NCBI GenBank assembly: GCA_001898385.1
Contig: MKTT01000050.1
Location: 1 to 64,000, forward strand
Source: Planctomycetales bacterium 71-10
GTDB lineage: Bacteria > Planctomycetota > Planctomycetia > Isosphaerales > Isosphaeraceae
DNA: 64,000 nt
Direction of reading: 5' to 3'
Part shown: positions 1 through 64,000 of the stretch, piece after piece
Position numbering within the stretch: position 1 is the first letter of the stretch
Layout: every line of letters starts with the position of its first letter
Notes under the pieces: generated by a model
Databases searched by the model: none
Told to the model about the DNA's origin: nothing
What the model saw: the letters and a program-made list of their open reading frames with translations, nothing else
Translations under genes and position numbers: made by a program

Positions 1-633
1 GGAGACCTTCTCCGCGTTCATGCCCGTGACCGAGCCGACGAAGCCGGCGTAGGTGACGTTCACGAACGGCGTGCGCCCGGCGGGCTCCGCGACGGTCAGG
101 ATCGCGTGCTCCTGGAGCCTCCAGTCGCAGCCGTAGTCGAGGACGCGGCCGTGGTAGACGCGCCCGTCCTTGGTGGTCGAGCGGCCCAGGGCGAAGCCCG
201 AGCAGTGGAACAGCTCGGGGATGAAGTTGGCGACGATGACATCCTGGGCGTCGAGCCCCGCGCCGTCGGCGACGCCCTGCATCTCCTCGAAGAACCGCCC
301 GGGGATGAACTTCTTCTGCCGCGCGGCGATCCCGGCGATGACCCGCTTGGGGCTCAGCAGGTTCAGGCCGGCGACGTCGACCTTCATCTCCTTCCCCTTC
401 ACTTCGAAAAGGTAGCGGATGTTCTCGCGGATGTCGTCGCGGAGCAGGGCGCCCTGCTGGAAGCCCATCTCGTAGGGCGTCCCCTTGACGTGGAGCACGC
501 GGTAGCCGTCGACCTCCTCCAGGAAGCCCTCGCCGCAGCGGGCGACGGTCTTCGTCTCCGCCCGCGCGGGCGCGACGGCCGCGAGCAGGGCGAGGCAGGC
601 CAGGGCGGCGCGGGACGATCCTCGGGCCAGCAT
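1..633 (-). CDS. C45-family autoproteolytic acyltransferase/hydrolase, 3' part beyond window
   Basis: The gene starts at an ATG at 633 on the minus strand and runs off the left edge, so only about 211 N-terminal residues are present. I translated it by hand. Residues 1-25 form a signal peptide (basic start, Leu/Ala-rich core, ARA cleavage-like end), implying export. The stretch around residues 50-65 (GTPYEMGFQQG) and Cys144 in FHCSGF followed by a DGRVYHGRVLDYG-like segment match the acyl-CoA:6-aminopenicillanate acyltransferase-like (peptidase C45, Ntn-hydrolase) family, where this Cys becomes the N-terminal nucleophile after self-cleavage. The substrate cannot be told from sequence. It is divergent from the next gene at 864. 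Confidence 0.7.
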   Translation of the reverse strand, partial: MLARGSSRAALACLALLAAVAPARAETKTVARCGEGFLEEVDGYRVLHVKGTPYEMGFQQGALLRDDIRENIRYLFEVKGKEMKVDVAGLNLLSPKRVIAGIAARQKKFIPGRFFEEMQGVADGAGLDAQDVIVANFIPELFHCSGFALGRSTTKDGRVYHGRVLDYGCDWRLQEHAILTVAEPAGRTPFVNVTYAGFVGSVTGMNAEKVS

Positions 634-863
634 GGGGCGTCCTTTCGTGCGAGGGGAGGTGGCGACGAGTCGACGCGAGATCGGTCCGGTCGAATCTACC
701 CCACCCGCCCGGACGTTCCAAGCCGATTCCCCGCGTGAGGGCTTGCGTGGCCTGATATGGCGGGGCGAGGCCCCTTGCCCCGTCGCCCCGCATGGGGTGG
801 AATCGAGGGTGAGCGGAATGATGACGCAACGTCGCGCACCGAACCGACGGATGGAGTCGAGCC

Positions 864-1346
864 ATGAAACGAATCTGCCTGCTGGCGCTCGCCCTCGCTT
901 CGCCGGCCTTCGCCGCCCCGACGGCCTTCGCGGCCGACGAGGGCGACGCGAAGGCCCGCCAGATCGCCGAGAAGGTGACGACCGAGGGGGCCGCGATCTT
1001 CGACACCTTCGACGCCCGCGCCATGGCGGCGACCTACGACGAGAAGGGCGTCCTGACCGTCTTCAGGAGGGAGAAAGAGTCGATCGAGCGCGAGGCCCAC
1101 GAAGGCCGCGCGAAGGTCGAGGCCGCCTACGCCGAGCTGTTCAAGAGCCCCGAGACGATCAAGTCGCGGAACGTCGTCGAGCACGCCCGGCTGATCGCGC
1201 CGGACCTGCTGACGATCGACGGCACGTTCGACCTGAACACGCTGAAGCCCGACTCGATCAAGGTCCCGTTCCACCAGGTCCGCCAGCAGAAGGGCGGCAA
1301 GTGGCTCGTGCTGAGCATGGAAATCTCGCTGGTCCCGCACGACTGA
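864..1346 (+). CDS. Secreted NTF2-like (SnoaL/DUF4440-type) protein
   Basis: The 160-residue protein begins with a signal peptide (about residues 1-23, Ala-rich, ending near FAA). The mature part has the length and alternation of a single cone-shaped NTF2-like domain: an N-terminal helix (KARQIAEKVTTEGAAIFDTFDARAM), a segment typical of SgcJ/SnoaL proteins (ATYDEKGVLTVF), and C-terminal beta strands ending in KGGKWLVLSMEISL. Family members are enzymes or small-molecule binders; no catalytic residues can be assigned here. ComEC begins immediately downstream, probably overlapping its 3' end. The family assignment rests on overall pattern only. Confidence 0.6.
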   Translation: MKRICLLALALASPAFAAPTAFAADEGDAKARQIAEKVTTEGAAIFDTFDARAMAATYDEKGVLTVFRREKESIEREAHEGRAKVEAAYAELFKSPETIKSRNVVEHARLIAPDLLTIDGTFDLNTLKPDSIKVPFHQVRQQKGGKWLVLSMEISLVPHD

Positions 1347-3979
1347 CGCGCCCGGCGGCCGGTCCGACGCCGAGACGCCGGCCGGACCGCTCGCCAACCT
1401 GGCCCGTCGCGCCGCTGGCGCCCGCGCTGGCGGCGCTGATCCTCGGGACGATCGCCGACCGCGCGCTCGGCGGCCCCGCGACGGTCGCCTGGGGGATCGC
1501 GGCGGCCGGGCTGGCGGCGGGTTCCTGGATCTCCTCCGGCCGCCCTCGGCTCGCCCTCGCGCTGTTGACGGCGGCCATCGCGGCGGCCGGCGGCGGCTAT
1601 CACCATCTCCGATGGTCCGACCTCGCGGCCGACGACCTGGCGGCCGGCGTCGACGACCAGCCCGCGCCGGCGTGGGTCCGCGGCCACGTCGAGGAGGTCG
1701 TCGGACTCCGCTCGCGGCAAGGCCGCGCGCCGGGCGAGCCGGCGCGGACGCGGACCCGGTTCATCCTCCGCATCGAGGCCGTCGGCGACGGCTCGACGTT
1801 CGCCCCCTGTTCCGGCCGCGCCGACGTCTCCGTGCAGGGGGACCGCACCGACCTGGCGGCGGGCCAGCCGGTGCAGGCGGCCGGCCGGATCTCGCGCGTC
1901 GCCGGGCCGCTGAACCCCGGCGAGTTCGACCGCCGCGCGTTCCTCCAGGCCCAGGGCATCCGCCTGGCGATGGCCGTCGACGAGCCCTCCGGCGTGATGG
2001 CCGACCCCGACGGCGCGTGGTCGGGCGGGGCCGGCTGGCTGGGCGCGATCCGGGGCTGGAGCCGCGACCGCCTCGTCGACGGCCTCGACCCGCGGGCGGC
2101 TCCGCTGGCCACGGCGCTGGTGCTGGGGCGTCGCGACGACATCGACCCGGAGGTCGTCGACGCCTTCGCCCGGACGGGGACCACGCACCTGCTGGCGGTC
2201 TCCGGGTTGCAGCTCCAGGTGATGGCCTGGGCGATCGGCATGGGGCTGGTCGTGATCGGCGTGCCGCGGAGGTTGCGCTACCTCCTGGTGGCGTCGGCGG
2301 CGGCCGGGTACGCGCTGCTGGTGGGCTGCTCGCCGTCGGTGATGCGGTCGATGGTCATGACGGTGGCGTTCTGCGCCGCGCTGTTCGCGAGCCGCACGAC
2401 GGGGCCGGCGGACGCCCTCTCGCTGGCCGGCGTGCTGACGATCGTCGGGAACCCGTCGTCGGTCTTCGACATCGGCTGCCAGTTGTCGTTCCTCGCGGTC
2501 GGCTCGCTGTTCTGGCTGATGCCCGCGGCGGGGAAGGTCGGCGAGGCGCTGCGGCTGCGGGCCTTCGGGCCGCCGGACCCGCTCGACGAGCTGGAGGACT
2601 GGCACCAGGCGTTCGGGAGGCGGCTGTCGCGCTGGGCGGGGCTCCAGGCGATGCGGCTTGCGGCGGCGTCGGCGATCGTCTGGGGCGTGGCGGCGCCGCT
2701 GTCGGCGCTGCGGTTCCACCTGGTCTCGCCGATGGGGATTCTGCTGAACATCCCGCTCGTGCCGATGACCTCGCTCGCGCTGTTGGCGGGGGCGTTCAAG
2801 TTGGCGATGGCGGCCCTGGCCGCGCTCCTGGCGGGGGTCGCGTCGCCCGCGGCGTGGCTGGCCGGCCCGCTGGCGCTGGCCCTGGGGCTGGCGGGGCGGC
2901 TGGCGTCGGTGCTGGAGCGCCTGGCCGGGGCGGCGTGCGGCAGGATGCTGCGCGGCGTCGAGGTCGTCGCGACCCGGGGCGCGGCGATCCCCTGGGGGAC
3001 GTGGTATTCGCCCGGTCCGCCCGCCGCGTCGGCCGCGGCGTTCTACGCCCTGCTGCTCGCCGCCGTCTACCTGATGCACGCCGGCCCGAAACGCGACGGA
3101 CCCCCCGCCGGCCTGCGATGGGCCCGGCGCGTCGCGTGGGCCCTGGTCGTCGCCTGGTGCGTCCCGGGCTGGTGGCTCGCCGGGCCGAGGCGGCCGGCCG
3201 ACCTGGAGGCCGACGTCCTGGCCGTGGGCCACGGCCTGGCGGTCGTGATCGCGACGCCCGAGGGGAGGACGTTCCTCTACGACTGCGGCCGGATGGACGA
3301 CCCCGGCGTGGGGCGTCGCGTCATCGCCCCCGCGCTCTGGGCCCGCGGCCTCTCGCGGCTCGACGCCGTGTACCTCAGCCACGCCGACAACGACCACTAT
3401 AACGGCCTCCCCGAAGTCCTCGACCGCTTCGCCGTCGGCGAGGTCGTCGTCCCCGAGGGCTTCGTCGGCCGCGACAACCCGGCGGCCGTCGAGCTGATGC
3501 GCGAGGTGGGCGCGCGGGGCGTGCCCGTCCGCGAGGTGGTCGCGCCGGCGTCGCGGCCGGCGGGTTCGACGCACATCGAGGTGCTCCACCCGCCGGCCGG
3601 CTGGGATTCGGACTCCGACAACGCCCGCAGCCTGGTGCTGGACGTCTCCCGCCACGGCCGCCGCCTGCTGCTGACGGGAGACCTGGAGCAGGTCGGGCTC
3701 GCAGAGCTGCTCTCGAAGCCCAAGCCCGACCGGCCGATCGACGTGCTGCTGGCCCCGCACCACGGGGCCAGGGCGGCCAACCCGCCGCGGCTGTACGACT
3801 GGGCGCGGCCGCGCGTGGTCGTCGCCAGCCAGAAGCCCCCGTCGGCGGGCGTGGCCGACGCGTTGACGCCCCTGGAGGCCCGGGATATCGTGCTCTTGCG
3901 GACGTGGCGGGCCGGCGCGGTCTCGCTGCGGTGGACGCCCGCGGGGGTCGTCGCGAGCGGGTTCCTGGACGGGCGGTGA
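1301..3979 (+). CDS. comEC: ComEC/Rec2 DNA-uptake channel
   Basis: This is a multi-spanning inner-membrane protein that passes single-stranded DNA into the cytoplasm during transformation. From the N-terminus there is a hydrophobic pair with an OB-like DUF4131 segment, the Competence domain (roughly residues 230-520, with the conserved TTHLLAVSGLQLQ stretch), and a C-terminal metallo-beta-lactamase domain (about residues 640-890) carrying HADNDHYNG, LLTGDLE and LAPHHG metal-site motifs. The reading frame is open far upstream, but residues before about 1346 would overlap the preceding gene out of frame. There is no in-frame ATG near the junction; GTG at 1301, preceded by an AG-rich stretch, is my best guess, giving 892 residues. 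Exact start is uncertain by tens of bases. ComF lies in the same window at 9461. Confidence 0.88.
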   Translation: MARAEHGNLAGPARLTRPAAGPTPRRRPDRSPTWPVAPLAPALAALILGTIADRALGGPATVAWGIAAAGLAAGSWISSGRPRLALALLTAAIAAAGGGYHHLRWSDLAADDLAAGVDDQPAPAWVRGHVEEVVGLRSRQGRAPGEPARTRTRFILRIEAVGDGSTFAPCSGRADVSVQGDRTDLAAGQPVQAAGRISRVAGPLNPGEFDRRAFLQAQGIRLAMAVDEPSGVMADPDGAWSGGAGWLGAIRGWSRDRLVDGLDPRAAPLATALVLGRRDDIDPEVVDAFARTGTTHLLAVSGLQLQVMAWAIGMGLVVIGVPRRLRYLLVASAAAGYALLVGCSPSVMRSMVMTVAFCAALFASRTTGPADALSLAGVLTIVGNPSSVFDIGCQLSFLAVGSLFWLMPAAGKVGEALRLRAFGPPDPLDELEDWHQAFGRRLSRWAGLQAMRLAAASAIVWGVAAPLSALRFHLVSPMGILLNIPLVPMTSLALLAGAFKLAMAALAALLAGVASPAAWLAGPLALALGLAGRLASVLERLAGAACGRMLRGVEVVATRGAAIPWGTWYSPGPPAASAAAFYALLLAAVYLMHAGPKRDGPPAGLRWARRVAWALVVAWCVPGWWLAGPRRPADLEADVLAVGHGLAVVIATPEGRTFLYDCGRMDDPGVGRRVIAPALWARGLSRLDAVYLSHADNDHYNGLPEVLDRFAVGEVVVPEGFVGRDNPAAVELMREVGARGVPVREVVAPASRPAGSTHIEVLHPPAGWDSDSDNARSLVLDVSRHGRRLLLTGDLEQVGLAELLSKPKPDRPIDVLLAPHHGARAANPPRLYDWARPRVVVASQKPPSAGVADALTPLEARDIVLLRTWRAGAVSLRWTPAGVVASGFLDGR

Positions 3980-3983
3980 AGGG

Positions 3984-4859
3984 ATGACGTGGCTGATCGT
4001 CGCGGCGGGCTTCGGCGCGGGCGTGCTCGCCGGCCTGGCGCTGGTGGTGGTGGAGTTCGGGGCCTGGGCGCTGGTCACGCCGCGCCGCTCGTCCGACCCC
4101 GCCCCCTTCGGGTCGGACGAGGCGATCCGCGCCGTCGCGGCCGACGGCGTCGCGCTCGCCGGCCGCTGGATCCCCGCCGACCGGCCGACGGGACGGACGG
4201 TGATCCTGGTCCACGGCTTCATCGACGGCCCGGGGATGATGATCCTCGACCGCGCCCCGGCCGTCCTGGCGCGCGGGTGGAACGTCGCGGCGATCGACCT
4301 GCGGGGCTACGGCGCGAGCGAGGGGATGCATTCCACCTTCGGCGCGCGCGAGGCCGACGACCTCCGGGCGTGGCTCGACGTCCTGGCCGGCCTGGCCCCG
4401 CCGGGCGAGCCGTTCGCGCCCGTCGCCTGGGGCCGGTCGATGGGGGCGGCGATCGCCCTCCGCGCGGCCGTGGCGGACCGGCGCGTCCGGGCGCTGGTCC
4501 TGGAGGCGCCGATGGTCGACCTGCGGTCGTCGGTGGCGAAGGTGATGCGCAACAAACGCCTGCCGATGGCCCCGACGCTCTCGCGCCTGGTCGTCCGCCG
4601 CGCGGGGAAGATCGCCGGGACCTCCCTGGCCGGCCCGGCGATGGCGGACCTGGCCGCGCGGTTCGATCGCCCGGTCGTCGTCGTGCATGGGAGCAACGAC
4701 GACCTGATCCCCTCGGCCGTCGCCCGCGAGTTGGCCGACTCCTTCCCCGCCCCGGCCCCGTTCCTGGAGGTCCCCGGCGCGAGGCACGCGGACGTCGCCC
4801 GCGTCGGCGGGGCGGCCCTGCTGGGAGAGGTGATGGATCGGCTGGAAGCCGCGACCTGA
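3984..4859 (+). CDS. Alpha/beta hydrolase, membrane-anchored
   Basis: The 291-residue protein has an N-terminal hydrophobic segment (residues 3-33) that could anchor it, then a serine-hydrolase fold: the oxyanion strand VILVHGF (about 73-79), the nucleophile elbow GRSMGAA (Ser about 154), the acid loop HGSNDDLIP (Asp about 240) and the catalytic His in GARHADV near residue 269. These fit the FrsA/YqkD-like or BEM46-like hydrolases. Start ATG lies 4 bases after the comEC stop, implying co-transcription. Substrate unknown. Confidence 0.78.
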   Translation: MTWLIVAAGFGAGVLAGLALVVVEFGAWALVTPRRSSDPAPFGSDEAIRAVAADGVALAGRWIPADRPTGRTVILVHGFIDGPGMMILDRAPAVLARGWNVAAIDLRGYGASEGMHSTFGAREADDLRAWLDVLAGLAPPGEPFAPVAWGRSMGAAIALRAAVADRRVRALVLEAPMVDLRSSVAKVMRNKRLPMAPTLSRLVVRRAGKIAGTSLAGPAMADLAARFDRPVVVVHGSNDDLIPSAVARELADSFPAPAPFLEVPGARHADVARVGGAALLGEVMDRLEAAT

Positions 4860-4898
4860 CCGCTCGCTCGAAGACCCCACGAAAGGCCAGGCCGTTCC

Positions 4899-6179
4899 AT
4901 GGCTCGCATCGGCGTCGTGAGCATCCCCGCACCGGGACACTTCTATTCCGTCGGCGCGCTGGCGCGGAAGCTCCGGTCCCGGGGGCACGAGGTGGTCTAC
5001 TTCGACATCCCCGATTTCCGGCGGCGCGTGGAGGCCGCGGGGCTGGAGTACGGCCCCATCGGCCGCGACGCCTACCCGCTCGGGTCCATGCGCGAGCTGG
5101 ACGAGACGCTGGCGCGGCTCAAGGGGATCGAGGCGTTCCGGTTCACGATCCGCCGCATCGTGAAGAACTCGACGATGGTCCTGGACGACCTGCCGGCCGC
5201 GGCCCGCGAGGCGGGCGTGGAGGCGCTGGTGGTCGACCAGTGCCAGGTGGCGGGGGGAGCGGTCGCGGAGCACCTGGGCGTCCCGCACGTGAGCGTCGCC
5301 TCGGCGCTGCCGATCAACCTCGATCCGAGCGTCGCCCCGTTCCAGTTCCCCTGGCGGCATCGCCGGGGGGCGGCGGCCCGGATTCGGAACCGCGCGGCGA
5401 ACTGGCTGATCGGCCGGCTCATCACGCCGGTCGCCTCGGAGGTGGACCGGCGGCGGCGATCGTGGGGCCTGCCGCCGCTCGAATGGGGACCGGCGGCGTT
5501 CTCGCGGCTGGCGCAGGTCTCCCAGCTCCCCGCCGCCCTCGAACTCCCCGGCCGTCGCCTGCCGCCGAATTTCCACCACACCGGGCCCTGGACCGACGCC
5601 GAGTCCCGCGTCGCGGTCGACTTCCCCTGGCATCGCCTGGACGGCCGGCCGCTGGCGTACGTCTCGATGGGGACGATGCTGAGCCACGAGTATGCACACT
5701 TCCGACCGATCGCCGAGGCCTGCGTCGGGACCGGCCTGCAACTGGTGATCACCATGGGCGGCGCGGGGGACCCGTCGCGGCTGGCCGACCTCCCCGGCGA
5801 CCCGATCGTCGTCGGCTTCGCCCCCCAGGTCGATCTGATCCGCCGGTCGGCCCTGACGATCTTCCACGGCGGGCTGAATACGACCCTCGAATCGCTGGCG
5901 TGCGGCGTCCCGACGGTCGTCCTCCCCGTCACGAACGACCAGCCGGGCGTCGGCGTCCGCGTGGAGCACGCGGGCGTCGGCCGCTCGATCCCCATCGCCC
6001 GCGCGACCGTCCCGCGCATCCGGGAGGCCGTCCGCGCCGTCCTGGAAGACCCGTCCTATCGCGAGCGGGCCGTCGCGATGAGTTCCCGCATCGCCGAGGC
6101 CGACGGCCTGAACCGCGCGGCCGACGTGATCCTGTCGGCGTTCGAGTCGGCCCCCATGGCTCGGAAGGAGTCCCGATGA
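4899..6179 (+). CDS. GT1-family glycosyltransferase (MGT/UGT type)
   Basis: The 426-residue enzyme has the GT-B fold of family 1: N-terminal acceptor domain beginning with the PAPGHFYSVGALARKL stretch, and a C-terminal nucleotide-sugar domain with FHGGLNTTLESLACGVPTVV (about residues 325-344) followed by NDQPGVGVRV, the donor-binding signature of macrolide glycosyltransferases, UDP-glucuronosyltransferases and zeaxanthin glucosyltransferase (CrtX). It transfers a sugar from a nucleotide donor to a lipophilic acceptor, in the cytoplasm or at the membrane face. A carotenoid or other isoprenoid acceptor is possible, but no carotenoid genes are in the window. Its stop overlaps the sulfatase start in an ATGA junction, so the two are translationally coupled. 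Confidence 0.85.
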   Translation: MARIGVVSIPAPGHFYSVGALARKLRSRGHEVVYFDIPDFRRRVEAAGLEYGPIGRDAYPLGSMRELDETLARLKGIEAFRFTIRRIVKNSTMVLDDLPAAAREAGVEALVVDQCQVAGGAVAEHLGVPHVSVASALPINLDPSVAPFQFPWRHRRGAAARIRNRAANWLIGRLITPVASEVDRRRRSWGLPPLEWGPAAFSRLAQVSQLPAALELPGRRLPPNFHHTGPWTDAESRVAVDFPWHRLDGRPLAYVSMGTMLSHEYAHFRPIAEACVGTGLQLVITMGGAGDPSRLADLPGDPIVVGFAPQVDLIRRSALTIFHGGLNTTLESLACGVPTVVLPVTNDQPGVGVRVEHAGVGRSIPIARATVPRIREAVRAVLEDPSYRERAVAMSSRIAEADGLNRAADVILSAFESAPMARKESR

Positions 6180-7552
6180 ACCCGCGCCGCGTCCTCTTCT
6201 TCCTGGCGGCCCTCGTCCCGGCGGCGTTCGCCGCGGCCGAGGAGCCGGCCCGTCGACCCAACATCCTCTTCCTGTTCAGCGACGACCAGCGGGCCGACAC
6301 CGTCGCCACGCCGGGCTCGCCCGCCCGCACGCCCAACCTGGACGCCCTGGCCGAGCGCGGGACGGTCCTGATGCGCGCGTACTGCAACGGCTCCCAGCAG
6401 GGGGCCGTCTGCGTGCCGTCGCGGGCGATGCTCCTGAGCGGGCGCAGCCTGTTCCGCGTCGACGAGCGGCTGCGGGGGCAGGGGACGTGGCCCGAGGCGT
6501 TCGGCGAGGCCGGCTATGCCACGTTCGCGACGGGCAAGTGGCACAACGGGCCCGAGTCGCTGGCCCGGACGTTCCAGCGGGCCGAGGCCGTCTTCCTCGG
6601 CGGGATGGGCGACCCCTACAACCTGCCGCTCCAGGACCTCGGGCCGGGCGGGACGCTCGTCAACCCGCGCAAGAGCGGCGAGCACTCGGTCAAGCTGTTC
6701 GCCGACGCGGCCTCGAAGTTCCTCAAGGAGCACCGGGGCCCGGCCCCGTTCCTCGCCTACGTCGCGTTCAATTTCCCCCACGACCCCCGCGTCGCGCCGG
6801 CCGAGTATCGCGCGAAGTACCGCGACGAGGCGATCGCGATCCCCGCGAACTTCCTCCCGGAGCATCCGTTCGACAACGGCGAGCTGGCGATCCGCGATGA
6901 GAAGCTGGCCGCGTCCCCTCGCACGCCGGAGGTCGTCCGCAAGCACCTGGCGGACTACTACGCCTCGATCGAATACCTCGACGCGCAGGTCGGCCGGATC
7001 CTCGACGCCCTACGCGAGTCCGGCCGCGAGCGCGACACGATCGTCGTCTTCGCGAGCGACCACGGCCTGGCGATCGGCAGCCACGGCCTGTTCGGCAAGC
7101 AGAACCTGTACGAGCACTCGATGCGGGCCCCGGTCATCCTGGCGGGGCCGGGGATCCCGCCCGGCCGGCGGGTCGACGCCTTCGCCTACCTGTTCGACCT
7201 GTTCCCGACCCTGGGCGAACTGGCGGGCGTCGCCGGGCCCGAGGGGAGCGAGGGCCTCAGCCTCGTCCCGGTCCTCCGAGGCGAGGCGTCCAGGCGGACC
7301 GATATCTTCACCGCGTACCGCCACCTCCAGCGCGCCGTCCGCGACGACCGCTGGAAGCTGATCGCGTATCCGAAGATCGGCAAGGTCCAGCTCTTCGACC
7401 TCCGCGACGATCCCGACGAGCGCCGCGACCTGTCCGCCGACCCCGCCCACGCGGCGGAGGTCACCCGCCTGACGGCGCTGCTGCGCGAACGCCAGGCGCA
7501 GGCCGGGGACGTCCCGACGCCTCGCGCCGGTCGCCCGGCCGTCGCGCGCTGA
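6176..7552 (+). CDS. Secreted formylglycine-dependent sulfatase
   Basis: The 458-residue protein has a signal peptide (residues 1-21), then PNILFLFSDDQRADT with the metal-binding Asp pair (D36, D37) and the CxPSR sulfatase signature with Cys79 as the residue converted to formylglycine. GKWHNG and FASDHGLAIGSHG supply further active-site residues, and the C-terminus carries RDDRWKLIAYP and LFDLRDDPDERRDLS, normal for arylsulfatase-like family S1 enzymes. It hydrolyses sulfate esters, probably on polysaccharides, in the periplasm or outside. Start ATG at 6176 overlaps the upstream stop (ATGA). Activity requires a formylglycine-generating enzyme encoded elsewhere. Confidence 0.92.
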   Translation: MNPRRVLFFLAALVPAAFAAAEEPARRPNILFLFSDDQRADTVATPGSPARTPNLDALAERGTVLMRAYCNGSQQGAVCVPSRAMLLSGRSLFRVDERLRGQGTWPEAFGEAGYATFATGKWHNGPESLARTFQRAEAVFLGGMGDPYNLPLQDLGPGGTLVNPRKSGEHSVKLFADAASKFLKEHRGPAPFLAYVAFNFPHDPRVAPAEYRAKYRDEAIAIPANFLPEHPFDNGELAIRDEKLAASPRTPEVVRKHLADYYASIEYLDAQVGRILDALRESGRERDTIVVFASDHGLAIGSHGLFGKQNLYEHSMRAPVILAGPGIPPGRRVDAFAYLFDLFPTLGELAGVAGPEGSEGLSLVPVLRGEASRRTDIFTAYRHLQRAVRDDRWKLIAYPKIGKVQLFDLRDDPDERRDLSADPAHAAEVTRLTALLRERQAQAGDVPTPRAGRPAVAR

Positions 7553-7578
7553 TCCGCGGCGGACTCGGCATTCGCGGC

Positions 7579-7607
7579 TTGGCCGGCGGGCGGGGCGGTC
7601 CTACAAT
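7579..7607 (+). promoter_or_regulatory. Sigma-70-type promoter for rlmN
   Basis: TTGGCC at 7579-7584 and TACAAT at 7602-7607 are separated by 17 bases and lie about 40 bases upstream of the rlmN start, in a gap following the sulfatase. Spacing and position fit a housekeeping promoter; not tested. Confidence 0.6.
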
Positions 7608-7646
7608 GAAGACGTTCCTACGTCGTCCAGTCGAGGGCCGGTCGGG

Positions 7647-8756
7647 ATGCAGGGCGGAGAATCAGGCGAGGTCGAGGCGAGCCCGAAGCGCCCCCTGTTC
7701 GGGGCGACGGCCGACGAGCTGCGCGCGTGGGTCGCGGCGAACGGCCACAAGCCGTATCGAGTCAAGCAGATCCAGCAGTGGGCGTTCCATCGCCGGCCGA
7801 AGTCGTTCGCCGACATGAGCGACCTGCCGCTCGACCTTCGAAAGAAGCTCGACGCCGAGTGGACCCTGTTCGCGACCGACCTGGCCTACCGCGGCGTCGC
7901 CGACGACGGCACCGACAAGCTGCTGCTCCGCTGCCGCGACGGCCGGAACATCGAATGCGTCCTGATGGCCGACGGCATCCGCCGCACCGTCTGCATCAGC
8001 ACGCAGGTCGGCTGCGGCATGGGCTGCGTCTTCTGCGCCAGCGGGCTGAAGGGCGTCGAGCGGAATCTGTCCGCCGCCGAGGTCTTCGACCAGGTCTTGC
8101 AGGCCCAGCAACTCTTGCCGCCGGGCGAGTCGGTCACGCACATCGTCGTGATGGGGATGGGCGAGAGCCTGGCGAACCTGGAAAACCTGCTCGTCGCCCT
8201 GGACCGCGTCTGCTCGCCCGACGACGGCCTGGGGATGAGCCAGCGCCGGGTGACGATCTCCACCGTGGGCCTGCCGGAGAAGATCCGCAAGCTGGCCGCG
8301 AAGGACCGCCAGTACCACCTGGCGGTCTCGCTCCACGCGCCCACGGAGGAGCTTCGCGACGAGCTGGTGCCGGTCAACGAGAAGATCGGGCTGACGGCCG
8401 TCCTGGAGGCCGCCGACGACTACTTCCGGATCACCGGTCGCCAGGTGACCTATGAGTACGTCATGCTGGGCGGCTTGAACGACCGCCCGCAGCACGCGAC
8501 GGCGCTGGGCCGATTGCTGAAGGGGCGCAAGGCCCACGTCAACCTGATCCCGTACAACCCGGTCGCCGGCCTGCCGTTCCTCCGCCCCGAGCCGGAGGAC
8601 GTCCGCGGGTTCACGGACCGGGTGGAGGGCTTCGGCGTGGCGGTGACGGTGCGCCGGACCAAGGGCCGGTCGATCGACGCCGCCTGCGGCCAGCTCCGCC
8701 GCCGCTTCGAGTCGGCCGCCGAGCCCGAGGCGGTCGCGATCGGCCCCCCCTCGTGA
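7647..8756 (+). CDS. rlmN: 23S rRNA (A2503-C2) / tRNA methyltransferase RlmN
   Basis: This radical-SAM enzyme methylates C2 of A2503 in 23S rRNA and A37 in some tRNAs. The 369-residue protein is of normal length. An N-terminal helical domain contains YRVKQIQQWAFHR; the radical-SAM cluster motif CGMGCVFC gives Cys123, Cys127 and Cys130; GMGESLANLENLL and HAPTEELRDELVP are the SAM-binding and conserved strands; Cys near residue 353 in IDAACGQLR is the methyl-carrying cysteine. The ATG at 7647 is 40 bases from a good promoter. It heads a run of same-strand genes reaching hemC. Confidence 0.95.
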   Translation: MQGGESGEVEASPKRPLFGATADELRAWVAANGHKPYRVKQIQQWAFHRRPKSFADMSDLPLDLRKKLDAEWTLFATDLAYRGVADDGTDKLLLRCRDGRNIECVLMADGIRRTVCISTQVGCGMGCVFCASGLKGVERNLSAAEVFDQVLQAQQLLPPGESVTHIVVMGMGESLANLENLLVALDRVCSPDDGLGMSQRRVTISTVGLPEKIRKLAAKDRQYHLAVSLHAPTEELRDELVPVNEKIGLTAVLEAADDYFRITGRQVTYEYVMLGGLNDRPQHATALGRLLKGRKAHVNLIPYNPVAGLPFLRPEPEDVRGFTDRVEGFGVAVTVRRTKGRSIDAACGQLRRRFESAAEPEAVAIGPPS

Positions 8757-8796
8757 CGCATCCCCGGGCCCACTTTCGACGCCGAAAGGACCGACC

Positions 8797-9459
8797 GTGA
8801 GCCGAGGCGAACTCGACGCGCTGGAGCGGCAGCTCGAAGCCCGCGACCCGGACGTGCGGCTGATGATCCAGATCCGCGACGACGTCCCCGGCGCGTTCGA
8901 GGCGATGGTCGCGCGGTATCAGGACCGGCTCGTCGGCGTCCTCTTCCACGTCGTCGGCAACCAAGAGGAGGCGGAGGACCTGTCGCAGGACGTGTTCCTC
9001 CGCGTGTACAAGGCGCGCAAGGGGTATCGGCCCAAGGCCAAGTTCTCGACGTGGCTGTTCACGATCGCCAACAACCTGGCGATGAACCACGCCCGCGACA
9101 AGGGGCGGAAGCCGGCGGCGTCGCTGGGGGTGGGGGGGGCCGCCGACGAATCCCAGGCCGGGGCCCCGGCGTTCGCGGTCCCGGGCCGGGAGAAGACGGC
9201 CTCGGCGCAGATGCGCCAGGTGGAGCTGTCGGAGGTCGTCCGCGAGGCCGTCGCGGTGCTCGGCGAGGACCAGAAGATGGCCGTCCTGCTGAGCAAGTTC
9301 GAGGAGATGAGCTACGCGGAGATCGGCCAGGTGATGAACCGCTCGCCGGCCGCGGTGAAGTCGCTCCTCGCCCGCGCCCGCAACGAGCTGCGCGAGCGCC
9401 TGGAGCCCTACCTGGAGGCCGACGCCCCCGCCCCCAAGCCCCGCGCGGCGGGGGGCTGA
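8797..9459 (+). CDS. ECF-type RNA polymerase sigma factor
   Basis: The 220-residue protein has sigma region 2 (about residues 38-110: FEAMVARYQDRLVGVLFHVV, EEAEDLSQDVFLRVYKARK, FSTWLFTIANNLAMNHARD) and region 4 (about 155-205: DQKMAVLLSKFEEMSYAEIG, SPAAVKSLLARARNELRERL), joined by a glycine/alanine-rich linker. It would direct RNA polymerase to a specific promoter set. The GTG start at 8797 is supported by GAAAGGA 8 bases upstream. No anti-sigma gene adjoins it; the next gene is comF, one base away. Whether it controls comF is only suggested by position. Confidence 0.9.
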   Translation: MSRGELDALERQLEARDPDVRLMIQIRDDVPGAFEAMVARYQDRLVGVLFHVVGNQEEAEDLSQDVFLRVYKARKGYRPKAKFSTWLFTIANNLAMNHARDKGRKPAASLGVGGAADESQAGAPAFAVPGREKTASAQMRQVELSEVVREAVAVLGEDQKMAVLLSKFEEMSYAEIGQVMNRSPAAVKSLLARARNELRERLEPYLEADAPAPKPRAAGG

Positions 9460-9460
9460 C

Positions 9461-10213
9461 GTGGCCCCGGCCTGGCGGGCGGTCGGCGAGGCCGTCTGCG
9501 ACCTCGTCTTCCCCTGGCGCTGCACGCTCTGCCTCGCCGCCGGGCCGGCCGTCCGCGGCCCGTTCTGCGACGATTGCCGGGCCGAATTGTTGGCGGAGGC
9601 CGTCGCGTATCGGGAGGCGTCGTGCCCCCGCTGCGCCCTTCCCGTCGGCCCCTACGCGGACCTGGCCGGCGGCTGTTCGGAGTGCCGCGGCAAGGCCCTG
9701 GGCTTCGACGCGGCCGTCGCCCTGGGGCTGCACCGCAAGGACGAGGCCCCCTGGCGCGACTTCGTCCTGGCGATCAAGGACGAGCGCGGCGCGTTTCTGG
9801 CCCCGGCGATGGCCTCGCTCTGGGCGGAGGCCCGACGCGAGGCGTTCGAAGCCGTGCCGTCCGACGCCCTGGTGACACCGGTCCCCCAGCACTGGTTCCG
9901 GCGGCTCCGCCGGCGTTACAATCAGACGGACGTGCTGGCCCGCGCCCTGGCCGTCTCCCTGCGGCGCGAGCCCCGCGACGCCCTGCGACGCGTGAAGTAC
10001 ACCCCCCACCTCGTCGGCCGGACCCGGCAGGACCGCGACGCCGTGATGCGGGGCGCGTTCGCCGCCCGCCGCGGGGCCGAGCTGAAGGGCCGGACCGTCG
10101 TCCTCGTCGACGACGTGCTGACCACCGGATCCACGCTCGGCTCGGCCGCCCGCGCCCTCATGCGGGCCGGGGCCCGGCGGGTGGTGGCCGTCGTAATCTC
10201 GCGGGAGGCCTGA
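9461..10213 (+). CDS. comF: ComF-family phosphoribosyltransferase-like protein
   Basis: The 250-residue protein has the ComF layout: N-terminal Cys pairs (CTLC near residue 21, CDDC near 36, CPRC near 55, CSEC near 73) likely binding zinc, then a type-I PRTase domain with the PRPP loop VVLVDDVLTTGSTL at about residues 211-224. ComF proteins are needed for DNA transformation in competent bacteria, probably after uptake, with an undefined biochemical role. GTG at 9461 follows the sigma factor stop by one base. comEC lies 5 kb upstream in the same direction, so two core competence genes are in this window. Confidence 0.88.
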   Translation: MAPAWRAVGEAVCDLVFPWRCTLCLAAGPAVRGPFCDDCRAELLAEAVAYREASCPRCALPVGPYADLAGGCSECRGKALGFDAAVALGLHRKDEAPWRDFVLAIKDERGAFLAPAMASLWAEARREAFEAVPSDALVTPVPQHWFRRLRRRYNQTDVLARALAVSLRREPRDALRRVKYTPHLVGRTRQDRDAVMRGAFAARRGAELKGRTVVLVDDVLTTGSTLGSAARALMRAGARRVVAVVISREA

Positions 10214-10216
10214 AGC

Positions 10217-10435
10217 TTGGCCGAGATCCTCCTGGCTTATCTTTGCATCATATTGATCCTCGGCCCGGGGGTGATCCTCTACGGTGCCGTCACCGCGGCT
10301 CGAGGCCGAGTCCGCCTCACCCGCCGGTTCGTGCTCCACGGTGCTCCGGCCAGGTTGGCGGGCGTCGCGATGATCTTCGTGGGAGTCGCGATGGGATGGT
10401 TCATGTGGTCGATGGTCCGATATTTTCCCCATTGA
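10217..10435 (+). CDS. Small two-helix membrane protein
   Basis: The 72-residue product has two hydrophobic helices (about residues 3-26 and 46-68) joined by a basic loop (TAARGRVRLTRR), so it is predicted to sit in the inner membrane. The TTG start at 10217 is 3 bases after the comF stop. No family is recognised. Its tight spacing between comF and hemC and clean hydrophobic pattern support it being real. Confidence 0.55.
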   Translation: MAEILLAYLCIILILGPGVILYGAVTAARGRVRLTRRFVLHGAPARLAGVAMIFVGVAMGWFMWSMVRYFPH

Positions 10436-10506
10436 ATCGACGTACGCAGCGGTCGGTTCGCCCTCCTACCCAACCATATCCCAGCAAGAAACGATCGAAG
10501 CCCGCC

Positions 10507-11454
10507 ATGACCTCGCCCGCCCCCCCGCGCCAGATCCGCATCGGCACCCGCGGCAGCCGCCTCGCCCGCTGGCAGTCGGAGTGGGTCGCCTCCGCCCTCC
10601 GCGAGCGATCCCCCGGCCTGGAGGTCGAACTCGTCGAGATCAAGACCCACGGGGACCGCGATCGAAACTCGCCGCTGGCGGCCATCGGCGGGACGGGGCT
10701 GTTCACCAAGGAGATCCAGCGCGCGCTGCTGGATGGCGCGGTCGACGTCGCCGTGCATAGCCTCAAGGACCTGCCCACGCAGGGGCCCGACGGCCTCATC
10801 CTGGGCGCGACGCCCCCGCGCGAGGACGTGGCCGACGCGCTCATCGCGCCGGAATATCGCCGGCTGGAGTCGCTGCCGGCCGGGGCGAAGGTCGGGACGG
10901 GGTCGCTGCGGCGTCGTGCCCAGTTGCTCCACGCCCGGCCCGACCTGGACGTCGAGGCGGTGCGCGGGAACGTGGAGACCCGGCTGAACATGGCGCTCGA
11001 CGGCCGGCTCGACGCCGTGGTCCTGGCATGGGCCGGGCTCCATCGCCTGGGCCTGCACGATCGCGTCACCCAGCGCCTGGAGCCTCCGGCCATCCTCCCG
11101 GCGGTGGGGCAGGGGGCCCTGGGGATCGAGTGCCGGGCCGACGACGCGCCGACGCGAACGCTGCTGGCCCTGCTGGACGATCGCCCCACGCACGTCGCCG
11201 TCGTCGCCGAGCGCCGGGCGCTCGCGGAGCTGGAAGGGGGGTGCATGATCCCCATGGCCGCCTGGGGGCGCATCGCCGACGACGGCCGCCTGCACCTGGA
11301 CGCCTCCGTCTTCGACCCCGACGGCCGCAGCCGCATCTCGTCGTGCCTGTCGGCGAGCCCGGCCGGCCCCGACGACCTCGGCCGCCGCGTCGCGCAGGCC
11401 CTGCGCGACCAGGGGGCCGACGCGATCCTCGACGCCTTCCGCGCGGGGCGCTGA
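10507..11454 (+). CDS. hemC: Hydroxymethylbilane synthase (porphobilinogen deaminase)
   Basis: HemC joins four porphobilinogen units into hydroxymethylbilane in tetrapyrrole synthesis. The 315-residue protein is of normal length and has the N-terminal RIGTRGSRLARWQ, SLKDLPT (about 85-91), GTGSLRRRAQL (131-140) and GNVETRL (154-160) motifs, and Cys246 in ELEGGCMIP, which binds the dipyrromethane cofactor. ATG at 10507 is chosen because the hemC homology begins there; the frame is open upstream only as a shadow of comF. No other heme genes are nearby. Confidence 0.96.
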   Translation: MTSPAPPRQIRIGTRGSRLARWQSEWVASALRERSPGLEVELVEIKTHGDRDRNSPLAAIGGTGLFTKEIQRALLDGAVDVAVHSLKDLPTQGPDGLILGATPPREDVADALIAPEYRRLESLPAGAKVGTGSLRRRAQLLHARPDLDVEAVRGNVETRLNMALDGRLDAVVLAWAGLHRLGLHDRVTQRLEPPAILPAVGQGALGIECRADDAPTRTLLALLDDRPTHVAVVAERRALAELEGGCMIPMAAWGRIADDGRLHLDASVFDPDGRSRISSCLSASPAGPDDLGRRVAQALRDQGADAILDAFRAGR

Positions 11455-11803
11455 CGACCGATCGGGCGGCGTTGAATCCGAAGAAATTCCGATGTTCGAC
11501 CCTTGTCGCCGCCGATTGGGGTTGCTACCGTTACACCGTCTCTTCTCTTCTTCCGACGAATTTCAAGACGATCCATCGCGTTTCCTGAACGGGTCGCTCG
11601 CGGGCCCCGCGTTCGTCGTCCGCATCCCCTGCGGATCGTCGCGCGTCGGCCATGCGTGAGGCGGCTTGGTCCCCCATGCCAAGGGGGGAGATGCGTCCCG
11701 AGTCCAGAAGGGCTCGGCGGGGAGCGGTCCTTGAAGGGAGTCGTCCCGGCCGCTCGCGTTCGGTTTGCATCGCTTCCAAGCCACATCGAGGAACGCATCG
11801 CTT
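11455..11803. other. 349-base intergenic gap with short hairpins
   Basis: No convincing gene. It holds a hairpin with six-base arms TCCCCC/GGGGGA (11670-11689) and one with five-base arms CCGAG/CTCGG (11698-11717). The tandem-hairpin arrangement recalls the dispersed element found elsewhere in the window but the sequence does not align to it by eye. The upstream part (11460-11580) is less G+C-rich and could hold the promoter of the gene at 11804. Confidence 0.4.
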
Positions 11804-13180
11804 ATGGGGAATCGACGTCCCGTCGACGGCGCTCGCCTTGCGCGCCGCGCCGCCTTCGTGCTCGCCTGCGCCGTCCCGTTCGCGATCCCGGCCGGGTCGC
11901 CGGGGGACGAACCCGAGCCGACGCCGAACTACGTCCGGGACGTCCGCCCCATCCTCCAGGCCCGTTGCGTGACCTGCCACCGCAAGGACCGCGTCGGCCC
12001 GTTCGACCTCCAGACATACGATCATGCGAAGAAGCGGGCGCGCGACCTCGCGGACGTGGCCGAGGACCGCTCGATGCCCCCGTGGAAGGCGAACGGCAAG
12101 TTCGGCCCGGGCTTGAAGCACGACCCGTCGCTGTCGGAGGCCGAGATCGCCACCCTCCGGGCCTGGGCCGAGGCCGGCTCCCCGCGCGGGGACGGCGAGG
12201 CCGACGAGGCCCCGACCGCGACGGCCGGCGGCTGGACGCTGGGCGAGCCCGACGTCGTCCTGGAGATGACCGAGAGTTTCACCGTCCCGGCCGGCGGGCC
12301 GGACCTCTATCGCTGCTTCGTGATCCCGTCCCGGCTCTCGCGCGACGTCTACGTCTCGGCCGTGGAGTACCTGCCGGGGAATCGGAAGGCCGTCCACCAC
12401 GTCATGGCGTTCCTGGACCTCAACGGGGGCGGCCGCGAGCGGGACAAGGCGGAGGCGGGGCCCGGCTACACCTCGTACTCCGGCGCCGGGGTGCCTGTCG
12501 ACGGCGACCTCGGCGGGTACGCCGCGGGGAATCAGGTGGCCCACCTGCCGGACGGCGTCGGCCGGCTCGTCCCGCGCGGGGCCGACGTGATCCTCCAGGT
12601 CCATTACCACCCCACGGGCAAGCCCGAGGTCGACCGCACCCGCCTGGGGCTCCACCTCTGCCGCAAGCCGGTGGAGCAGTCGATCCACTGGGCCAACGCG
12701 ACCAACGACAAGCTCCAACTCCCGGCCGGCGACGCCAACGTCGAGGTCAAGGCGACGTGGCACGTCCCGGTCGACGTCGAGGCCCTGGCCGCCACCCCGC
12801 ACATGCACGAGCTCGGCCGCGATTTCCGCATGACCGCCGTCCTCCCCGACGGCTCCACCCGCGACCTGCTCGACATCCCCCGCTGGGATCCCTCCTGGCA
12901 GAACACCTACTACTTCAAGGAACGGATCACCCTCCCGAAGGGGACGAAAGTCCACGTCGTCGCCCACTTCGACAACTCGGATCACCCCCGCAACCCCCAC
13001 CACCCCCCCCGGCTTGTGACCTGGGGGCCGTCGTCCACCGACGAGATGCTCGTCGGCTACATCGGCGTCGTGAAGAAGGGGCAGGATCTCACCCGATCCG
13101 GCGAGGAGGACGACCTCTTCCAGATCCTCGCCCGACAGTATTTCCGCAAGGTCAACCGGGAGCGGTTCGCGAGGCGATGA
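11804..13180 (+). CDS. Secreted cytochrome c / copper type II ascorbate-dependent monooxygenase-like protein
   Basis: The 458-residue protein has a signal peptide (about residues 1-33), a short planctomycete-type cytochrome c domain with a CVTCH heme motif (Cys55, Cys58, His59), and two C-terminal beta-sandwich domains resembling peptidylglycine alpha-hydroxylating monooxygenase. Copper-site-like motifs are visible: HHVMAF (about residue 201), HYHPTG (about 267) and HMHELG (about 331). It could be an exported electron-transfer or oxygenase protein acting on an unknown substrate. I chose ATG 11804 because a TTG at 11765 would put 13 extra residues before the signal peptide. A GC hairpin follows the stop. 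Confidence 0.75.
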   Translation: MGNRRPVDGARLARRAAFVLACAVPFAIPAGSPGDEPEPTPNYVRDVRPILQARCVTCHRKDRVGPFDLQTYDHAKKRARDLADVAEDRSMPPWKANGKFGPGLKHDPSLSEAEIATLRAWAEAGSPRGDGEADEAPTATAGGWTLGEPDVVLEMTESFTVPAGGPDLYRCFVIPSRLSRDVYVSAVEYLPGNRKAVHHVMAFLDLNGGGRERDKAEAGPGYTSYSGAGVPVDGDLGGYAAGNQVAHLPDGVGRLVPRGADVILQVHYHPTGKPEVDRTRLGLHLCRKPVEQSIHWANATNDKLQLPAGDANVEVKATWHVPVDVEALAATPHMHELGRDFRMTAVLPDGSTRDLLDIPRWDPSWQNTYYFKERITLPKGTKVHVVAHFDNSDHPRNPHHPPRLVTWGPSSTDEMLVGYIGVVKKGQDLTRSGEEDDLFQILARQYFRKVNRERFARR

Positions 13181-13189
13181 CGGCGATCC

Positions 13190-13203
13190 CGAGGGGGCCC
13201 TCG
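13190..13203 (+). terminator. GC hairpin after the cytochrome/monooxygenase gene
   Basis: CGAGGG and CCCTCG arms with a two-base centre lie 9 bases after the stop at 13180. There is no T-run, so intrinsic termination is uncertain. Confidence 0.3.
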
Positions 13204-13357
13204 CGTGGATTTCGGGCGACATGACGGGGCCCGCGATGCGCGGAGGCTTCAAGAGTCCTTGAAAACCACGACCGCGGGGCCGACAATGATGAGAATGGAG
13301 GCGGTCGGGGACGATCGCCGTCGATGCTTGGTCTTTTCCCGCGAGACGCCAAACATC

Positions 13358-13789
13358 ATGAGACGCCAGATCACGATCGCCGGCCTCGCCCTGCTCGCCG
13401 TCGCCTTCGCCCGCCCCGCCGCCGCCCAGCAATACGCGGGGGAGATCGCGGAAGACTACGCGAAGGAAGGCAAGGAGCAGGTCGCGCGGGCCAAGAAGTA
13501 TACCGCCGCGGCCAATTCGAAGGCGTACATGTCCGCGCCGCGTTCGAGCCTGAACTACGGCGGGGCCGACGCGAGCGGTCGGTTCGATATGTCGGGCCAC
13601 GCGCCGCCGTCGTATTTCCAGCTCCGCAACCAGTCGACCAACTTCGCGACCCGCGCCTATTCGTCCGCGGCCTCCCGCCGTCGCGTCCCGCGGTCGAATT
13701 ATTATTCCAAGGCGGCCCCCGCCGCCAGGCCCTCGGCGTCGACCGGCGGCCGTTCGGCCTCGGGCACCATCCCCCCGGCCCCCCGCTGA
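13358..13789 (+). CDS. Secreted protein of unknown function, Ser/Ala/Arg/Tyr-rich
   Basis: The 143-residue protein begins with a clear signal peptide (residues 1-22, ending RPAAAQ). The mature part is low in hydrophobics and rich in Ser, Ala, Tyr, Arg and Lys, with an acidic/basic helix (EIAEDYAKEGKEQVARAKKY) near its start and a Ser/Pro-rich end. No family recognised. ATG at 13358 is chosen because it places the signal peptide at the N-terminus; the frame is open further upstream without a sensible product. Confidence 0.55.
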   Translation: MRRQITIAGLALLAVAFARPAAAQQYAGEIAEDYAKEGKEQVARAKKYTAAANSKAYMSAPRSSLNYGGADASGRFDMSGHAPPSYFQLRNQSTNFATRAYSSAASRRRVPRSNYYSKAAPAARPSASTGGRSASGTIPPAPR

Positions 13790-13804
13790 GCCGACCGCGC
13801 CGGG

Positions 13805-14308
13805 TCAGGGACGGTCTTCGATCTTCCACGCCCGGCCGCTGAAGCCATAGATCACGCCCCCGAGGACGGCCAGGAAGGCCGCCATCAGCCCCGACGCCTC
13901 GGCCGGCGCGAGCCGGGGCGGTCGCTCGCGGTTCGCCCGCACGGTCAGCAGATGGAGGGCGATGAACAGCACGGTCGTCGCCGCGGCGATGGCCAGCCCC
14001 AGGCCGAACAGCCGGTCGTGGGCCTCGGCCCGGCGCTCCGGCGCGAGCCAGTCGTCGCGCTCCGGGATGTTGATCAGCGAGTCCGGGAGCTTGCGGGCCA
14101 GGTAGAGCGGCCCGGCGCACATCATCGAGATCATCGCCGAGCCGGCGAGCAGGTAGGCCGCATAGGCGGCCTTCGATTCCCAGCCGTCGGGGCGGCCGTC
14201 GGGCCCGAAGTGGGTGGCCACGCGGTCGGGCAACATCCCATACGTCGCGGCCACCGCGAGGGCCAGGGCGACCTGCGCCAGGATCAGGGCCGAGAGGGCC
14301 TTCCTCAT
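13805..14308 (-). CDS. DUF1648-domain membrane protein
   Basis: The 167-residue protein has three to four hydrophobic segments (about residues 3-24, 46-66, 97-122 and 140-158). The stretch LPDRVATHFGPDGRPDGWESK after the first helix is the DUF1648 signature seen in SdpI-like membrane proteins. SdpI confers immunity to a toxin in Bacillus, but the domain alone does not show that role. It starts 13 bases after the ftsK stop and is probably co-transcribed with it. Confidence 0.75.
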   Translation of the reverse strand: MRKALSALILAQVALALAVAATYGMLPDRVATHFGPDGRPDGWESKAAYAAYLLAGSAMISMMCAGPLYLARKLPDSLINIPERDDWLAPERRAEAHDRLFGLGLAIAAATTVLFIALHLLTVRANRERPPRLAPAEASGLMAAFLAVLGGVIYGFSGRAWKIEDRP

Positions 14309-14321
14309 CGCGGTCTCCCGT

Positions 14322-16655
14322 TCAGGCCGCGGCCCCGTCGGAGGCCCCCGCGGCGCCGCCGGCCTCGCCGCCGTTCTTGAGCGCCTCCCACTCGTCCCAA
14401 GTGAAGAGGACCTCGCGGGCGGAGCCGCTCTTGAACTCGCCGACGATGCCGTCCTCGGCCATGAAGTCGATGAGCCGCGAGGCCCGCCCGTAGCCGATGC
14501 CGAGGGCCCGCTGGAGCAGCGAGCTGGAGCCGCGGCCCTCGCGGATGACGACCTCGATGGCCGGCTCGTACAGGTCGTCTCGCTCCTTCAGGGCCGCCTC
14601 GCGCTCCTTGCCGCCGGGGCCGCCGCCGGCCTTGAGCTGCATGATCTCGCGGCTGTATTCCGCCGGATACTGCGAGAGATAGTCGGTCAGCCGGTTCAGC
14701 TCGGCGTCGGAGACGTAAGTCCCTTGGGCGCGGACCAGTTGCGACGTGCCCGGGACCAGGAACAGCATGTCGCCGTTGCCCAGCAGCTTGTCGGCCCCCA
14801 TCTCGTCCAGGACCACGCGCGAGTCGTTGCGGCTCGTCACCTGGAACGCGATCCGGGCCGGCATGTTCCCCTTGATGAGGCCCGTGATGACGTCGACCGT
14901 CGGGCGCTGCGTGGCCAGGATCAGGTGCATCCCGACGGCCCGGGACTTCTGCGCCAGGCGGACGATGTGCTGCTCGACCTCCTTGCCGGCGGTCATCATC
15001 AGGTCGGCCATCTCGTCGGCCACGATGACGATGTACGGCATGTAGGTCGGGATCCGCTTCGCCTCCTCCTCGTCCTCGGGGGCGATCCGGCGCAGGATCT
15101 CGTCGGCCCCGAGCTGGTTGTAGAGCGAGATGTGCCGCACGCCGGCCCTCGCCATGAAGCCGTAGCGCTCGTCCATCTTGTCGCACGCCCACGACAGGAT
15201 CGACTCGGCCTTCTTCATGTCGGTGACGACGGGCGTCATCAGGTGCGGGATCTTCTTGAACTGGGACAGCTCCACCATCTTGGGGTCGATCATGATCATC
15301 TTGACCTCGTCCGGCGACCGGGTCATGAGGATCGAGGTGATCATGGCGTTGAGGCAGACCGACTTGCCGGTGCCGGTCCGGCCGGCGATGAGCAGGTGGG
15401 GCATGTCGGCCATGTCGAAGACCATCGGGGCCCCCTTCACGTCCTTGCCCAGGAACAGGGGGATGCGGGTCTTTGAGCGCATCGCCTCGGTGTCGGCGAT
15501 GACCTCGCTGATGCGGACCATCGTCCGGCGCTCGTTGGGGACCTCGATGCCCACGGTGCTCTTGCCCGGGATCGGGGCGACGATGCGGACGGTCGGCACG
15601 GCCAGGGCGATCGCCAGGTCGTCCGACAGCCCGGCGACGCGCGAGACCCGCAGGCCCGCCTCCAGCTCGATCTCGAACTGGGTGATGACCGGGCCGGTGT
15701 CGATCTGCACCACGCGGACCTGATAGCCGAAGTCCAGGAGCGTCCGCTCCAGGAGCATCGCGCGGGCGTGGATCTGGGCCTCGTGCTCCTGCACCGGGGC
15801 GGGGGACGGGGGCTCCAGCAGCTCGAACGGCGGGAGCTGGAACGGCGACGACGGGTCGACCATCGGCACCGGCTGCGCCGGCCTCGCCACGGCCGGCGGC
15901 TGAGGGCCGCGCACCACCGGGGCGGGGGCCGACCCCGGCGCGGGCCCGCGCTGGACCAGCGGGCCCGGGCGCGGCCCGACCTCGGCGACCCGCGCGAGGG
16001 CCGGGCGGGGCGCGGCCTCGCCGGCCAGCATCGGCGGCCCGGGCTGCCACTCGGCCAGCGCCGGCACGCCGGCGATCGGGGCCGCCGACCGCCTCCGCCG
16101 GAAGACGCCCGGGAGCATCGCCGACAGCTCCTGCGCTGGCAGCGTGATCAGCGCCTCCTGGCAGAGCGCGACCCCGAGCACCCCGGCGGCGGCGAGGATC
16201 AGGAGCATCCCGGCGAGCCCGAATTGCCCCTCCAGCGCGCAGGCGGCCATCGCGCCGGCATACCCGCCCGGACCCACCGGCGCGCTCGGCCGGACGCCGG
16301 CACCGAACCTGTCGATGAGGGCGGCGGCGACGGTCGCGACGAGCAGGAAGCCGATCGCGGGCCCGACTCGGTCGGCCGGCCGTCGGCCGCGCGCGACCAG
16401 CAGGTTGAGCGCCGCCAGGGCGGCCAGCCCCAGCCATGACGCCCAGCCGAACGTCTGCTGGGCCAGCTCCGCGAGTTGGGCACCGACCGGGCCGCACGGG
16501 TTCGCGACCGGCACGACCGCCGCGTCGTCGGGCGTCGACCGGCCGCGGAGCGCGTCGCCGGGGTCGTAGCCCAGCAGGCTGAGGGCCAGGAAGAGGTTGA
16601 CGACGAGGAAGGCGAGGCCGGGGGCCGATCGGAACAATCGCTGTCGCAGGAGCAT
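14322..16655 (-). CDS. ftsK: DNA translocase FtsK/SpoIIIE
   Basis: FtsK pumps chromosomal DNA through the closing septum. The 777-residue protein has an N-terminal membrane part with about four helices, a Pro/Ala-rich linker, the alpha/beta motor domain with Walker A AGRTGTGKSV (about residue 423) and Walker B VIVADEMADLMM, and a C-terminal gamma winged-helix domain (RALGIGYGRASRLIDFMAEDG) that reads KOPS-like DNA signals. The frame is open to 16754, but ATG 16655 is preceded by GGGGGGA at proper spacing and starts just before the first helix, so I use it. It lies downstream of rpoZ with a 167-base gap. Confidence 0.93.
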   Translation of the reverse strand: MLLRQRLFRSAPGLAFLVVNLFLALSLLGYDPGDALRGRSTPDDAAVVPVANPCGPVGAQLAELAQQTFGWASWLGLAALAALNLLVARGRRPADRVGPAIGFLLVATVAAALIDRFGAGVRPSAPVGPGGYAGAMAACALEGQFGLAGMLLILAAAGVLGVALCQEALITLPAQELSAMLPGVFRRRRSAAPIAGVPALAEWQPGPPMLAGEAAPRPALARVAEVGPRPGPLVQRGPAPGSAPAPVVRGPQPPAVARPAQPVPMVDPSSPFQLPPFELLEPPSPAPVQEHEAQIHARAMLLERTLLDFGYQVRVVQIDTGPVITQFEIELEAGLRVSRVAGLSDDLAIALAVPTVRIVAPIPGKSTVGIEVPNERRTMVRISEVIADTEAMRSKTRIPLFLGKDVKGAPMVFDMADMPHLLIAGRTGTGKSVCLNAMITSILMTRSPDEVKMIMIDPKMVELSQFKKIPHLMTPVVTDMKKAESILSWACDKMDERYGFMARAGVRHISLYNQLGADEILRRIAPEDEEEAKRIPTYMPYIVIVADEMADLMMTAGKEVEQHIVRLAQKSRAVGMHLILATQRPTVDVITGLIKGNMPARIAFQVTSRNDSRVVLDEMGADKLLGNGDMLFLVPGTSQLVRAQGTYVSDAELNRLTDYLSQYPAEYSREIMQLKAGGGPGGKEREAALKERDDLYEPAIEVVIREGRGSSSLLQRALGIGYGRASRLIDFMAEDGIVGEFKSGSAREVLFTWDEWEALKNGGEAGGAAGASDGAAA

Positions 16656-16822
16656 GGGTCCCCCCGAACGCCCCCGCGTCCGGCGGTCGCTTCGAGGCGT
16701 CCGGCGGGCGCGGGTTCGCACCTGGTCGATGACGGAGTCGGCGTCCCCTGTCATCGGCCGGCGGGCCGCGCCGGCTTCGGGGGTTTCGCCCGCGCGAGGC
16801 CTTCCTCAGCCGCGGGTCGCGC

Positions 16823-17092
16823 TCATTCGGACGCCTGGGTAAGATCGACCGTCCCGCCGTCGACGTAATCCTCGGGCGACTCGTTGGTCTGGAGCTTGCC
16901 GGACATGTCCAGGTAGATCTTGTCCTGCATGATCTCCTGGATCACCATCGAGATCTTGTCCAGGCCGCGGCCGTCGATCAGCGGGCGGGCCCCCTGATTC
17001 AGCGCGATCATCCGCTTCTGGATCAGGGTGGAGAGCTTGAACCGGCCGCCCACCTTGTTGACGATCTCTTCTTCCTTCAGCTCTTCAATCAT
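16823..17092 (-). CDS. rpoZ: RNA polymerase omega subunit
   Basis: The 89-residue protein begins [20 protein letters not shown] and contains [18 protein letters not shown], matching the conserved omega core that clamps the beta-prime C-terminus. An acidic tail ([14 protein letters not shown]) follows. Its start overlaps the end of gmk by 8 bases, the usual yicC-gmk-rpoZ order in bacteria. Confidence 0.92.
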
Positions 17093-17714
17093 GGCCGATC
17101 CCCCCTGCGCACTGGTGTTCGGCCAGCGTCGCGACCAGGGCGTCGACGCAGGCCTCCAGGTCGTCGTTCACGAGTTGGACGTCGTAGCCTTCGGATGCTT
17201 CGATCTCGCGGCGGGCGTTGGCCAGCCGCCGGGCGATGGTGGCGTCGTCGTCGGTCCCGCGCTCCCGGAGTCGGCGCTCCAGCACGTCGAGCGACGGGGC
17301 CTGGACGAAGACGAGCAAGGCGTTGGGGACCTTCTCCCGGACCTGGAATCCCCCCTGCACGTCGATCACGAGGATCACGCAGAGCCCCGCGGCGAGGGCC
17401 TCGCGGACCGGGCCGGCGGGCGTGCCGTAGCTCGCCCCGTGGACCTCGGCCGATTCCAGCAGGTCCCCCCGCAGGGCCTCGAACTCCTCGGGCGTCACGA
17501 AGAAATAGTCGACGCCGGGGATCTCCCCCTCGCGAGGGGCGCGGGTGGTCGCGGAGATCGAGCGCCGGACCTTGCCGCCGGCGCGGTCGATCAGGCGGTG
17601 GACCAGGGTGCTCTTGCCGGCGCCCGAGGCCCCGGACAGGACGACGAGCCGGCCCGGCAGGGCTGACCAGTCGTTCGCGGTCTCCACGGTGGTCTCCCTG
17701 CGATTCGCGGTCAT
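17085..17714 (-). CDS. gmk: Guanylate kinase
   Basis: Gmk phosphorylates GMP to GDP with ATP. The 209-residue protein has the P-loop [10 protein letters not shown] (about residues 30-39), the GMP-binding [13 protein letters not shown] (about 56-68) and VDYFFV, and the lid region [12 protein letters not shown] at 17714 overlaps the yicC stop (ATGA). About 20 residues precede the P-loop core, slightly longer than in E. coli. Confidence 0.95.
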
Positions 17715-18583
17715 TCGACGTTCTGGACCAGCTCGCGGATCCGCTCCATGACCCCCTTGACCTCGACCACGAGGCGGCTGATCTCGACGTCGTTGGACTT
17801 CGAGCCCACGGTGTTGATCTCGCGGCCCATCTCCTGGACGACGAATTCCAGCTTCCGGCCGCCGCTCTCCGGGGCGTCCAGGATCTCCTCGTACTGGTCC
17901 AGGTGGGCCCGGAGCCGGACCAGCTCCTCGGAGACGTCGCTGCGGTCGGCCAGGATGGCGACCTCGCGGATCAGGTCCTTGGGGTCGACGGCGACGCCGT
18001 GCTCTTGCACCAGCGCCTGGACCCGCTCGGTCAGCCGCTTCTGATAGCCCTGGACGAGCCGCGGGGCGCGGTCGGCGACCTTCCCCAGCGTCTCGCGGAT
18101 CGAGCGGCCCAGGGCCGACAGCTCGGCGGCCATGGCGGCCCCCTCGCGGACGCGGGCGGCTTCGAACTCCTTGAGGGCCTCGGCTGCGACGCGGGCGATG
18201 GCGGGCCATTCCTGCTCGACGTCGGGGGTCGCCGCCTTCATCTCCTCGACCACGCCCGGCAGCCCCAGGAGCGAGGCGAGGTCGACGGCCCCCCCGAGCT
18301 TCTCGATCTGGGCGCGGTAGCCGGACAGGGCGGCCTCGTTGAGCCGGTAGTCCTCGGCCCGGCGGGGGCGCTCGACGCGGACGGAGAGCTGGACCGTGCC
18401 GCGGCGGGCGCGGTCGCGGACCAGCCGCTCCAGCTCGGGCTCGAGCCGGCCGTAGGGGTCGTTGATCTTGGCCGTGATCTTGAGGTGGCGGTTGTTCACC
18501 GCGCGGACCTCGGCCGAGATCGCCAGGCCGGCGTCCGGTCCCTGGCCCCGGGCTTCCCCGAATCCGGTCATGCTCAGCAGCAA
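17711..18583 (-). CDS. yicC: YicC-family endoribonuclease
   Basis: The 290-residue protein has the YicC N-terminal SMTGFGEARG and EVRAVNNRHLKI motifs and the C-terminal DUF1732 with KLEFVVQEMGREINTVGSKSND and [20 protein letters not shown]. coli YicC is an endoribonuclease acting on small RNAs. TTG at 18583 gives the usual few residues before SMTGFG and has GAGG upstream; an ATG at 18571 is the alternative. It heads the yicC-gmk-rpoZ operon. Confidence 0.93.
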   Translation of the reverse strand: MLLSMTGFGEARGQGPDAGLAISAEVRAVNNRHLKITAKINDPYGRLEPELERLVRDRARRGTVQLSVRVERPRRAEDYRLNEAALSGYRAQIEKLGGAVDLASLLGLPGVVEEMKAATPDVEQEWPAIARVAAEALKEFEAARVREGAAMAAELSALGRSIRETLGKVADRAPRLVQGYQKRLTERVQALVQEHGVAVDPKDLIREVAILADRSDVSEELVRLRAHLDQYEEILDAPESGGRKLEFVVQEMGREINTVGSKSNDVEISRLVVEVKGVMERIRELVQNVE

Positions 18584-18671
18584 GGGCGGCCTCGTCGGTC
18601 GTCGTGGAAGGATCGAGGCGAGGCGGAGCGCGTCCGCCTCGCCTCGCGGTCTTTCGGGGGCCGTCGGCGGG

Positions 18672-19154
18672 TCACTTGGGGGACGGCGGCGGCTCGTTGC
18701 CGGGCGTCAGCGGGAAGTTGTTGGCGGGCGCGGCCGGCGCGTCCCCCGCGGGGGCCGGGGCGGCCGGCGGGGCCGCGGACGGGGCGGGGGCCCCGGCGAC
18801 CGGGGCCGCGGCGTCGACCGGGGCCGGGACGACGGGGGCGGGGGCCTCGGGGGCCGCGGCCGGCTTGGTGAGGTCGCGGGTCAGCGAGGTCGGGGCGTCG
18901 TCGAACAGCGACGGGGTCTGGCGGCTGGTCAGGATCACCAGCAGCATCGTCATCAGGATCCAGATCGAGGCCGCGACGATCGTGATGCGGGTGAACGTGT
19001 CCCCGGCCTTGGTGCCGAAGGCGCTGGAGCCCCCCGCGCCGCCGAAAGCCCCGGCCAGGCCGCCCCCCTTGCCGCGCTGGATCAGGACCAGGCAGACGAG
19101 GAACAGGGAGAGCAGCACGATCAGCGTGTTGAAGATAACGGTCAGTACACCCAC
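18672..19154 (-). CDS. secG: Preprotein translocase subunit SecG with long tail
   Basis: SecG is the small membrane partner of SecYE. The N-terminal half has two helices around a conserved loop: VFNTL-like helix, then [28 protein letters not shown] and a second helix [16 protein letters not shown]. This is followed by about 70 residues rich in Pro and Ala, so the protein (160 residues) is roughly twice the length of typical SecG. The GTG start at 19154 is set by AAAGGA upstream; no ATG is available. It lies 41 bases after tpiA. Confidence 0.9.
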
Positions 19155-19195
19155 GTTGGGAATCCTTTGCTCGCGATCGAGGTCGGGGGCTCGGG

Positions 19196-19978
19196 TCAGG
19201 ACTTGCCGCGGGCGGTCACGTCCTGGCCCGCCTTGATGATGGCCAGGAAGTCGCCGGCCTTCAGCGCGGCACCGCCGACGAGGGCCCCGTCGATGTCCGG
19301 GCAGGCCAGCAGCTCGGCCGCGTTGTCGGGCTTGACGCTCCCGCCATACTGGACGACGACCCGGGCGGCCGTCGCCTCGCCGAAGACCTGGGCCAGCCAG
19401 CCCCGGATGTAGGCGTGGACGGCCTGGGCTTGCTCGGGGGTGGCGGTCAGGCCGGTGCCGATGGCCCACACCGGCTCATAGGCCAGGACCACGCCGGCGG
19501 CCTCCTCGGCGGTCAGCCCGGCGAGCGAGCCGGTGAGCTGCCCCAGGAGGACTTCCTCGGTCTTCTCGCCCAGGCGCTCGTCCTTGGTCTCGCCGATGCA
19601 GACGATCGGGATCAGCTTGGCGGCGAGCGCGGCCTTGAGCTTGGCGTTGACCTGGGCGTCGGTCTCGCCCATGCCGTGGCGGCGCTCGCTGTGGCCGATG
19701 ACGACGTGGGTGCAGCCGACGTCCACCAGCATCGGGCCGGAGACCTCGCCGGTGAAGGCGCCGTTGGACTCCCAGTAGAGGTCCTGGGCGGCCAGGCCGA
19801 TCGGCGAGCCTTCCAGCACCTGGTCGACCTTGTTCAGGAAGACGAACGGCGGCGCGAGGACGACGTGGACGTCGGTCGCCGGCCCGAGCCCGTTCTTCAC
19901 CCCGTCGGCGAGGGCGGCGGCGGCCTCGGTCGAGGTGGGGTTGAGCTTCCAGTTGCCGGCGATCAGCAGCGTGCGCAT
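19196..19978 (-). CDS. tpiA: Triosephosphate isomerase
   Basis: TpiA interconverts dihydroxyacetone phosphate and glyceraldehyde 3-phosphate. The 260-residue protein has GNWKLN (Asn/Lys, residues 8-13), VIGHSERR (catalytic His about residue 103), [10 protein letters not shown] (catalytic Glu about 176) and [12 protein letters not shown] for phosphate binding. ATG overlaps the aroF stop by one base (TGATG), indicating translational coupling. Confidence 0.97.
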
Positions 19979-21015
19979 CAGACCGTCACTCCTTCGCAGA
20001 CGTCGATGGACTTGCCCAGCAGCTCGGCGAGCCGACGGAGCTCGGCCATGAGGCGGGCGTATTGATCGGGGAGGAGCGCCTGGGGGCCGTCGGACAGCGC
20101 CTTCTCCGGGCAGGTGTGCACCTCGACGTGCACGCCGTCGGCGCCGGAGGCCACCGACGCCTTGGCCATGGCCGGGATCAGCTCGGGCCGCCCGGTCGCG
20201 TGGCTGGGGTCGACGACGATCGGCAGGTGGCTCAGGCACTTGGCGTTGGGGACCATGGACAGGTCGAGGGTGTTCCGCGTCGAGTCCTCGAACGTCCGGA
20301 TCCCGCGCTCGCAGAGGATGACCTCGCGGTTCCCCTGGGCGAGGATGTACTCGGCCGACATCAGCAGGTCCTTGACCGTCGCGCTCATGCCGCGCTTGAT
20401 CAGGACGGGCAGCTTGACCTTGCCGACCTCCTTGAGGAGGTCGAAGTTCTGCATGTTGCGGGCGCCGATCTGGAACATGTCCGTGTACTTGGCGACGAGG
20501 TCGACCTGGCGGGGGTCCATGACCTCGGTGACGACCGGCATGTTCAGCGAGTCGCCGACGCGGCGGAGGATCCGCAGCCCGTCCTCGCCCAGGCCCTGGA
20601 AGCTGTAGGGGCTGGTGCGGGGCTTGAACGCGCCGCCGCGGAGGATGTTGGCGCCGGCGTCGCGGACCTTGACGGCCGTCTCGTACAGCAGGTCCTCGCC
20701 CTCGATCGCGCAGGGGCCGGCGATCATCGCCAGGTGGCCGCCGCCGATCTTGACCCCCTTGACGTCGAAGACCGAGTCCTCGGGGTGGAACTCGCGGCTG
20801 GCGAGCTTGAACGGCTTGAGGATCGGCACCACCTTCTCGACGCCCGGGATCGCCTCCAGGGGCTCGGCCTGGAGCTTCGACTCGTCGCCGATGACGCCGA
20901 TCACGGTGCGGGCGACGCCCTGGCTGAGGTGCGGCGTCAGCCCCAGCTCCTCGATCCGCTCCAGGACGTGCGCCACCACGTCGGGCGCGGAATGGGGCTT
21001 CAGGACGATGATCAT
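19978..21015 (-). CDS. aroF: 3-deoxy-7-phosphoheptulonate synthase (DAHP synthase), beta type with N-terminal regulatory domain
   Basis: It condenses phosphoenolpyruvate and erythrose 4-phosphate, the first step of the shikimate pathway. The 345-residue protein has an N-terminal ferredoxin-like domain (about residues 1-75), as in Thermotoga-type DAHP synthases where it mediates feedback inhibition, then the catalytic barrel with [36 protein letters not shown] and [11 protein letters not shown] 21015 is chosen because homology starts at MIIVLK. It leads the aroF-tpiA-secG cluster. Confidence 0.94.
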
Positions 21016-21200
21016 GGGACGCGGGTCTCGATCGAGTTCACTTCTACGGGGAGCCTTCGGCCGGCGCCTGTCGTCAAGACGCGCGCATACGAGCATCGAC
21101 CCTCGGCAACGTGCGGGGCTCCCATCCTACCGCACGCCCTCGCCGGCGCGAAGCGATCCGGGCGAAAAACCCGGTGCCGGCCGCCGGGCTCCGGCTGGGA

Positions 21201-21229
21201 AACGAAAACCCCCCGGCGGGCCCGGGGGG
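21201..21229 (-). terminator. Intrinsic terminator for the gene at 21266-21667
   Basis: A perfect 8-base stem CCCCCCGG/CCGGGGGG with a 5-base loop (21209-21229) is followed on the minus strand by TTTT then CGTTT. It lies 37 bases after the stop at 21266 and also insulates aroF. Confidence 0.85.
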
Positions 21230-21265
21230 AGGAAGGGGAGGCGTCGCGATCCGATCGATCCGGCG

Positions 21266-21667
21266 TCACTTCCGCTTGGAGCTGGAGCCGCCGGCTTCCA
21301 GCAGGTCGCCCTCGTCGTCCGCGTCCGCCTCCGCCTCCTCGACGGCCACGGCCACGCCCCCCTCCAGGTCGCCCTCGACCTCGCCGTCCTCGGCGTCGGC
21401 GCCCGGGGCCTTGCCGGTCCGGGTGGCCGGCACGGCGAGGTAGGACTGGTGCTCCCACTGGCCGGCCCAGAACTGGCCCGTCCAGCGCTGCAGGGAGATG
21501 GCGCGCACGGTGGGACGGTCCTCGTCCCGGATCACCTCGCCCCACGCCCCGGCGTAGGCGGCGCGGACCTGCGAGGAGCTCTCGCCCACGCACAGAAGAC
21601 GCTCGCCGTTGGGGGAGAGGCAGGCGATCGCACGCCAGTCCTGAGCACCGCTCGTTCCGCTACTCAT
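21266..21667 (-). CDS. Small acidic protein of unknown function
   Basis: The 133-residue protein has a folded-looking N-terminal part (WRAIACLSPNGERLLCVG, VRAAYAGAWGEVI, RAISLQRWTGQFWAGQWEHQ), followed from about residue 90 by a strongly acidic Glu/Asp/Ala tail and a basic end (SSSKRK). No signal peptide. I do not recognise a family. A good terminator follows, and codon usage matches neighbours, supporting a real monocistronic gene. Confidence 0.6.
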   Translation of the reverse strand: MSSGTSGAQDWRAIACLSPNGERLLCVGESSSQVRAAYAGAWGEVIRDEDRPTVRAISLQRWTGQFWAGQWEHQSYLAVPATRTGKAPGADAEDGEVEGDLEGGVAVAVEEAEADADDEGDLLEAGGSSSKRK

Positions 21668-22124
21668 CTTTGGATATTTCCCCGCCCGACGCGGCCGATC
21701 CTCCGCATCCTGCGCCTTGTGTCGTCGACTCGACGCCGCATCGGGACTTGTTCTAGGCGACCCGGTGAATTCTCGGTCGGGTGGCTTCCATACAGGTTCT
21801 GGTCCGTAGAGACGCCGCCCCGGCGATCGTCGTCGCAGACGCCCGCGCGACGGATGACGCGAAGAATCGGCCTGCGCCGGATTCTCGGGGCGTCAGCACG
21901 ATGGATGACCTTGGCGAGGCCGGAGGTGGGCATTCGAGGGCGAGGCGGGGGGATGGATGGCGGCCGACCCGTGGGGTGGACGCGGCCTCCCTGGTTCGCC
22001 CTCGCGGCGACGGTCTCTACACCTCGAAATTGTAGCGTGCCCCCCCACCCTCGGCGAATGAAATCCGAAAAACTCGACGCCGGCGCCCCTCCCAGGACGC
22101 CTCGCCGATGCGAGCCGATCCGGC
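21668..22124. other. 457-base intergenic gap
   Basis: It lies between a minus-strand gene starting at 21667 and a minus-strand gene ending at 22125. No tRNA, recognisable repeat or convincing gene was seen. The right part carries no obvious terminator; the part next to 21667 contains the presumed promoter (ATATTTCC-like stretch at about 21671-21678). Confidence 0.4.
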
Positions 22125-23123
22125 TCACCCGCCGGCCCCGATCTTGAGCAGCACCTTCCCGCCGCGGCCCACCGCCGCGGCCTCGCGGGCGGCCTCGCCG
22201 ACCCGCTCCAGCGGGTACGACTTGCCGACGTCGGCCGAGAGGACCCCCTCCCGGATCAGCGTCGCGACCTCCCGAAAGAGCATGAGGGCCTTCGGGATGG
22301 AGCGTTCGGCCATCCAGTAGCCGAGCCAGAAGCCCTCGACCGAGGTCCGGGACGTGATGAGCGACCGCGGGTCGACGGCGATCGGCTCGTCGGTCAGCGA
22401 GCCGTACACGACCAGCCGGCCCCCCTTGCCCAGCGACCGGAAGACGGCCGTCCCGGCCTCGCCGCCGATCGGGTCCAGGGCGTACCTCGGGCCGTCGCCG
22501 CCGGTGATGCGCCGCACCTGTTCGGGGACGGGCCCTTCCGACGAGCTGACGACCGCGTCGGCGCCCAGGTCGATCAGCTCCTGCTTGGCCTCGCTCCGGC
22601 GCACCACGCAGAGGGTCTTGAAGCCGTCGCGGCGGCCGAGGCGGACGATCATCTTGCCGAGGGTGGAGCCGGCGGCGGAGATCAGCAGCCATTCCCCCTT
22701 CGGCACGGCCAGGACGTGCCGGGTCAGGGCGACGGCCGTCATCGGGTTGACGAAGAAGGTGGCGGCCTGGTCGTCCGGGATGTCGGCCGCGACCGGCCGG
22801 GCCTGCTTCCAGGGGATGACGGCGTACTCGGCCCAGTTGCCCCCCTTATTATTGATGGCGACGACCCGCTTGCCGACCACGAACCGGCCCATCAGCCCCG
22901 GCCCGGCCTTGTCGACCACCCCGACCCCTTCGAACCCCGGCACGGCCGGCGGCGTCGGCCGGACGCCGTAGCGACCCTCCACGAACATGGTGTCCGACGG
23001 GTTGATCGGGCTGGCGATCATCCGGACGCGGACCTCCCCGGGCCCCGGCTCGGGCGTGGGGACCTCGCGGACTTCCAGCACCTCGGCGGGGTCCCCGAAC
23101 TTCGAGAAGACGGCGGCTTTCAT
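22125..23123 (-). CDS. Zinc-dependent alcohol dehydrogenase-family oxidoreductase (MECR/quinone-reductase type)
   Basis: The 332-residue protein is a medium-chain dehydrogenase/reductase. N-terminal MKAAVFSKFGDPAEVLEVRE and VRMIASPINPSD are followed by FEGVGVV; the cofactor domain has LLISAAGSTLGKMIVRLGRR at about residues 150-170. Typical catalytic zinc Cys/His ligands are missing and NPMTAVALTRH resembles 2-enoyl-thioester reductases (MECR/ETR), so an NADPH-dependent enoyl or quinone reductase is likely. ATG 23123 is used; the frame stays open upstream only because it runs through the dispersed repeat. Confidence 0.83.
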   Translation of the reverse strand: MKAAVFSKFGDPAEVLEVREVPTPEPGPGEVRVRMIASPINPSDTMFVEGRYGVRPTPPAVPGFEGVGVVDKAGPGLMGRFVVGKRVVAINNKGGNWAEYAVIPWKQARPVAADIPDDQAATFFVNPMTAVALTRHVLAVPKGEWLLISAAGSTLGKMIVRLGRRDGFKTLCVVRRSEAKQELIDLGADAVVSSSEGPVPEQVRRITGGDGPRYALDPIGGEAGTAVFRSLGKGGRLVVYGSLTDEPIAVDPRSLITSRTSVEGFWLGYWMAERSIPKALMLFREVATLIREGVLSADVGKSYPLERVGEAAREAAAVGRGGKVLLKIGAGG

Positions 23124-23201
23124 GTCGATTCGCTTCCGATTCGATTGCGGCGTGCGCGTGTGCCTTGGGACTTTGACGGAAGGTCGTACGCTCATGGACG
23201 T

Positions 23202-23378
23202 CTTCCCCCCTCGCGGGGGAAGACAGACGCCGAAGGCGTCAGATGAGGGGGACGCGAAGCGCGGGCCCCGTCGGGATTCGAAGGCCCGTCCGAGCCGGCC
23301 CGGGATCCCGACGGCTTTCTCGCTCGTCGTCCCCCTCATCCGGCCCTGCGGGCCACCTTCCCCCGCCAGGGGGGAAGG
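23202..23378 (+). repeat. Dispersed hairpin element, copy 1
   Basis: Begins CTTCCCCCCTCGCGGGGGAA and ends at a CCTTCCCCC/GGGGGAAGG hairpin. An inner hairpin GACGCC-GAA-GGCGTC is at 23226-23240. ATGAGGGGGACG in the left half pairs with CGTCCCCCTCAT in the right half, and a GGCCC-TGC-GGGCC hairpin follows. It lies between divergent genes. Confidence 0.9.
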
Positions 23379-23450
23379 CCGTTACGACGCCCCCTCAACC
23401 TCCGGCGCGATCCGCCAAAATCCAAAGGTACACCCTGGCGGGCGCGGCCC

Positions 23451-23479
23451 TTGGGGGACGGTCGGGACCGGGTTATCTT
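23451..23479 (+). promoter_or_regulatory. Candidate promoter for the sulfurtransferase
   Basis: TTGGGG (23451-23456) and TATCTT (23474-23479) are 17 bases apart, 42 bases before the start at 23521. Confidence 0.4.
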
Positions 23480-23520
23480 AAGGGGCGAAGCCCCGGGAAA
23501 CCTACAGGGACGCGAACCCC

Positions 23521-24387
23521 ATGCCCGACCGAGACCCGATCGTCACGCCCGAATGGCTCGAAGCCCACCTCGACGACCCGTCCGTCCGCGTCGTCGACGT
23601 CCGCGGCTACGTCGTCGCCCGCCCCGTCGCCCCGGGCGTGGAGGAGGCCGACTACAAGGGGGCGCCCGAGGAGTACGCCGCGTCCCACATCCCGGGGGCC
23701 GTCTACGTCGACTGGACCCGCGACATCGTCGACCTCGACGACCCGGTGAAGGCCCAGGTCGCGAAGCCCGGGGCGTTCGCCGAGGCGATGGCCGCCCGGG
23801 GGATCGGCGACGAGACGCACGTCGTGGCGGTCGACCACATGGGGGGCCAGTACGCCACCCGGCTCTGGTGGGCGCTCGCCTACCACGGCCACGACCGCGC
23901 GAGCGTCCTCCAGGGGGGCTGGAACCGCTGGGTGGAGGAGGGGCGGCCGACGACGGCCGAGGTCCCGACGCCGCCCCGCGCGACCTTCACGCCCCGCGTC
24001 CGCCCCGCGCTCCGGCTGACCGCGGAGCAGCTCCGCGACCGCCTGGGCGAGCCGGGCCTGCAACTCGTCGACGCCCGCGACGCCGGCCAGTACACGGCGG
24101 CGCGTCGCCGCGGCCCGCGGGGCGGGCGCATCCCGGGGGCCGTCAACATCCCCCGCGAGCGGTTCTTCGCCGAGGGGGGCGGGTTCCTGCCGCTCGACGA
24201 ACTCCGGACGGTCGTCGAACGCGAGAATCTGGACCCGAGTTGGCCGGTCGTCGCCTACTGCAACGGCGGCGTCGCGGCCACGGTGGTCCTCTTCAACCTC
24301 GCCCGCCTCGGCTACGCCGACCTCGCCAATTATGACGGGTCGTGGAACGAGTGGGGCGAACGGCTCGACCTGCCGATCGAGCCGTGA
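23521..24387 (+). CDS. Two-domain sulfurtransferase (rhodanese/TST)
   Basis: The 288-residue protein has two rhodanese domains. The N-terminal one (about 1-140) starts VTPEWLEAHLDD and carries DHMGGQYA where the catalytic loop would be, with no Cys, so it is the usual inactive domain. The C-terminal one (about 165-285) contains the active loop YCNGGVAA with Cys near residue 247. It moves sulfane sulfur from thiosulfate or 3-mercaptopyruvate to cyanide or thiol acceptors in the cytoplasm. No signal peptide. Confidence 0.9.
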   Translation: MPDRDPIVTPEWLEAHLDDPSVRVVDVRGYVVARPVAPGVEEADYKGAPEEYAASHIPGAVYVDWTRDIVDLDDPVKAQVAKPGAFAEAMAARGIGDETHVVAVDHMGGQYATRLWWALAYHGHDRASVLQGGWNRWVEEGRPTTAEVPTPPRATFTPRVRPALRLTAEQLRDRLGEPGLQLVDARDAGQYTAARRRGPRGGRIPGAVNIPRERFFAEGGGFLPLDELRTVVERENLDPSWPVVAYCNGGVAATVVLFNLARLGYADLANYDGSWNEWGERLDLPIEP

Positions 24388-24413
24388 AGGCGGGGGGGGC
24401 CGCCGCCCGTCGG

Positions 24414-24665
24414 TCAGGCCGACGCCTTGATCGCGGCGGGCTTGAACTTCGGGGCCTTCGCGATGGGCTTCTTCACGGCGACCGGCGTCGCGACGGCTTC
24501 CATCCCTTCGGCTTCTGGGTCGTCCTGGGCCTGGAGCGGGTCGGCCTGCTTGATGGCGCACTGGGGATGGATGCCGGCCTTGGAGTAGACCGACTGCCGG
24601 CAGACCGGGCAGCGGCGGCGACGGTCGTCCGGGAGGGGGGAATGGGAATTCCTGGGGTTGATCAT
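24414..24665 (-). CDS. Small Cys-motif protein of unknown function
   Basis: The 83-residue protein has CPVCRQSVYSKAGIHPQC in its first half (three Cys and a His spaced as in a small zinc-binding knuckle) and a Lys/Ala/Pro-rich C-terminal tail (VKKPIAKAPKFKPAAIKASA). The basic tail suggests nucleic-acid binding, but this is inference. It converges with the sulfurtransferase across a 26-base gap that can fold as GGCGG/CCGCC. Confidence 0.6.
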   Translation of the reverse strand: MINPRNSHSPLPDDRRRRCPVCRQSVYSKAGIHPQCAIKQADPLQAQDDPEAEGMEAVATPVAVKKPIAKAPKFKPAAIKASA

Positions 24666-24970
24666 GGTGCGGCCCGCCTTCCTTGGTACGGGTGACGAGT
24701 AGGCTTCGGCGACATCGTCCGCGCCGACGGGCGAGAAAGCTACCATGAACGCCCTGATCGTGGAACCCCGATTCCCGCGCGGATGGGGTGAGGCCGGGTT
24801 GGCTCCGAATGGCTTTGTCCGTCGGCACGACGTTGCGCGGGGGTATTGGTGTATGTGGCTTGTGGTGTTGGTTTTGAGTCGATTTGCGCGGTCCGGAAAA
24901 TGGGTTTGTTCGTCGCAATCGAGTTGTTGTTTTCGTGGGCGTCGCGGACCTTGGGGGCTATCCTGACGTC

Positions 24971-25150
24971 CTTCCCCCCCTGGCGGGGGAAGGTGGCCCG
25001 CAGGGCCGGATGAGGGGGAGGACAAGCGCGACGGTGGTCGGATCTCGCGGCGGCCGTCTCGGGCGGGCCCTCGAATCCCGACGGGGCCCGTGCTTCGCGT
25101 CCCCCTCATCTGACGCCTTCGGCGTCCGTCTTCCCCCGCGAGGGGGGAAG
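24971..25150 (-). repeat. Dispersed hairpin element, copy 2 (inverted)
   Basis: Same element as copy 1 but on the opposite strand. The GACGCC/GGCGTC inner hairpin and the long-range ATGAGGGGGA/TCCCCCTCAT pairing are present; the middle region (about 25030-25095) differs most. Confidence 0.9.
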
Positions 25151-25264
25151 ACGCTCCTCATCAAATATTCGAACCGTCCGGGCGGACCGCTCGGACCACC
25201 CTTCGGTGTCGCCTCGGCCTATCGCGGCCTCCGCACGCCCGGCACGTTCCTGACACTCCGACGA

Positions 25265-25300
25265 CCCTCACCCGCCGCTGCGCGGCTACCCTCTCCCGGC
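25265..25300 (+). repeat. Second palindromic element
   Basis: CCCTCACCC leads into a CCGC/GCGG hairpin and then a perfect 9-base stem CCCTCTCCC/GGGAGAGGG with a 3-base loop (25279-25299). It is similar in design but different in sequence from the main element. Extragenic palindromes of this pattern are common in G+C-rich bacteria. Confidence 0.65.
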
Positions 25301-25498
25301 GGGAGAGGGGATGTCGTGGGGCAGGCTTCTTGCGTTATTTAGAGCGGTGCTGGGTTGTCCAACCCCCGCCGTGGTTGCTCGTGGCGGCGCGACTCTCGCT
25401 TCCCTGATCGATCCATGCGGGTTGTTAAAGAACCTCCGACCATCGGATAAGGTCCGCGACCACAGCGTCGAGATTTCAGGATTCGCGAAAAAAGCGGC

Positions 25499-26170
25499 TC
25501 AGGATTGGGCCGGCACGCCCAGGGCCTTGCGGAGGCGCTGGTCCTTCTTCTTGGCGACCTTGGCGCGCTCGGAGGTCTCGTCGTCGCTCGACCAGGCTTC
25601 GGGGTGGGTCTGGGCGTAGTAGGCGCTGGAGACCAGGAGGTCTTGCAGGCTGAAGACGTGGGTCTGGTGGCGCTCGGAGTTGGCCAGCTCGAAGTTCTGG
25701 TCCATCTTGACGGCGTCGAACGGGCAGTACTCGGCGCAGAGGCCGCAGTTCATGCAGACGTCCATGTCGATGAAGAAGTCCTCGGGGAGCGGGACGACGG
25801 TCCCCTTGGGGCTCTTCGCCTGGACCATCCAGATGCACTGGGGGGGGCAGACCTTCGCGCAGATGTTGCAGGAGGTGCAGCGGACGTTGCCGTCCTCGTC
25901 GTCGTAGACGAGCACCGGCAGCATGCGGAACCGCTCGTAGACGGGGAGGCGCTCGTCGGGGTACTCGACGGTGAACAGGCCGTCGGTGTGCTCGTCCTGG
26001 ACGACGACGCGCTCCTCGCCGCGCGCGGGGGAGCGGAAGAGGTCGAGGGCCTGGGGGCCGCCGCCGCGCCGGGTGAGCGCGAGGCCGTCGCGGACGTCGC
26101 GCGCGAACGTGAGGAGGAACCGCCTGAGCGTGATCCAGTGGCCCCGGATCACGCCTCGCCCGATGGACAT
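25499..26170 (-). CDS. nuoI: NADH-quinone oxidoreductase subunit I
   Basis: NuoI carries two [4Fe-4S] clusters (N6a, N6b) relaying electrons in complex I. The 223-residue protein has CTSCNICAKVCPP (Cys98, 101, 104, 108) and CMNCGLCAEYCPF (Cys139, 142, 145, 149), plus the expected N-terminal amphipathic region and an extended C-terminal basic tail. ATG 26170 lies 17 bases after the nuoBCD stop, so the pair is an operon. No nuoH, J, K, L, M or N adjoins it, unlike the standard nuo order. Confidence 0.93.
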   Translation of the reverse strand: MSIGRGVIRGHWITLRRFLLTFARDVRDGLALTRRGGGPQALDLFRSPARGEERVVVQDEHTDGLFTVEYPDERLPVYERFRMLPVLVYDDEDGNVRCTSCNICAKVCPPQCIWMVQAKSPKGTVVPLPEDFFIDMDVCMNCGLCAEYCPFDAVKMDQNFELANSERHQTHVFSLQDLLVSSAYYAQTHPEAWSSDDETSERAKVAKKKDQRLRKALGVPAQS

Positions 26171-26187
26171 GAGACCCTTCCTTCGCC

Positions 26188-28746
26188 TTACCGATCGACC
26201 TCGCCGAGCACGATGTCGAGGCTCCCCAGGATGCCGACGACGTCGGCGATGGTGCGGCCCAGGCACATCCGCTCCAGGGCCGTCAGGTTGATGAAGCTCG
26301 GGCTCCGGACGTGGTAGCGGTAGGCCGTCGCCGAGCCGTCCGACACCACATAGTAGCCCAGCTCCCCCTTGGGGTTCTCGACCCGCCCATACGCCTCGCC
26401 CGCCGGGACCTTGATCTGGTACGTCTTCTTGCCGGCCAGGATCGGCCCGTCGGGGATGTCGCGCACGGCCCGCTTCAGGATCCGGACGCTCTCGCGCATC
26501 TCCTGGAGCCGGACCCAGTAGCGTTCGTAGACGTCGCCCGCGGAGCCGGTCGGGACGTCGAATTCGAAGCGGTCGTAGATCCCGTAGGGGGCGGCGCGGC
26601 GGACGTCGTAGGCCACGCCAGAGGCCCGCAGCACGGGGCCGCTCGTCGAGTAGTTGATCGCGTCCGCGGCCGACAGCACGCCGACGCCCTTGGTCCGGTC
26701 GAGCATGATCTCGTTGCCGGAGAGGTAGGCGTCCAGCTCGTCGATCTTGCCGTCGAGCCGGGTCTCCACGATCGCCCGGCAGCGGTCGAGCCAGCCCGGC
26801 GGCAGGTCGGCCGCGACGCCCCCGAACCGGAAGTAGTTGCACATCATCCGGCTGCCCGAGGCCCACTCGAACAGGTCGAGGATCAGCTCGCGCTCCTCGA
26901 TCGCGTACAGGGCCGGCGTGAAGAACGCCCCCAGGTCGTTCAGCAGGAAGCCGATCGACCACATGTGGCTGGCGATCCGGGTCAGCTCGGCCATGACGAC
27001 GCGGATGTACTCGGCCCGCTCCGGGGGCCTCGCCTCGTCGCCCATCAACTGCTCAATGGCCAGGGCGTAGCCGAAGTTGTTCCCCATGCTCGTCAGGTAG
27101 TCGAGCCGGTCGGTGAACGGCATGTTCATCAGGAACGTGTTGCGCTCGCCGATCTTCTCATGGTTGCGGTGGAGGTAGCCCATCACGGGCTTGAGGCCGA
27201 CGATGGTCTCGCCGTCGACCCGGACGTTCATGCGGAAGACGCCGTGGGTGCTGGGGTGCTGCGGGCCCATGCTCACCACGAACTGGTCGGAGTCCAGCGC
27301 CTCGACCCGGACGCCCTCGGGGATGGCGTCGGCCCCCTTGGGGTCGTCCATGCCGGAGAGGTCGGCCCAGTGCTTGAAAGTCTTCGGGACCTTGAAGTTG
27401 GTGCCGTGGGGGTTCAGTTCCTCGGCGCGGAAGTGGCGGCCCTGGCCTTCGTCGACGCGGCTGGAGAAGACCTTGGTCGGCCCCTCGTAGTACGGCTCCA
27501 GGTAGTCCTTGCGGAGCGGGTGGTAGGCGAACCCGTCCCACATGAGGATCCGCTTGAGTTCGGGGTGGCCGTCGAAGCGGACGCCCATCATGTCGAAGAC
27601 CTCGCGCTCCTGGAGGTCCGCGCCGCGGTAGACGTGGTAGAGCGACGGGACCGCGCCCGCCCCCTCGGTCTCGGCGGTGCGGACGCGGAGGAGGATCATC
27701 GAGCCCGGCCGCGCGGTGCTGTCGAGGTGGTAGTTCACCTCGATGCAGTCCGAATAGTGGACGCTCTGGAGGCTGGCCAGGTAGTCGAAGCGGATCTCGT
27801 CGCGGTCGCGGAGGTGCAGGGCGGCGGCGACGAGCCGGTCGGCCGGGATCAGGAGGCCGGCGCGGACGACCTCGGCGGTCCCCGCGCCGAGCGCGGCGTC
27901 CAGGCGGGCGGCGAGCGCGGCCAGGCCCTCGTCGCCCAGCCAGACGGCGCTGGGGCGGGCGACGGCCCGCTTGGCCTTCTTCGCGGGCTTCTTGCCGGGC
28001 TCCGGCGGAGGGGGCGGGGCGTCGTCGCCGGGCTGCGGGGCGGGGATCAGGGGGGGCTTTTCGAGGCCTTCCTCGCGCCTCTCGACGAGCCCGGCGGCGG
28101 TGCGCTCGGCGGCCAGCTCGACGGTGCGGAGGTCGACGAGGTCGGGGCCGAGGGCCGGGACGGGGACGTCGCGCTCGACGTCGCCGCGATACCAGGGGGC
28201 GACGGCCAGCGACTCGCCGTCGATCTTCTTCTGGAGGGCGATGATGCCGTTGATGAGGGCCTGCGGCGTCGGCGGGCAGCCGGGGACGTAGACGTCGACG
28301 GGGAGGAACTTGTCCACGCCCGAGACGACGTTGTACCCCTCCTTGAACGGCCCCCCGCCCGAGGCGCACGCGCCCATCGCCATGACGTACTTGGGCTCCG
28401 GCATCTGGTCGTACAGCCGGACGATCTGGGGCATCATCGTCTTGGTGACGGTCCCGGAGACGATCATCAGGTCGGCCTGGCGGGGTGAGCCGCGGAAGAC
28501 CTCGGCCCCGAAGCGGGCGAGGTCGAACCGGCTGGAGGCCGTGCAGATCATCTCGATGGCGCAGCAGGCCAGGCCGAAGCCCAGGGGCCAGATGGAGGAC
28601 CGTCGGCCCCAGTTGTAGACGACGTCCACCATCCCCAGCAGCTTGTCCCAGCTCGTGACCAGGACGTACTGCTCCAACTCTTTCTGGAGGGCGGGGTCGA
28701 GGGTCGTGGCCCACTCGGGCCGGACGATCGGCGGGTTGCTGCTCAT
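26188..28746 (-). CDS. nuoBCD: NADH-quinone oxidoreductase fused subunit B/C/D
   Basis: One 852-residue polypeptide contains three complex I subunits. NuoB (about residues 1-195) has the N2-cluster cysteines Cys61, Cys62, Cys127 and Cys157. A Pro/Lys-rich linker (about 230-265) joins NuoC (about 265-440; [22 protein letters not shown]). NuoD (about 455-852) begins [16 protein letters not shown] and ends [13 protein letters not shown]. Together they form the peripheral-arm base where quinone is reduced. The start ATG at 28746 begins NuoB homology. B/C/D trifunctional fusions are known but uncommon; C/D fusion alone is more frequent. The reading frame is unbroken, so this is not a sequencing join. 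Confidence 0.95.
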
Positions 28747-28913
28747 GGCGGGCCTGCTGGGGGGCGGCCGGGTGCGTCGCCCGCGCAGCTTCGCGACCGG
28801 CCGCCGACCTGAAAGCGATCGCGGCGCGGTGGGGAGGAGGTTCGCTCTCGTGCGTCGCCGATCGTCCGTCATCCTAAACCGGATCGGCCGGATCCGCCAG
28901 GGGGCGGCGGGCC

Positions 28914-30251
28914 CTACGCCTGGGAGATGAGGGTCAGCTCCTGGAGGGCGTCGCTCATCGCCTGGGCGGTCTTCCAGCGGGACTTCGGCTGCTTCTGGAG
29001 CGACTTCATGAGGATCCGCTCCAGCTCCTCCGGGGCGTCGGGGCGGTACGCGCGCAGCGGGATGGGGGGCGATTCGAGGATCAGCTCGTAGGAATTCGCC
29101 TGGCGGGGGTTGAACCCGAAGTAGGGGTACTGGTCGGTGAGGAGGTAGTAGAGCGTGGCCCCGGCGCTGTAGATGTCGGCCGGCTCCTTGACGTCGCGGA
29201 ACTCGCGGATGTGGTCGGGGGAGAGGAAGCCGGTGGAGCCGCCGACGTCGCCCTGGCGGGTCATGGTGGAGAACAGGTTCCCCTCGGCGAAGCTCTTGGC
29301 GAGGCCGAAGTCGGAGAGCTTCACCCGCGGCCGGTGCACGGGGCCCATCACCAGGAGGTTGGAGGGCTTCACGTCGCGGTGGACGTACCCCTTGCCGTGC
29401 GCGTAGGCCAGGGCGGAGAGGAGCTGGCGGCCGATCTGCGCGACGGTCGCCACGGGGAGCGGGCGATGGTCCTTGGCCCACTCCAGCGCGTTCTGTCCGT
29501 CGACGTACTCCATGACGAGCTGGTAGCGGCCGTCGACCTCGAACAGGTCGTAGAAGGCGACGATGCCGGGGTGGCCCTTGCCGCCGGGGGTGAGCAGGTT
29601 CCGCAGGACGTGGATCTCGCGCCGGAAGTAGTGGAACGCCTTCTCGTCGGTCGCCGCGTTGGCGAGCATCATCTTGATCGCGACGCGACGGCCGGTGGAG
29701 AGCTCGGTGGCGCGGTAGACCTCGCCCATGCCCCCCTCGCCGATCAGGTCGTCGATGAGGAAGTCGGGGGCGGTCTCGGGGAAGCGGCGGCGGAGGGCGC
29801 GGCAGTCGGGGCAGAGGGCGGCGTCGGTGGCGTCGAACGCCGGGAGGCTCATGACGTTGGTGCGCTCGCCCGACCTGGAGTCGGCCGCGGGCTCGCGCCG
29901 GAGCCGGGCCCCGCAGCCCAGGCAGGTGGGGCTCGCCGAGCCGTCGGGGTGGGAGCCGAAGACGAGCACTTCGAAGCCGCTCTGGCCGGCCGCGACGACG
30001 TCCCCCTCGCGGAGCATGACGCGCTGGACGCGCAGGCCGTTGACCTTGGTGCCGTTGGTGCTCCCCAGGTCGATCAGGTGGTAGACGCCCGTCGCCTTCT
30101 CGATCCGGAAGTGCTCGCGGGAGAGGAGGAGGTCGCCCGTCATGGGGAAGGCCGCGCGCGAGGACCGGCCGACGATGAAGGGGTCGGATCGGTCGATCAG
30201 ACGCTCCTCGCCGGCGTGCGGCCCGGACGTCACCCGCAGCATCAGCTCCAT
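28914..30251 (-). CDS. FHA-domain Ser/Thr protein kinase
   Basis: The 445-residue protein has an N-terminal FHA domain (about 5-97; [33 protein letters not shown]) that binds phosphothreonine, then a zinc-ribbon-like Cys set (Cys110, Cys113, Cys147, Cys150), then a kinase domain (165-440) with [10 protein letters not shown], catalytic Lys193, HRDVKPSN (Asp293) and DFGLA (314-318). There is no membrane segment, so it is cytoplasmic. A TATGAT -10-like box lies about 45 bases upstream of the start. No partner phosphatase is adjacent. Confidence 0.93.
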
Positions 30252-30360
30252 GCGGCTCTCCGTGGCTCGCCCTGAGGAAGCCCCCTCCTTTCTATCATAT
30301 CCACCCCGGCGCGAGAATCGCCGCGCGGCGGGCGACGGCCGGCGTCCCGCCGAGCCCGGG

Positions 30361-32028
30361 TCAGGCGGGCTGGCGGGCGGCGGCCTCGCGCAGGGCCTTG
30401 AGGTCGATCTTGCCGGTCCCGGTGATCGGGATGGCGTCGACCTGGATGAAGTCGCGGACCGAGGGGATCCAGAGCCGGGGGACGCCGGCGGCGACCAGGC
30501 GGCGGTGGATCTCGTCCGGGCTGGCTCCGAGGTCCGTGTAGAGGACGCAGAGGCGCTCGCCGTGCCTGGGGTCGGGGAGGGCCGTGACGGCCACCTGCTG
30601 CTCGTCGACCCCGGCGGCCGACATGACGGCCGACTCCACCCCGACGTGCGGGACCATCTCGCCGGCGATCTTCGAGAACCGGCTGATGCGGTCGGTGATC
30701 GTGAGGAAGCCGTCCTCGTCCACGAACCCGAGGTCGCCGGTGGAGTACCAGCCGTCCTTGAGCACCTGGGCGGTGGCCTCGGGCTTGTGGAGGTAGCCGG
30801 ACATCACCTGCGGGCCCTTCACGCAGATCAGCCCCGTCGCGCCGGGGGCCAGGTCCTCGCCCGTCTCCGGGTGGACGGTCTTCACGGAGGTCCCCGGGAC
30901 CGGCAGGCCGACGGAGCCCGGCCGGTTGGCGTGGATCGTCCGGCCGTCGGGCAGCGCGGCGTCGGCCGGGACGTTCACCGAGACCACCGGCGACAGCTCG
31001 GTCGTCCCGTAGCCCTGCATCGGCTCGATGTTCAGCGTCGCCTTGATCTCGCGGTAGCACTCGTCCTTGAGCTTCTCCGCCCCCAGGATCAGGTGCTTGA
31101 GCGTCTTGAACTGCTCGGGGCGGCACGCCTTGAGGTACATCCGCGCGAACGTGGGCGTGCCGGCGACCAGCGTGACGCCGTGCTCCTCGCAGAGCTTGCC
31201 GATCGTCCGGGCGTCCAGCGGGTTGAAGTGGTAGACCACCGTCTTGCCCAGCACCAGCGCCGTCCACAGGCCGATCGTGTAGCCGAACGAGTGGAAGAAC
31301 GGCAGGATCCCGAGGATCATCTCGCGCTCGGCGAGGTGGATCTGCTCCTGGACCTGGAGCACGTTGCAGAGGATGTTCCGGTGCGTGAGCATCACCCCCT
31401 TGGGGTCGCCCGTCGAGCCGGACGTGAAGATGATCGTCGCCAGGTCGTCCAGGCCGCGCGCCCGCAGGCCGGGCAGGAACCGGCCCATCACGCCGATCGG
31501 GGCGGCCTTGGCGACGGCCGCGGCGAGCAGCTTGTCGGCCGCCTTCACCTTCGCCGGCACGTCCTCCAGCATCATCAGGCCGGCGGCCGGCCGGATCGGG
31601 CACTTGTCCAGCACCTTGGCCGACGTCAGCACGGTCTTGATGTGGCACTGGACGACCGCGGCGTCGACCATCGCCTGGTTGGTCGTGTAGTTCAGGTTGA
31701 CGGGGATCTTCCCCAGCAGCCCCAGCGCCAGGTTGGCCACCGCCGAGGGGACCATCGGCGGCAGCATCAGGCCGACGTAGTCCTCCGGGCCCAGCTCGCG
31801 GGACAGGACGCGGGCCAGGGCCGCGGCGCGCATCAGGGTCTGGCCGTAGGTGAGCGCCGCGCCGGTGCTGTCGCGCACGGCGGGGCGGTCGGGGGTGCGC
31901 CGGGCCTGGAGGACGAAGGCGTGCAGGAGCGATCGCCACTCGGGCGGCAGCGGCGAGAGCGGCCGCAGGACGCCGTGGCCGCCCATGGGGTCCAGGCGCG
32001 CGCCGGCGGGGGTGGGGGACGGGCTCAT
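30361..32028 (-). CDS. AMP-binding acyl-CoA/acyl-ACP ligase
   Basis: The 555-residue enzyme activates a carboxylic acid as acyl-AMP before thioester formation. It contains the adenylate-forming signature IIFTSGSTGDPKGVMLTH, MQGYGTTELSP, WYSTGDLGFVDEDG and the C-terminal catalytic Lys context PITGTGKIDLKALRE. The sequence around LPPMVPSAVANLALGLLGK and NYTTNQAMVDAAV resembles the acyl-ACP synthetase half of Aas proteins, so a fatty-acid substrate is likely. ATG 32028 is used; GTG at 32058 would add 10 residues. Confidence 0.88.
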   Translation of the reverse strand: MSPSPTPAGARLDPMGGHGVLRPLSPLPPEWRSLLHAFVLQARRTPDRPAVRDSTGAALTYGQTLMRAAALARVLSRELGPEDYVGLMLPPMVPSAVANLALGLLGKIPVNLNYTTNQAMVDAAVVQCHIKTVLTSAKVLDKCPIRPAAGLMMLEDVPAKVKAADKLLAAAVAKAAPIGVMGRFLPGLRARGLDDLATIIFTSGSTGDPKGVMLTHRNILCNVLQVQEQIHLAEREMILGILPFFHSFGYTIGLWTALVLGKTVVYHFNPLDARTIGKLCEEHGVTLVAGTPTFARMYLKACRPEQFKTLKHLILGAEKLKDECYREIKATLNIEPMQGYGTTELSPVVSVNVPADAALPDGRTIHANRPGSVGLPVPGTSVKTVHPETGEDLAPGATGLICVKGPQVMSGYLHKPEATAQVLKDGWYSTGDLGFVDEDGFLTITDRISRFSKIAGEMVPHVGVESAVMSAAGVDEQQVAVTALPDPRHGERLCVLYTDLGASPDEIHRRLVAAGVPRLWIPSVRDFIQVDAIPITGTGKIDLKALREAAARQPA

Positions 32029-32216
32029 GGGCGGGGCTCCCTGGGCGGCCTCTGGCACGACCTCGGCTCCTCTTCTCTTCCGGGCTTGACGACGGGACCG
32101 ATCAATCTACGCGAACGGCGGCGCGGCGGCAACGCCGGCCTCGAACCAAACGTCTCGATCCGACGCCGGGCGCTTGCGAAGGATTGCGGCGCGCCCGCCC
32201 GAAAACCGGAAGGGCG

Positions 32217-32245
32217 TGCAATCGGGGCCGCGGCGCGGTTACAAT
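32217..32245 (+). promoter_or_regulatory. Candidate promoter for the PSD1-type gene
   Basis: TACAAT at 32240-32245 with a weak -35 (TGCAAT, 32217-32222) 17 bases upstream, about 80 bases before the start at 32326 and in the divergent gap. Confidence 0.4.
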
Positions 32246-32325
32246 GACGGGGCCGAGCCCTTGAAGTCTTCTATCCCGCCGATGCGTGCGATCCCACCAC
32301 CGCCAGCCGTCGCGAGGACGGATTC

Positions 32326-35300
32326 ATGATGATGGACCGAGCAGTCGGAACGGGCCCGTCGCGCCTTCGGGCTTCCTTGCTGGGGCTCGTCGCGGCCATG
32401 GTCGCGGTCGCGTCGGCCGCGACGGCCCGCGCGGGCGACCTCGGCGGGGCCTCCCCCTCGGCGCCGTCGGTCCGGTTCAACCGCGACGTGCGGGCGATCC
32501 TCTCCGACAAGTGCTTCCAGTGCCACGGGCCCGACGAGTCCCAGCGCAAGGGGAAGCTCCGGCTGGACACGTTCCAGGCCGCCACCGCGCCGGCCTCCAG
32601 CGGCGACCCGGCCGTCGTCCCGGGCGACCCCGAGGCGAGCGAGCTGATCCGACGCCTCACGACCGACGACGCCGACGAGAAGATGCCCCCCGCGAAGACG
32701 GGCAAGCCGGTCTCGCCCGAGGAGATCAAGGTCCTCCAGGCGTGGATCGCCGAGGGCGCCGAGTACGAGGGCCACTGGGCCTTCATCCCCCCCGATCGCC
32801 CGCCGACGCCCCAGGTCTCGCGCGGCGAGTGGGTCCGCAACCCGATCGACGCCTTCATCCTCCGCAGGCTCGAAGCGGAGGGGCTGAGCCCGTCGCCCGA
32901 GGCCGACAAGACGACGCTGATCCGCCGCCTCGCGCTCGACCTGACCGGGCTGCCGCCGACGATCGCCGAGGTCGACGCCTTCCTCGCCGACGACCGCGCC
33001 GACGCCTACGACCGCCTCGTCGACCGCCTGCTGGAGTCGCCCCACTACGGCGAGCGCTGGGGCCGCATCTGGCTCGACGCCGCCCGCTACGCCGACTCCG
33101 ACGGCTATGAGAAGGACAAGCCCCGCACCGTCTACTTCTATCGCGACTGGGTCGTCCGCGCCCTGAATCGCGACCTCCCCTACGACCGCTTCATCGTCGA
33201 GCAGGTCGCCGGCGATCTGCTGCCGAACCCCGACCAGGACCAACTGGTCGCCACCGGGTTCCTGCGGAACTCCATGATTAATGAGGAAGGCGGCGTCGAC
33301 CCGGAGCAGTTCCGCGTCGAGGCGATGTTCGACCGGATGGACGCGGTCGGCAAGGCGATCCTCGGCCTGACGACCGGCTGCGCCCAGTGCCACACCCACA
33401 AGTACGACCCGATCCAGCACGTCGACTACTACCGGATGCTCGCGTTCCTCAACAACGTCGACGAGGCGGCCGTCGCCGCCTACACGCCGGAGGAATTGGA
33501 AAAGCGCGAGGCGATCCGGCGCGAGACCGCCGCGATCGAGGAGGGCCTCCGTCGCGACCATCCCGACTGGGTCGACCGGCTGCGGTCGTGGGAGGAGTCG
33601 GCGAAGACCCCGGGCCCGAACTGGACGGTCGTGCGGACCGACGTCGACGCCAACAACGGCACCGGCCAGAAGCATACGATGCAGGAGGACGGCTCGCTGC
33701 TGGCCTCGGGCTACGCCCCCACGCTGCACGTCGACACCTTCACCGCCCTGGAGCCCGTGCCGGCCGTGGCGGCGATCCGCCTGGAGTTGCTGAACGACCC
33801 CAGCCTGCCTTTGAACGGCCCCGGCCGCTCCACCAAGGGCCTGTTCGCCCTGACCGACTTCCAGGTCGAGGTCGCGCCCGCCGACAAGCCGGACCAGTGG
33901 GCGGCGGCGAAGATCGCCCGCGCCACGGCCGACGTGAACCCGGCCGAGGCCGTGCTGGAGCCGATCTTCGACGACCGCAGCGGCAAGCGTCGCGTGACCG
34001 GGCCGATCGACTACGCCATCGACGGCAAGGTCGAGACGGCCTGGGGGATCGACATCGGCCCCGGCCGCCGCAACGTCCCGCGCCGGGCGGTGTTCGTGCT
34101 GGAGAAGCCGGTCTCGTTCCCGGCCGGCGTGCGGCTCCGCTTCAAGCTCGACCAGCGTCACGGCGGCTGGAACAGCGACGATAACCAGAACAACAACCTC
34201 GGCCGCTTCCGGCTCTCCGCGACCGACGCCCCGGACGCCGCCGCCGACCCCGTCCCCGCCGCCGCCCGCGAGGCCCTGGCCGTCGCGCCCGACGCCCGCA
34301 CGCCCGAGCAGGCCGCCGCCCTGTTCGCCCACTTCCGGACGACCGTACCCGAGTGGAAGGGCGCGAACGACCGGATCGAGGCCCTGTGGAAGACGCACCC
34401 GGAGGGCTCGTCGCAACTGGTGCTGCGGGACCGCAAGCGGGAGACGCATCGCCTGGAGCGCGGCGACTTCCTCAAGCCGGCGGAGGTCGTCCAGCCCGGC
34501 ATGCCGACGTTCCTGAACCCGCCGCCGAGCACGCCGTCGCCGACCCGGCTGGACTTCGCCGAATGGCTCGTCGATCGCAAGGCCCCGACGACCGCCCGCG
34601 CCATCGTGAACCGCGTCTGGCAGGCGTACTTCGGCACCGGCCTGACCGCGACCAGCGAGGACCTGGGCTCCCAGTGCGAGCCGCCGTCGCACCCGGAATT
34701 GCTCGACTGGCTGGCCGTCGAGTTCATGGACGGCGGCTGGAGCTTCAAGCGGCTGCACCGGACCATCGTGGGGTCGAACGCCTACCGGCAGTCGTCGAAG
34801 GCGACCCCGGACTTGCTGACGAAGGACCCGTTCAACCGCCTGCTGGCCCGGGGGGCCCGCGTGCGGACGGATGCGGAGGTGGTGCGGGACGTCGTCCTGG
34901 ACGCCGGCGGGCTCCTCGACCGCACGATCGGCGGCCCGAGCGTCAACCCGCCCGCGCCGATGTTCCTGTTCCAGCCCCCCGCGAGCTACGGGCCGAAGCC
35001 CTGGCCGGAGTCGCAGGGCTCGGCGAAGTACCGCCGGGCGCTCTACACGTTCCGGTTCCGGTCGATCCCGTACCCCGTGCTCCAGGCGTTCGACGCCCCC
35101 AACGGCGACTTCTCCTGCGTGCGACGGAGCCGGTCCAACACGCCGCTCCAGGCGCTCGCCCTCCTGAACGAGCCGGTGGCGCTCGACGCCGCGCGGTCGC
35201 TCGCCGCCCTGACGCTGAAGGAGGGCGGGTCGACCGACGACGACCGCATCGCCTACGCCTTCCGCCGCTGCCTGGCCCGTCGGCCGACCGACGCCGAGCG

Positions 35301-35466
35301 GCAGGTCTTGACGGACCTCCTGCACAAGCAGTCCGCCCGCTTCGCCGCCGACGCCGACGACGCCGCGAAGCTCTCCGGCGGCGCCCCGGACCCGGCCGAG
35401 CACGCGAGCTGGACCGTCGTCTCCCGCGTGCTGCTGAACCTGGACGAGACGATCACCAAGGAATGA
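32326..35466 (+). CDS. PSD1-type cytochrome c protein with DUF1549 and DUF1553
   Basis: The 1046-residue secreted protein has a signal peptide (about residues 14-37), a planctomycete cytochrome c domain with CFQCH (Cys63, Cys66, His67), DUF1549 (about 175-385; NPIDAFILRRLEAEGLSPSP, DLTGLPPT, ERWGRIWLDAARYADSDGYE), a middle beta-rich region (about 440-640), and DUF1553 (about 740-1000; TRAIVNRVWQAYFGTGL-like, FKRLHRTIVGSNAYRQSS). These proteins are hallmark planctomycete genes, nearly always beside a DUF1501 gene, as here. A role in periplasmic polysaccharide handling has been proposed for the family; nothing in the sequence proves it. Confidence 0.92.
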   Translation: MMMDRAVGTGPSRLRASLLGLVAAMVAVASAATARAGDLGGASPSAPSVRFNRDVRAILSDKCFQCHGPDESQRKGKLRLDTFQAATAPASSGDPAVVPGDPEASELIRRLTTDDADEKMPPAKTGKPVSPEEIKVLQAWIAEGAEYEGHWAFIPPDRPPTPQVSRGEWVRNPIDAFILRRLEAEGLSPSPEADKTTLIRRLALDLTGLPPTIAEVDAFLADDRADAYDRLVDRLLESPHYGERWGRIWLDAARYADSDGYEKDKPRTVYFYRDWVVRALNRDLPYDRFIVEQVAGDLLPNPDQDQLVATGFLRNSMINEEGGVDPEQFRVEAMFDRMDAVGKAILGLTTGCAQCHTHKYDPIQHVDYYRMLAFLNNVDEAAVAAYTPEELEKREAIRRETAAIEEGLRRDHPDWVDRLRSWEESAKTPGPNWTVVRTDVDANNGTGQKHTMQEDGSLLASGYAPTLHVDTFTALEPVPAVAAIRLELLNDPSLPLNGPGRSTKGLFALTDFQVEVAPADKPDQWAAAKIARATADVNPAEAVLEPIFDDRSGKRRVTGPIDYAIDGKVETAWGIDIGPGRRNVPRRAVFVLEKPVSFPAGVRLRFKLDQRHGGWNSDDNQNNNLGRFRLSATDAPDAAADPVPAAAREALAVAPDARTPEQAAALFAHFRTTVPEWKGANDRIEALWKTHPEGSSQLVLRDRKRETHRLERGDFLKPAEVVQPGMPTFLNPPPSTPSPTRLDFAEWLVDRKAPTTARAIVNRVWQAYFGTGLTATSEDLGSQCEPPSHPELLDWLAVEFMDGGWSFKRLHRTIVGSNAYRQSSKATPDLLTKDPFNRLLARGARVRTDAEVVRDVVLDAGGLLDRTIGGPSVNPPAPMFLFQPPASYGPKPWPESQGSAKYRRALYTFRFRSIPYPVLQAFDAPNGDFSCVRRSRSNTPLQALALLNEPVALDAARSLAALTLKEGGSTDDDRIAYAFRRCLARRPTDAERQVLTDLLHKQSARFAADADDAAKLSGGAPDPAEHASWTVVSRVLLNLDETITKE

Positions 35467-35475
35467 TGAGGCGGT

Positions 35476-35652
35476 CTTCCCCCCTCGCGGGGGAAGACAG
35501 ACCCCGCAGGGGTCAGATGAGGGGGACGCGAAGCACACGGCTCGTCGGGGTTCGAAAGCCCGTCCGACCGGCCCGGGATCCCGACGGCTTCCTCGCGCGT
35601 CCTCCCCCTCATCCGGCCCTGCGGGCCACCTTCCCCCGCCAGGGGGGGAAGG
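35476..35652 (+). repeat. Dispersed hairpin element, copy 3
   Basis: Lies between the PSD1-type gene and its DUF1501 partner, so it would be in their shared transcript. Inner hairpin is GACCCC-GCA-GGGGTC (35500-35514), differing from copy 1 on both arms in a compensatory way. Confidence 0.9.
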
Positions 35653-35693
35653 ACGTTGATTGAACCAGATTCCAGAGGCGGGGAGCCCCTCCG

Positions 35694-37130
35694 ATGAATT
35701 GCCAGGATCGCCTGCATCGCGGCCGCAGCCCGCTCGACGTCTCGCGCCGCTGGTTCCTGAACCAGTGCGGCGTGGGCCTGGGCGCGATGGCCCTGCGCGA
35801 GCTGATCGCCGCCGACGCCGCCGCCGGATCGCCCGCGGCCCTCGACCCGATGGCCCCGAAGGCGCCGCACTTCGCGCCCAAGGCGAAGCGGGTCATCTTC
35901 CTGTTCATGGCCGGCGGGCCGTCGCACCTGGAGATGTTCGACAACAAGCCCCAGCTCGCGAAGTTCGACGGCACCCTGCCGCCGGCCGAACTGCTCAAGG
36001 GCTACCGCGCCGCGTTCATCAACCCGGACGCCAAGCTCCTCGGCCCCAAGTTCAAGTTCGCGAAGCACGGCAATTCCGGCACCGAGGTCTCGGAACTCCT
36101 CCCGCACACCGCGAGCGTCATCGACGAGATCGCGGTCGTGAAGGGGATGCACACCGACGCCTTCAACCACGCGCCGGGGCAGATCATGATGAGCACCGGC
36201 TCCATGATCTTCGGCCGCCCCAGCCTGGGCGCCTGGACGTGCTACGGCTTGGGGAGCGAGGCGAACGACCTGCCGGGCTTCGTCGTCTTCAGCACCGGCA
36301 AGAAGGGCCCCAGCGGCGGGAACTCCAACTGGGGGAGCGGCTTCCTCCCCACCGTCTACCAGGGCGTGCAGTTCCGCACCGGCGGCGACCCGGTCCTCTA
36401 CCTCTCGAACCCCGAGGGCGTCGACCAGGCCGTCCAGCGCGACTCGCTCGACGCGATCCACGCGCTCGACCAGCACCGGCTCGACGCCATGGGCGACCCC
36501 GAGATCGCCACCCGGATCAACTCGTACGAGACGGCGTATCGGATGCAGATGTCCGCGCCCGACGTGATGGACCTCTCGCGCGAGCCGAAGCACATCCTCG
36601 ACCTCTACGGCGCCGAGCCGGGCAAGGGCTCGTTCGCCGGGACGTGCCTGCTGGCCCGCCGCCTCCTGGAGCGCGGGGTCCGGTTCGTGGAGATCTTCCA
36701 CGAGGCCTGGGACCAGCACGGCAACCTCACCGCCGACCTGAAGAACAACTGCGCGGAGACCGACCGCGCCTGCGCCGCCCTGATCCTGGACCTGAAGCAG
36801 CGCGGCATGCTGGACGACACCCTGGTCGTCTGGGGGGGCGAGTTCGGCCGCACGCCGATGGTGCAGGGGGGCTCGGACGGGCGCGATCACCACCCCAACG
36901 CCTTCACGATGTGGCTGGCCGGCGGCGGCGCGAAGCCGGGGATCAGCCACGGCGTCACCGACGACCTGGGCTTCGGCGTGGCCGACCAGAAGGTCCACGT
37001 CCACGACCTGAACGCCACGATCCTCCACCTGCTCGGCTTCGACCACACGAAGCTGACGTACCGGTTCCAGGGCCGGGACTTCCGCCTGACGGACGTCCAC
37101 GGCCGGGTGGTCAGCGAGCTTCTGGCCTGA
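35694..37130 (+). CDS. DUF1501 secreted protein (sulfatase-fold)
   Basis: The 478-residue protein starts with a Tat-like signal ([20 protein letters not shown], residues 17-36). The core has the DUF1501 features of the alkaline phosphatase/sulfatase superfamily: [57 protein letters not shown] and GRDHHPNAF, with His/Asp residues likely binding metal. There is no formylglycine Cys. It is the standard partner of the upstream PSD1-type protein and is probably co-transcribed with it. Its 3' end overlaps the converging TPR gene by 20 bases. Confidence 0.9.
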
Positions 37131-37893
37131 CGGTGCGCGTGGCCAGCGGGGTCGTCATGTGGTCGGCGAGCCGGGGCAGGCCCTCGGCCTCCTCGCGGAT
37201 CTTGCCGGCCTCCTGGGCCAGCAGGTCCGCGTGCGTCGCCTGGCCGAGCTTCTCCAGGACGCCGGCGCGGGCGGCGAGGGCGTCGGCCAGGTCGAGGTTC
37301 ATGGCGCTGTAGCGCTTGTGGATGGCGACGGCCCGGCGGTAGTGGCCGTCGGCCTCGGCGAGCGCGCCCGACCTGGCCTCGGCGTCGGCCAGCTCCTTGA
37401 GCGTCAGCGCCACGCGGGCGTCGCCGGGGCCCAGGTGCTTCTCCTCCAGGGCGACGGCCCGGCGGAGCAGGGGGACGGCGTCGGCGTCGCGGTCGATCTT
37501 GCGATAGACGACGGCCAGGAGGTAGATGCTGTCGAACATCACGTCCTCGCGGGTGCGCGGGTCGTGGTCGCGGGCCTCGACGACCCACTTCGCCATCGGC
37601 TCGGCGTCGGAGAACTTCCCCTGGGCGCAGAGGACGCGCGTCAGGTCGTGGCAGCTCCGCGACATGAGCCGCGGATATTCCTTCTGGTAGGGCCGGATGT
37701 ACTCGATCGCGTGCGTGAAGCGGTCGCGCGCCAGCGAGAGATTGCCCTGGTAGTACGCCCCCCAGCCCATGTTGTTGTAGAACGACCAGGCTCCATAGAC
37801 CTCGGCCGACGCGGGGGCCGGCTCGCCGGCCCGCGCAGGGGCGCATGCGACGGCGAGGAGCACACCGAGGCCGATCCGCAGCGAAGTCGACAT
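37111..37893 (-). CDS. Secreted tetratricopeptide-repeat protein
   Basis: The 260-residue protein has a signal peptide (residues 1-21, ending ARAG) and then about four to five TPR-like helical pairs ([80 protein letters not shown]). It likely mediates protein contacts in the periplasm. ATG 37893 is chosen for the signal peptide. It converges with DUF1501 and overlaps it by 20 bases. Confidence 0.75.
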
Positions 37894-37966
37894 CGCAAGC
37901 CTCCGAGGGGTGGGGACACCTTCATGTCGTGCCGTTGGAAACATTGAGGATGGCGACGCCGAGCAT

Positions 37967-37989
37967 CCTTCTCCCCTCGTGGGAGAAGG
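37967..37989 (-). terminator. Hairpin downstream of the isochorismatase-like gene
   Basis: A 9-base stem CCTTCTCCC/GGGAGAAGG with a 5-base loop lies 62 bases after that gene's stop. It matches the terminal hairpin design of the dispersed element and has no T-run, so it may be a repeat remnant rather than a terminator. Confidence 0.4.
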
Positions 37990-38050
37990 GAGGAATTCTC
38001 GGCTCCTCGATGTTTTCGAGCGATAGCCATCCAGTACCCATTCTACGCGA

Positions 38051-38680
38051 TCAGTCCCGCACCCGTGCGCGGTTTCCGGTCGAGATCGCCAGCGCCTCCA
38101 GGTCGATCTCCGACGACGGCCGGACGTCGGCCTTGAGGACGCGGCGCATCAGCTTGAGGGCGGTCCGGTCGTCGTCCTCGTCGACGGCCGCGACGCAATC
38201 CTCGGGGATCACCAGGCCGAAGTCGCGCATGTAGGCGTCGTTCGCCGTGAACAGCACGCAGATGTCGGTCGTGACCCCGGTCAGGATCAGCGTGCGGGCC
38301 CCCAGGTATTCCAGGAGCGTCCCGAGGGTCGTCGAGAAGAAGCCGGAGTGCTTCGGCTTGATGACGAGGTAGTCGTCCTCCTCGGGCCGGAGCTTCGCCA
38401 CGAACTCGCGCCCGGGCGCGTCGGGCTCCAGGCAGTGTTCGACCAGGCTGGCGAAGTCGGACCGCCAGCGGCCGAAGTTGTCGTTGACGTAGATCACCGG
38501 CACGCCGGCCTTGCGGGCGCGGTCGGCCAGTCGCGCCAGGGGCTCGGCGATCGGCCGGGCGTGGGCGAGCAGTGCGTCGGCGTCGGGGAAGTCGAAGCGG
38601 TTGACGACGTCGATGAGCAGCAGCGCGCCGTCGGCCTTGTCGGGGGCGTAGCCGTGGAGGTCGGCGTTCCGGGAAGCCAT
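38051..38680 (-). CDS. Isochorismatase-family cysteine hydrolase
   Basis: The 209-residue protein has the catalytic triad of the family: Asp24 (LLIDVVNRFD), Lys110 (VIKPKHSGF) and Cys141 (GVTTDICVLFTANDA) preceded by the usual cis-peptide region. Members hydrolyse amides or vinyl ethers (nicotinamidase, isochorismatase, biuret and similar hydrolases); substrate unknown. ATG 38680 has AGGAG upstream at good spacing, preferred over the upstream alternative at 38752. It is divergent from an APC permease, which may supply its substrate. Confidence 0.85.
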   Translation of the reverse strand: MASRNADLHGYAPDKADGALLLIDVVNRFDFPDADALLAHARPIAEPLARLADRARKAGVPVIYVNDNFGRWRSDFASLVEHCLEPDAPGREFVAKLRPEEDDYLVIKPKHSGFFSTTLGTLLEYLGARTLILTGVTTDICVLFTANDAYMRDFGLVIPEDCVAAVDEDDDRTALKLMRRVLKADVRPSSEIDLEALAISTGNRARVRD

Positions 38681-38796
38681 GATGCGATCTCCTGGAGAGG
38701 GGGCGTCCGGCATTGCGGCAAAGGCCGTGCCGCCGCAAGATGGGAGCCTCACGCCCCCGCCGGGGGGAGCCTGAGGACGCGACCGGGACGGTTCCG

Positions 38797-40182
38797 ATGC
38801 TGCAACGTCGCTTGCGCCTGCTCCAGGCGGTCAGCCTGAACATGTCGATGATGGTGGGCGTCGGCCCGTTCATCACCATCCCCACGATCATCGCCGCGAT
38901 GCACGGCCCCCAGGCGATGCTGGGGTGGATCGTCGGGGTGTTCGTCGCCCTGGCCGACGGCCTCGTGTGGTCGGAGCTGGCCTCGGCGTTCCCCGGGTCG
39001 GGCGGGACGTACCACTTCTACGACGCGGCGTATGGGGAGTCTCGGACGGGTCGCGCCCTCAAGTTCCTGTTCGTGTGGCAGTTCCTGTTCAGCGGGCCGC
39101 TGGAGGTCGCCACCGGCGCGATCGGCCTGGCGCAGTACGCCGGGTTCTTCATCCCGGCGCTGAACGGGGTCGCCTGGGACTGGGGCTCGCTGGTCCCCGG
39201 CCTGGACGCGCCGGTGCGCTGGTCGAACGTCGCGGGGCTGGGCGTGATGGGGCTGGTGACGTTCCTGGCGTATCGCCGGATCGAGGTCGCGGGGCGGCTG
39301 CTGGTCGTGCTCTGGGTCGGGATGCTGCTGACCGTCGGCTGGGTGATCGTCGTCGGGCTGTCGCACTTCGACCCCAAGCTGGCGTTCGACTTCCCGGAGG
39401 GTGCCTTCTCCCTGACGACGGGCAACGCCGTGGGCCTGGGCGCGGCGCTGGCGGTGGCGATGTACGATTTCCTGGGCTATTACCAGGTCTGCTACATGGG
39501 CGACGAGGTCGAGGAGCCTTCGAAGACGCTGCCGCGGGCGATCCTGATCTCCGTGCTGGCGGTGGCGGCGATCTACCTGACGATGAACGTCAGCATCCTG
39601 GGCGTGCTGCCGTGGCGCGAGGCGATGGAGTCGGAGCACGTCGCCACCGACATGATGGGCCGAGTGCTGGGCCCCGGCGCCGCGGGCCTTCTGACGGGCA
39701 TAGTCATCTGGACCGCCCTGGCGTCGACCTTCGCCGCGACGCTGGGCTACAGCCGCGTCCCGTACGCCTCGGCGAAGGCCGGGCACTTCCCGAGGTTCTT
39801 CGCCGCGACGCACCCGAAGGGGGACTTCCCCCACCGCTCGCTGGTCCTGCTGGGCTTGCTGGGGATGCTGGCGTGCCTCGCCGACCTGTCGACGGTCATC
39901 GCGGCCCTGTTGACCTCGCGGATCCTGATCCAGTTCGTCGGCCAGATCGCCACGGTCTTCTGGATCCGGACGCGGCCCGAGATCATGGCCCGCCTGAATT
40001 TCCGCATGCCGCTGTACCCGCTGCCGGCCGTCGCCGCGCTGGTGGGCTGGCTGTTCGTTTTCCTGACGTCCACGAGGCCGGTGATCGCCTATGGCCTGGG
40101 CTCGCTGGCGCTGGGGATCATCGCCTTCCTCATCTGGGATCGCCTCCGCCCCGGCCGCGGGGCAGCCCACGCCGAAACCTGA
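38797..40182 (+). CDS. APC-family amino acid/amine permease
   Basis: The 461-residue protein is predicted to have about 12 membrane helices. The first helix region has SLNMSMMVGVGPFITIPTI, the APC consensus for substrate/sodium-site 1, and YDFLGYYQVCYMGDEVEEPSKTLPRAI is the conserved helix 6 to loop region of amino acid-polyamine-organocation transporters. ATG 38797 lies just before the first helix; an ATG at 38743 is possible. Its stop is 13 bases before the CLC gene. Confidence 0.87.
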   Translation: MLQRRLRLLQAVSLNMSMMVGVGPFITIPTIIAAMHGPQAMLGWIVGVFVALADGLVWSELASAFPGSGGTYHFYDAAYGESRTGRALKFLFVWQFLFSGPLEVATGAIGLAQYAGFFIPALNGVAWDWGSLVPGLDAPVRWSNVAGLGVMGLVTFLAYRRIEVAGRLLVVLWVGMLLTVGWVIVVGLSHFDPKLAFDFPEGAFSLTTGNAVGLGAALAVAMYDFLGYYQVCYMGDEVEEPSKTLPRAILISVLAVAAIYLTMNVSILGVLPWREAMESEHVATDMMGRVLGPGAAGLLTGIVIWTALASTFAATLGYSRVPYASAKAGHFPRFFAATHPKGDFPHRSLVLLGLLGMLACLADLSTVIAALLTSRILIQFVGQIATVFWIRTRPEIMARLNFRMPLYPLPAVAALVGWLFVFLTSTRPVIAYGLGSLALGIIAFLIWDRLRPGRGAAHAET

Positions 40183-40195
40183 CGAGAGACGTTTG

Positions 40196-42142
40196 ATGCC
40201 CGTCGAAGACCCGAGCGCCACCGATCCCTCGCCCGCCCCCTCGCGCCGCCCCGGCATCATCGCCGCCGGCCTCCGCCGCCTGGCCGACCTCTGGGCGACG
40301 CCCGGGGTGGGCCGGGCCGGCATCTGCTCGCCGCTGGTGGGCGTGGTGGCGGGCCTGGGGGCGGTGGCGTTCCTGATCTCGCTCCAGTTCATGTACGCGC
40401 ACGTCCTGGGCGGCCTGATGCACTTCTCGATGCCGCCGACGCTGGAAGGCGAGGCCCGAGCGGTCTCGTATCCCTGGCCGTGGTGGATGGTCGTCCTGCT
40501 GCCGACGCTCGGCGGCCTGTTCTCCGGCTGGCTGGTCTTCACCTTCGCGCCGGAGGCGGAGGGGCACGGGACCGATGCGATGATCCGCGCCTTCCACAAG
40601 GGGGGCGGGATGATCCGGACGCGGGTGCCGTTCATCAAGGCGGTCGCCTCGATCGTCACGATCGGGACGGGGGGCTCGGCGGGGCAGGAGGGGCCGATCG
40701 CGCAGATCGGGGCGGGGTTCGGCTCGTACCTGGGGCGGGTGCTCCGCCTGCCGGCGAGCGAGCGGCGGCTGCTGGTCCTGGCCGGGGCGGCGGGGGGCGT
40801 CGGGGCGATTTTCCGGGCGCCGCTCGGCGGGGCGCTGTTCGCGGGCGAGGTCCTCTATTCGTCGACCGCGTTCGAGGCCGCGGCGCTCCTGCCGTGCCTG
40901 GCCAGCGCGATCGTGGCGTACTCGACGTTCGCGCTGTTCATCACGCCCCGGCCGGTCTTCGCGATGCCGCCGCTCACGTTCCAGGGGCTGGCCGACCTGC
41001 CGATGTACGTCGGCCTGACGCTGCTTTGCGCGGCGGTCGGCTGGGGGTACACGCGGTCGTTCTACGGGCTCCGCGACCGTTTCTTCCACCCGATGCCGAT
41101 CCCCCGGAAGCTCAAGCCGGCGCTCGGCGGCCTGATGCTCGGCCTGCTGGCCCTGGCGTTCCCGCAGGTGATGGCCGGCGGCTACGGCTGGGTGCAGTGG
41201 GGGGCGATCGGCGAGCCTCCCGAGCTGGCGGTCGGCGGGGGCTCGCCGTTCGTCCCGAACATGTCGGCGGGGCTGCTGCTGGCGGCGGCGCTGGCGAAGA
41301 TCGTCGCGACGGGCTTCACGATCAGCTCCGGCGGGAGCGGGGGCGTGTTCGGGCCCTCGATGTTCATCGGCGGGATGCTCGGCGGCGCGTACGGCCAGCT
41401 CCTGCACTCGCTGGGGTTCGCCGATTCCATCGACCCCTCCGCGTTCGTGCTGGTGGGGATGGGGGGCTTCTTCGCGGGCGTCTCCAAGACCCCGCTGACC
41501 TCGATCGTCATGGTCAGCGAGATGACCGGCTCGTACAGCCTCCTCGTGCCGCTGATGCTGGCCTGCGGCCTGAACGTGGCCCTCTCGCGGCGCTGGACGA
41601 TGTACGAGGAGCAGGTCGGGTCGCCCGTCGACAGCCCGGCGCACCAGGGGGATTTCGTCGTGGACGTCCTCTCGCGCCTGAAGGTGGGCGAGGCCGGCGT
41701 GCGGGCCACCGGCATCGAGACGCTCCCGGCGGCCTTGCCGTTCGACCGGCTGGTGCGGAAGGTCGCGGCCTCGTCCGAGGGCCTGTTCCCGGTGCTCGAC
41801 GCCGAGGGCCGGATGACGGGCGTCTTCACGCTCCACGACCTGCGGCTGGCGCTGCTGGGCTCCGACGCCTGGGGCCCGCTGGTCGTGGCCGACGACCTGG
41901 CGACCCGGCCGGTCTCCGCGGTGACGGTCCACGACGACCTGCACACCGCGCTGCGCCGGATGACCGAGCTGAACACGGACGAGATCCCGGTCGTCGACCC
42001 GGCGGACCGGACGCGACTCGTCGGCCTGCTGAGCCGCAAGGCCCTCACGGCGGCGTACACGTCGCTGATCGAATCCCTCCGCGCCGGCCCCTCCTCCTCC
42101 GGCTCGCCGGCCGGGCCGACGAAGCCGGGGGAGGGCGGCTGA
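40196..42142 (+). CDS. CLC-family chloride channel/antiporter with CBS pair
   Basis: The 648-residue protein has a CLC membrane domain (about residues 45-465) followed by two CBS domains (about 495-635). The gating glutamate is present in GGSAGQEGPIAQIG and the helix N motif in GSGGVFGPSMFIGG. The anion-site GSGIP motif is replaced by GHGTD (about residues 123-127), so the serine that coordinates chloride is a histidine. CBS pairs often sense adenosine nucleotides. It could be a transporter for chloride or another anion. Confidence 0.88.
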   Translation: MPVEDPSATDPSPAPSRRPGIIAAGLRRLADLWATPGVGRAGICSPLVGVVAGLGAVAFLISLQFMYAHVLGGLMHFSMPPTLEGEARAVSYPWPWWMVVLLPTLGGLFSGWLVFTFAPEAEGHGTDAMIRAFHKGGGMIRTRVPFIKAVASIVTIGTGGSAGQEGPIAQIGAGFGSYLGRVLRLPASERRLLVLAGAAGGVGAIFRAPLGGALFAGEVLYSSTAFEAAALLPCLASAIVAYSTFALFITPRPVFAMPPLTFQGLADLPMYVGLTLLCAAVGWGYTRSFYGLRDRFFHPMPIPRKLKPALGGLMLGLLALAFPQVMAGGYGWVQWGAIGEPPELAVGGGSPFVPNMSAGLLLAAALAKIVATGFTISSGGSGGVFGPSMFIGGMLGGAYGQLLHSLGFADSIDPSAFVLVGMGGFFAGVSKTPLTSIVMVSEMTGSYSLLVPLMLACGLNVALSRRWTMYEEQVGSPVDSPAHQGDFVVDVLSRLKVGEAGVRATGIETLPAALPFDRLVRKVAASSEGLFPVLDAEGRMTGVFTLHDLRLALLGSDAWGPLVVADDLATRPVSAVTVHDDLHTALRRMTELNTDEIPVVDPADRTRLVGLLSRKALTAAYTSLIESLRAGPSSSGSPAGPTKPGEGG

Positions 42143-42154
42143 CCCGCCTCGCCG

Positions 42155-43138
42155 TCAACGGCCCGCGGCCTTCTCCGGCAGCTTGACGCGCGCCAGGTAG
42201 ATCGACGTCTTCCCTTCGTGCGACGAGTAGTAGCTGACCCACAGCAGGCCGTCGTGGAGGACGAGGCCCGGGTAGCTGCAATCGCCGCCCGAGGGGAGCG
42301 GGAGGAACTCGGCCAGCGAGCCGGCGTCCGGGTCGAGCCAGCACAGGCCCATGTGCGCCTTGGGGGCGTGCAGCCGGCCGCCGGCGACGATCCGGCCGTC
42401 GGGCAGGCGGAGCATCGCCGGGCCGCCGAGGTGGACGCCCAGGTCCTTCCAGGTCCATTCGGTGTAGGGCGGCTTCGACTTCCCGAGCTGGTTCGTGTTC
42501 GGCGAGCCGTCGCGGCGGAGCAGGCAGAGCGCCGTCTCGTCCGGGAGCCAGGCGAGGGCGGCCTCGTTGGCGAACCCCTGGTCGAAGAGGGTCGGGACGA
42601 GCGTTTCGGCCCGGCCGTCCTTGCCGGCGTAGAGGCGCGTCGAGTGCGGCTCGACGGTGGAGTAGCCGACGGCGTAGCCGGTCCCTTCGTGCCAGGCGGG
42701 ACGCCAGACCCAGAAGTTCGGGTCGCCGACCGGGTGCGGCTCCGACCAATCCTCGCCGTCTTCGGAGAGCCAGACGAACGACTGGTGCTTGACCTTCGAC
42801 GGCGGGTGCAGGGCCGAGGCCCCCGCCAGCATCAGCCGGCCGTCGGGCGTGATGGAGAGCTTCGGGTCGCGCAGGTCGCCGTCGGCCGAGGTGATCCGGG
42901 CGGCCGAGGCCCAGGTCTCGCCGTCCTTCGAGGTCAGCACGCGGAGCGCGCCGTCGGGCGAGACGTGGCCCTGGCCCTCGCGGAAGGCGAGGAACCAGCG
43001 GTCCCGGAAGCGGATCAGGTCGGTGAACGCGTTGTGGTTCGCCTCGTCCCAGACGCGGCGCACGCTCACGATCTCGGCGGGGGCGGGCTCGGCCTGGAAG
43101 CTCGCGAGGCCGAGGGCGATGAGGAGAGGGGGGATCAC
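42155..43138 (-). CDS. Secreted sialidase-like (BNR/exo-alpha-sialidase) protein
   Basis: The 327-residue protein has a short signal peptide (residues 1-16) and a six-bladed propeller-like pattern with Asp-box-like strands (TSKDGETWASA, LSEDGEDWSEP). Arg in LIRFRDRWFLAFREGQGH and RDPKLSITPDGR may line the active site. Sialidase activity is not established; many planctomycete members act on other glycans or are uncharacterised. GTG at 43138 is preferred over an upstream ATG because GGAGGA sits 7 bases before it. Confidence 0.75.
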   Translation of the reverse strand: MIPPLLIALGLASFQAEPAPAEIVSVRRVWDEANHNAFTDLIRFRDRWFLAFREGQGHVSPDGALRVLTSKDGETWASAARITSADGDLRDPKLSITPDGRLMLAGASALHPPSKVKHQSFVWLSEDGEDWSEPHPVGDPNFWVWRPAWHEGTGYAVGYSTVEPHSTRLYAGKDGRAETLVPTLFDQGFANEAALAWLPDETALCLLRRDGSPNTNQLGKSKPPYTEWTWKDLGVHLGGPAMLRLPDGRIVAGGRLHAPKAHMGLCWLDPDAGSLAEFLPLPSGGDCSYPGLVLHDGLLWVSYYSSHEGKTSIYLARVKLPEKAAGR

Positions 43139-43219
43139 GGGCGGTTCCTCCGAGGGATCGACGATGTCCAGCACCGGCCGATCTTCGGCGATCCTCCTCG
43201 CCGACGCCAGACGGCGCCG

Positions 43220-43975
43220 TCAGGCGGCGACGACCTCCATGCCCAGCTCGCGATAGGCGGCGAGGACGTCGTCGGGGGCGTCGGAGTCGGTGACGAGGTG
43301 CGTCAGCCGCCCCGCCGGCGTGATGAGGTGCGGGGCGACGGTCCCCAGCTTCTCGCTGGCGACGACGAGCACGACGTTCGCCGCGTGGGCGAGCAACGCC
43401 CGCTTGACCTCGGCCTCCTCGGCGTCGAACCCCGTCACGCCGGCCTCCGGGTGGAGCCCGGCGGACCCCAGGATGCAGACGTCCGGGCGGAGCAGGCGAT
43501 AGGCGTCGACGGTCGCCACCCCGACCGCCGCCCGCGCCGACTTGAACAGCCGGCCGCCGATCACGATCCCCTCCAGGCTCGGATGCTCGGCCAGGACGGC
43601 CGCGGCGGGGAGGCTGTGGGTCGCGACCGTGAGCGCCAGGTCCGGGCCGACGGCCTCCAGCACGGCGAGCGGGGTCGTCCCGGCGTCGAGCGTGACGACC
43701 TGCCCCGGCTGCAGGAGCCGGGCGGCGGCGGCCCCGATCCGGCGCTTGGCGTCGGTCGACTCCTTCTGCCTCGCCTTGTGCTCGATGGAGGTCGGCGTCC
43801 GCGGCAGGGCGCCGCCGTGGACCCGCTGGAGGAACCCGGCGCGGTCCAGCTCGCGGAGGTCGCGCCGGACCGTGTCCTCCGAGACCCCGAACCGCCGGCT
43901 CATCTCCGAGGCCAGGATCTTCCCCTCGCTCCGGAGCACCTCCAGGAGCCTCTGCTTGCGTTCGGCCGTGAGCAT
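43220..43975 (-). CDS. DeoR-family transcriptional regulator
   Basis: The 251-residue repressor has an N-terminal winged helix (about 1-56; MLTAERKQRLLEVLRSEGK, RFGVSEDTVRRDLRELDRAG) and a C-terminal sugar-phosphate-binding domain (about 75-235; TLDAGTTPLAVLEAV, VIGGRLFKSARAAVG, AGVTGFDAEEAEVKRALL). DeoR proteins bind phosphorylated sugars. ATG 43975 starts the homology. It is divergent from an MFS transporter and HAD phosphatase, with palindromic sites between, so it probably represses them. Confidence 0.92.
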   Translation of the reverse strand: MLTAERKQRLLEVLRSEGKILASEMSRRFGVSEDTVRRDLRELDRAGFLQRVHGGALPRTPTSIEHKARQKESTDAKRRIGAAAARLLQPGQVVTLDAGTTPLAVLEAVGPDLALTVATHSLPAAAVLAEHPSLEGIVIGGRLFKSARAAVGVATVDAYRLLRPDVCILGSAGLHPEAGVTGFDAEEAEVKRALLAHAANVVLVVASEKLGTVAPHLITPAGRLTHLVTDSDAPDDVLAAYRELGMEVVAA

Positions 43976-44056
43976 CGCACTCCCCGCGGGACGGCTTCGC
44001 GATAGGATGGAAGCCAAGCGGGTGGATCGTCGCATCCGCCGCCTCCTTCGTCAATC

Positions 44057-44189
44057 CTGCACGAACTTGCGGCATGTTGCTTGAAGAATCCGAGAATTCG
44101 CCCGCGATGCCTTGATGTCGGTCGGATGACGGCTAGAATCCCTGTGAACTCAGAATATTCGTGCAGAACATTGCAGGCTCATGCAGGAT
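44057..44189. promoter_or_regulatory. Candidate DeoR operator sites
   Basis: CTGCACGAA (44057-44065) and its perfect inverse TTCGTGCAG (44158-44166) flank the MFS promoter. A third related site, CTCATGCAGGAT (44178-44189), reads ATCCTGCATGAG on the other strand, close to ATCCTGCACGAA of the first site. Placement fits repression of both divergent units, perhaps with looping. Confidence 0.45.
44112..44139 (+). promoter_or_regulatory. Sigma-70-type promoter for the MFS-HAD pair
   Basis: TTGATG (44112-44117) and TAGAAT (44134-44139) are 16 bases apart, 41 bases before the MFS start at 44181. Confidence 0.6.
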
Positions 44190-45464
44190 CGAGCATCTTC
44201 CCCCATGGACGACCCGCCGGCCCTTCGAAAGCTTTGGTACCTCCCCAAGCCGCTCGTCTCGCCCGTCGGGCATGAGCGGCTCGCCACGTTCTCGCTGTTC
44301 GCCCTGGACGGGGTGGGGTTCGGCTCGTGGGCGGCGTACCTGCCCACCTACAAGGCCCGGCTCGGCCTGACTGACGGCCGGCTCGGCGTGGCGCTGTTCG
44401 CGCTGGTGGTGGGCAGCCTGATCTCGATGCCGGCGGCGGGGCGGGCCCTGGCCTCGCGGAGCACTCGGGCCGTGACGCTCGTCGGCTGCGTCTCGTTCTG
44501 CCTGACGATCCCGGTGGTCGCGTTCGCGGCGATGACGGTCGGGACGATGCCGGCCTTCGTCCTCGCCGCGTTCCTGTTCGGGGCGACGAAGGGGATCATC
44601 GACGTCGCGGCCAACGCCCACGCGATCGGCGTGGAGCGCGACGGGGCGGGACCGTTGCTGTCGACCTGCCACGGCGGCTGGAGCCTGGGCGTGCTGACGG
44701 GGGCGACGATCGTGGCGGGCGCGCTGCGGATCGGGGCCCCGCCGGTGCTCGCGGCGACGCTGATCGCGGCCGGTCTGCTGGGGGTGACGGCGGCGGCCTC
44801 ATGGTCGCTCACGGAGCACGAACCGGCGGCCGTGGGCGGGCGCGCCGCCCGTTCGGTCTGGCCGCGCGGTCGGCTGATCCCGCTGGCGGCGCTCGCGTTC
44901 CTGGGCCTCTTCTGCGAGGGGGCGATGGGGGACTGGGCGGCGATCTTCCTGTCCGACGTCGTGCGGTCGTCGGCCCCGGCGGCGGCGATCGGGTTCGCGG
45001 CCTACTCGCTGGTCATGATGTGCGGGCGGTTCGGCGGCGACCGGTTCGTCGCCCGACTGGGGCCGGCCCGCGTCCTGGCGGTGAGCGGGTCGAGCATCGC
45101 CGCGGGGCTGGGTGCGGCGCTCGTCCTGCGGAGCTATCCCGCCGCGGTCCTCGGCTTCGCCCTGGTGGGGCTGGGGGTCTCGAACATGGTGCCGATCCTC
45201 TTCCGCTCGGCGGGCCGGGGCGGCGACTCGGGCGCGGCGATCGCGTCGGTGTCGACGGTCGGCTACCTGGGCTTCCTCGCCGGGCCCCCGCTGATCGGGG
45301 CCCTCAGCCAATCGGTCGGCCTGCCGGCCGCGCTCTCGCTCGTGGTCCTCTCCGGCCTCGCCGTCGCCGCGGGCTCGCGGTTCGTCGGCGACGCCCCCGA
45401 AACCGAATCGAACTCATCAAAAACCCTGGAAGAACGCATTCATGTCTGCGAATCGACCCCTTGA
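44181..45464 (+). CDS. MFS transporter (YbjJ-like)
   Basis: The 427-residue protein has about 12 helices with the MFS signature regions YLPTYKARLGLTDGRLGVALF (helix 1-2) and MCGRFGGDRFVARLG (helix 8-9 loop). The pattern GFGSWAAYLPTYK and FGATKGIIDVAANAHA resembles E. coli YbjJ and fucose-permease-like MFS proteins. ATG at 44181 or 44205 are both possible. It overlaps the HAD phosphatase by 23 bases, as ybjJ adjoins ybjI in E. coli. Substrate is probably a sugar or sugar-like compound. Confidence 0.82.
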   Translation: MQDRASSPMDDPPALRKLWYLPKPLVSPVGHERLATFSLFALDGVGFGSWAAYLPTYKARLGLTDGRLGVALFALVVGSLISMPAAGRALASRSTRAVTLVGCVSFCLTIPVVAFAAMTVGTMPAFVLAAFLFGATKGIIDVAANAHAIGVERDGAGPLLSTCHGGWSLGVLTGATIVAGALRIGAPPVLAATLIAAGLLGVTAAASWSLTEHEPAAVGGRAARSVWPRGRLIPLAALAFLGLFCEGAMGDWAAIFLSDVVRSSAPAAAIGFAAYSLVMMCGRFGGDRFVARLGPARVLAVSGSSIAAGLGAALVLRSYPAAVLGFALVGLGVSNMVPILFRSAGRGGDSGAAIASVSTVGYLGFLAGPPLIGALSQSVGLPAALSLVVLSGLAVAAGSRFVGDAPETESNSSKTLEERIHVCESTP

Positions 45465-46278
45465 ATTCTCCCTGGCCGCCATCGACATCGACGAGACGCT
45501 CATCGGCCACGACGGCAAGATCGGCCGGGCCAACCGCGAGGCGATCGCGGGGCTCCGCTCGCGGGGCTGCCGGGTGGTCCTGGCCTCGGGCCGTCGCCAC
45601 GCCAACATGCTGCCGTACTGTGCGGAACTGGGCCTGGACGACTTCGTGGTCTCGTCGCAGGGCGCCCGCGTCGAGCACGCCTCGACGGGCCAGATCCTGC
45701 ACTGGGCCGAGATGGAGCCCGCGACGGCCGCCGCGCTGACGGTCGAAGGGCTGTCGCGCGGGTTCTCCGTCCTGCTCTGGCTGGCCGACCGCGTGCTGGC
45801 CCAGACGCCGTCGGAATGGATCGGCCGGTACGAGCGGTTGACGAACGACCCGGTGGAGATCGTCGACCTGGCGACGCTCGCCGACCGCCCGGCCGAGAAG
45901 GTCATCTGGGCCGCCCACCCCGACGTCGTCTCGAAGGAGGCCGAGGCGATGCGCCGGCGCCTCGACGGCCGGGCGCTGACGACGATCACCGAGCCCTGGT
46001 CGTTGGAGTTCAGCGCCCAGGAGGCCGACAAGCGGCACGGCGTCGCCGCTCTGGCCCGGCACCTGGGCATCCCTCGCGAGCGGGTGATGGCCTTCGGCGA
46101 CGGCAACAACGACGCGGGAATGCTGGCCTGGGCCGGCATGGGCGTCGCGATGCCCCACGGCCGACCTTCCGCCCGAGCCGCCGCCCGCCTCGTCGCCCCG
46201 GACGGCGACCCGGAATCGGCCCTGGCCCGCGGCGTGGAGGCCGTGCTCCGGCGCGCGGAAGGGGCCCTCGTGGCGTGA
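45442..46278 (+). CDS. Cof-type HAD-IIB phosphatase
   Basis: The 278-residue protein has all HAD motifs: DIDETLIG (Asp about 15 and 17), ASGR (about 48-51) for motif II, Lys in AQEADKRHGV for motif III, and GDGNNDAGML for motif IV, with a type IIB cap between. Family members dephosphorylate sugar phosphates and flavin or pyridoxal phosphates. Its coupling with the MFS transporter and DeoR repressor suggests control of a sugar-phosphate pool, an inference from context. Confidence 0.88.
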   Translation: MSANRPLEFSLAAIDIDETLIGHDGKIGRANREAIAGLRSRGCRVVLASGRRHANMLPYCAELGLDDFVVSSQGARVEHASTGQILHWAEMEPATAAALTVEGLSRGFSVLLWLADRVLAQTPSEWIGRYERLTNDPVEIVDLATLADRPAEKVIWAAHPDVVSKEAEAMRRRLDGRALTTITEPWSLEFSAQEADKRHGVAALARHLGIPRERVMAFGDGNNDAGMLAWAGMGVAMPHGRPSARAAARLVAPDGDPESALARGVEAVLRRAEGALVA

Positions 46279-46585
46279 TACAGTGGGGGCGCGGACGCCT
46301 CTCGGGCGTGCCTTTGGAATCTGACGGATCGCTTCGCACGTCTTCCCCCCTCGCGGGGGAAGACAGACCGCGAAGCGGTCAGATGAGGGGGACGACGAGC
46401 ACGAAGGCCGTTGGCATCATCGACGGCTCGTTCCAATGGCTGTCGCGAGATCCGACGGCCGTCCGGCGCGTCGTCCCCCTCATCCGGCCCTTCGGGCCAC
46501 CTTCCCCTGCGAGGGGGGAAGGCCGTCAGGATGCCGAATTCCAAAGGGGCGACCCGCCTCTCCCCGCCCTCCTCGGAGCGCCACC
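46279..46585. other. 307-base gap holding dispersed element copy 4
   Basis: Besides the repeat at 46342-46522 there is no gene; the amidohydrolase ribosome-binding region lies at the right end. Confidence 0.6.
46342..46522 (+). repeat. Dispersed hairpin element, copy 4
   Basis: Inner hairpin is GACCGC-GAA-GCGGTC (46366-46380), with both arms changed together relative to other copies. In the middle, GGCCGTTGG pairs with CCGACGGCC where copy 1 has a different but also paired sequence. Confidence 0.9.
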
Positions 46586-47929
46586 ATGAAGGTCTATCGC
46601 CTCCTCGCCGTGCTGCTCGTCGCCGCGCCCGTCGCGCGGGCCGACGACCGGCCGATCGCGCTGACCCACGCCCGGCTCGTCGTCGGCGACGGCAGCCCGG
46701 CCGTCGATGATGCGACGATCGTCGTGAAAGAGGGGCGGATCCTCGCGGTCGCCCCGGGCGGCGCGGCGATCCCCGACGGCGCCGAGGTTCGCGACCTGGC
46801 CGGGAAGACCGTGACGCCCGGGTTCGTCTCGGACCACGGCCACGTCGGCCAGGTCCGGGGCGTGACTGTCGGCGCGCGGAACTACACGCGGGAGACGATC
46901 GAGGCCGAGTTGCGGCGGTACCGCGATTACGGCGTGACGACCGTCGTCGCCCTGGGCAACAACGGCCCGATCTTCCAGGAGATCCGGGCCGACGCCCATG
47001 CCGGCCGGCTCGGCGGGGCCGACCTGTTCGGCGTCGACCGCGCCATCGGCGTCCCCGACGGGGCACCGCCGCAGGCGATGATCCAGGTCGGCCCCGATCA
47101 ACTCTTCCGCCCGCGCGACGCCGACGAGGCCCGCGCGGCGGTCGACGCCATGGCCGATCGCAAGACCGACCTCGTCAAGATCTGGCTCGACGACTTCGGC
47201 GGCGGCGTCCCGGCCAAGATGAGCCCCGAGGTCTACCGCGCCGTGATCGACCGGGCCCACGAACGCGGCGTGCGCGTCGCGGCCCACATCCACGACCTGG
47301 CCGATGCGAAGGCGATCGTGGCCGCCGGCGCCGACATCCTCGCCCACGGCGTCCGCGACCGTCCCGTCGACGCCGAGTTCATCGACGCCCTCAAGACGAA
47401 AGGCGTCTGGTACGTCGCGACCCTGGCCCTGGACGACGCCTCGTTCGCCTGGGCCGACCGCGCCCCCTGGACGCTCTCGCCGTTCGCCCGCGCGGCGCTC
47501 TCGCCCGAGCTGGCCCGGCAGGTCGACGACCCCGCCTGGCGGGCGAAGGTCCTGGCCGACCCGAAGCTGTCGGGCTCGCGCTCGTCGCTCGTCATGAACC
47601 AGAAGAACCTCAAGACGCTGGTCGACGCTGGCGTGAAGGTCGGCTTCGGCACGGACAGCGGCGCGACGCCCCTGCGGGTGGCGGGGATCGCCGAGCATCG
47701 CGAGTTGTGGCTGAGCGTCGAGGCCGGCCTCACGCCGCTGCGGGCGCTCGCGCTCGCGACGTCCGACGCGGCGGCGGCCCTGGGCCTGGAGGACCGCGGG
47801 CGGATCGCGCCGGGTCTCCGCGCCGACCTCGCGGTGTTCGACGCCGACCCCACGGCGGACGTCGCGAACACGGCGACGATCCGGGAGACGTGGGTGCTGG
47901 GCAAGCCGTACCCGCGCACGCAACCTTGA
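46586..47929 (+). CDS. Secreted metal-dependent amidohydrolase
   Basis: The 447-residue protein has a signal peptide (residues 1-19, ending VARA) and the amidohydrolase barrel: HxH with His84 and His86 (SDHGHVG), a Lys in DLVKIWLDDF, His in AAHIHDLAD and ILAHGV, and Asp in GFGTDSG near residue 355. The C-terminal GRIAPGLRADLAVFDADP is the usual imidazolonepropionase-like/prolidase-like end. It likely hydrolyses an amide or cyclic amide outside the cytoplasm. ATG 46586 follows GGAG; upstream open frame is repeat read-through. Confidence 0.88.
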   Translation: MKVYRLLAVLLVAAPVARADDRPIALTHARLVVGDGSPAVDDATIVVKEGRILAVAPGGAAIPDGAEVRDLAGKTVTPGFVSDHGHVGQVRGVTVGARNYTRETIEAELRRYRDYGVTTVVALGNNGPIFQEIRADAHAGRLGGADLFGVDRAIGVPDGAPPQAMIQVGPDQLFRPRDADEARAAVDAMADRKTDLVKIWLDDFGGGVPAKMSPEVYRAVIDRAHERGVRVAAHIHDLADAKAIVAAGADILAHGVRDRPVDAEFIDALKTKGVWYVATLALDDASFAWADRAPWTLSPFARAALSPELARQVDDPAWRAKVLADPKLSGSRSSLVMNQKNLKTLVDAGVKVGFGTDSGATPLRVAGIAEHRELWLSVEAGLTPLRALALATSDAAAALGLEDRGRIAPGLRADLAVFDADPTADVANTATIRETWVLGKPYPRTQP

Positions 47930-47955
47930 GCCGGGCGGCGTCGGGCCGGTACGAT
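47927..47955 (+). promoter_or_regulatory. Promoter for the solute-binding lipoprotein gene
   Basis: TTGAGC (47927-47932, overlapping the previous stop) and TACGAT (47950-47955) are 17 bases apart, 76 bases before the start at 48031. Confidence 0.5.
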
Positions 47956-48030
47956 GGATCGCTCCGCGGTCACGCCGGGCGCGGCGACGTCGATCCCAGC
48001 CGGCGGGGCGGCCCTCCGGGAGATGACGGG

Positions 48031-49608
48031 ATGCCGTGGTCGGTCGTTTCGAGGCGGGATCGGGTCGGGGGCGCCCGTCGGGGCTTCGTCCTCGTCGGGC
48101 TGGTGGCGGCGTTCGTCGGCTGTTCCGAGCCGGCCCCCGAGGGGCCCAAGCCGCCCCCCACCTACCCGGGCGTCAAGCTGACCGTCGGGGCCGTGGGCGA
48201 CGCGGCCGTCCTGGTCGGCGTCGCGGCCCAGCGCGGCGAGTGGGCGGCCTCGCGCAAAGGCGAGATCGAGATCGCGTCCGACGCCGCCCGCACGCCCGAG
48301 ACGGCCGGCGACCTGGACGTCCTGATCTTCGCCGGCCAGGATCTCGGGGCCCTGATCGACCGCGGTTTGCTCGACGAGATCCCCAACGACGTCGTCCTGC
48401 CGCCCCCCCCGCCCGCCGACGAGTCGGGCGACCGCAAGCCGAAGCCCGTCGACCCCGACGAGCCCGCCGAGGGCTTCCGCTACACCGACATCGCGCCGGC
48501 GTTCCGCGATCAGGTGAGCAAGTCGGGCTCGCAGCGGTACGCGCTCCCCATCGGAGGCTCGGCCCTGGTGCTGGCCTACCGCCGCGACGCCTTCACCTCC
48601 GAGGCGAACGCCAAGGCGGCGAAGGAGCAGGGGATCGCCCTGGAGCCCCCCGCGACCTGGGACCAGCTCGACGCCCTCGCCCGGTTCTTCCACGGCCGCG
48701 ACTGGGACGGCGACGCCCAGCCCGATTCGGGCCTGGCCGTCGCGCTCGGCAAGGACGCGGAAGGCGTGGCCGACGCCACGTTTATCGCCCGAGCCGCGAG
48801 CCTGGGCCAGCACCGCGACCACTTCTCGTTCCTGTTCGACGCCGACGACCTGAAGCCCCGGTTGGAGTCGCCGCCGTTCGTGGAGGCGCTCCGGGCCGTG
48901 GCCGCCTGGAAGGCCGTCGGCCCGCCCGGCGCCGAGGGCTTCGACGTGGCCGCGGCGCGGGCCGCGTTCCGCGAGGGGAAGGCCGCCATGCTGATCGACC
49001 GGGCCGAGAAGGCCGCCGAGTGGAACTCCTCGAAGGCCGTCTCGGTCGCGCCGCTGCCGGGCTCGGCCCGCGTCTACGAGCCCATGCGCAAGGTCTGGGA
49101 CGAGGGCTCCATCAACCGGCCGAGCTACCTCCCGTCCGGCGGCGGCTGGCTGGCGGGCGTCCGGAAGGGCCTCGACACTGCGAAGCGCGACGCGGCCCGG
49201 GACTTCATCCTCTATCTGGCCGAGGCCGAGGTGGCGAACCGCCTGCTCGCCGAGCGGCCGTTCCCCATGCTCCCGGCGCGGGCGAGCCAGATGGGCCGGG
49301 GCCTGCCCGACCCCGCCGCCGCGCCGAACGTGGACGCCCGCGGCTGGTCGACGGCCGTGTCGCGGACGCTGATGGCCGAGCGCGTCATCCCCGGCCTGCG
49401 CATCCCCGACGCCGCCGGCTACCTCGCCGACCTGTCCGACGGCCGCGCCGCGGCCGTCGCCGGCGGGCCGCCCGAGGAGGCGCTGAAGGACGTGGCCGCC
49501 GCTTGGGCGAAGCGGAGCGAGGCGCTGGGCGTCGCCCGCCAGCTCTGGCACTACCGGCGCAGCCTCAACACGATGGCCACGTCGCCCGAGCCCCCGGCCC
49601 GGCCATGA
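48031..49608 (+). CDS. Extracellular solute-binding lipoprotein
   Basis: The 525-residue protein has a lipoprotein signal (residues 1-31) with Cys about 32 in AAFVGCSE, a Pro-rich spacer, then a type-1-like periplasmic binding fold (KLTVGAVGDAAVLV, DLDVLIFAGQDLGALIDRGLLDEI, SQRYALPIGGSALVLAYRRDAF, ATWDQLDALARFF, FREGKAAMLIDRAEKAAEW) typical of ABC sugar-binding proteins. No permease or ATPase gene is adjacent, so it is an orphan. Its stop overlaps the start of a small unknown protein (ATGA), pointing to a joint role. Confidence 0.82.
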   Translation: MPWSVVSRRDRVGGARRGFVLVGLVAAFVGCSEPAPEGPKPPPTYPGVKLTVGAVGDAAVLVGVAAQRGEWAASRKGEIEIASDAARTPETAGDLDVLIFAGQDLGALIDRGLLDEIPNDVVLPPPPPADESGDRKPKPVDPDEPAEGFRYTDIAPAFRDQVSKSGSQRYALPIGGSALVLAYRRDAFTSEANAKAAKEQGIALEPPATWDQLDALARFFHGRDWDGDAQPDSGLAVALGKDAEGVADATFIARAASLGQHRDHFSFLFDADDLKPRLESPPFVEALRAVAAWKAVGPPGAEGFDVAAARAAFREGKAAMLIDRAEKAAEWNSSKAVSVAPLPGSARVYEPMRKVWDEGSINRPSYLPSGGGWLAGVRKGLDTAKRDAARDFILYLAEAEVANRLLAERPFPMLPARASQMGRGLPDPAAAPNVDARGWSTAVSRTLMAERVIPGLRIPDAAGYLADLSDGRAAAVAGGPPEEALKDVAAAWAKRSEALGVARQLWHYRRSLNTMATSPEPPARP

Positions 49609-50183
49609 GCGAGGGCGAGCCCGTCCCCTCCGACGCGATCCTGGCCGCCGCGGCCGACGACGGCGCGACGATCGTCTTCGACGTCCCCGCCTTCGTCCGT
49701 CGCGGCCAGGACGTCGCGTTCATGTTCGCCTCGCTCGACGACCGCTGCCGCAAGGGCCGGCTCGCCCTCCTCGACATGGTCCACATGCGGCTCCGCCAGT
49801 GGGCAAAGCTGGCGATCGGCCCCGAGGACTGGCGCGACGCCTTCCTTGCGCCGGTCGCCCCCCTGTGGGACGCCGCCTCCGCGCCGGAGCCGACGTGGGC
49901 CCGGTCGTCCGGCTCGCGCCGGGCGCGCCGCGCCGCGGGTCGCGACATCGCGGCGTCGGTCGGGCGGTTCAACACGCGCTGGGACGCCTTCGTCGGCCGG
50001 CTCGACCTGCGGCTCGTCAACGACGCCGTCGAGAATTACAACAGGTATTACGTGATCGAGAAAGAATGCGTGCTGGGCTCGGCCCGCCTGGCCGCGATGC
50101 ACTTCGCGCCGATCGCGAAGGTCTCGGCGGGCTCGATCCTGTCGACCTTCCCGCCGCTCCCCGTCCCGGCCGTCGTCCCCTGA
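49605..50183 (+). CDS. Unknown protein coupled to the solute-binding lipoprotein
   Basis: The 192-residue protein has no signal peptide or membrane segment. It is mostly helical with Arg/Ala-rich stretches (SSGSRRARRAAGRDIAASVGR) and a conserved-looking C-terminal part (WDAFVGRLDLRLVNDAVENYNRYYVIEKECV). I do not recognise a family. ATG at 49605 overlaps the upstream stop, so its translation is likely coupled to the lipoprotein's. Confidence 0.65.
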   Translation: MSEGEPVPSDAILAAAADDGATIVFDVPAFVRRGQDVAFMFASLDDRCRKGRLALLDMVHMRLRQWAKLAIGPEDWRDAFLAPVAPLWDAASAPEPTWARSSGSRRARRAAGRDIAASVGRFNTRWDAFVGRLDLRLVNDAVENYNRYYVIEKECVLGSARLAAMHFAPIAKVSAGSILSTFPPLPVPAVVP

Positions 50184-50214
50184 CCGATCCGCCGCAACCC
50201 CGCGAGGACGCCCG

Positions 50215-51741
50215 ATGTCGAACCGCCCGCGCCCGATCACGCTCCTGACGCTCGCGCCGTGGCTCCTGGCCGCGACCGTCGCCCGCGCCCAGGCCGTCCC
50301 GGAGGCGAGGCCCGTGACGGCCTCCGGTGTGACGTTCTCCGTCGCCTATCCGGAGAAGGTCGCGGACGGCAAGCCGATCACGGCACGCGTCTACGTCATG
50401 CTGGCCGGTCCGGGGTCGCCCGGCGAGCCCCGCAACGGCCCCAATTGGTTCAAGCCCCAGCCGATGTTCGCCGTCGACGTCCGCGACTGGAAGCCGGGCG
50501 AGCCCGTCGCGATCGACGCGAAGGCCGTCGGCTTCCCCGACACGCTCGACAAGCTCCCCGCCGGAGCGTACCGCGCCCAGGCCGTCGTCCGCGTCAACCC
50601 GGACACGGCCAAGATCGGCGACGGCGAGGGGAACCTGTTCGGCCCCGTCGTCGAGCTCAAGGCACCGGCCGACCCGTCGAAGCCGGTCGCGCTGGCCGTC
50701 GACCAGGCCGTGCCGGCTCGGGTGTTCCCGGAGACCGACCGCGTCAAGTACGCCGAACTCCCCAGCCCGATCCTCTCGGCGTTCTTCGGCCGTCCCATCA
50801 AGCATCAGGCGGGGGTGATCCTGCCGAGCAAGCCGACCGGGAAGAAGACGCCGGCCCTCTACATCATCACCGGCTTCGGCGGAGATCATTTCTCCGCGAC
50901 CCGCTTCGCCGAAGACCCGAGGATGGCGTTCGGCCGGGACATGACCCGGATCGTCCTGAACGCCGACTGCGGCACCGGCCACCACGTCTTCGCCGACTCG
51001 GCCAACAACGGCCCGCGCGGCCGCGCGCTGGTCGAGGAGTTCATCCCCTACCTGGAGAAGACCTTCAACCTGATCTCCGACCCCCGCGCCCGGCTGCTCA
51101 ACGGCCACTCGTCCGGCGGCTGGAGCAGCCTTTGGGTGCAGGTGGATCACCCCGACTTCTTCGGCGGCGTCTGGTCCACCAGCCCCGACCCGGTCGACTT
51201 CCGGGACTTCCAGCGCATCGACATCTACGCCCCGGGCGAGAACGCCTTCGTCGACCGCCGGGGCGAGCGCCGGCCGATCGCCCGCATGGGGACGAAGCCG
51301 ATCCTCTTCTACCCCGACTTCTCGAAGATGGAGGAGGTCATAGGCCCCGGCGGCCAGCTCGGCTCGTTCGAGGCCGTCTTCAGCCCGAAGGGGGCCGACG
51401 GCCTCCCCGTCCAACTGTGGGACCGCAAGACCGGCGCGATCGACCCCGCGACCGCGAAGGCGTGGGAAGCCTACGACATCCGGCTGGTGCTGGAGCGGAA
51501 CTGGCCGACGCTCGGGCCGAAGCTCGCCGGCAAGCTCCACGTCGTCACCGGCTCGCTCGACACCTTCTACCTGGAGGGGGCCGTCGAGAAGCTAAAGGCG
51601 TCGCTGGAGAAGCTGGGGAGCGATGCGGACGTCGAGATCATCCCGGGCAAGAACCACTCCGACATCCTCGACCGCGACCTGGCCGATCGGCTCGACCGCC
51701 AGATGAAGGCGGCCGTCGCGCCCGCGCTCGGTCAGGAGTGA
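50215..51741 (+). CDS. Secreted esterase-like alpha/beta hydrolase
   Basis: The 508-residue protein has a signal peptide (residues 1-25) and an N-terminal beta-rich region (about 30-160), then an esterase-D-like hydrolase domain: PALYIITGFGGDHFS, the nucleophile elbow NGHSSGGWSS (Ser about 298), HVVTGSLDTFYLEG and the catalytic His in PGKNHSDIL near residue 480. It probably cleaves ester bonds outside the cytoplasm. The last 150 bases overlap a converging VanZ-like gene. Confidence 0.82.
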   Translation: MSNRPRPITLLTLAPWLLAATVARAQAVPEARPVTASGVTFSVAYPEKVADGKPITARVYVMLAGPGSPGEPRNGPNWFKPQPMFAVDVRDWKPGEPVAIDAKAVGFPDTLDKLPAGAYRAQAVVRVNPDTAKIGDGEGNLFGPVVELKAPADPSKPVALAVDQAVPARVFPETDRVKYAELPSPILSAFFGRPIKHQAGVILPSKPTGKKTPALYIITGFGGDHFSATRFAEDPRMAFGRDMTRIVLNADCGTGHHVFADSANNGPRGRALVEEFIPYLEKTFNLISDPRARLLNGHSSGGWSSLWVQVDHPDFFGGVWSTSPDPVDFRDFQRIDIYAPGENAFVDRRGERRPIARMGTKPILFYPDFSKMEEVIGPGGQLGSFEAVFSPKGADGLPVQLWDRKTGAIDPATAKAWEAYDIRLVLERNWPTLGPKLAGKLHVVTGSLDTFYLEGAVEKLKASLEKLGSDADVEIIPGKNHSDILDRDLADRLDRQMKAAVAPALGQE

Positions 51742-52149
51742 TCCGCCGCGTCGGAAGGCGCGGCGGACGGCCGCAACCGCCAGGAATCCCAGCATCGCGC
51801 CGAGCGTGTTCAGGACGACGTCGTCCACGTCCGTCACGCGCCGGCCCGTCCAGAGCTGGAGCGCCTCGACCGTCGCGCTGAGCAGGAATCCCGCCGTCGC
51901 GGCGCGCCGGAGCCGCCCCCCCAGGAAGCCGATCGCCGCGCCGAGCGGGAGCATCACGACGACGTTCTCGATGATGTTGACCCGCAGCGCGTCGCCGCCG
52001 GCGGAGACGTCGCGGGCGATGCTCCGGAACGGGATCAGGCTGAGGCGCTCCTCGATGGGGTAGCGACGGGAGTTCGAGTAGGCCAGCGTCAGCGCCAGGA
52101 AGACGAAGACGTGGGCCGAGAGGAGGGCAACGACGATCGAGCGGGGCAC
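51592..52149 (-). CDS. VanZ-family membrane protein
   Basis: The 185-residue protein has four helices and the VanZ-like pattern SLIPFRSI, NIIENVVVMLPLGAAIGFLG, ATVEALQLWTGRRVTDVDDVVLNTLGAMLGF (VanZ confers low-level teicoplanin resistance, but most homologues are unstudied). The GTG start at 52149 has GAGGA upstream. The last ~50 residues, after the final helix, are encoded entirely within the 3' end of the esterase on the other strand, a 150-base overlap; this tail is hydrophilic and has no VanZ features. Confidence 0.82.
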   Translation of the reverse strand: MPRSIVVALLSAHVFVFLALTLAYSNSRRYPIEERLSLIPFRSIARDVSAGGDALRVNIIENVVVMLPLGAAIGFLGGRLRRAATAGFLLSATVEALQLWTGRRVTDVDDVVLNTLGAMLGFLAVAAVRRAFRRGGSLLTERGRDGRLHLAVEPIGQVAVEDVGVVLARDDLDVRIAPQLLQRRL

Positions 52150-52292
52150 AGCGGGTCCTCGGGGCGTCGGGGGATGTCCGGGTCTTCCTCCCCGGCGTAC
52201 GATGATGGAGGCCCATCGTGTCGCGAGGGGCGTCGCCAGGCAAGCCGAGGTCGCCCGCGGGCCTCGCGCCGCACCTCCAGACGGAGCCGATC

Positions 52293-53177
52293 ATGCCCGT
52301 GCTCGATCGCGAGGAGTTCATCGAGCAGGCGTACTTCTTCCACGCCTTCCGCGAGCGCCTGGCCGACGGCGTCCCCTCGCAGGAGATCCTCGCGCGGATC
52401 GGCGAGGAGCTGCTCTCCACCACCAGGCTGCCGATGGCCGTCGGCTTCATCGCCACGGAGAGCAAGCTCTCCGGCCTGATGGCCCCGGCGATGCGCCAGC
52501 TCTCCCACTACTTCACGGCCTTCCAGGCCCACGTCGTCGCCCAGGCCGAGGCCGACCTCAGCCGCTTCCCGATGGAGCAGGCCCTCCTGATCCTGGAGCG
52601 CGAGGTCGAGTACAAGGCGAAGGGGGCCTCGCTCCCCGGCCTGTTCATCTACCAGTTCGAATCGCTGGCCCGCAACCGGCTCGGCTATACCAAGGGGCTG
52701 GGCGCGATGGCCGAGGACCCGATGTACGACGAGGACTGGCGCGACTACATCCTGACCCTGCTCACCCGCCTGGGCGACGTCGACTTCGCCGACCTCATCT
52801 TCGTCCGCTCGGCCTACTTCGCGAACGAGCGCCGGAAGCTCAACCCGGACTTCGTCCCCAAGTATCCGCCCCTCTTCGGCGAGAAGGAGGGGAAGATCGC
52901 GCGGGCCAACCGGGGCCGCGACCCGCTCTACCTCTTCTCCGCGCTCCAGCGCCAGCTCGGCTATCCCGAGGTCCCCCGGCCGAGGCGGCCCGACGGCGTG
53001 GAGGACCGGATCGCCCTGCTGGAACAGCGCGTGGCCCAGCTCGAAAGCCGGCTCAAGTTCATTGAGAGCGAGGGGAACGCCGCCGCGCCCGGCCTCGACA
53101 TGAAGCAAGTGATGGTCAACCCCGAGGACACCGCCGGCATCCCCGCCGGCTGGTCCGCCCGACGCCTGGGATCGTGA
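52293..53177 (+). CDS. Unknown protein with C-terminal coiled coil
   Basis: The 294-residue protein is largely helical (EEFIEQAYFFHAFRERLADG, SQEILARIGEELLSTTRLPM, LLILEREVEYKAKGASLPG, IYQFESLARNRLG) and ends with a coiled coil (VEDRIALLEQRVAQLESRLKFIES, about 245-270). No signal peptide. No family recognised. ATG 52293 is chosen over 52218 because GGAG lies 7 bases before it. Its stop overlaps the possible GTG start of the next gene. Confidence 0.7.
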   Translation: MPVLDREEFIEQAYFFHAFRERLADGVPSQEILARIGEELLSTTRLPMAVGFIATESKLSGLMAPAMRQLSHYFTAFQAHVVAQAEADLSRFPMEQALLILEREVEYKAKGASLPGLFIYQFESLARNRLGYTKGLGAMAEDPMYDEDWRDYILTLLTRLGDVDFADLIFVRSAYFANERRKLNPDFVPKYPPLFGEKEGKIARANRGRDPLYLFSALQRQLGYPEVPRPRRPDGVEDRIALLEQRVAQLESRLKFIESEGNAAAPGLDMKQVMVNPEDTAGIPAGWSARRLGS

Positions 53178-53191
53178 CGGAGATCGTCGAG

Positions 53192-54364
53192 ATGAGAACC
53201 GCCGCCGGCCTGGCCCTGATCGTCGCCCTCGCCTCGACCGCCCGGGCGGATCCGCCCCCGCTCGCCTTCGACCGCGTCGTCATCGACGCCGACTTCCCCG
53301 GCGCGTACCAGGTGGAGGTGGCCGACGTCGACGGCGACGGCCGGCCGGACGTCGTAGCCCTGGGGGGGGACGTCTGCGCGTGGTATCAGAACCCCTCGTG
53401 GACCAAGCGGATCATCACCGACGGCAAGACCGCCCCGGGCGTCATCAGCAGCGCCGCGGCCGACCTCGACGGCGACGGCAAGGCCGAGGTCGCCATCGCC
53501 TACGACTTCGAGATGAACCAACCCCGCCGGGGTAAGCTCCTGCTCGCGAAGCCGGGAGCGAGCCCGGACCAGCCCTGGACGCTGATGCCGGTCGCCGACG
53601 TCGGCAGCATCCACCGCCTGCGCTGGGGGGACTTGGACGCTGACGGCAGGCTCGACCTCCTCGTCGCCCCGATCTTCGGCCCGGACGCCGCCCCGCCGGC
53701 CTACGACGACCCCGCCCGGATCTTCGCCTACACCGCGGTCGACGTCGCGGACGCCTCGCGCTGGAAGCGGCGGGAACTCGCCTCGCGGCGCGTTACGCAC
53801 GCCATCGAATTCCAACCGAAATTCCCCCGCGCCCACAGCCCGACGCTGCTGGCGGCCGACAACGCGGGCGTGACCCTGGTGGACCCGTCGACGAGCACGA
53901 TCGTTGACGACATCGTCCCGGGTGCCGACGGCCCCGCCCCGCGGCGAGGGGCCAGCGAGATCCACGTCGGTCGGTTCCGCGACGGCCGCCTCTTCCTGGC
54001 GACCGTGGAGCCCTGGCACGGCACCCAGGTCGCCATCTGGCCCCAGATCGACCGCGACCTCCGCTCGTTCGGCCCGCGCATCCTCCTGGACGACACGCTC
54101 GCCGACGGCCACGCCCTCTGGGTCGTCGACGTCGACGGCGACGGCCAGGATGAAATCTTCGCCGGCCATCGCGGCAAGGACCGCCGGGTCGCCGTCTATC
54201 GCCTCGACGACGCCACGAACGCCTGGCGGCGGACCATCGTCGACCCCGACGTGGCCGCCCAGGACCTCCGGGGCGGCGACCTCGACGGCGACGGCCGTCC
54301 GGACGTGGTCGCCGCGGGCGGTGCGACCCGCAACATCGTCTGGTATCGCCCCCGGTCGCGCTGA
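53192..54364 (+). CDS. Secreted FG-GAP/VCBS repeat protein
   Basis: The 390-residue protein has a signal peptide (first 19 residues, ending ARA) and at least four Ca-binding-type Asp-rich repeats (VADVDGDGRPDVVALGG, AADLDGDGKAEVAIAY, WGDLDADGRLDLLVA, VVDVDGDGQDEIFAGH, GGDLDGDGRPDVVAAGG) forming a beta propeller, like integrin-type repeats. It likely binds ligands or surfaces outside the cell. ATG 53192 is preferred for the signal peptide; GTG 53174 overlapping the previous stop would add six residues. Confidence 0.82.
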   Translation: MRTAAGLALIVALASTARADPPPLAFDRVVIDADFPGAYQVEVADVDGDGRPDVVALGGDVCAWYQNPSWTKRIITDGKTAPGVISSAAADLDGDGKAEVAIAYDFEMNQPRRGKLLLAKPGASPDQPWTLMPVADVGSIHRLRWGDLDADGRLDLLVAPIFGPDAAPPAYDDPARIFAYTAVDVADASRWKRRELASRRVTHAIEFQPKFPRAHSPTLLAADNAGVTLVDPSTSTIVDDIVPGADGPAPRRGASEIHVGRFRDGRLFLATVEPWHGTQVAIWPQIDRDLRSFGPRILLDDTLADGHALWVVDVDGDGQDEIFAGHRGKDRRVAVYRLDDATNAWRRTIVDPDVAAQDLRGGDLDGDGRPDVVAAGGATRNIVWYRPRSR

Positions 54365-54376
54365 TCGAGGGAGGAG

Positions 54377-54411
54377 GAACTTCCCGCAAAGTCTTGCGAA
54401 GAAGGAAGTTC
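54377..54411. terminator. Hairpin between VCBS gene and tRNA-Phe
   Basis: GAACTTCC/GGAAGTTC outer arms enclose a CGCAA/TTGCG inner stem. It sits 12 bases after the protein stop and 6 bases beyond the tRNA 3' end, so it could end transcription from both sides. No T-run of note. Confidence 0.5.
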
Positions 54412-54417
54412 GGGAAG

Positions 54418-54490
54418 TGGGCAGGGGGAGAGTTGAACTCCCGACACACGGATTTTCAATCCGTTGCTCTACCAACTGAGCTACCTGCCC
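54418..54490 (-). tRNA. tRNA-Phe (GAA)
   Basis: On the minus strand a 73-base cloverleaf begins GGGCAGG and ends CCTGCCC-A; the D arm is GCTC/GAGC, the anticodon stem ACGGA/TCCGT presents GAA in TTGAAAA, and the T arm is GGGAG-TTCAACT-CTCCC. The 3' CCA is not encoded (ACTT follows). No duplicated 3' end or integrase nearby suggests an att site. Confidence 0.96.
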
Positions 54491-54511
54491 GCCTGCATCG
54501 GCGAGAGGCAT

Positions 54512-54541
54512 AGAATAGGGTTTCGGGGGGGCGGTTGTCAA
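54512..54541 (-). promoter_or_regulatory. Promoter of tRNA-Phe
   Basis: On the minus strand, TTGACA (54541-54536) and TATTCT (54517-54512) are separated by 18 bases, ending about 22 bases before the tRNA. This is the closest match to the sigma-70 consensus -35 in the window. Confidence 0.75.
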
Positions 54542-54661
54542 CATCGCCCCGGCCCGATCGCGGGAATCTCGGCCTCGCCGCCTCGCGGTTGAGGCAACCT
54601 CGGCCCGACGACCCCTCTTCATCCGTGTGGAGTCGACCTGGCGTCGGACCGGAGGGGAGAC

Positions 54662-57124
54662 ATGGCGAGACGGATTTCTGCGGCGTCGTTGGCGGGGTTC
54701 CGGACCCTCTGCAACCTGGGGACGCCCGCCGACCTGGGTGACGGGCGACTGATCGAGCGGTTCCTCGCGGCCGACGGCGAGGCGAGGGAACTCGCGTTCC
54801 GGGCCCTGGTGGACAGGCACGGGCCGATGGTCGTCCGGGCCTGCCGGAGCGTCCTGAAGGACGAGCACGAGGCGCAGGACGTCGCCCAGGACGTGTTCCT
54901 GACGCTCGCGCGACGGGCCGCGACCCTGCGGCGACGCGAGGCGATCGGCCCCTGGCTGCACCGCGTCTCCCTGCGGGCCGCCCTGCGCTCCCGACGCGAG
55001 TCCGCGCGCCGGGCCGAGGTCGGGCGGGCGCTGGCGGGGGCGGCCCCCGTCGGCGCGCAGGCCCGCCCCTTCGACGACGCGGCCGAGATCCTCCACGAGG
55101 AGATCGACCGGCTGCCGCGGCGCTCGCGCGAGGCGGTCGTCGCCTGCGACCTCGAGGGGCTGGCCTACGCCGCCGCCGCGGCGAGGCTGGGAATCCCCGT
55201 CCGCACGTTCCAGAGCCGCCTGCATCGCGGCCGGACCCGGCTCAAGCTCGCGCTGATCCGCCGCGGCGTCGGCCTGGGCCTGGCCGACCTGGTCGTGAGG
55301 TCGCGCGTCGAGGCGGCCCCCATTTCCGCGTGGGCCCACGGCGTCGCCCGAAGGGCGGGCGGGGAGCTTGCCCTGCCGTCGGCGGTCGCGTGGCTCGCCC
55401 GCTGCGCAGCGGTCCTGGTCGCCGGGACGGCCATCGCCGGGGCCGGCTCGCTGGCGACCGCCCCGGCGGCCCTGTCTGCCGCCCAGGAGCCGGAAACGAA
55501 GCCGAAATCGACCTCCCCGGCACCCGCAACCGCCGCGCTACTCGCCCCGTTCGACCGCGACGAGGCCCGGCGCGTGCTGCGCGAGGCGTCCTGGGACCTA
55601 CTGGCGATCGGCCGCTATGAGCGCGACATCGGCCGCGATCCGGCGGGCTTCGACCAACTGGCGATCGGTGCCGTCGCCGCCGCCCAGGCGAAGGCCGGCG
55701 ACCCCGATGGAGCTCGCCGAACTCTGGAGGCCGCCGAGAAGAAGTTGATCGAAGCTCGCGCGAAGAGGATACCGGCCGGTATCCCAGACTTCGGCCCGTT
55801 CGTCTCCCTCGCGCGCACGGCGCAGGATGTCGGCTTTCCCGACCTCTCCCGCCGATTGATCGACGCGGCCGAGGCCGGGTTCCAACCGGGGCGGGACGGC
55901 AAGATCGTCCTGGTCGTCCCGCCGTCGGACGTCCTCGGAGGTCGTAACATCAGTTCTCTGGATTGGGGCTCATCATCGCCGATCCTTTACCTATCGGACG
56001 CCGTCCACCTGCTTCGGCGCCAGGGACGGCCCGAGCAGGCCGCCCTGCTGGCCCGTCGCGCCCAGAGGGTCGTCGTCGACCTGCTTCCGAGGCTCAAGCC
56101 GGACGTGCGTGAGTATGCGCGGGATAGCGTCTTCACCGCCATTCGCGTCGCCTCCGTCGCCATCCTCGCGGGTGTGCATGACGATTTCGACGAAGCGATC
56201 CAAGAAGGAGGGCTCCAGCCCGATGACCGTCCGAGGCTGATGCAACAACTCCTGCACGACGCCCAGGGGGCGGACGCCGAATCCTCGCTTCGGCTCCTTT
56301 CGATCGTCAGGAAGGGGATCGCGGAGGGCCGGGCCAGCCGGCTCGAAGAGGTCGGGACGGCTTCTCTCCTCGCAGCCGCCGGAGAGGGCGATGAGGTCCG
56401 GGAGCTGATCCGCGGCGGACTGGCCCGTCGCCCTGGCCCCTCGACGCTTGGGGGGGAAATCGCGGTGTATATCCTGCTGAATGCGTCTCGGCTCCAGGCC
56501 GGGGCCGGCCACCGCGACGAGGCGCTCGCGACGCTCCGCCTGGTCGCCGAATGGCCTCCGGATCGTCCTCGCAATGAGCTTGCGCCCCGGTCGATCGAAT
56601 CGATCGCCGACCGGCAGGCGGAACTGGGCGATTGCGACGGGGCTGCGAAGACGCTGGAGTTGATCCCCGAGGGCGGGCGCACCTCGGCCGTGCTTCTGAA
56701 GCTCGCCCGGGGGTTCGCGATCGACGGCCGGGAGGATCGGGCGTCGGAGTTTCTCACAATGGCCCGCGCCAACTGGCGCGAGCCGCCGGCCGACTTCAAG
56801 AAGGCCCTGTTCGACGATCCCCGCGCGCTGCGGGCGTCGCTCGACGTCCTGGTCTCCCAGTTCGCCTACCTCGATCGGCTCGACGAGTCCGTGACCTTGG
56901 TGCGGGGCCTCCCCGACGAGCAGGAGCGTCAGATGGCCTACGGCGGCATGGTGCAGATCCAGGCGGAGCGGGGCGCGTTCGCCCGTGCTTTGAGACTGGC
57001 CAAGGCCGACGAAATTCGCGACCGACCCGCGATCGGCTACAAGTACCTCGCGAACGGGATCCGCTGGCGGCTGGAGGCGGAAGCGAGGCTCAAGAAAGCG
57101 ATGAATCCGGCCCCGCCTCGGTGA
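54662..57124 (+). CDS. ECF sigma factor fused to a membrane segment and large C-terminal domain
   Basis: The 820-residue protein has sigma region 2 (about 35-110; ALVDRHGPMVVRACRSVL, EAQDVAQDVFLTLARR, WLHRVSLRAALRSRRE) and region 4 (about 140-195; RRSREAVVACDLEGLAYAAA, PVRTFQSRLHRGRTRLKL). A hydrophobic stretch (about 238-272; LARCAAVLVAGTAIAGAGSLATAPAAL) follows, then about 540 residues of TPR-like helical repeats. The sigma domain would be cytoplasmic and the long domain periplasmic. Planctomycete ECF sigma factors with C-terminal extensions are known as a class; how they are released is unclear. No anti-sigma gene is adjacent. Confidence 0.85.
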   Translation: MARRISAASLAGFRTLCNLGTPADLGDGRLIERFLAADGEARELAFRALVDRHGPMVVRACRSVLKDEHEAQDVAQDVFLTLARRAATLRRREAIGPWLHRVSLRAALRSRRESARRAEVGRALAGAAPVGAQARPFDDAAEILHEEIDRLPRRSREAVVACDLEGLAYAAAAARLGIPVRTFQSRLHRGRTRLKLALIRRGVGLGLADLVVRSRVEAAPISAWAHGVARRAGGELALPSAVAWLARCAAVLVAGTAIAGAGSLATAPAALSAAQEPETKPKSTSPAPATAALLAPFDRDEARRVLREASWDLLAIGRYERDIGRDPAGFDQLAIGAVAAAQAKAGDPDGARRTLEAAEKKLIEARAKRIPAGIPDFGPFVSLARTAQDVGFPDLSRRLIDAAEAGFQPGRDGKIVLVVPPSDVLGGRNISSLDWGSSSPILYLSDAVHLLRRQGRPEQAALLARRAQRVVVDLLPRLKPDVREYARDSVFTAIRVASVAILAGVHDDFDEAIQEGGLQPDDRPRLMQQLLHDAQGADAESSLRLLSIVRKGIAEGRASRLEEVGTASLLAAAGEGDEVRELIRGGLARRPGPSTLGGEIAVYILLNASRLQAGAGHRDEALATLRLVAEWPPDRPRNELAPRSIESIADRQAELGDCDGAAKTLELIPEGGRTSAVLLKLARGFAIDGREDRASEFLTMARANWREPPADFKKALFDDPRALRASLDVLVSQFAYLDRLDESVTLVRGLPDEQERQMAYGGMVQIQAERGAFARALRLAKADEIRDRPAIGYKYLANGIRWRLEAEARLKKAMNPAPPR

Positions 57125-59192
57125 TCGGGCGGATCTCCACCAGGTTGTCGAAGAACGTCGCGCCGCCGCCCATGTCGGAGAGGGCGGAGGGGGTGGTGGC
57201 GTTGACGTTGGAACGACCGGGGGAGAGCTTGTTCCAGTAGATCCCCGCGGCGACGGCCACGCCGGGGCGGACGGCCCCGGTGAGCGCGACGCGGGCGCGG
57301 AAGGAGCCGCGGGCGTTGAAGACCTCGACCCAGGCACCGTCGGCCACGCCGCGGGCCCGCGCGTCGGCGTCGGCCATCTCGACCGTCGGGTCGCCGGCGG
57401 CCTCGCGATGGCGCGGGGAGTCGGCGAACGTCGAGTTCAGGAACGACGGCCGCGGAGGGCTCAGAAGCTGGATCGGGTATCGCGACGCCAGGTCGGGGCG
57501 CGACTGCGGGTCTTCCAGCGGCGGAATGTACGTCGGCAGCGGGTCGAAGCCGTCGCGCGCCATCCGTTCGGAGTACAGCTCGCACTTGCCGGACGGCGTG
57601 GGGAAGACGCCGTCGGCGAACGGGGCGTAGGGCTCGGGGAGGTTCAGGCGGATCGATCCCTCCGCCTCCAGCCGTTCGAGCGTGACCCCGCGCAGCGACG
57701 GGCCGTCGCCCAGGGCCTCGCGGATCAAGGTCTCATCGTCGGGGAACAGCTCGGGCTCGAAGCCCATGCGGGCGGCCAGGGCGCGGAAGACGTCGGCGTT
57801 GGAGCGACACTCGCCGCGGGGCTCGATCGATCGGGGGTTGTACATGACCTCGTGATGGCCGTAGGAGCCCATCAGGTCGACGTGCTCGAGCTGCGACGTC
57901 GCCGGCAGGACGACGTCGGCGTGATCGACGGTGTCGGTCGGGAACAGCTCGTGGACCACCGTGAAGAGGTCGTCGCGCCGCAGCCCTTGCAGCACCTTCG
58001 CCTGGTTCGGGGCCACGGCGGCGGGGTTGCTGTTGTAGACGTAGAGCGCCCGGACCGGCGGCCCCGGCAGTTCCCCCGCCAGCGCCTCGCCGAGCTGGTT
58101 CATGTTCACCAGCCGCGTCCCGGGGGGCGAGAGGTCCGGGCGGGTCAGGCGGAAGGCGTCGAAGTCGTAGGTCCCGCTCGTGGTGAGCAAGGCCCCGCCG
58201 CCGTGGTGTCGCCACGATCCGATCACCGCCGGGAGGCAGGCGATGGTCCGCACGGCCATCCCGCCGCCGTGGTGGCGCTGCATGCCGTAGTTCAGGCGGA
58301 TCAGCGAGGGCTGCTCGGTCGCCAGCCGGCGGGCGAACGCCTCGATCGTCGCGACGTCGACGCCCGTGATCCCGGCCACGCGGTCGGGCGGATACTCTTC
58401 CAGGACGCGGGCGCGGAGCCGGGGGGCGCCGACGGTCGCCCGCTCCAGGTAGTCGCGGTCTTCCAGGCCGTCGCGGAAGATGACGTGCATGAGCCCCAGC
58501 GCCAGGGCGGCGTCGGTGCCGGGGCGGGGCTGGACGTGCCAGTCGGAACGCTCGGCGGTCGGGCTGCGGTAGGGGTCGACCGTGACGATGGTCGCGCCGC
58601 GCCTCTTGCGGGCCTCGACCATCAAGCTCCACAGGTGGGAGTTGGTGTTGGCGGTGTTCGACCCCCAGTTCACGAGGAGCTTGCAGCGAGCCGCCGCCAG
58701 GGGATCGGCCCCGAGCCGGCCGCGGCCGACGGTGTACTCGTAGCCGACGCCCCCCGCCGAGGCGCAGATGGTGCGGTCGAGCTGCGACGCCCCCATCCGG
58801 TGGAAGAACCGCCGGTCCAGGCTGCTCGCCTGGATCTTCCCCATCGTGCCGTAATAGCTGTACGGCAGGATCGCCTGCGGGCCGTCGGGCGACGCCGCGA
58901 CCTCCCGGAACCGCTCGGCGATCGTCCCCAGCGCCTCGTCCCAGGTGATCCGTTCGAACCGGCCCTCGCCCTTCGGCCCGACCCGCTTCATGGGGTTAAG
59001 TAGGCGACGGTCGCTGTAGACGCGATCGAGGTATCTCGCCATCTTCCGGCAGAGGAAGCCGCGCGTGAACGGATGGTCGGGATCCCCCTTCAGGCCGACC
59101 GCCGCGCCGGACCGGATCGTCACGACCATGCTGCACGTGTCCGGGCAGTCGAGCGGGCAGACGTTCTTGACGACCGTCGAATCCTCGGCCAT
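57090..59192 (-). CDS. Molybdopterin-dependent oxidoreductase
   Basis: The 700-residue protein is a DMSO-reductase-superfamily enzyme: N-terminal [4Fe-4S] motif Cys12, Cys16, Cys20, Cys48 (CPLDCPDTC...FLCRK), the cofactor-binding WGSNTANTNSHLW, RLNYGMQRHHGGG, VYNSNPAAVAPN and ELFPTDTVDHADVVLPA, and the C-terminal QLLSPPRPSFLNS and WVEVFNARGSF dinucleotide-binding domain. It has no Tat signal, so it appears cytoplasmic. Substrate unknown; no partner subunits are nearby. ATG 59192 has GAGGAG upstream. Its 3' end overlaps the converging sigma factor gene by 35 bases. Confidence 0.88.
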   Translation of the reverse strand: MAEDSTVVKNVCPLDCPDTCSMVVTIRSGAAVGLKGDPDHPFTRGFLCRKMARYLDRVYSDRRLLNPMKRVGPKGEGRFERITWDEALGTIAERFREVAASPDGPQAILPYSYYGTMGKIQASSLDRRFFHRMGASQLDRTICASAGGVGYEYTVGRGRLGADPLAAARCKLLVNWGSNTANTNSHLWSLMVEARKRRGATIVTVDPYRSPTAERSDWHVQPRPGTDAALALGLMHVIFRDGLEDRDYLERATVGAPRLRARVLEEYPPDRVAGITGVDVATIEAFARRLATEQPSLIRLNYGMQRHHGGGMAVRTIACLPAVIGSWRHHGGGALLTTSGTYDFDAFRLTRPDLSPPGTRLVNMNQLGEALAGELPGPPVRALYVYNSNPAAVAPNQAKVLQGLRRDDLFTVVHELFPTDTVDHADVVLPATSQLEHVDLMGSYGHHEVMYNPRSIEPRGECRSNADVFRALAARMGFEPELFPDDETLIREALGDGPSLRGVTLERLEAEGSIRLNLPEPYAPFADGVFPTPSGKCELYSERMARDGFDPLPTYIPPLEDPQSRPDLASRYPIQLLSPPRPSFLNSTFADSPRHREAAGDPTVEMADADARARGVADGAWVEVFNARGSFRARVALTGAVRPGVAVAAGIYWNKLSPGRSNVNATTPSALSDMGGGATFFDNLVEIRPITEAGPDSSLS

Positions 59193-59255
59193 GCGCGGGC
59201 TCCTCACTCGGGGCGACCCTCGATTCTACACGCCGACGCCCCTCCGCGACCGGCC

Positions 59256-59283
59256 TTGTACAATTGTCGGTTTCCGCTAGAAT
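59256..59283 (+). promoter_or_regulatory. Candidate promoter for the TolC-like efflux operon
   Basis: TTGTAC (59256-59261) and TAGAAT (59278-59283) are 16 bases apart, 76 bases before the start at 59359. The -35 is part of the palindrome TTGTACAA. Confidence 0.5.
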
Positions 59284-59358
59284 CCCCGCCGGCGGTCTGA
59301 TACCTATGGACGGGGGATCACGCCCAACTTCGAAGCCGAAGCCGTTGGTGGAGCCGGG

Positions 59359-61920
59359 ATGCACGAATCGACGCGCCAGCCGAGACGCCGAATCGCCCGA
59401 TCTCGCGGACTGCGGAAGCGTTGCGCCGTCGCCCTGGCGCTCGTCGCGGCCTCGGCGTGCGGCTGCACCCGCAAGTATTATCGCGACTTCGCGGACCGTG
59501 ACGTCTACGCGATCCTGGACAACCGCCTGTTCGACTGGCGCTGGCGGGTCCCCAAGCGGACGGTGGAGGCCGACCCGAGGGGCCGCATGGGGGACGTGAA
59601 GGACCCCAACCACGAGCCGATCCCCCCCGACGAGCCCGGCGCGCGGAAGTACCAGGTCTCCGGCGCGTTCCCGTTCGAGTACCACGGCTGGAAGAAGCGC
59701 GGCGGCGAGCCGATCGAGTTCCTGGACTGGCAGCGCAACGTCGAGACCGGCGACGACGGCCGCCTGCTGCTCGGCCGCGACTCGGTGATGCGCGAGGCGA
59801 TCGTCAACAGCCGCGAATACCAGTTCGCGTACGAGGACCTGTACCTCCAGGCCCTGGCCCTGACGCTGGCGCAGTTCCAGTTCATGATCCAGGGGTACAG
59901 CCGCAACGGGCTGTTCTTCCAGCACCTCGGCAACTACAAGAACGACAGCAACCAGCTCCAGCTCAACACGAACACCGGCTTCACGCGCGAGTTCATGACG
60001 GGTGCCCAGCTCCTGGTGGACTTCGCCAACACGGTCGTCTTCGAGTATTCGGGCAAGGGCTTCGACATCGCCTCGCCCGGCCTGGCGATCAACTTCACCC
60101 AGCCGCTATTGCGCGGGGCGTGGGCGCGGATCGCCACCCAGGCGCTGTCGCTCCAGGAACGCGGCGTCCTGTACGCCTTGCGCGACTTCGCGCACTATCG
60201 CCGCGGGTTCTACGTCGGGCTGGTCGCGCAGCCGGGATACCTCGGGCTGTTGAATCAGCTCCAGCTCCTCCGCAACGTGGAGGAAAACCTCCGGTCGCTG
60301 GAGCGGACGCTCCCGCAATACGAGGCCGAGCGGTCGTTCGGCCTCAAGTCGGTCCTGGAACTCGACCAGGTCCGCCAGCAGTACCAGCAGACTCAGCTCT
60401 CGCTGCTCCAATCGGAGGCGGGCCTCCAGACGTCGCTGGACGCCTACAAGATGCAGCTCGGCCTGCCGCCCGAGCTGGCCGTGAAGCTGGACGACTCGGT
60501 CCTCGAGCCGTTCCAACTCAACGACCCGCGCCTGGACGTCCTCCGCGAGCGGAACCAGGAACTCTACCTGGCCCTGATCGCGAAGCTGGACGGGACGCCC
60601 CCCGCGGAGATGGAGCGGATCGCCGGCGGCCTGCTCGAATCCCTGGGCCACCTCCAGACCATCCGGGCGGAGGCCGCCGACGAGGTGGGGAAGCTGCGCG
60701 GCCGCCTGGCGGCGGAGCACGCCGCCGGGTTCCGGGGCCCGGACGCCGAGGAATACCGGGCGTACAACCGCCGCAAGGACCAGCTGGCCGGGGAGGTCGC
60801 CGAGGTCCTCCAGGCCACGCGGCTGTCCCTGGCCGACGACCGCGACCGGGCCGAGGCCCTGAAGGCGAGGCTCGCCGGCGCCACCGAGGCCGTCGCCAGG
60901 GACGTCTACCCCGAGTTGGAGAGGGCCGTCAACCGGGACCTGCGCTCGCGGCTCTCCGAGGTCTTCGTCGCCCAGACCCAGGCCCGCGTCTACCTGATCG
61001 AGCTGAAGCCCGTCGACCTGACCGTCGACCAGGCCATCCAGATCGCGCTGGACAACCGGCTCGACCTCAAGAACGCGCTGGCGCGGGTGACCGACGCCTG
61101 GCGCAACATGGAGGTGGAGGCGAACTCGCTCCAGGGCTTCCTGAACTTCAACTACTCGTCGAACCTGCTGGCGGCGCCGAATCACGGGACATGGTTCCGG
61201 TTCGACTCGTCGGCCAGCCCGCACCGCGTCGGCGTCACCTTCGACGCGCCGATCAACCGCCGGATCGAGCGCAACGCCTACCGGGCCTCGCAGATCACCT
61301 TCCAGCGCGCCCGCCGCTCCTACATGCAGACCCGCGACGAGATCGTCCGCCAGGTCCGCGAGGAGATGCGCGAACTCCTGCTGAACCGCAAGCAGTTCGA
61401 CATCGGCCGCGAGCAGATCATCACGACCTCGCGCCAGATCGAGCAGGCCGAGTACGCCCTCCAGGGGGACCCGGAAGGCCGGCCTGTGACCCTCAACCTC
61501 CTGGACGCCCTCCGGGCCCTCCTCACCGCCCGGAACACGCTCATCGGGACCTGGGTCGGCTACGAGACGGCCCGGATGAACCTGTATCGCGACTTCGACC
61601 TGATGGACATCGACGCCAACGGGATCTGGACCAATGAGAACGACGCCCAACTCCTCCCCGCCGCCCTCAAGCTCGCCGCCGGACGGCCGGCCGTCAGCCT
61701 CGCCATCCCCGCCGTCGTCCCCGACCTCGACGCCCCCCAGCGCGACCGCGACGCCATCATCTCCGACCTCAAGCCCGGAGATCGCGAGGCCCCCGAGCTC
61801 CCCGGCGAGCCCGCCTCCGGGGCCGGCCCGCTCGACGACGCCCAGCTCGGCACCGACGTCGGCCCCGACGACCTCCCCCCCGCCCCCGCCGACGCTCCGG
61901 GCCCCTTCGCCCCGCGGTAA
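59359..61920 (+). CDS. TolC-family outer-membrane efflux lipoprotein, enlarged
   Basis: The 853-residue protein has a lipoprotein-like signal (Cys34 or Cys36 in ASACGC) and two TolC repeat units with the characteristic long helices (LYLQALALTLAQFQFMIQ, ELDQVRQQYQQTQLSLLQSE; DQAIQIALDNRLDLKNALAR, QTRDEIVRQVREEMRELLLN). Between them lies an extra helical region of about 140 residues (about 405-545), and a Pro/Asp-rich tail of about 80 residues follows. It would form the outer-membrane exit duct for the adaptor and ABC permease downstream. Typical family length is near 450-500, so it is unusually long. Confidence 0.85.
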   Translation: MHESTRQPRRRIARSRGLRKRCAVALALVAASACGCTRKYYRDFADRDVYAILDNRLFDWRWRVPKRTVEADPRGRMGDVKDPNHEPIPPDEPGARKYQVSGAFPFEYHGWKKRGGEPIEFLDWQRNVETGDDGRLLLGRDSVMREAIVNSREYQFAYEDLYLQALALTLAQFQFMIQGYSRNGLFFQHLGNYKNDSNQLQLNTNTGFTREFMTGAQLLVDFANTVVFEYSGKGFDIASPGLAINFTQPLLRGAWARIATQALSLQERGVLYALRDFAHYRRGFYVGLVAQPGYLGLLNQLQLLRNVEENLRSLERTLPQYEAERSFGLKSVLELDQVRQQYQQTQLSLLQSEAGLQTSLDAYKMQLGLPPELAVKLDDSVLEPFQLNDPRLDVLRERNQELYLALIAKLDGTPPAEMERIAGGLLESLGHLQTIRAEAADEVGKLRGRLAAEHAAGFRGPDAEEYRAYNRRKDQLAGEVAEVLQATRLSLADDRDRAEALKARLAGATEAVARDVYPELERAVNRDLRSRLSEVFVAQTQARVYLIELKPVDLTVDQAIQIALDNRLDLKNALARVTDAWRNMEVEANSLQGFLNFNYSSNLLAAPNHGTWFRFDSSASPHRVGVTFDAPINRRIERNAYRASQITFQRARRSYMQTRDEIVRQVREEMRELLLNRKQFDIGREQIITTSRQIEQAEYALQGDPEGRPVTLNLLDALRALLTARNTLIGTWVGYETARMNLYRDFDLMDIDANGIWTNENDAQLLPAALKLAAGRPAVSLAIPAVVPDLDAPQRDRDAIISDLKPGDREAPELPGEPASGAGPLDDAQLGTDVGPDDLPPAPADAPGPFAPR

Positions 61921-61951
61921 GAGGCGCGGCGTCCCCTGGCGGCTGGTCGCC

Positions 61952-63469
61952 ATGCTGGCCGCCGCGGCGGGGGTCGCGGCGGCCGGCTATTTGGGCGTGC
62001 TCAACGGCTGGACCGCCTCGCGCGCGGGGGACCTGCCCCTCTCGTCGCCCACCAAGCGCGCGACCCTCAGCATCACCGTCTCCGAGCGCGGGACCGTCGA
62101 GAGCTGCGTCACCGTCGACGGCATCTGCGAATTGGACGGCGCCCAGAACAAGATCAGCTACCTCATCCCCGAGGGGACCAAGGTCAAGAAGGGGGACGTC
62201 GTCGCCAAGTTCGACGGCTCGGAGATCCAGAAGAACATCGCCCAGCAGGAGATCAAGCACAAGCAGGCCCTCACCCGGATCGAGACGACCCAGCAGGAGA
62301 TGGAGATCGAGCGCAACAAGGGCGAGAGCGACCTCATCGCCGCCAAGGTCGAGCTGACCCTGGCCCGGCTCGACCTGGAGAAGTACGAGCAGGGCGACTA
62401 CCCGGCCGAGATCACCAAGCAGGAGGGCGAGATGACCCTCAAGAAGACGAACATGCAGGCCGAGTCCGCCAAGCTGGAGCAGTACAAGGCCCTGATGAAG
62501 AAGGGCTTCAAGACGTCGGAGGAGGTGCGGATCCAGGCGTCCAAGGTCGCCGCCGAGGAGCTGGACTACTCCAGCTCCGTGCAGCTCCTCGAGGTCAAGA
62601 GGAAGTTCGAGCACCGTCGCAAGACCACCGAATATTCCTCCAAGGCCGACCAGGCCGCGAAGAAGGTGGACCAGGCCGCGGCCACCGCCAAGGCGCAGGT
62701 GGCCAAGGCCGCCAGCGAGTACGAGGCCGCCAAGGCCACCTCGGGCATCGAGGAGCAGCAGCTCAAGACCTACCAGGCCCAGATGGAGAAGACCGTCATC
62801 AAGGCCGAGCAGGACGGCATCGTCGCCTACAGCAACGAGCGCTACTGGGACCCCTCCAGCCAGGTCCGCGAGGGCGCGACCGTGTACTCGCGGCAGAAGA
62901 TCTTCAGCCTGCCGGACATGACGCGGATGCAGGTGAAGGTCAACATCCACGAGTCGCTCATCAAGAAGATCAAGGCCGGCCAGAAGGCCGAGGTCCGCAT
63001 CGACGCCTTCCCGAACATCGTGTTCATTGGGACGGTGAAGTCGGTTTCGCAGCTCGCCGACTCCAGCTCCTCGTGGCGGACCGGCGGCGTGAAGGAGTAC
63101 ACCACGATCGTCGTCATCGACGACCTCGTCGGCCAGGACCTCAAGCCGGGCATGACGGCCGAGGCCCGCATCCTCGTCGGCGAGCTGAAGGACGTCCTCG
63201 TCGTCCCGATGCAGGCCGTCGCGGAGCACCGCGGCGACTTCTTCGCCTTCCTGATCGTCGGCGAGGACATACGCATGCAGAAGGTGAAGGTGGGCGACAA
63301 CAACGAGAAGCTCGTCCAGGTGCTCGAAGGGTTGAAGGAAGGCGACGTCGTGGCCCTCGACGCCCACGCCCGCGCCGCGGCCCACTTCAAGGCCGAGGAC
63401 GCCAAGGACGGCGGGGCGGACGAGAAGAAGCCCGAGACGACGCCGGCCCCCGAGACCAAGGGGCCGTGA
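61952..63469 (+). CDS. Periplasmic adaptor (HlyD/MacA-type membrane fusion protein)
   Basis: The 505-residue protein has an N-terminal membrane helix (residues 1-20), a biotinyl-lipoyl half (SYLIPEGTKVKKGDVVAKFDG), a long coiled-coil hairpin (about 85-280), the second lipoyl half (VIKAEQDGIVAYSNERYW) and beta-barrel domains (MQVKVNIHESLIKKIKAGQKAEVRID, GQDLKPGMTAEARILV). It links the inner-membrane pump to the TolC-like duct. ATG 61952 is used; the frame is open to 61634 but those codons overlap the TolC gene out of frame and yield a Ser/Pro-only stretch. The basic residues just before this ATG leave some doubt about the start. Confidence 0.85.
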   Translation: MLAAAAGVAAAGYLGVLNGWTASRAGDLPLSSPTKRATLSITVSERGTVESCVTVDGICELDGAQNKISYLIPEGTKVKKGDVVAKFDGSEIQKNIAQQEIKHKQALTRIETTQQEMEIERNKGESDLIAAKVELTLARLDLEKYEQGDYPAEITKQEGEMTLKKTNMQAESAKLEQYKALMKKGFKTSEEVRIQASKVAAEELDYSSSVQLLEVKRKFEHRRKTTEYSSKADQAAKKVDQAAATAKAQVAKAASEYEAAKATSGIEEQQLKTYQAQMEKTVIKAEQDGIVAYSNERYWDPSSQVREGATVYSRQKIFSLPDMTRMQVKVNIHESLIKKIKAGQKAEVRIDAFPNIVFIGTVKSVSQLADSSSSWRTGGVKEYTTIVVIDDLVGQDLKPGMTAEARILVGELKDVLVVPMQAVAEHRGDFFAFLIVGEDIRMQKVKVGDNNEKLVQVLEGLKEGDVVALDAHARAAAHFKAEDAKDGGADEKKPETTPAPETKGP

Positions 63470-63507
63470 GGCGGCGTATTCAAGGGAAGGGCGTTTGCGA
63501 TCGTCGT

Positions 63508-63687
63508 CTTCCCCCCCGGCGGGGGAAGACAGACCCCGAAGGGGTCAGTTGAGGGGGACGCGAAGCACGGGTGCCGTCGGGCTCCGAAGGGCCGCCCATG
63601 CCGGCCGTCGCGAATCCCGAAGGCCGTCCGGCGCGTCGTCCCCCTCATCCGGCCCTCCGGGCCACCTTCCCCCGCCAGGGGGGAAGG
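63508..63687 (+). repeat. Dispersed hairpin element, copy 5
   Basis: Lies between the adaptor and permease genes, within the probable operon. Inner hairpin is GACCCC-GAA-GGGGTC (63532-63546). The left arm ATGAGGGGG is changed to TTGAGGGGG. Confidence 0.9.
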
Positions 63688-63731
63688 ACGTCATGAGAGC
63701 CCCGAACCATCTTCCGGAACAGGCTCCGCGA

Positions 63732-64000
63732 TGCATCGCCTCTACAACGCGGTCAAGTCGGCCCTGCGGAACCTCACGCTGCACAAGCTGCGGGTCCTGC
63801 TGACGATCCTCGGCCTGATCTTCGGCGTCTCCTCGGTCATCGCCATGCTGGCCATCGCCGAGGGCGCCAGCGCCGAGGCCCAGCGCCAGATCGCCGAGCT
63901 GGGGGCGACCAACATCATCGCCCGCAGCTCCAAGCCGGTCGACGAGGTGAACCCCTCCAAGGCGAACGCCGAGAGCTTCATCTTCAAGTACGGGCTCACC
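63732..64000 (+). CDS. MacB-type ABC transporter permease, 3' part beyond window
   Basis: Ninety residues are present, translated by hand from ATG 63732. They show the MacB/FtsX N-terminus: amphipathic SALRNLTLHKLRVLLTILGL, first helix ILGLIFGVSSVIAMLAIAEG and the start of the periplasmic domain (AQRQIAELGATNIIARSS). It should complete a TolC-adaptor-permease efflux system; the ATPase gene or domain was not seen in the window and may follow. Confidence 0.88.

Follow-up and report, generated by a model that had tools for sequence, protein, structure and literature searches.

Within a 64-kb stretch of planctomycete DNA, hereafter the window, a palindromic repeat of about 180 bp is present in five copies, raising the question of whether such a repeat is a structured RNA maintained by selection or a mobile element, and, in the latter case, by what means it moves. 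The five full-length copies of the repeat, further called the module, share their ends and internal order, and all of those listed in the preliminary description were recovered at their places. Their positions, together with the outer elements described in the following section as type A, are:

23156-23435, + strand: copy 1, type A MITE with left end 23156-23178, module 23201-23377 and right end 23413-23435; flanking target 8-mers 6/8 identical; orthologous site empty in G001, G002, G004 and G005
24972-25151, - strand: copy 2, only the module delimited; at a synteny break relative to congeners
35475-35650, + strand: copy 3, module about 10 bp 3' of a stop codon; right flank, judged by eye, like a decayed type A end; orthologous site empty in G001, G002, G004 and G005
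46304-46554, + strand: copy 4, type A MITE of 251 bp with module 46341-46521; flanked on both sides by CGCCTCTC, an exact 8-bp target duplication; orthologous site empty in G004 and G005
63507-63686, + strand: copy 5, module in a whole insertion of about 260 bp that lies directly 3' of a stop codon; right flank, judged by eye, like a type F end; orthologous site empty in G001 and G003

The window derives from a draft genome of 7.73 Mb in 158 contigs (G000). A 17-bp motif of the left arm, allowing up to 2 mismatches, gave 254 matches in this genome and 2 for the reversed control, an abundance far above chance, and the family in this Paludisphaera-like planctomycete comprises well over 200 short palindromic pieces of DNA. 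Full-length modules numbered 71 in 847 kb of G000 tiles, a count that is not scalable to the whole genome, as the tiles were picked for holding copies. Modules were also observed at the ends of contigs C67, C71 and C79, within the first 45 bases, and the 3-kb contig C46 holds three complete modules plus a partial one. The draft assembly was probably broken at modules, which would make the copy numbers lower bounds. All five genomes of the same genus (G001-G005) contain many matches each. Outside the genus, the hits were limited to scattered half-units, most of them in G016, which represents another genus of the same bacterial family and where half-units are arranged in tandem with a spacing of about 135 bp (L112, G016:C97, 253-659).

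The module is composed, in this order, of hairpin A (TCTTCCCCCC-TCGC-GGGGGAAGA), the 15-nt hairpin B (e.g., GACGCC-GAA-GGCGTC), AGATGAGGGGGA, a core of 53-97 nt, CCCCCTCATCC, hairpin C (GGCCC-TNC-GGGCC) and hairpin D (CCTTCCCCCGCNAGGGGGGAAGG). According to this order, the module can be described as two inverted REP-like half-units placed around a core. In RNA structure predictions its hairpins come out as strong, many copies have a CGTC-like flank, and a long-range stem closing the module is a possible fold. The view of the repeat as a non-autonomous, dispersed and palindromic element, free of genes and akin to known extragenic palindromes, was borne out. In G003, half-units of the TTCTCCC type form a compact, REPIN-like inverted pair with about 20 bp between them (L111:3278-3390).

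Type A ends and a candidate ISKra4-type partner

Loose matching of either end divided the 71 copies of G000 into 36 of type A, 10 of type B, 4 of type F, 3 of type D and 18 others. Type A elements begin with GGGTGTGCCTTTGGAATTTGGCG and finish with its inverse, forming 23-bp terminal inverted repeats that start with GGG. At 41 sampled loci, the elements had a total length of 246-297 bp, with the module and no gene inside, and end pairs among the matches listed are roughly 240-260 bp apart. With up to 3 mismatches, the 23-bp end was matched 96 times across G000 vs 0 in the control, and in the sampled G000 tiles none of the type A ends was found away from a module. An 8-bp direct repeat is located directly outside these ends. 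In 30 copies, for which frame and length were scanned, its mean identity was 0.725 vs 0.344 in shuffled flanks (z 11.6), and in the 41 loci, with the same frame kept fixed, 0.692 vs 0.335 +/- 0.028. The target 8-mers are exact in 12/41 loci and differ by one mismatch in 9/41, so that 7-8 of 8 positions match in 21/41. Such 23-bp ends combined with 8-bp duplications are hallmarks of a MITE transposed by a DDE transposase, and they shift the borders of the element outward by 30-60 bp. The 180-bp repeat is real, but it does not correspond to the mobile unit, and the boundary initially assigned to it was wrong for many copies. Copies 1 and 4 of the window are type A MITEs. Concerning the history of type A elements, distances in the right outer segment correlate with those of the module (r 0.36, p 0.001), while no correlation was found for the left outer segment (r 0.09, p 0.23), indicating a history that is partly joint and partly recombined.

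A partner of the MITEs was searched for by scanning 40 genomes with the type A end sequence. In G004, which matches P. soli, a pair of ends 1.4 kb apart bounds an insertion sequence of 1,420 bp (G004:C2:10024-11443) with an exact 8-bp duplication, GGTCGGAA. Its relative of 1,410 bp, 86.6% identical over most of the length, resides in G000 itself (G000:C87:52402-53811), also with an exact 8-bp duplication, CCGCGGCC. Ends of the insertion sequences differ from the MITE consensus by 3-5 mismatches in 23 positions, those of the G000 element by 3 and 5. In both insertion sequences the transposase is encoded in two frames offset by -1, and for the main frame the match to NF033572 (ISKra4) has E 6.4e-53. 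With the frames joined by an assumed frameshift, the two matches had E values of 4.3e-54 (184 bits) and 4.5e-58 (197 bits). NF033572 is the clear best match of the partner transposase, with both scores remaining just below the curated cut-off of 205. Mutator-like transposases of the ISKra4 group have been described with inverted repeats of 18-39 bp and duplications of 8-9 bp, with Planctomycetes among the hosts of the group and with -1 frameshifting in the ISMich2 branch (PMC3942029); the published lengths and hosts agree with what is found for type A. The insertion sequence of G004 adjoins the counterpart of a tRNA gene that is located in the window at 54418-54490 on the - strand.

Sites orthologous to copies 1, 3, 4 and 5, i.e., to 4/5 copies of the window, are empty in related genomes, so the insertion of these copies is recent. 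Copy 2, which coincides with the break in synteny between G000 and its congeners, suggests that such repeats may act as rearrangement points.

Many copies are thus MITEs, most likely mobilised in trans by a DDE transposase of the ISKra4 family; the assignment of the type A ends has good support, and the acting transposase is one that we infer. In the mechanism we propose, the transposase would come in trans from the full-length element on contig C87 or from a relative, it would bind the 23-bp ends, move the element and duplicate 8 bp of the target, and later selection would spare only the copies between genes. The module appears to have been packaged more than once, presumably through recombination between shared hairpins, with other copies obtaining type B ends and perhaps D and F ends. 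With type A ends, target duplications, a matching insertion sequence in G000 and empty orthologous sites all directly observed, we assign a probability of about 0.8 to this explanation as a whole, in which modules reside in MITEs, those of type A have ISKra4-type ends and are moved in trans, and packaging of the module happened more than once.

Other end types and bare modules

Type B ends (GTGCTGCGTCGAAAACAT) are for the most part found inside CTTCTCCC...GGGAGAAG hairpins, with the hairpin loop repeated on both sides. Among 19 elements, this loop repeat is exact in 8 at one of the best frames, with a z of about 3.8 that was obtained by scanning frames against a high shared baseline. The type B outer element L238, about 103 bp long, contains only a short central hairpin, L249 is of equal length, and L239, L240 and L245-L247 are type B elements in which another module subfamily occupies the corresponding position. 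Elements of this kind indicate that modules are exchanged. Regarding a full-length partner for type B ends, the matches listed contain no pair at the spacing of an insertion sequence. Type D is represented by three copies, one of them (L074) with an exact 8-bp duplication, and the distinction of end types D and F is tentative. The module sits in at least one end type besides A.

Bare modules are a further form. Outer inverted repeats were found in 0/20 of those inspected in G002, a genome where neither a Y1 nor an ISKra4-type transposase was found. No convincing direct repeats were detected beside the bare modules of G001, G002, G004 and G005, and the z values of 3.3-4.1, each being the best of about 10,000 combinations of end and length per genome, were taken as noise. 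Two G002 modules were compared with congeners and, judged by gap lengths, each is missing from some of them: one (L258:2452-2619) is absent from G001 and G004, the other (L258:13256-13425) from G000 and probably from G004. At the site of the former, modules are present in G002, G000 and G005 and in neither G001 nor G004, a pattern that could result either from a repeatedly used target or from ancestral presence followed by loss. As recognised outer ends are missing in 18/71 copies of G000 and in 20/20 of G002, which speaks against full coverage, the ISKra4 mechanism accounts for only part of the family.

Hairpin pairing and rival explanations

Compensatory changes between copies formed the basis for proposing a preserved fold of several hairpins. 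Three forms of the inner hairpin B (GACGCC/GGCGTC, GACCCC/GGGGTC and GACCGC/GCGGTC), which involve two C-G/G-C swaps, are indeed real and almost always paired, with 5.99 of 6 positions pairing within a copy vs 5.10 +/- 0.08 after swapping arms among copies (500 shuffles, maximum 5.34). The three alleles recur in the majority of outer types and also among congeners, and being common across outer types and species they point to few independent events. For the core, the pairs that RNAalifold proposed from the G000 alignment were doubtful, since this part is misaligned, and arm-swap tests were used instead. In the 71 copies of G000, core arms paired with their own partner no better than with arms drawn from different copies (z -0.3 to -1.8), and swapping within each genome likewise revealed no gain anywhere (z from -3.0 to 1.2). 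The claim that the middle keeps pairing while its sequence changes was hence not confirmed, the example of copy 4 being an anecdote, and what had been seen as covariation of the inner hairpin and the middle is reduced to one hairpin with three alleles and few events.

Could these sequences nevertheless represent a structured RNA or a regulatory element, such as a terminator, an mRNA stabiliser or a small RNA, kept by selection on pairing and only secondarily mobile? The swaps in hairpin B and the strength of the hairpins in predicted RNA folds would be in line with it, as would the stem arms of G002 and G005, which fit best within their own species (12 nt). On the other hand, the core is devoid of covariation within genomes, one-sided changes in reliable helices (about 17 G.T vs 9 A.C in a hand tally) exhibit no significant strand bias, and the sole Rfam match at gathering score over the window is the tRNA. 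Moreover, congener sites are empty, and template-switch repair of palindromes would yield the same hairpin pattern. The genomic neighbourhood, assessed with a crude GC-based gene caller, also agrees poorly with such a role, as neighbours of modules (37 tandem, 16 divergent and 13 convergent pairs vs 246, 89 and 110 for module-free gene pairs) and module orientation (24 opposite, 13 same) are near background. A role as terminator or oriented regulator was rejected on the basis of these neighbour classes. No modules were detected inside genes called in this way, and the intergenic placement with near-background neighbours is in keeping with insertion and subsequent purging from genes. Covariation lends little support to a selected RNA, and we consider the RNA explanation very improbable.

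Two other routes of transposition have to be compared with the ISKra4-type one. The module could be a large dimer of the REPIN kind, transferred in single-stranded form by a Y1 (RAYT-like) transposase that recognises its hairpins. This would accord with the construction of the module as an inverted dimer of REP-like hairpins, with its CGTC-like flanks, which recall the CGTC repeats described elsewhere (PMC3733652), and with five Y1 matches in G000; copies deprived of outer ends would also need some route of their own. However, G002 is rich in copies and has no Y1 match (E 0.001), the stretches examined around Y1 genes contain no module, and type A elements have 8-bp target duplications. Y1 single-strand transposition is not known to leave target duplications. 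For type A this route was rejected, and for the family in general it appears highly doubtful. Accordingly, of the mobilisation in trans initially proposed, the Y1/RAYT variant is unsupported in light of the duplications and the ISKra4-like ends, while the accompanying wording, "other transposase", covers ISKra4. It is also conceivable that the module itself is mobile and prefers existing MITEs and REP-like hairpins as targets, so that the outer ends are nothing but targets. Type B elements with a short hairpin or another subfamily, as well as the abundant and polymorphic bare modules of G002, could be understood in this way. Yet the type B mosaics could just as well have arisen through recombination between shared hairpins, no module-free type A outer element was present in the sampled tiles, distances of the right outer segment and of the module correlate, and bare modules have no adjoining direct repeat. 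We therefore regard independent mobility of the module as rather unlikely. The repeats are ordinary genomic parasites, unusually nested, and not an RNA family.

Wider distribution and known systems

The module also occurs beyond its own bacterial family. Exact matches of the 34-bp half-unit CCCCCTCATCCGGCCCNNCGGGCCACCTTCCCCC include, among those listed, P. soli, Oscillospiraceae (Pseudoflavonifractor, Flavonifractor) and alphaproteobacteria, Shinella among them. Several Oscillospiraceae loci present the whole plan of a hairpin, second hairpin, TGATGAGGGG, spacer and half-unit; in L179, L207, L217 and others, this two-half-unit plan includes a right half-unit identical to that of the planctomycete over 34 bp. 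A 49-nt half-unit matched 254 plasmid records, mostly of Rhizobium and Sinorhizobium and also of Shinella, and most of the plasmid matches among those listed have no annotated feature under them. A literature search with sequence strings returned no evident description of the half-unit, and among the papers listed in searches for related elements, none dealt with planctomycete MITEs or ISKra4-ended MITEs.

Likeness to several known systems can be recognised. Type A elements share with MITEs of the ISKra4 family (p-MULT 4, Mutator-like DDE) the 23-bp ends starting with GGG, the 8-bp duplication and an intact-looking partner with its transposase in two -1-offset frames. The likeness is limited to the ends, as the interior is a REP/RIME-like module in place of an insertion-sequence remnant. 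CGTC-tagged REPs are similar in their short hairpins with CGTC-like flanks, in forming intergenic inverted dimers and in having no dedicated transposase known, whereas in our module each half-unit contains two hairpins, the stem is longer, and the core measures 53-97 nt. In the published description, the CGTC tag stands beside a stem of 8-9 bp beginning with complementary A-T pairs, together with a CCA tail, and Planctomycetes are absent from the listed hosts (PMC3733652); compared by description, the module departs from it in stem and tail, including the first stem bases. The Rhizobium-specific intergenic mosaic elements (RIME) are likewise intergenic palindromic mosaics, and the occurrence of the half-unit on plasmids of Rhizobium, Sinorhizobium and Shinella is a lead towards a possible kinship to RIME. 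Type B elements, which interrupt CTTCTCCC...GGGAGAAG hairpins and have the loop sequence on each side, resemble insertion sequences that target REPs (PMC1525189), but they are themselves miniature and carry a REP-like module. Finally, REPINs moved by RAYTs likewise consist of two REP-like units in inverted order that make up a long hairpin, comparable to the compact pair in G003, and the differences are the lack of a linked Y1, the lack of any Y1 in G002 and the target duplications of type A. The family is consequently a known kind of repeat in a new arrangement, with a REP/RIME-like module inside ISKra4-ended MITEs and at least one other end type.

A broader speculation, which we hold to be improbable, is that the module represents one shared cargo, preserved base for base in Planctomycetota, Bacillota and Alphaproteobacteria, that was repeatedly packaged by different DDE ends, with a further hairpin-recognising enzyme moving it where both Y1 and ISKra4 are absent. 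Since the exact half-unit is present in different phyla, one may in any case ask how repeats of this kind spread over large distances. REP-like palindromes that have no dedicated transposase have long been puzzling, and a partial answer is visible in G000. There, the module travels as the interior of a MITE, and the ends, the duplications and a candidate enzyme come together in a single genome, which makes the proposed relationship directly testable.
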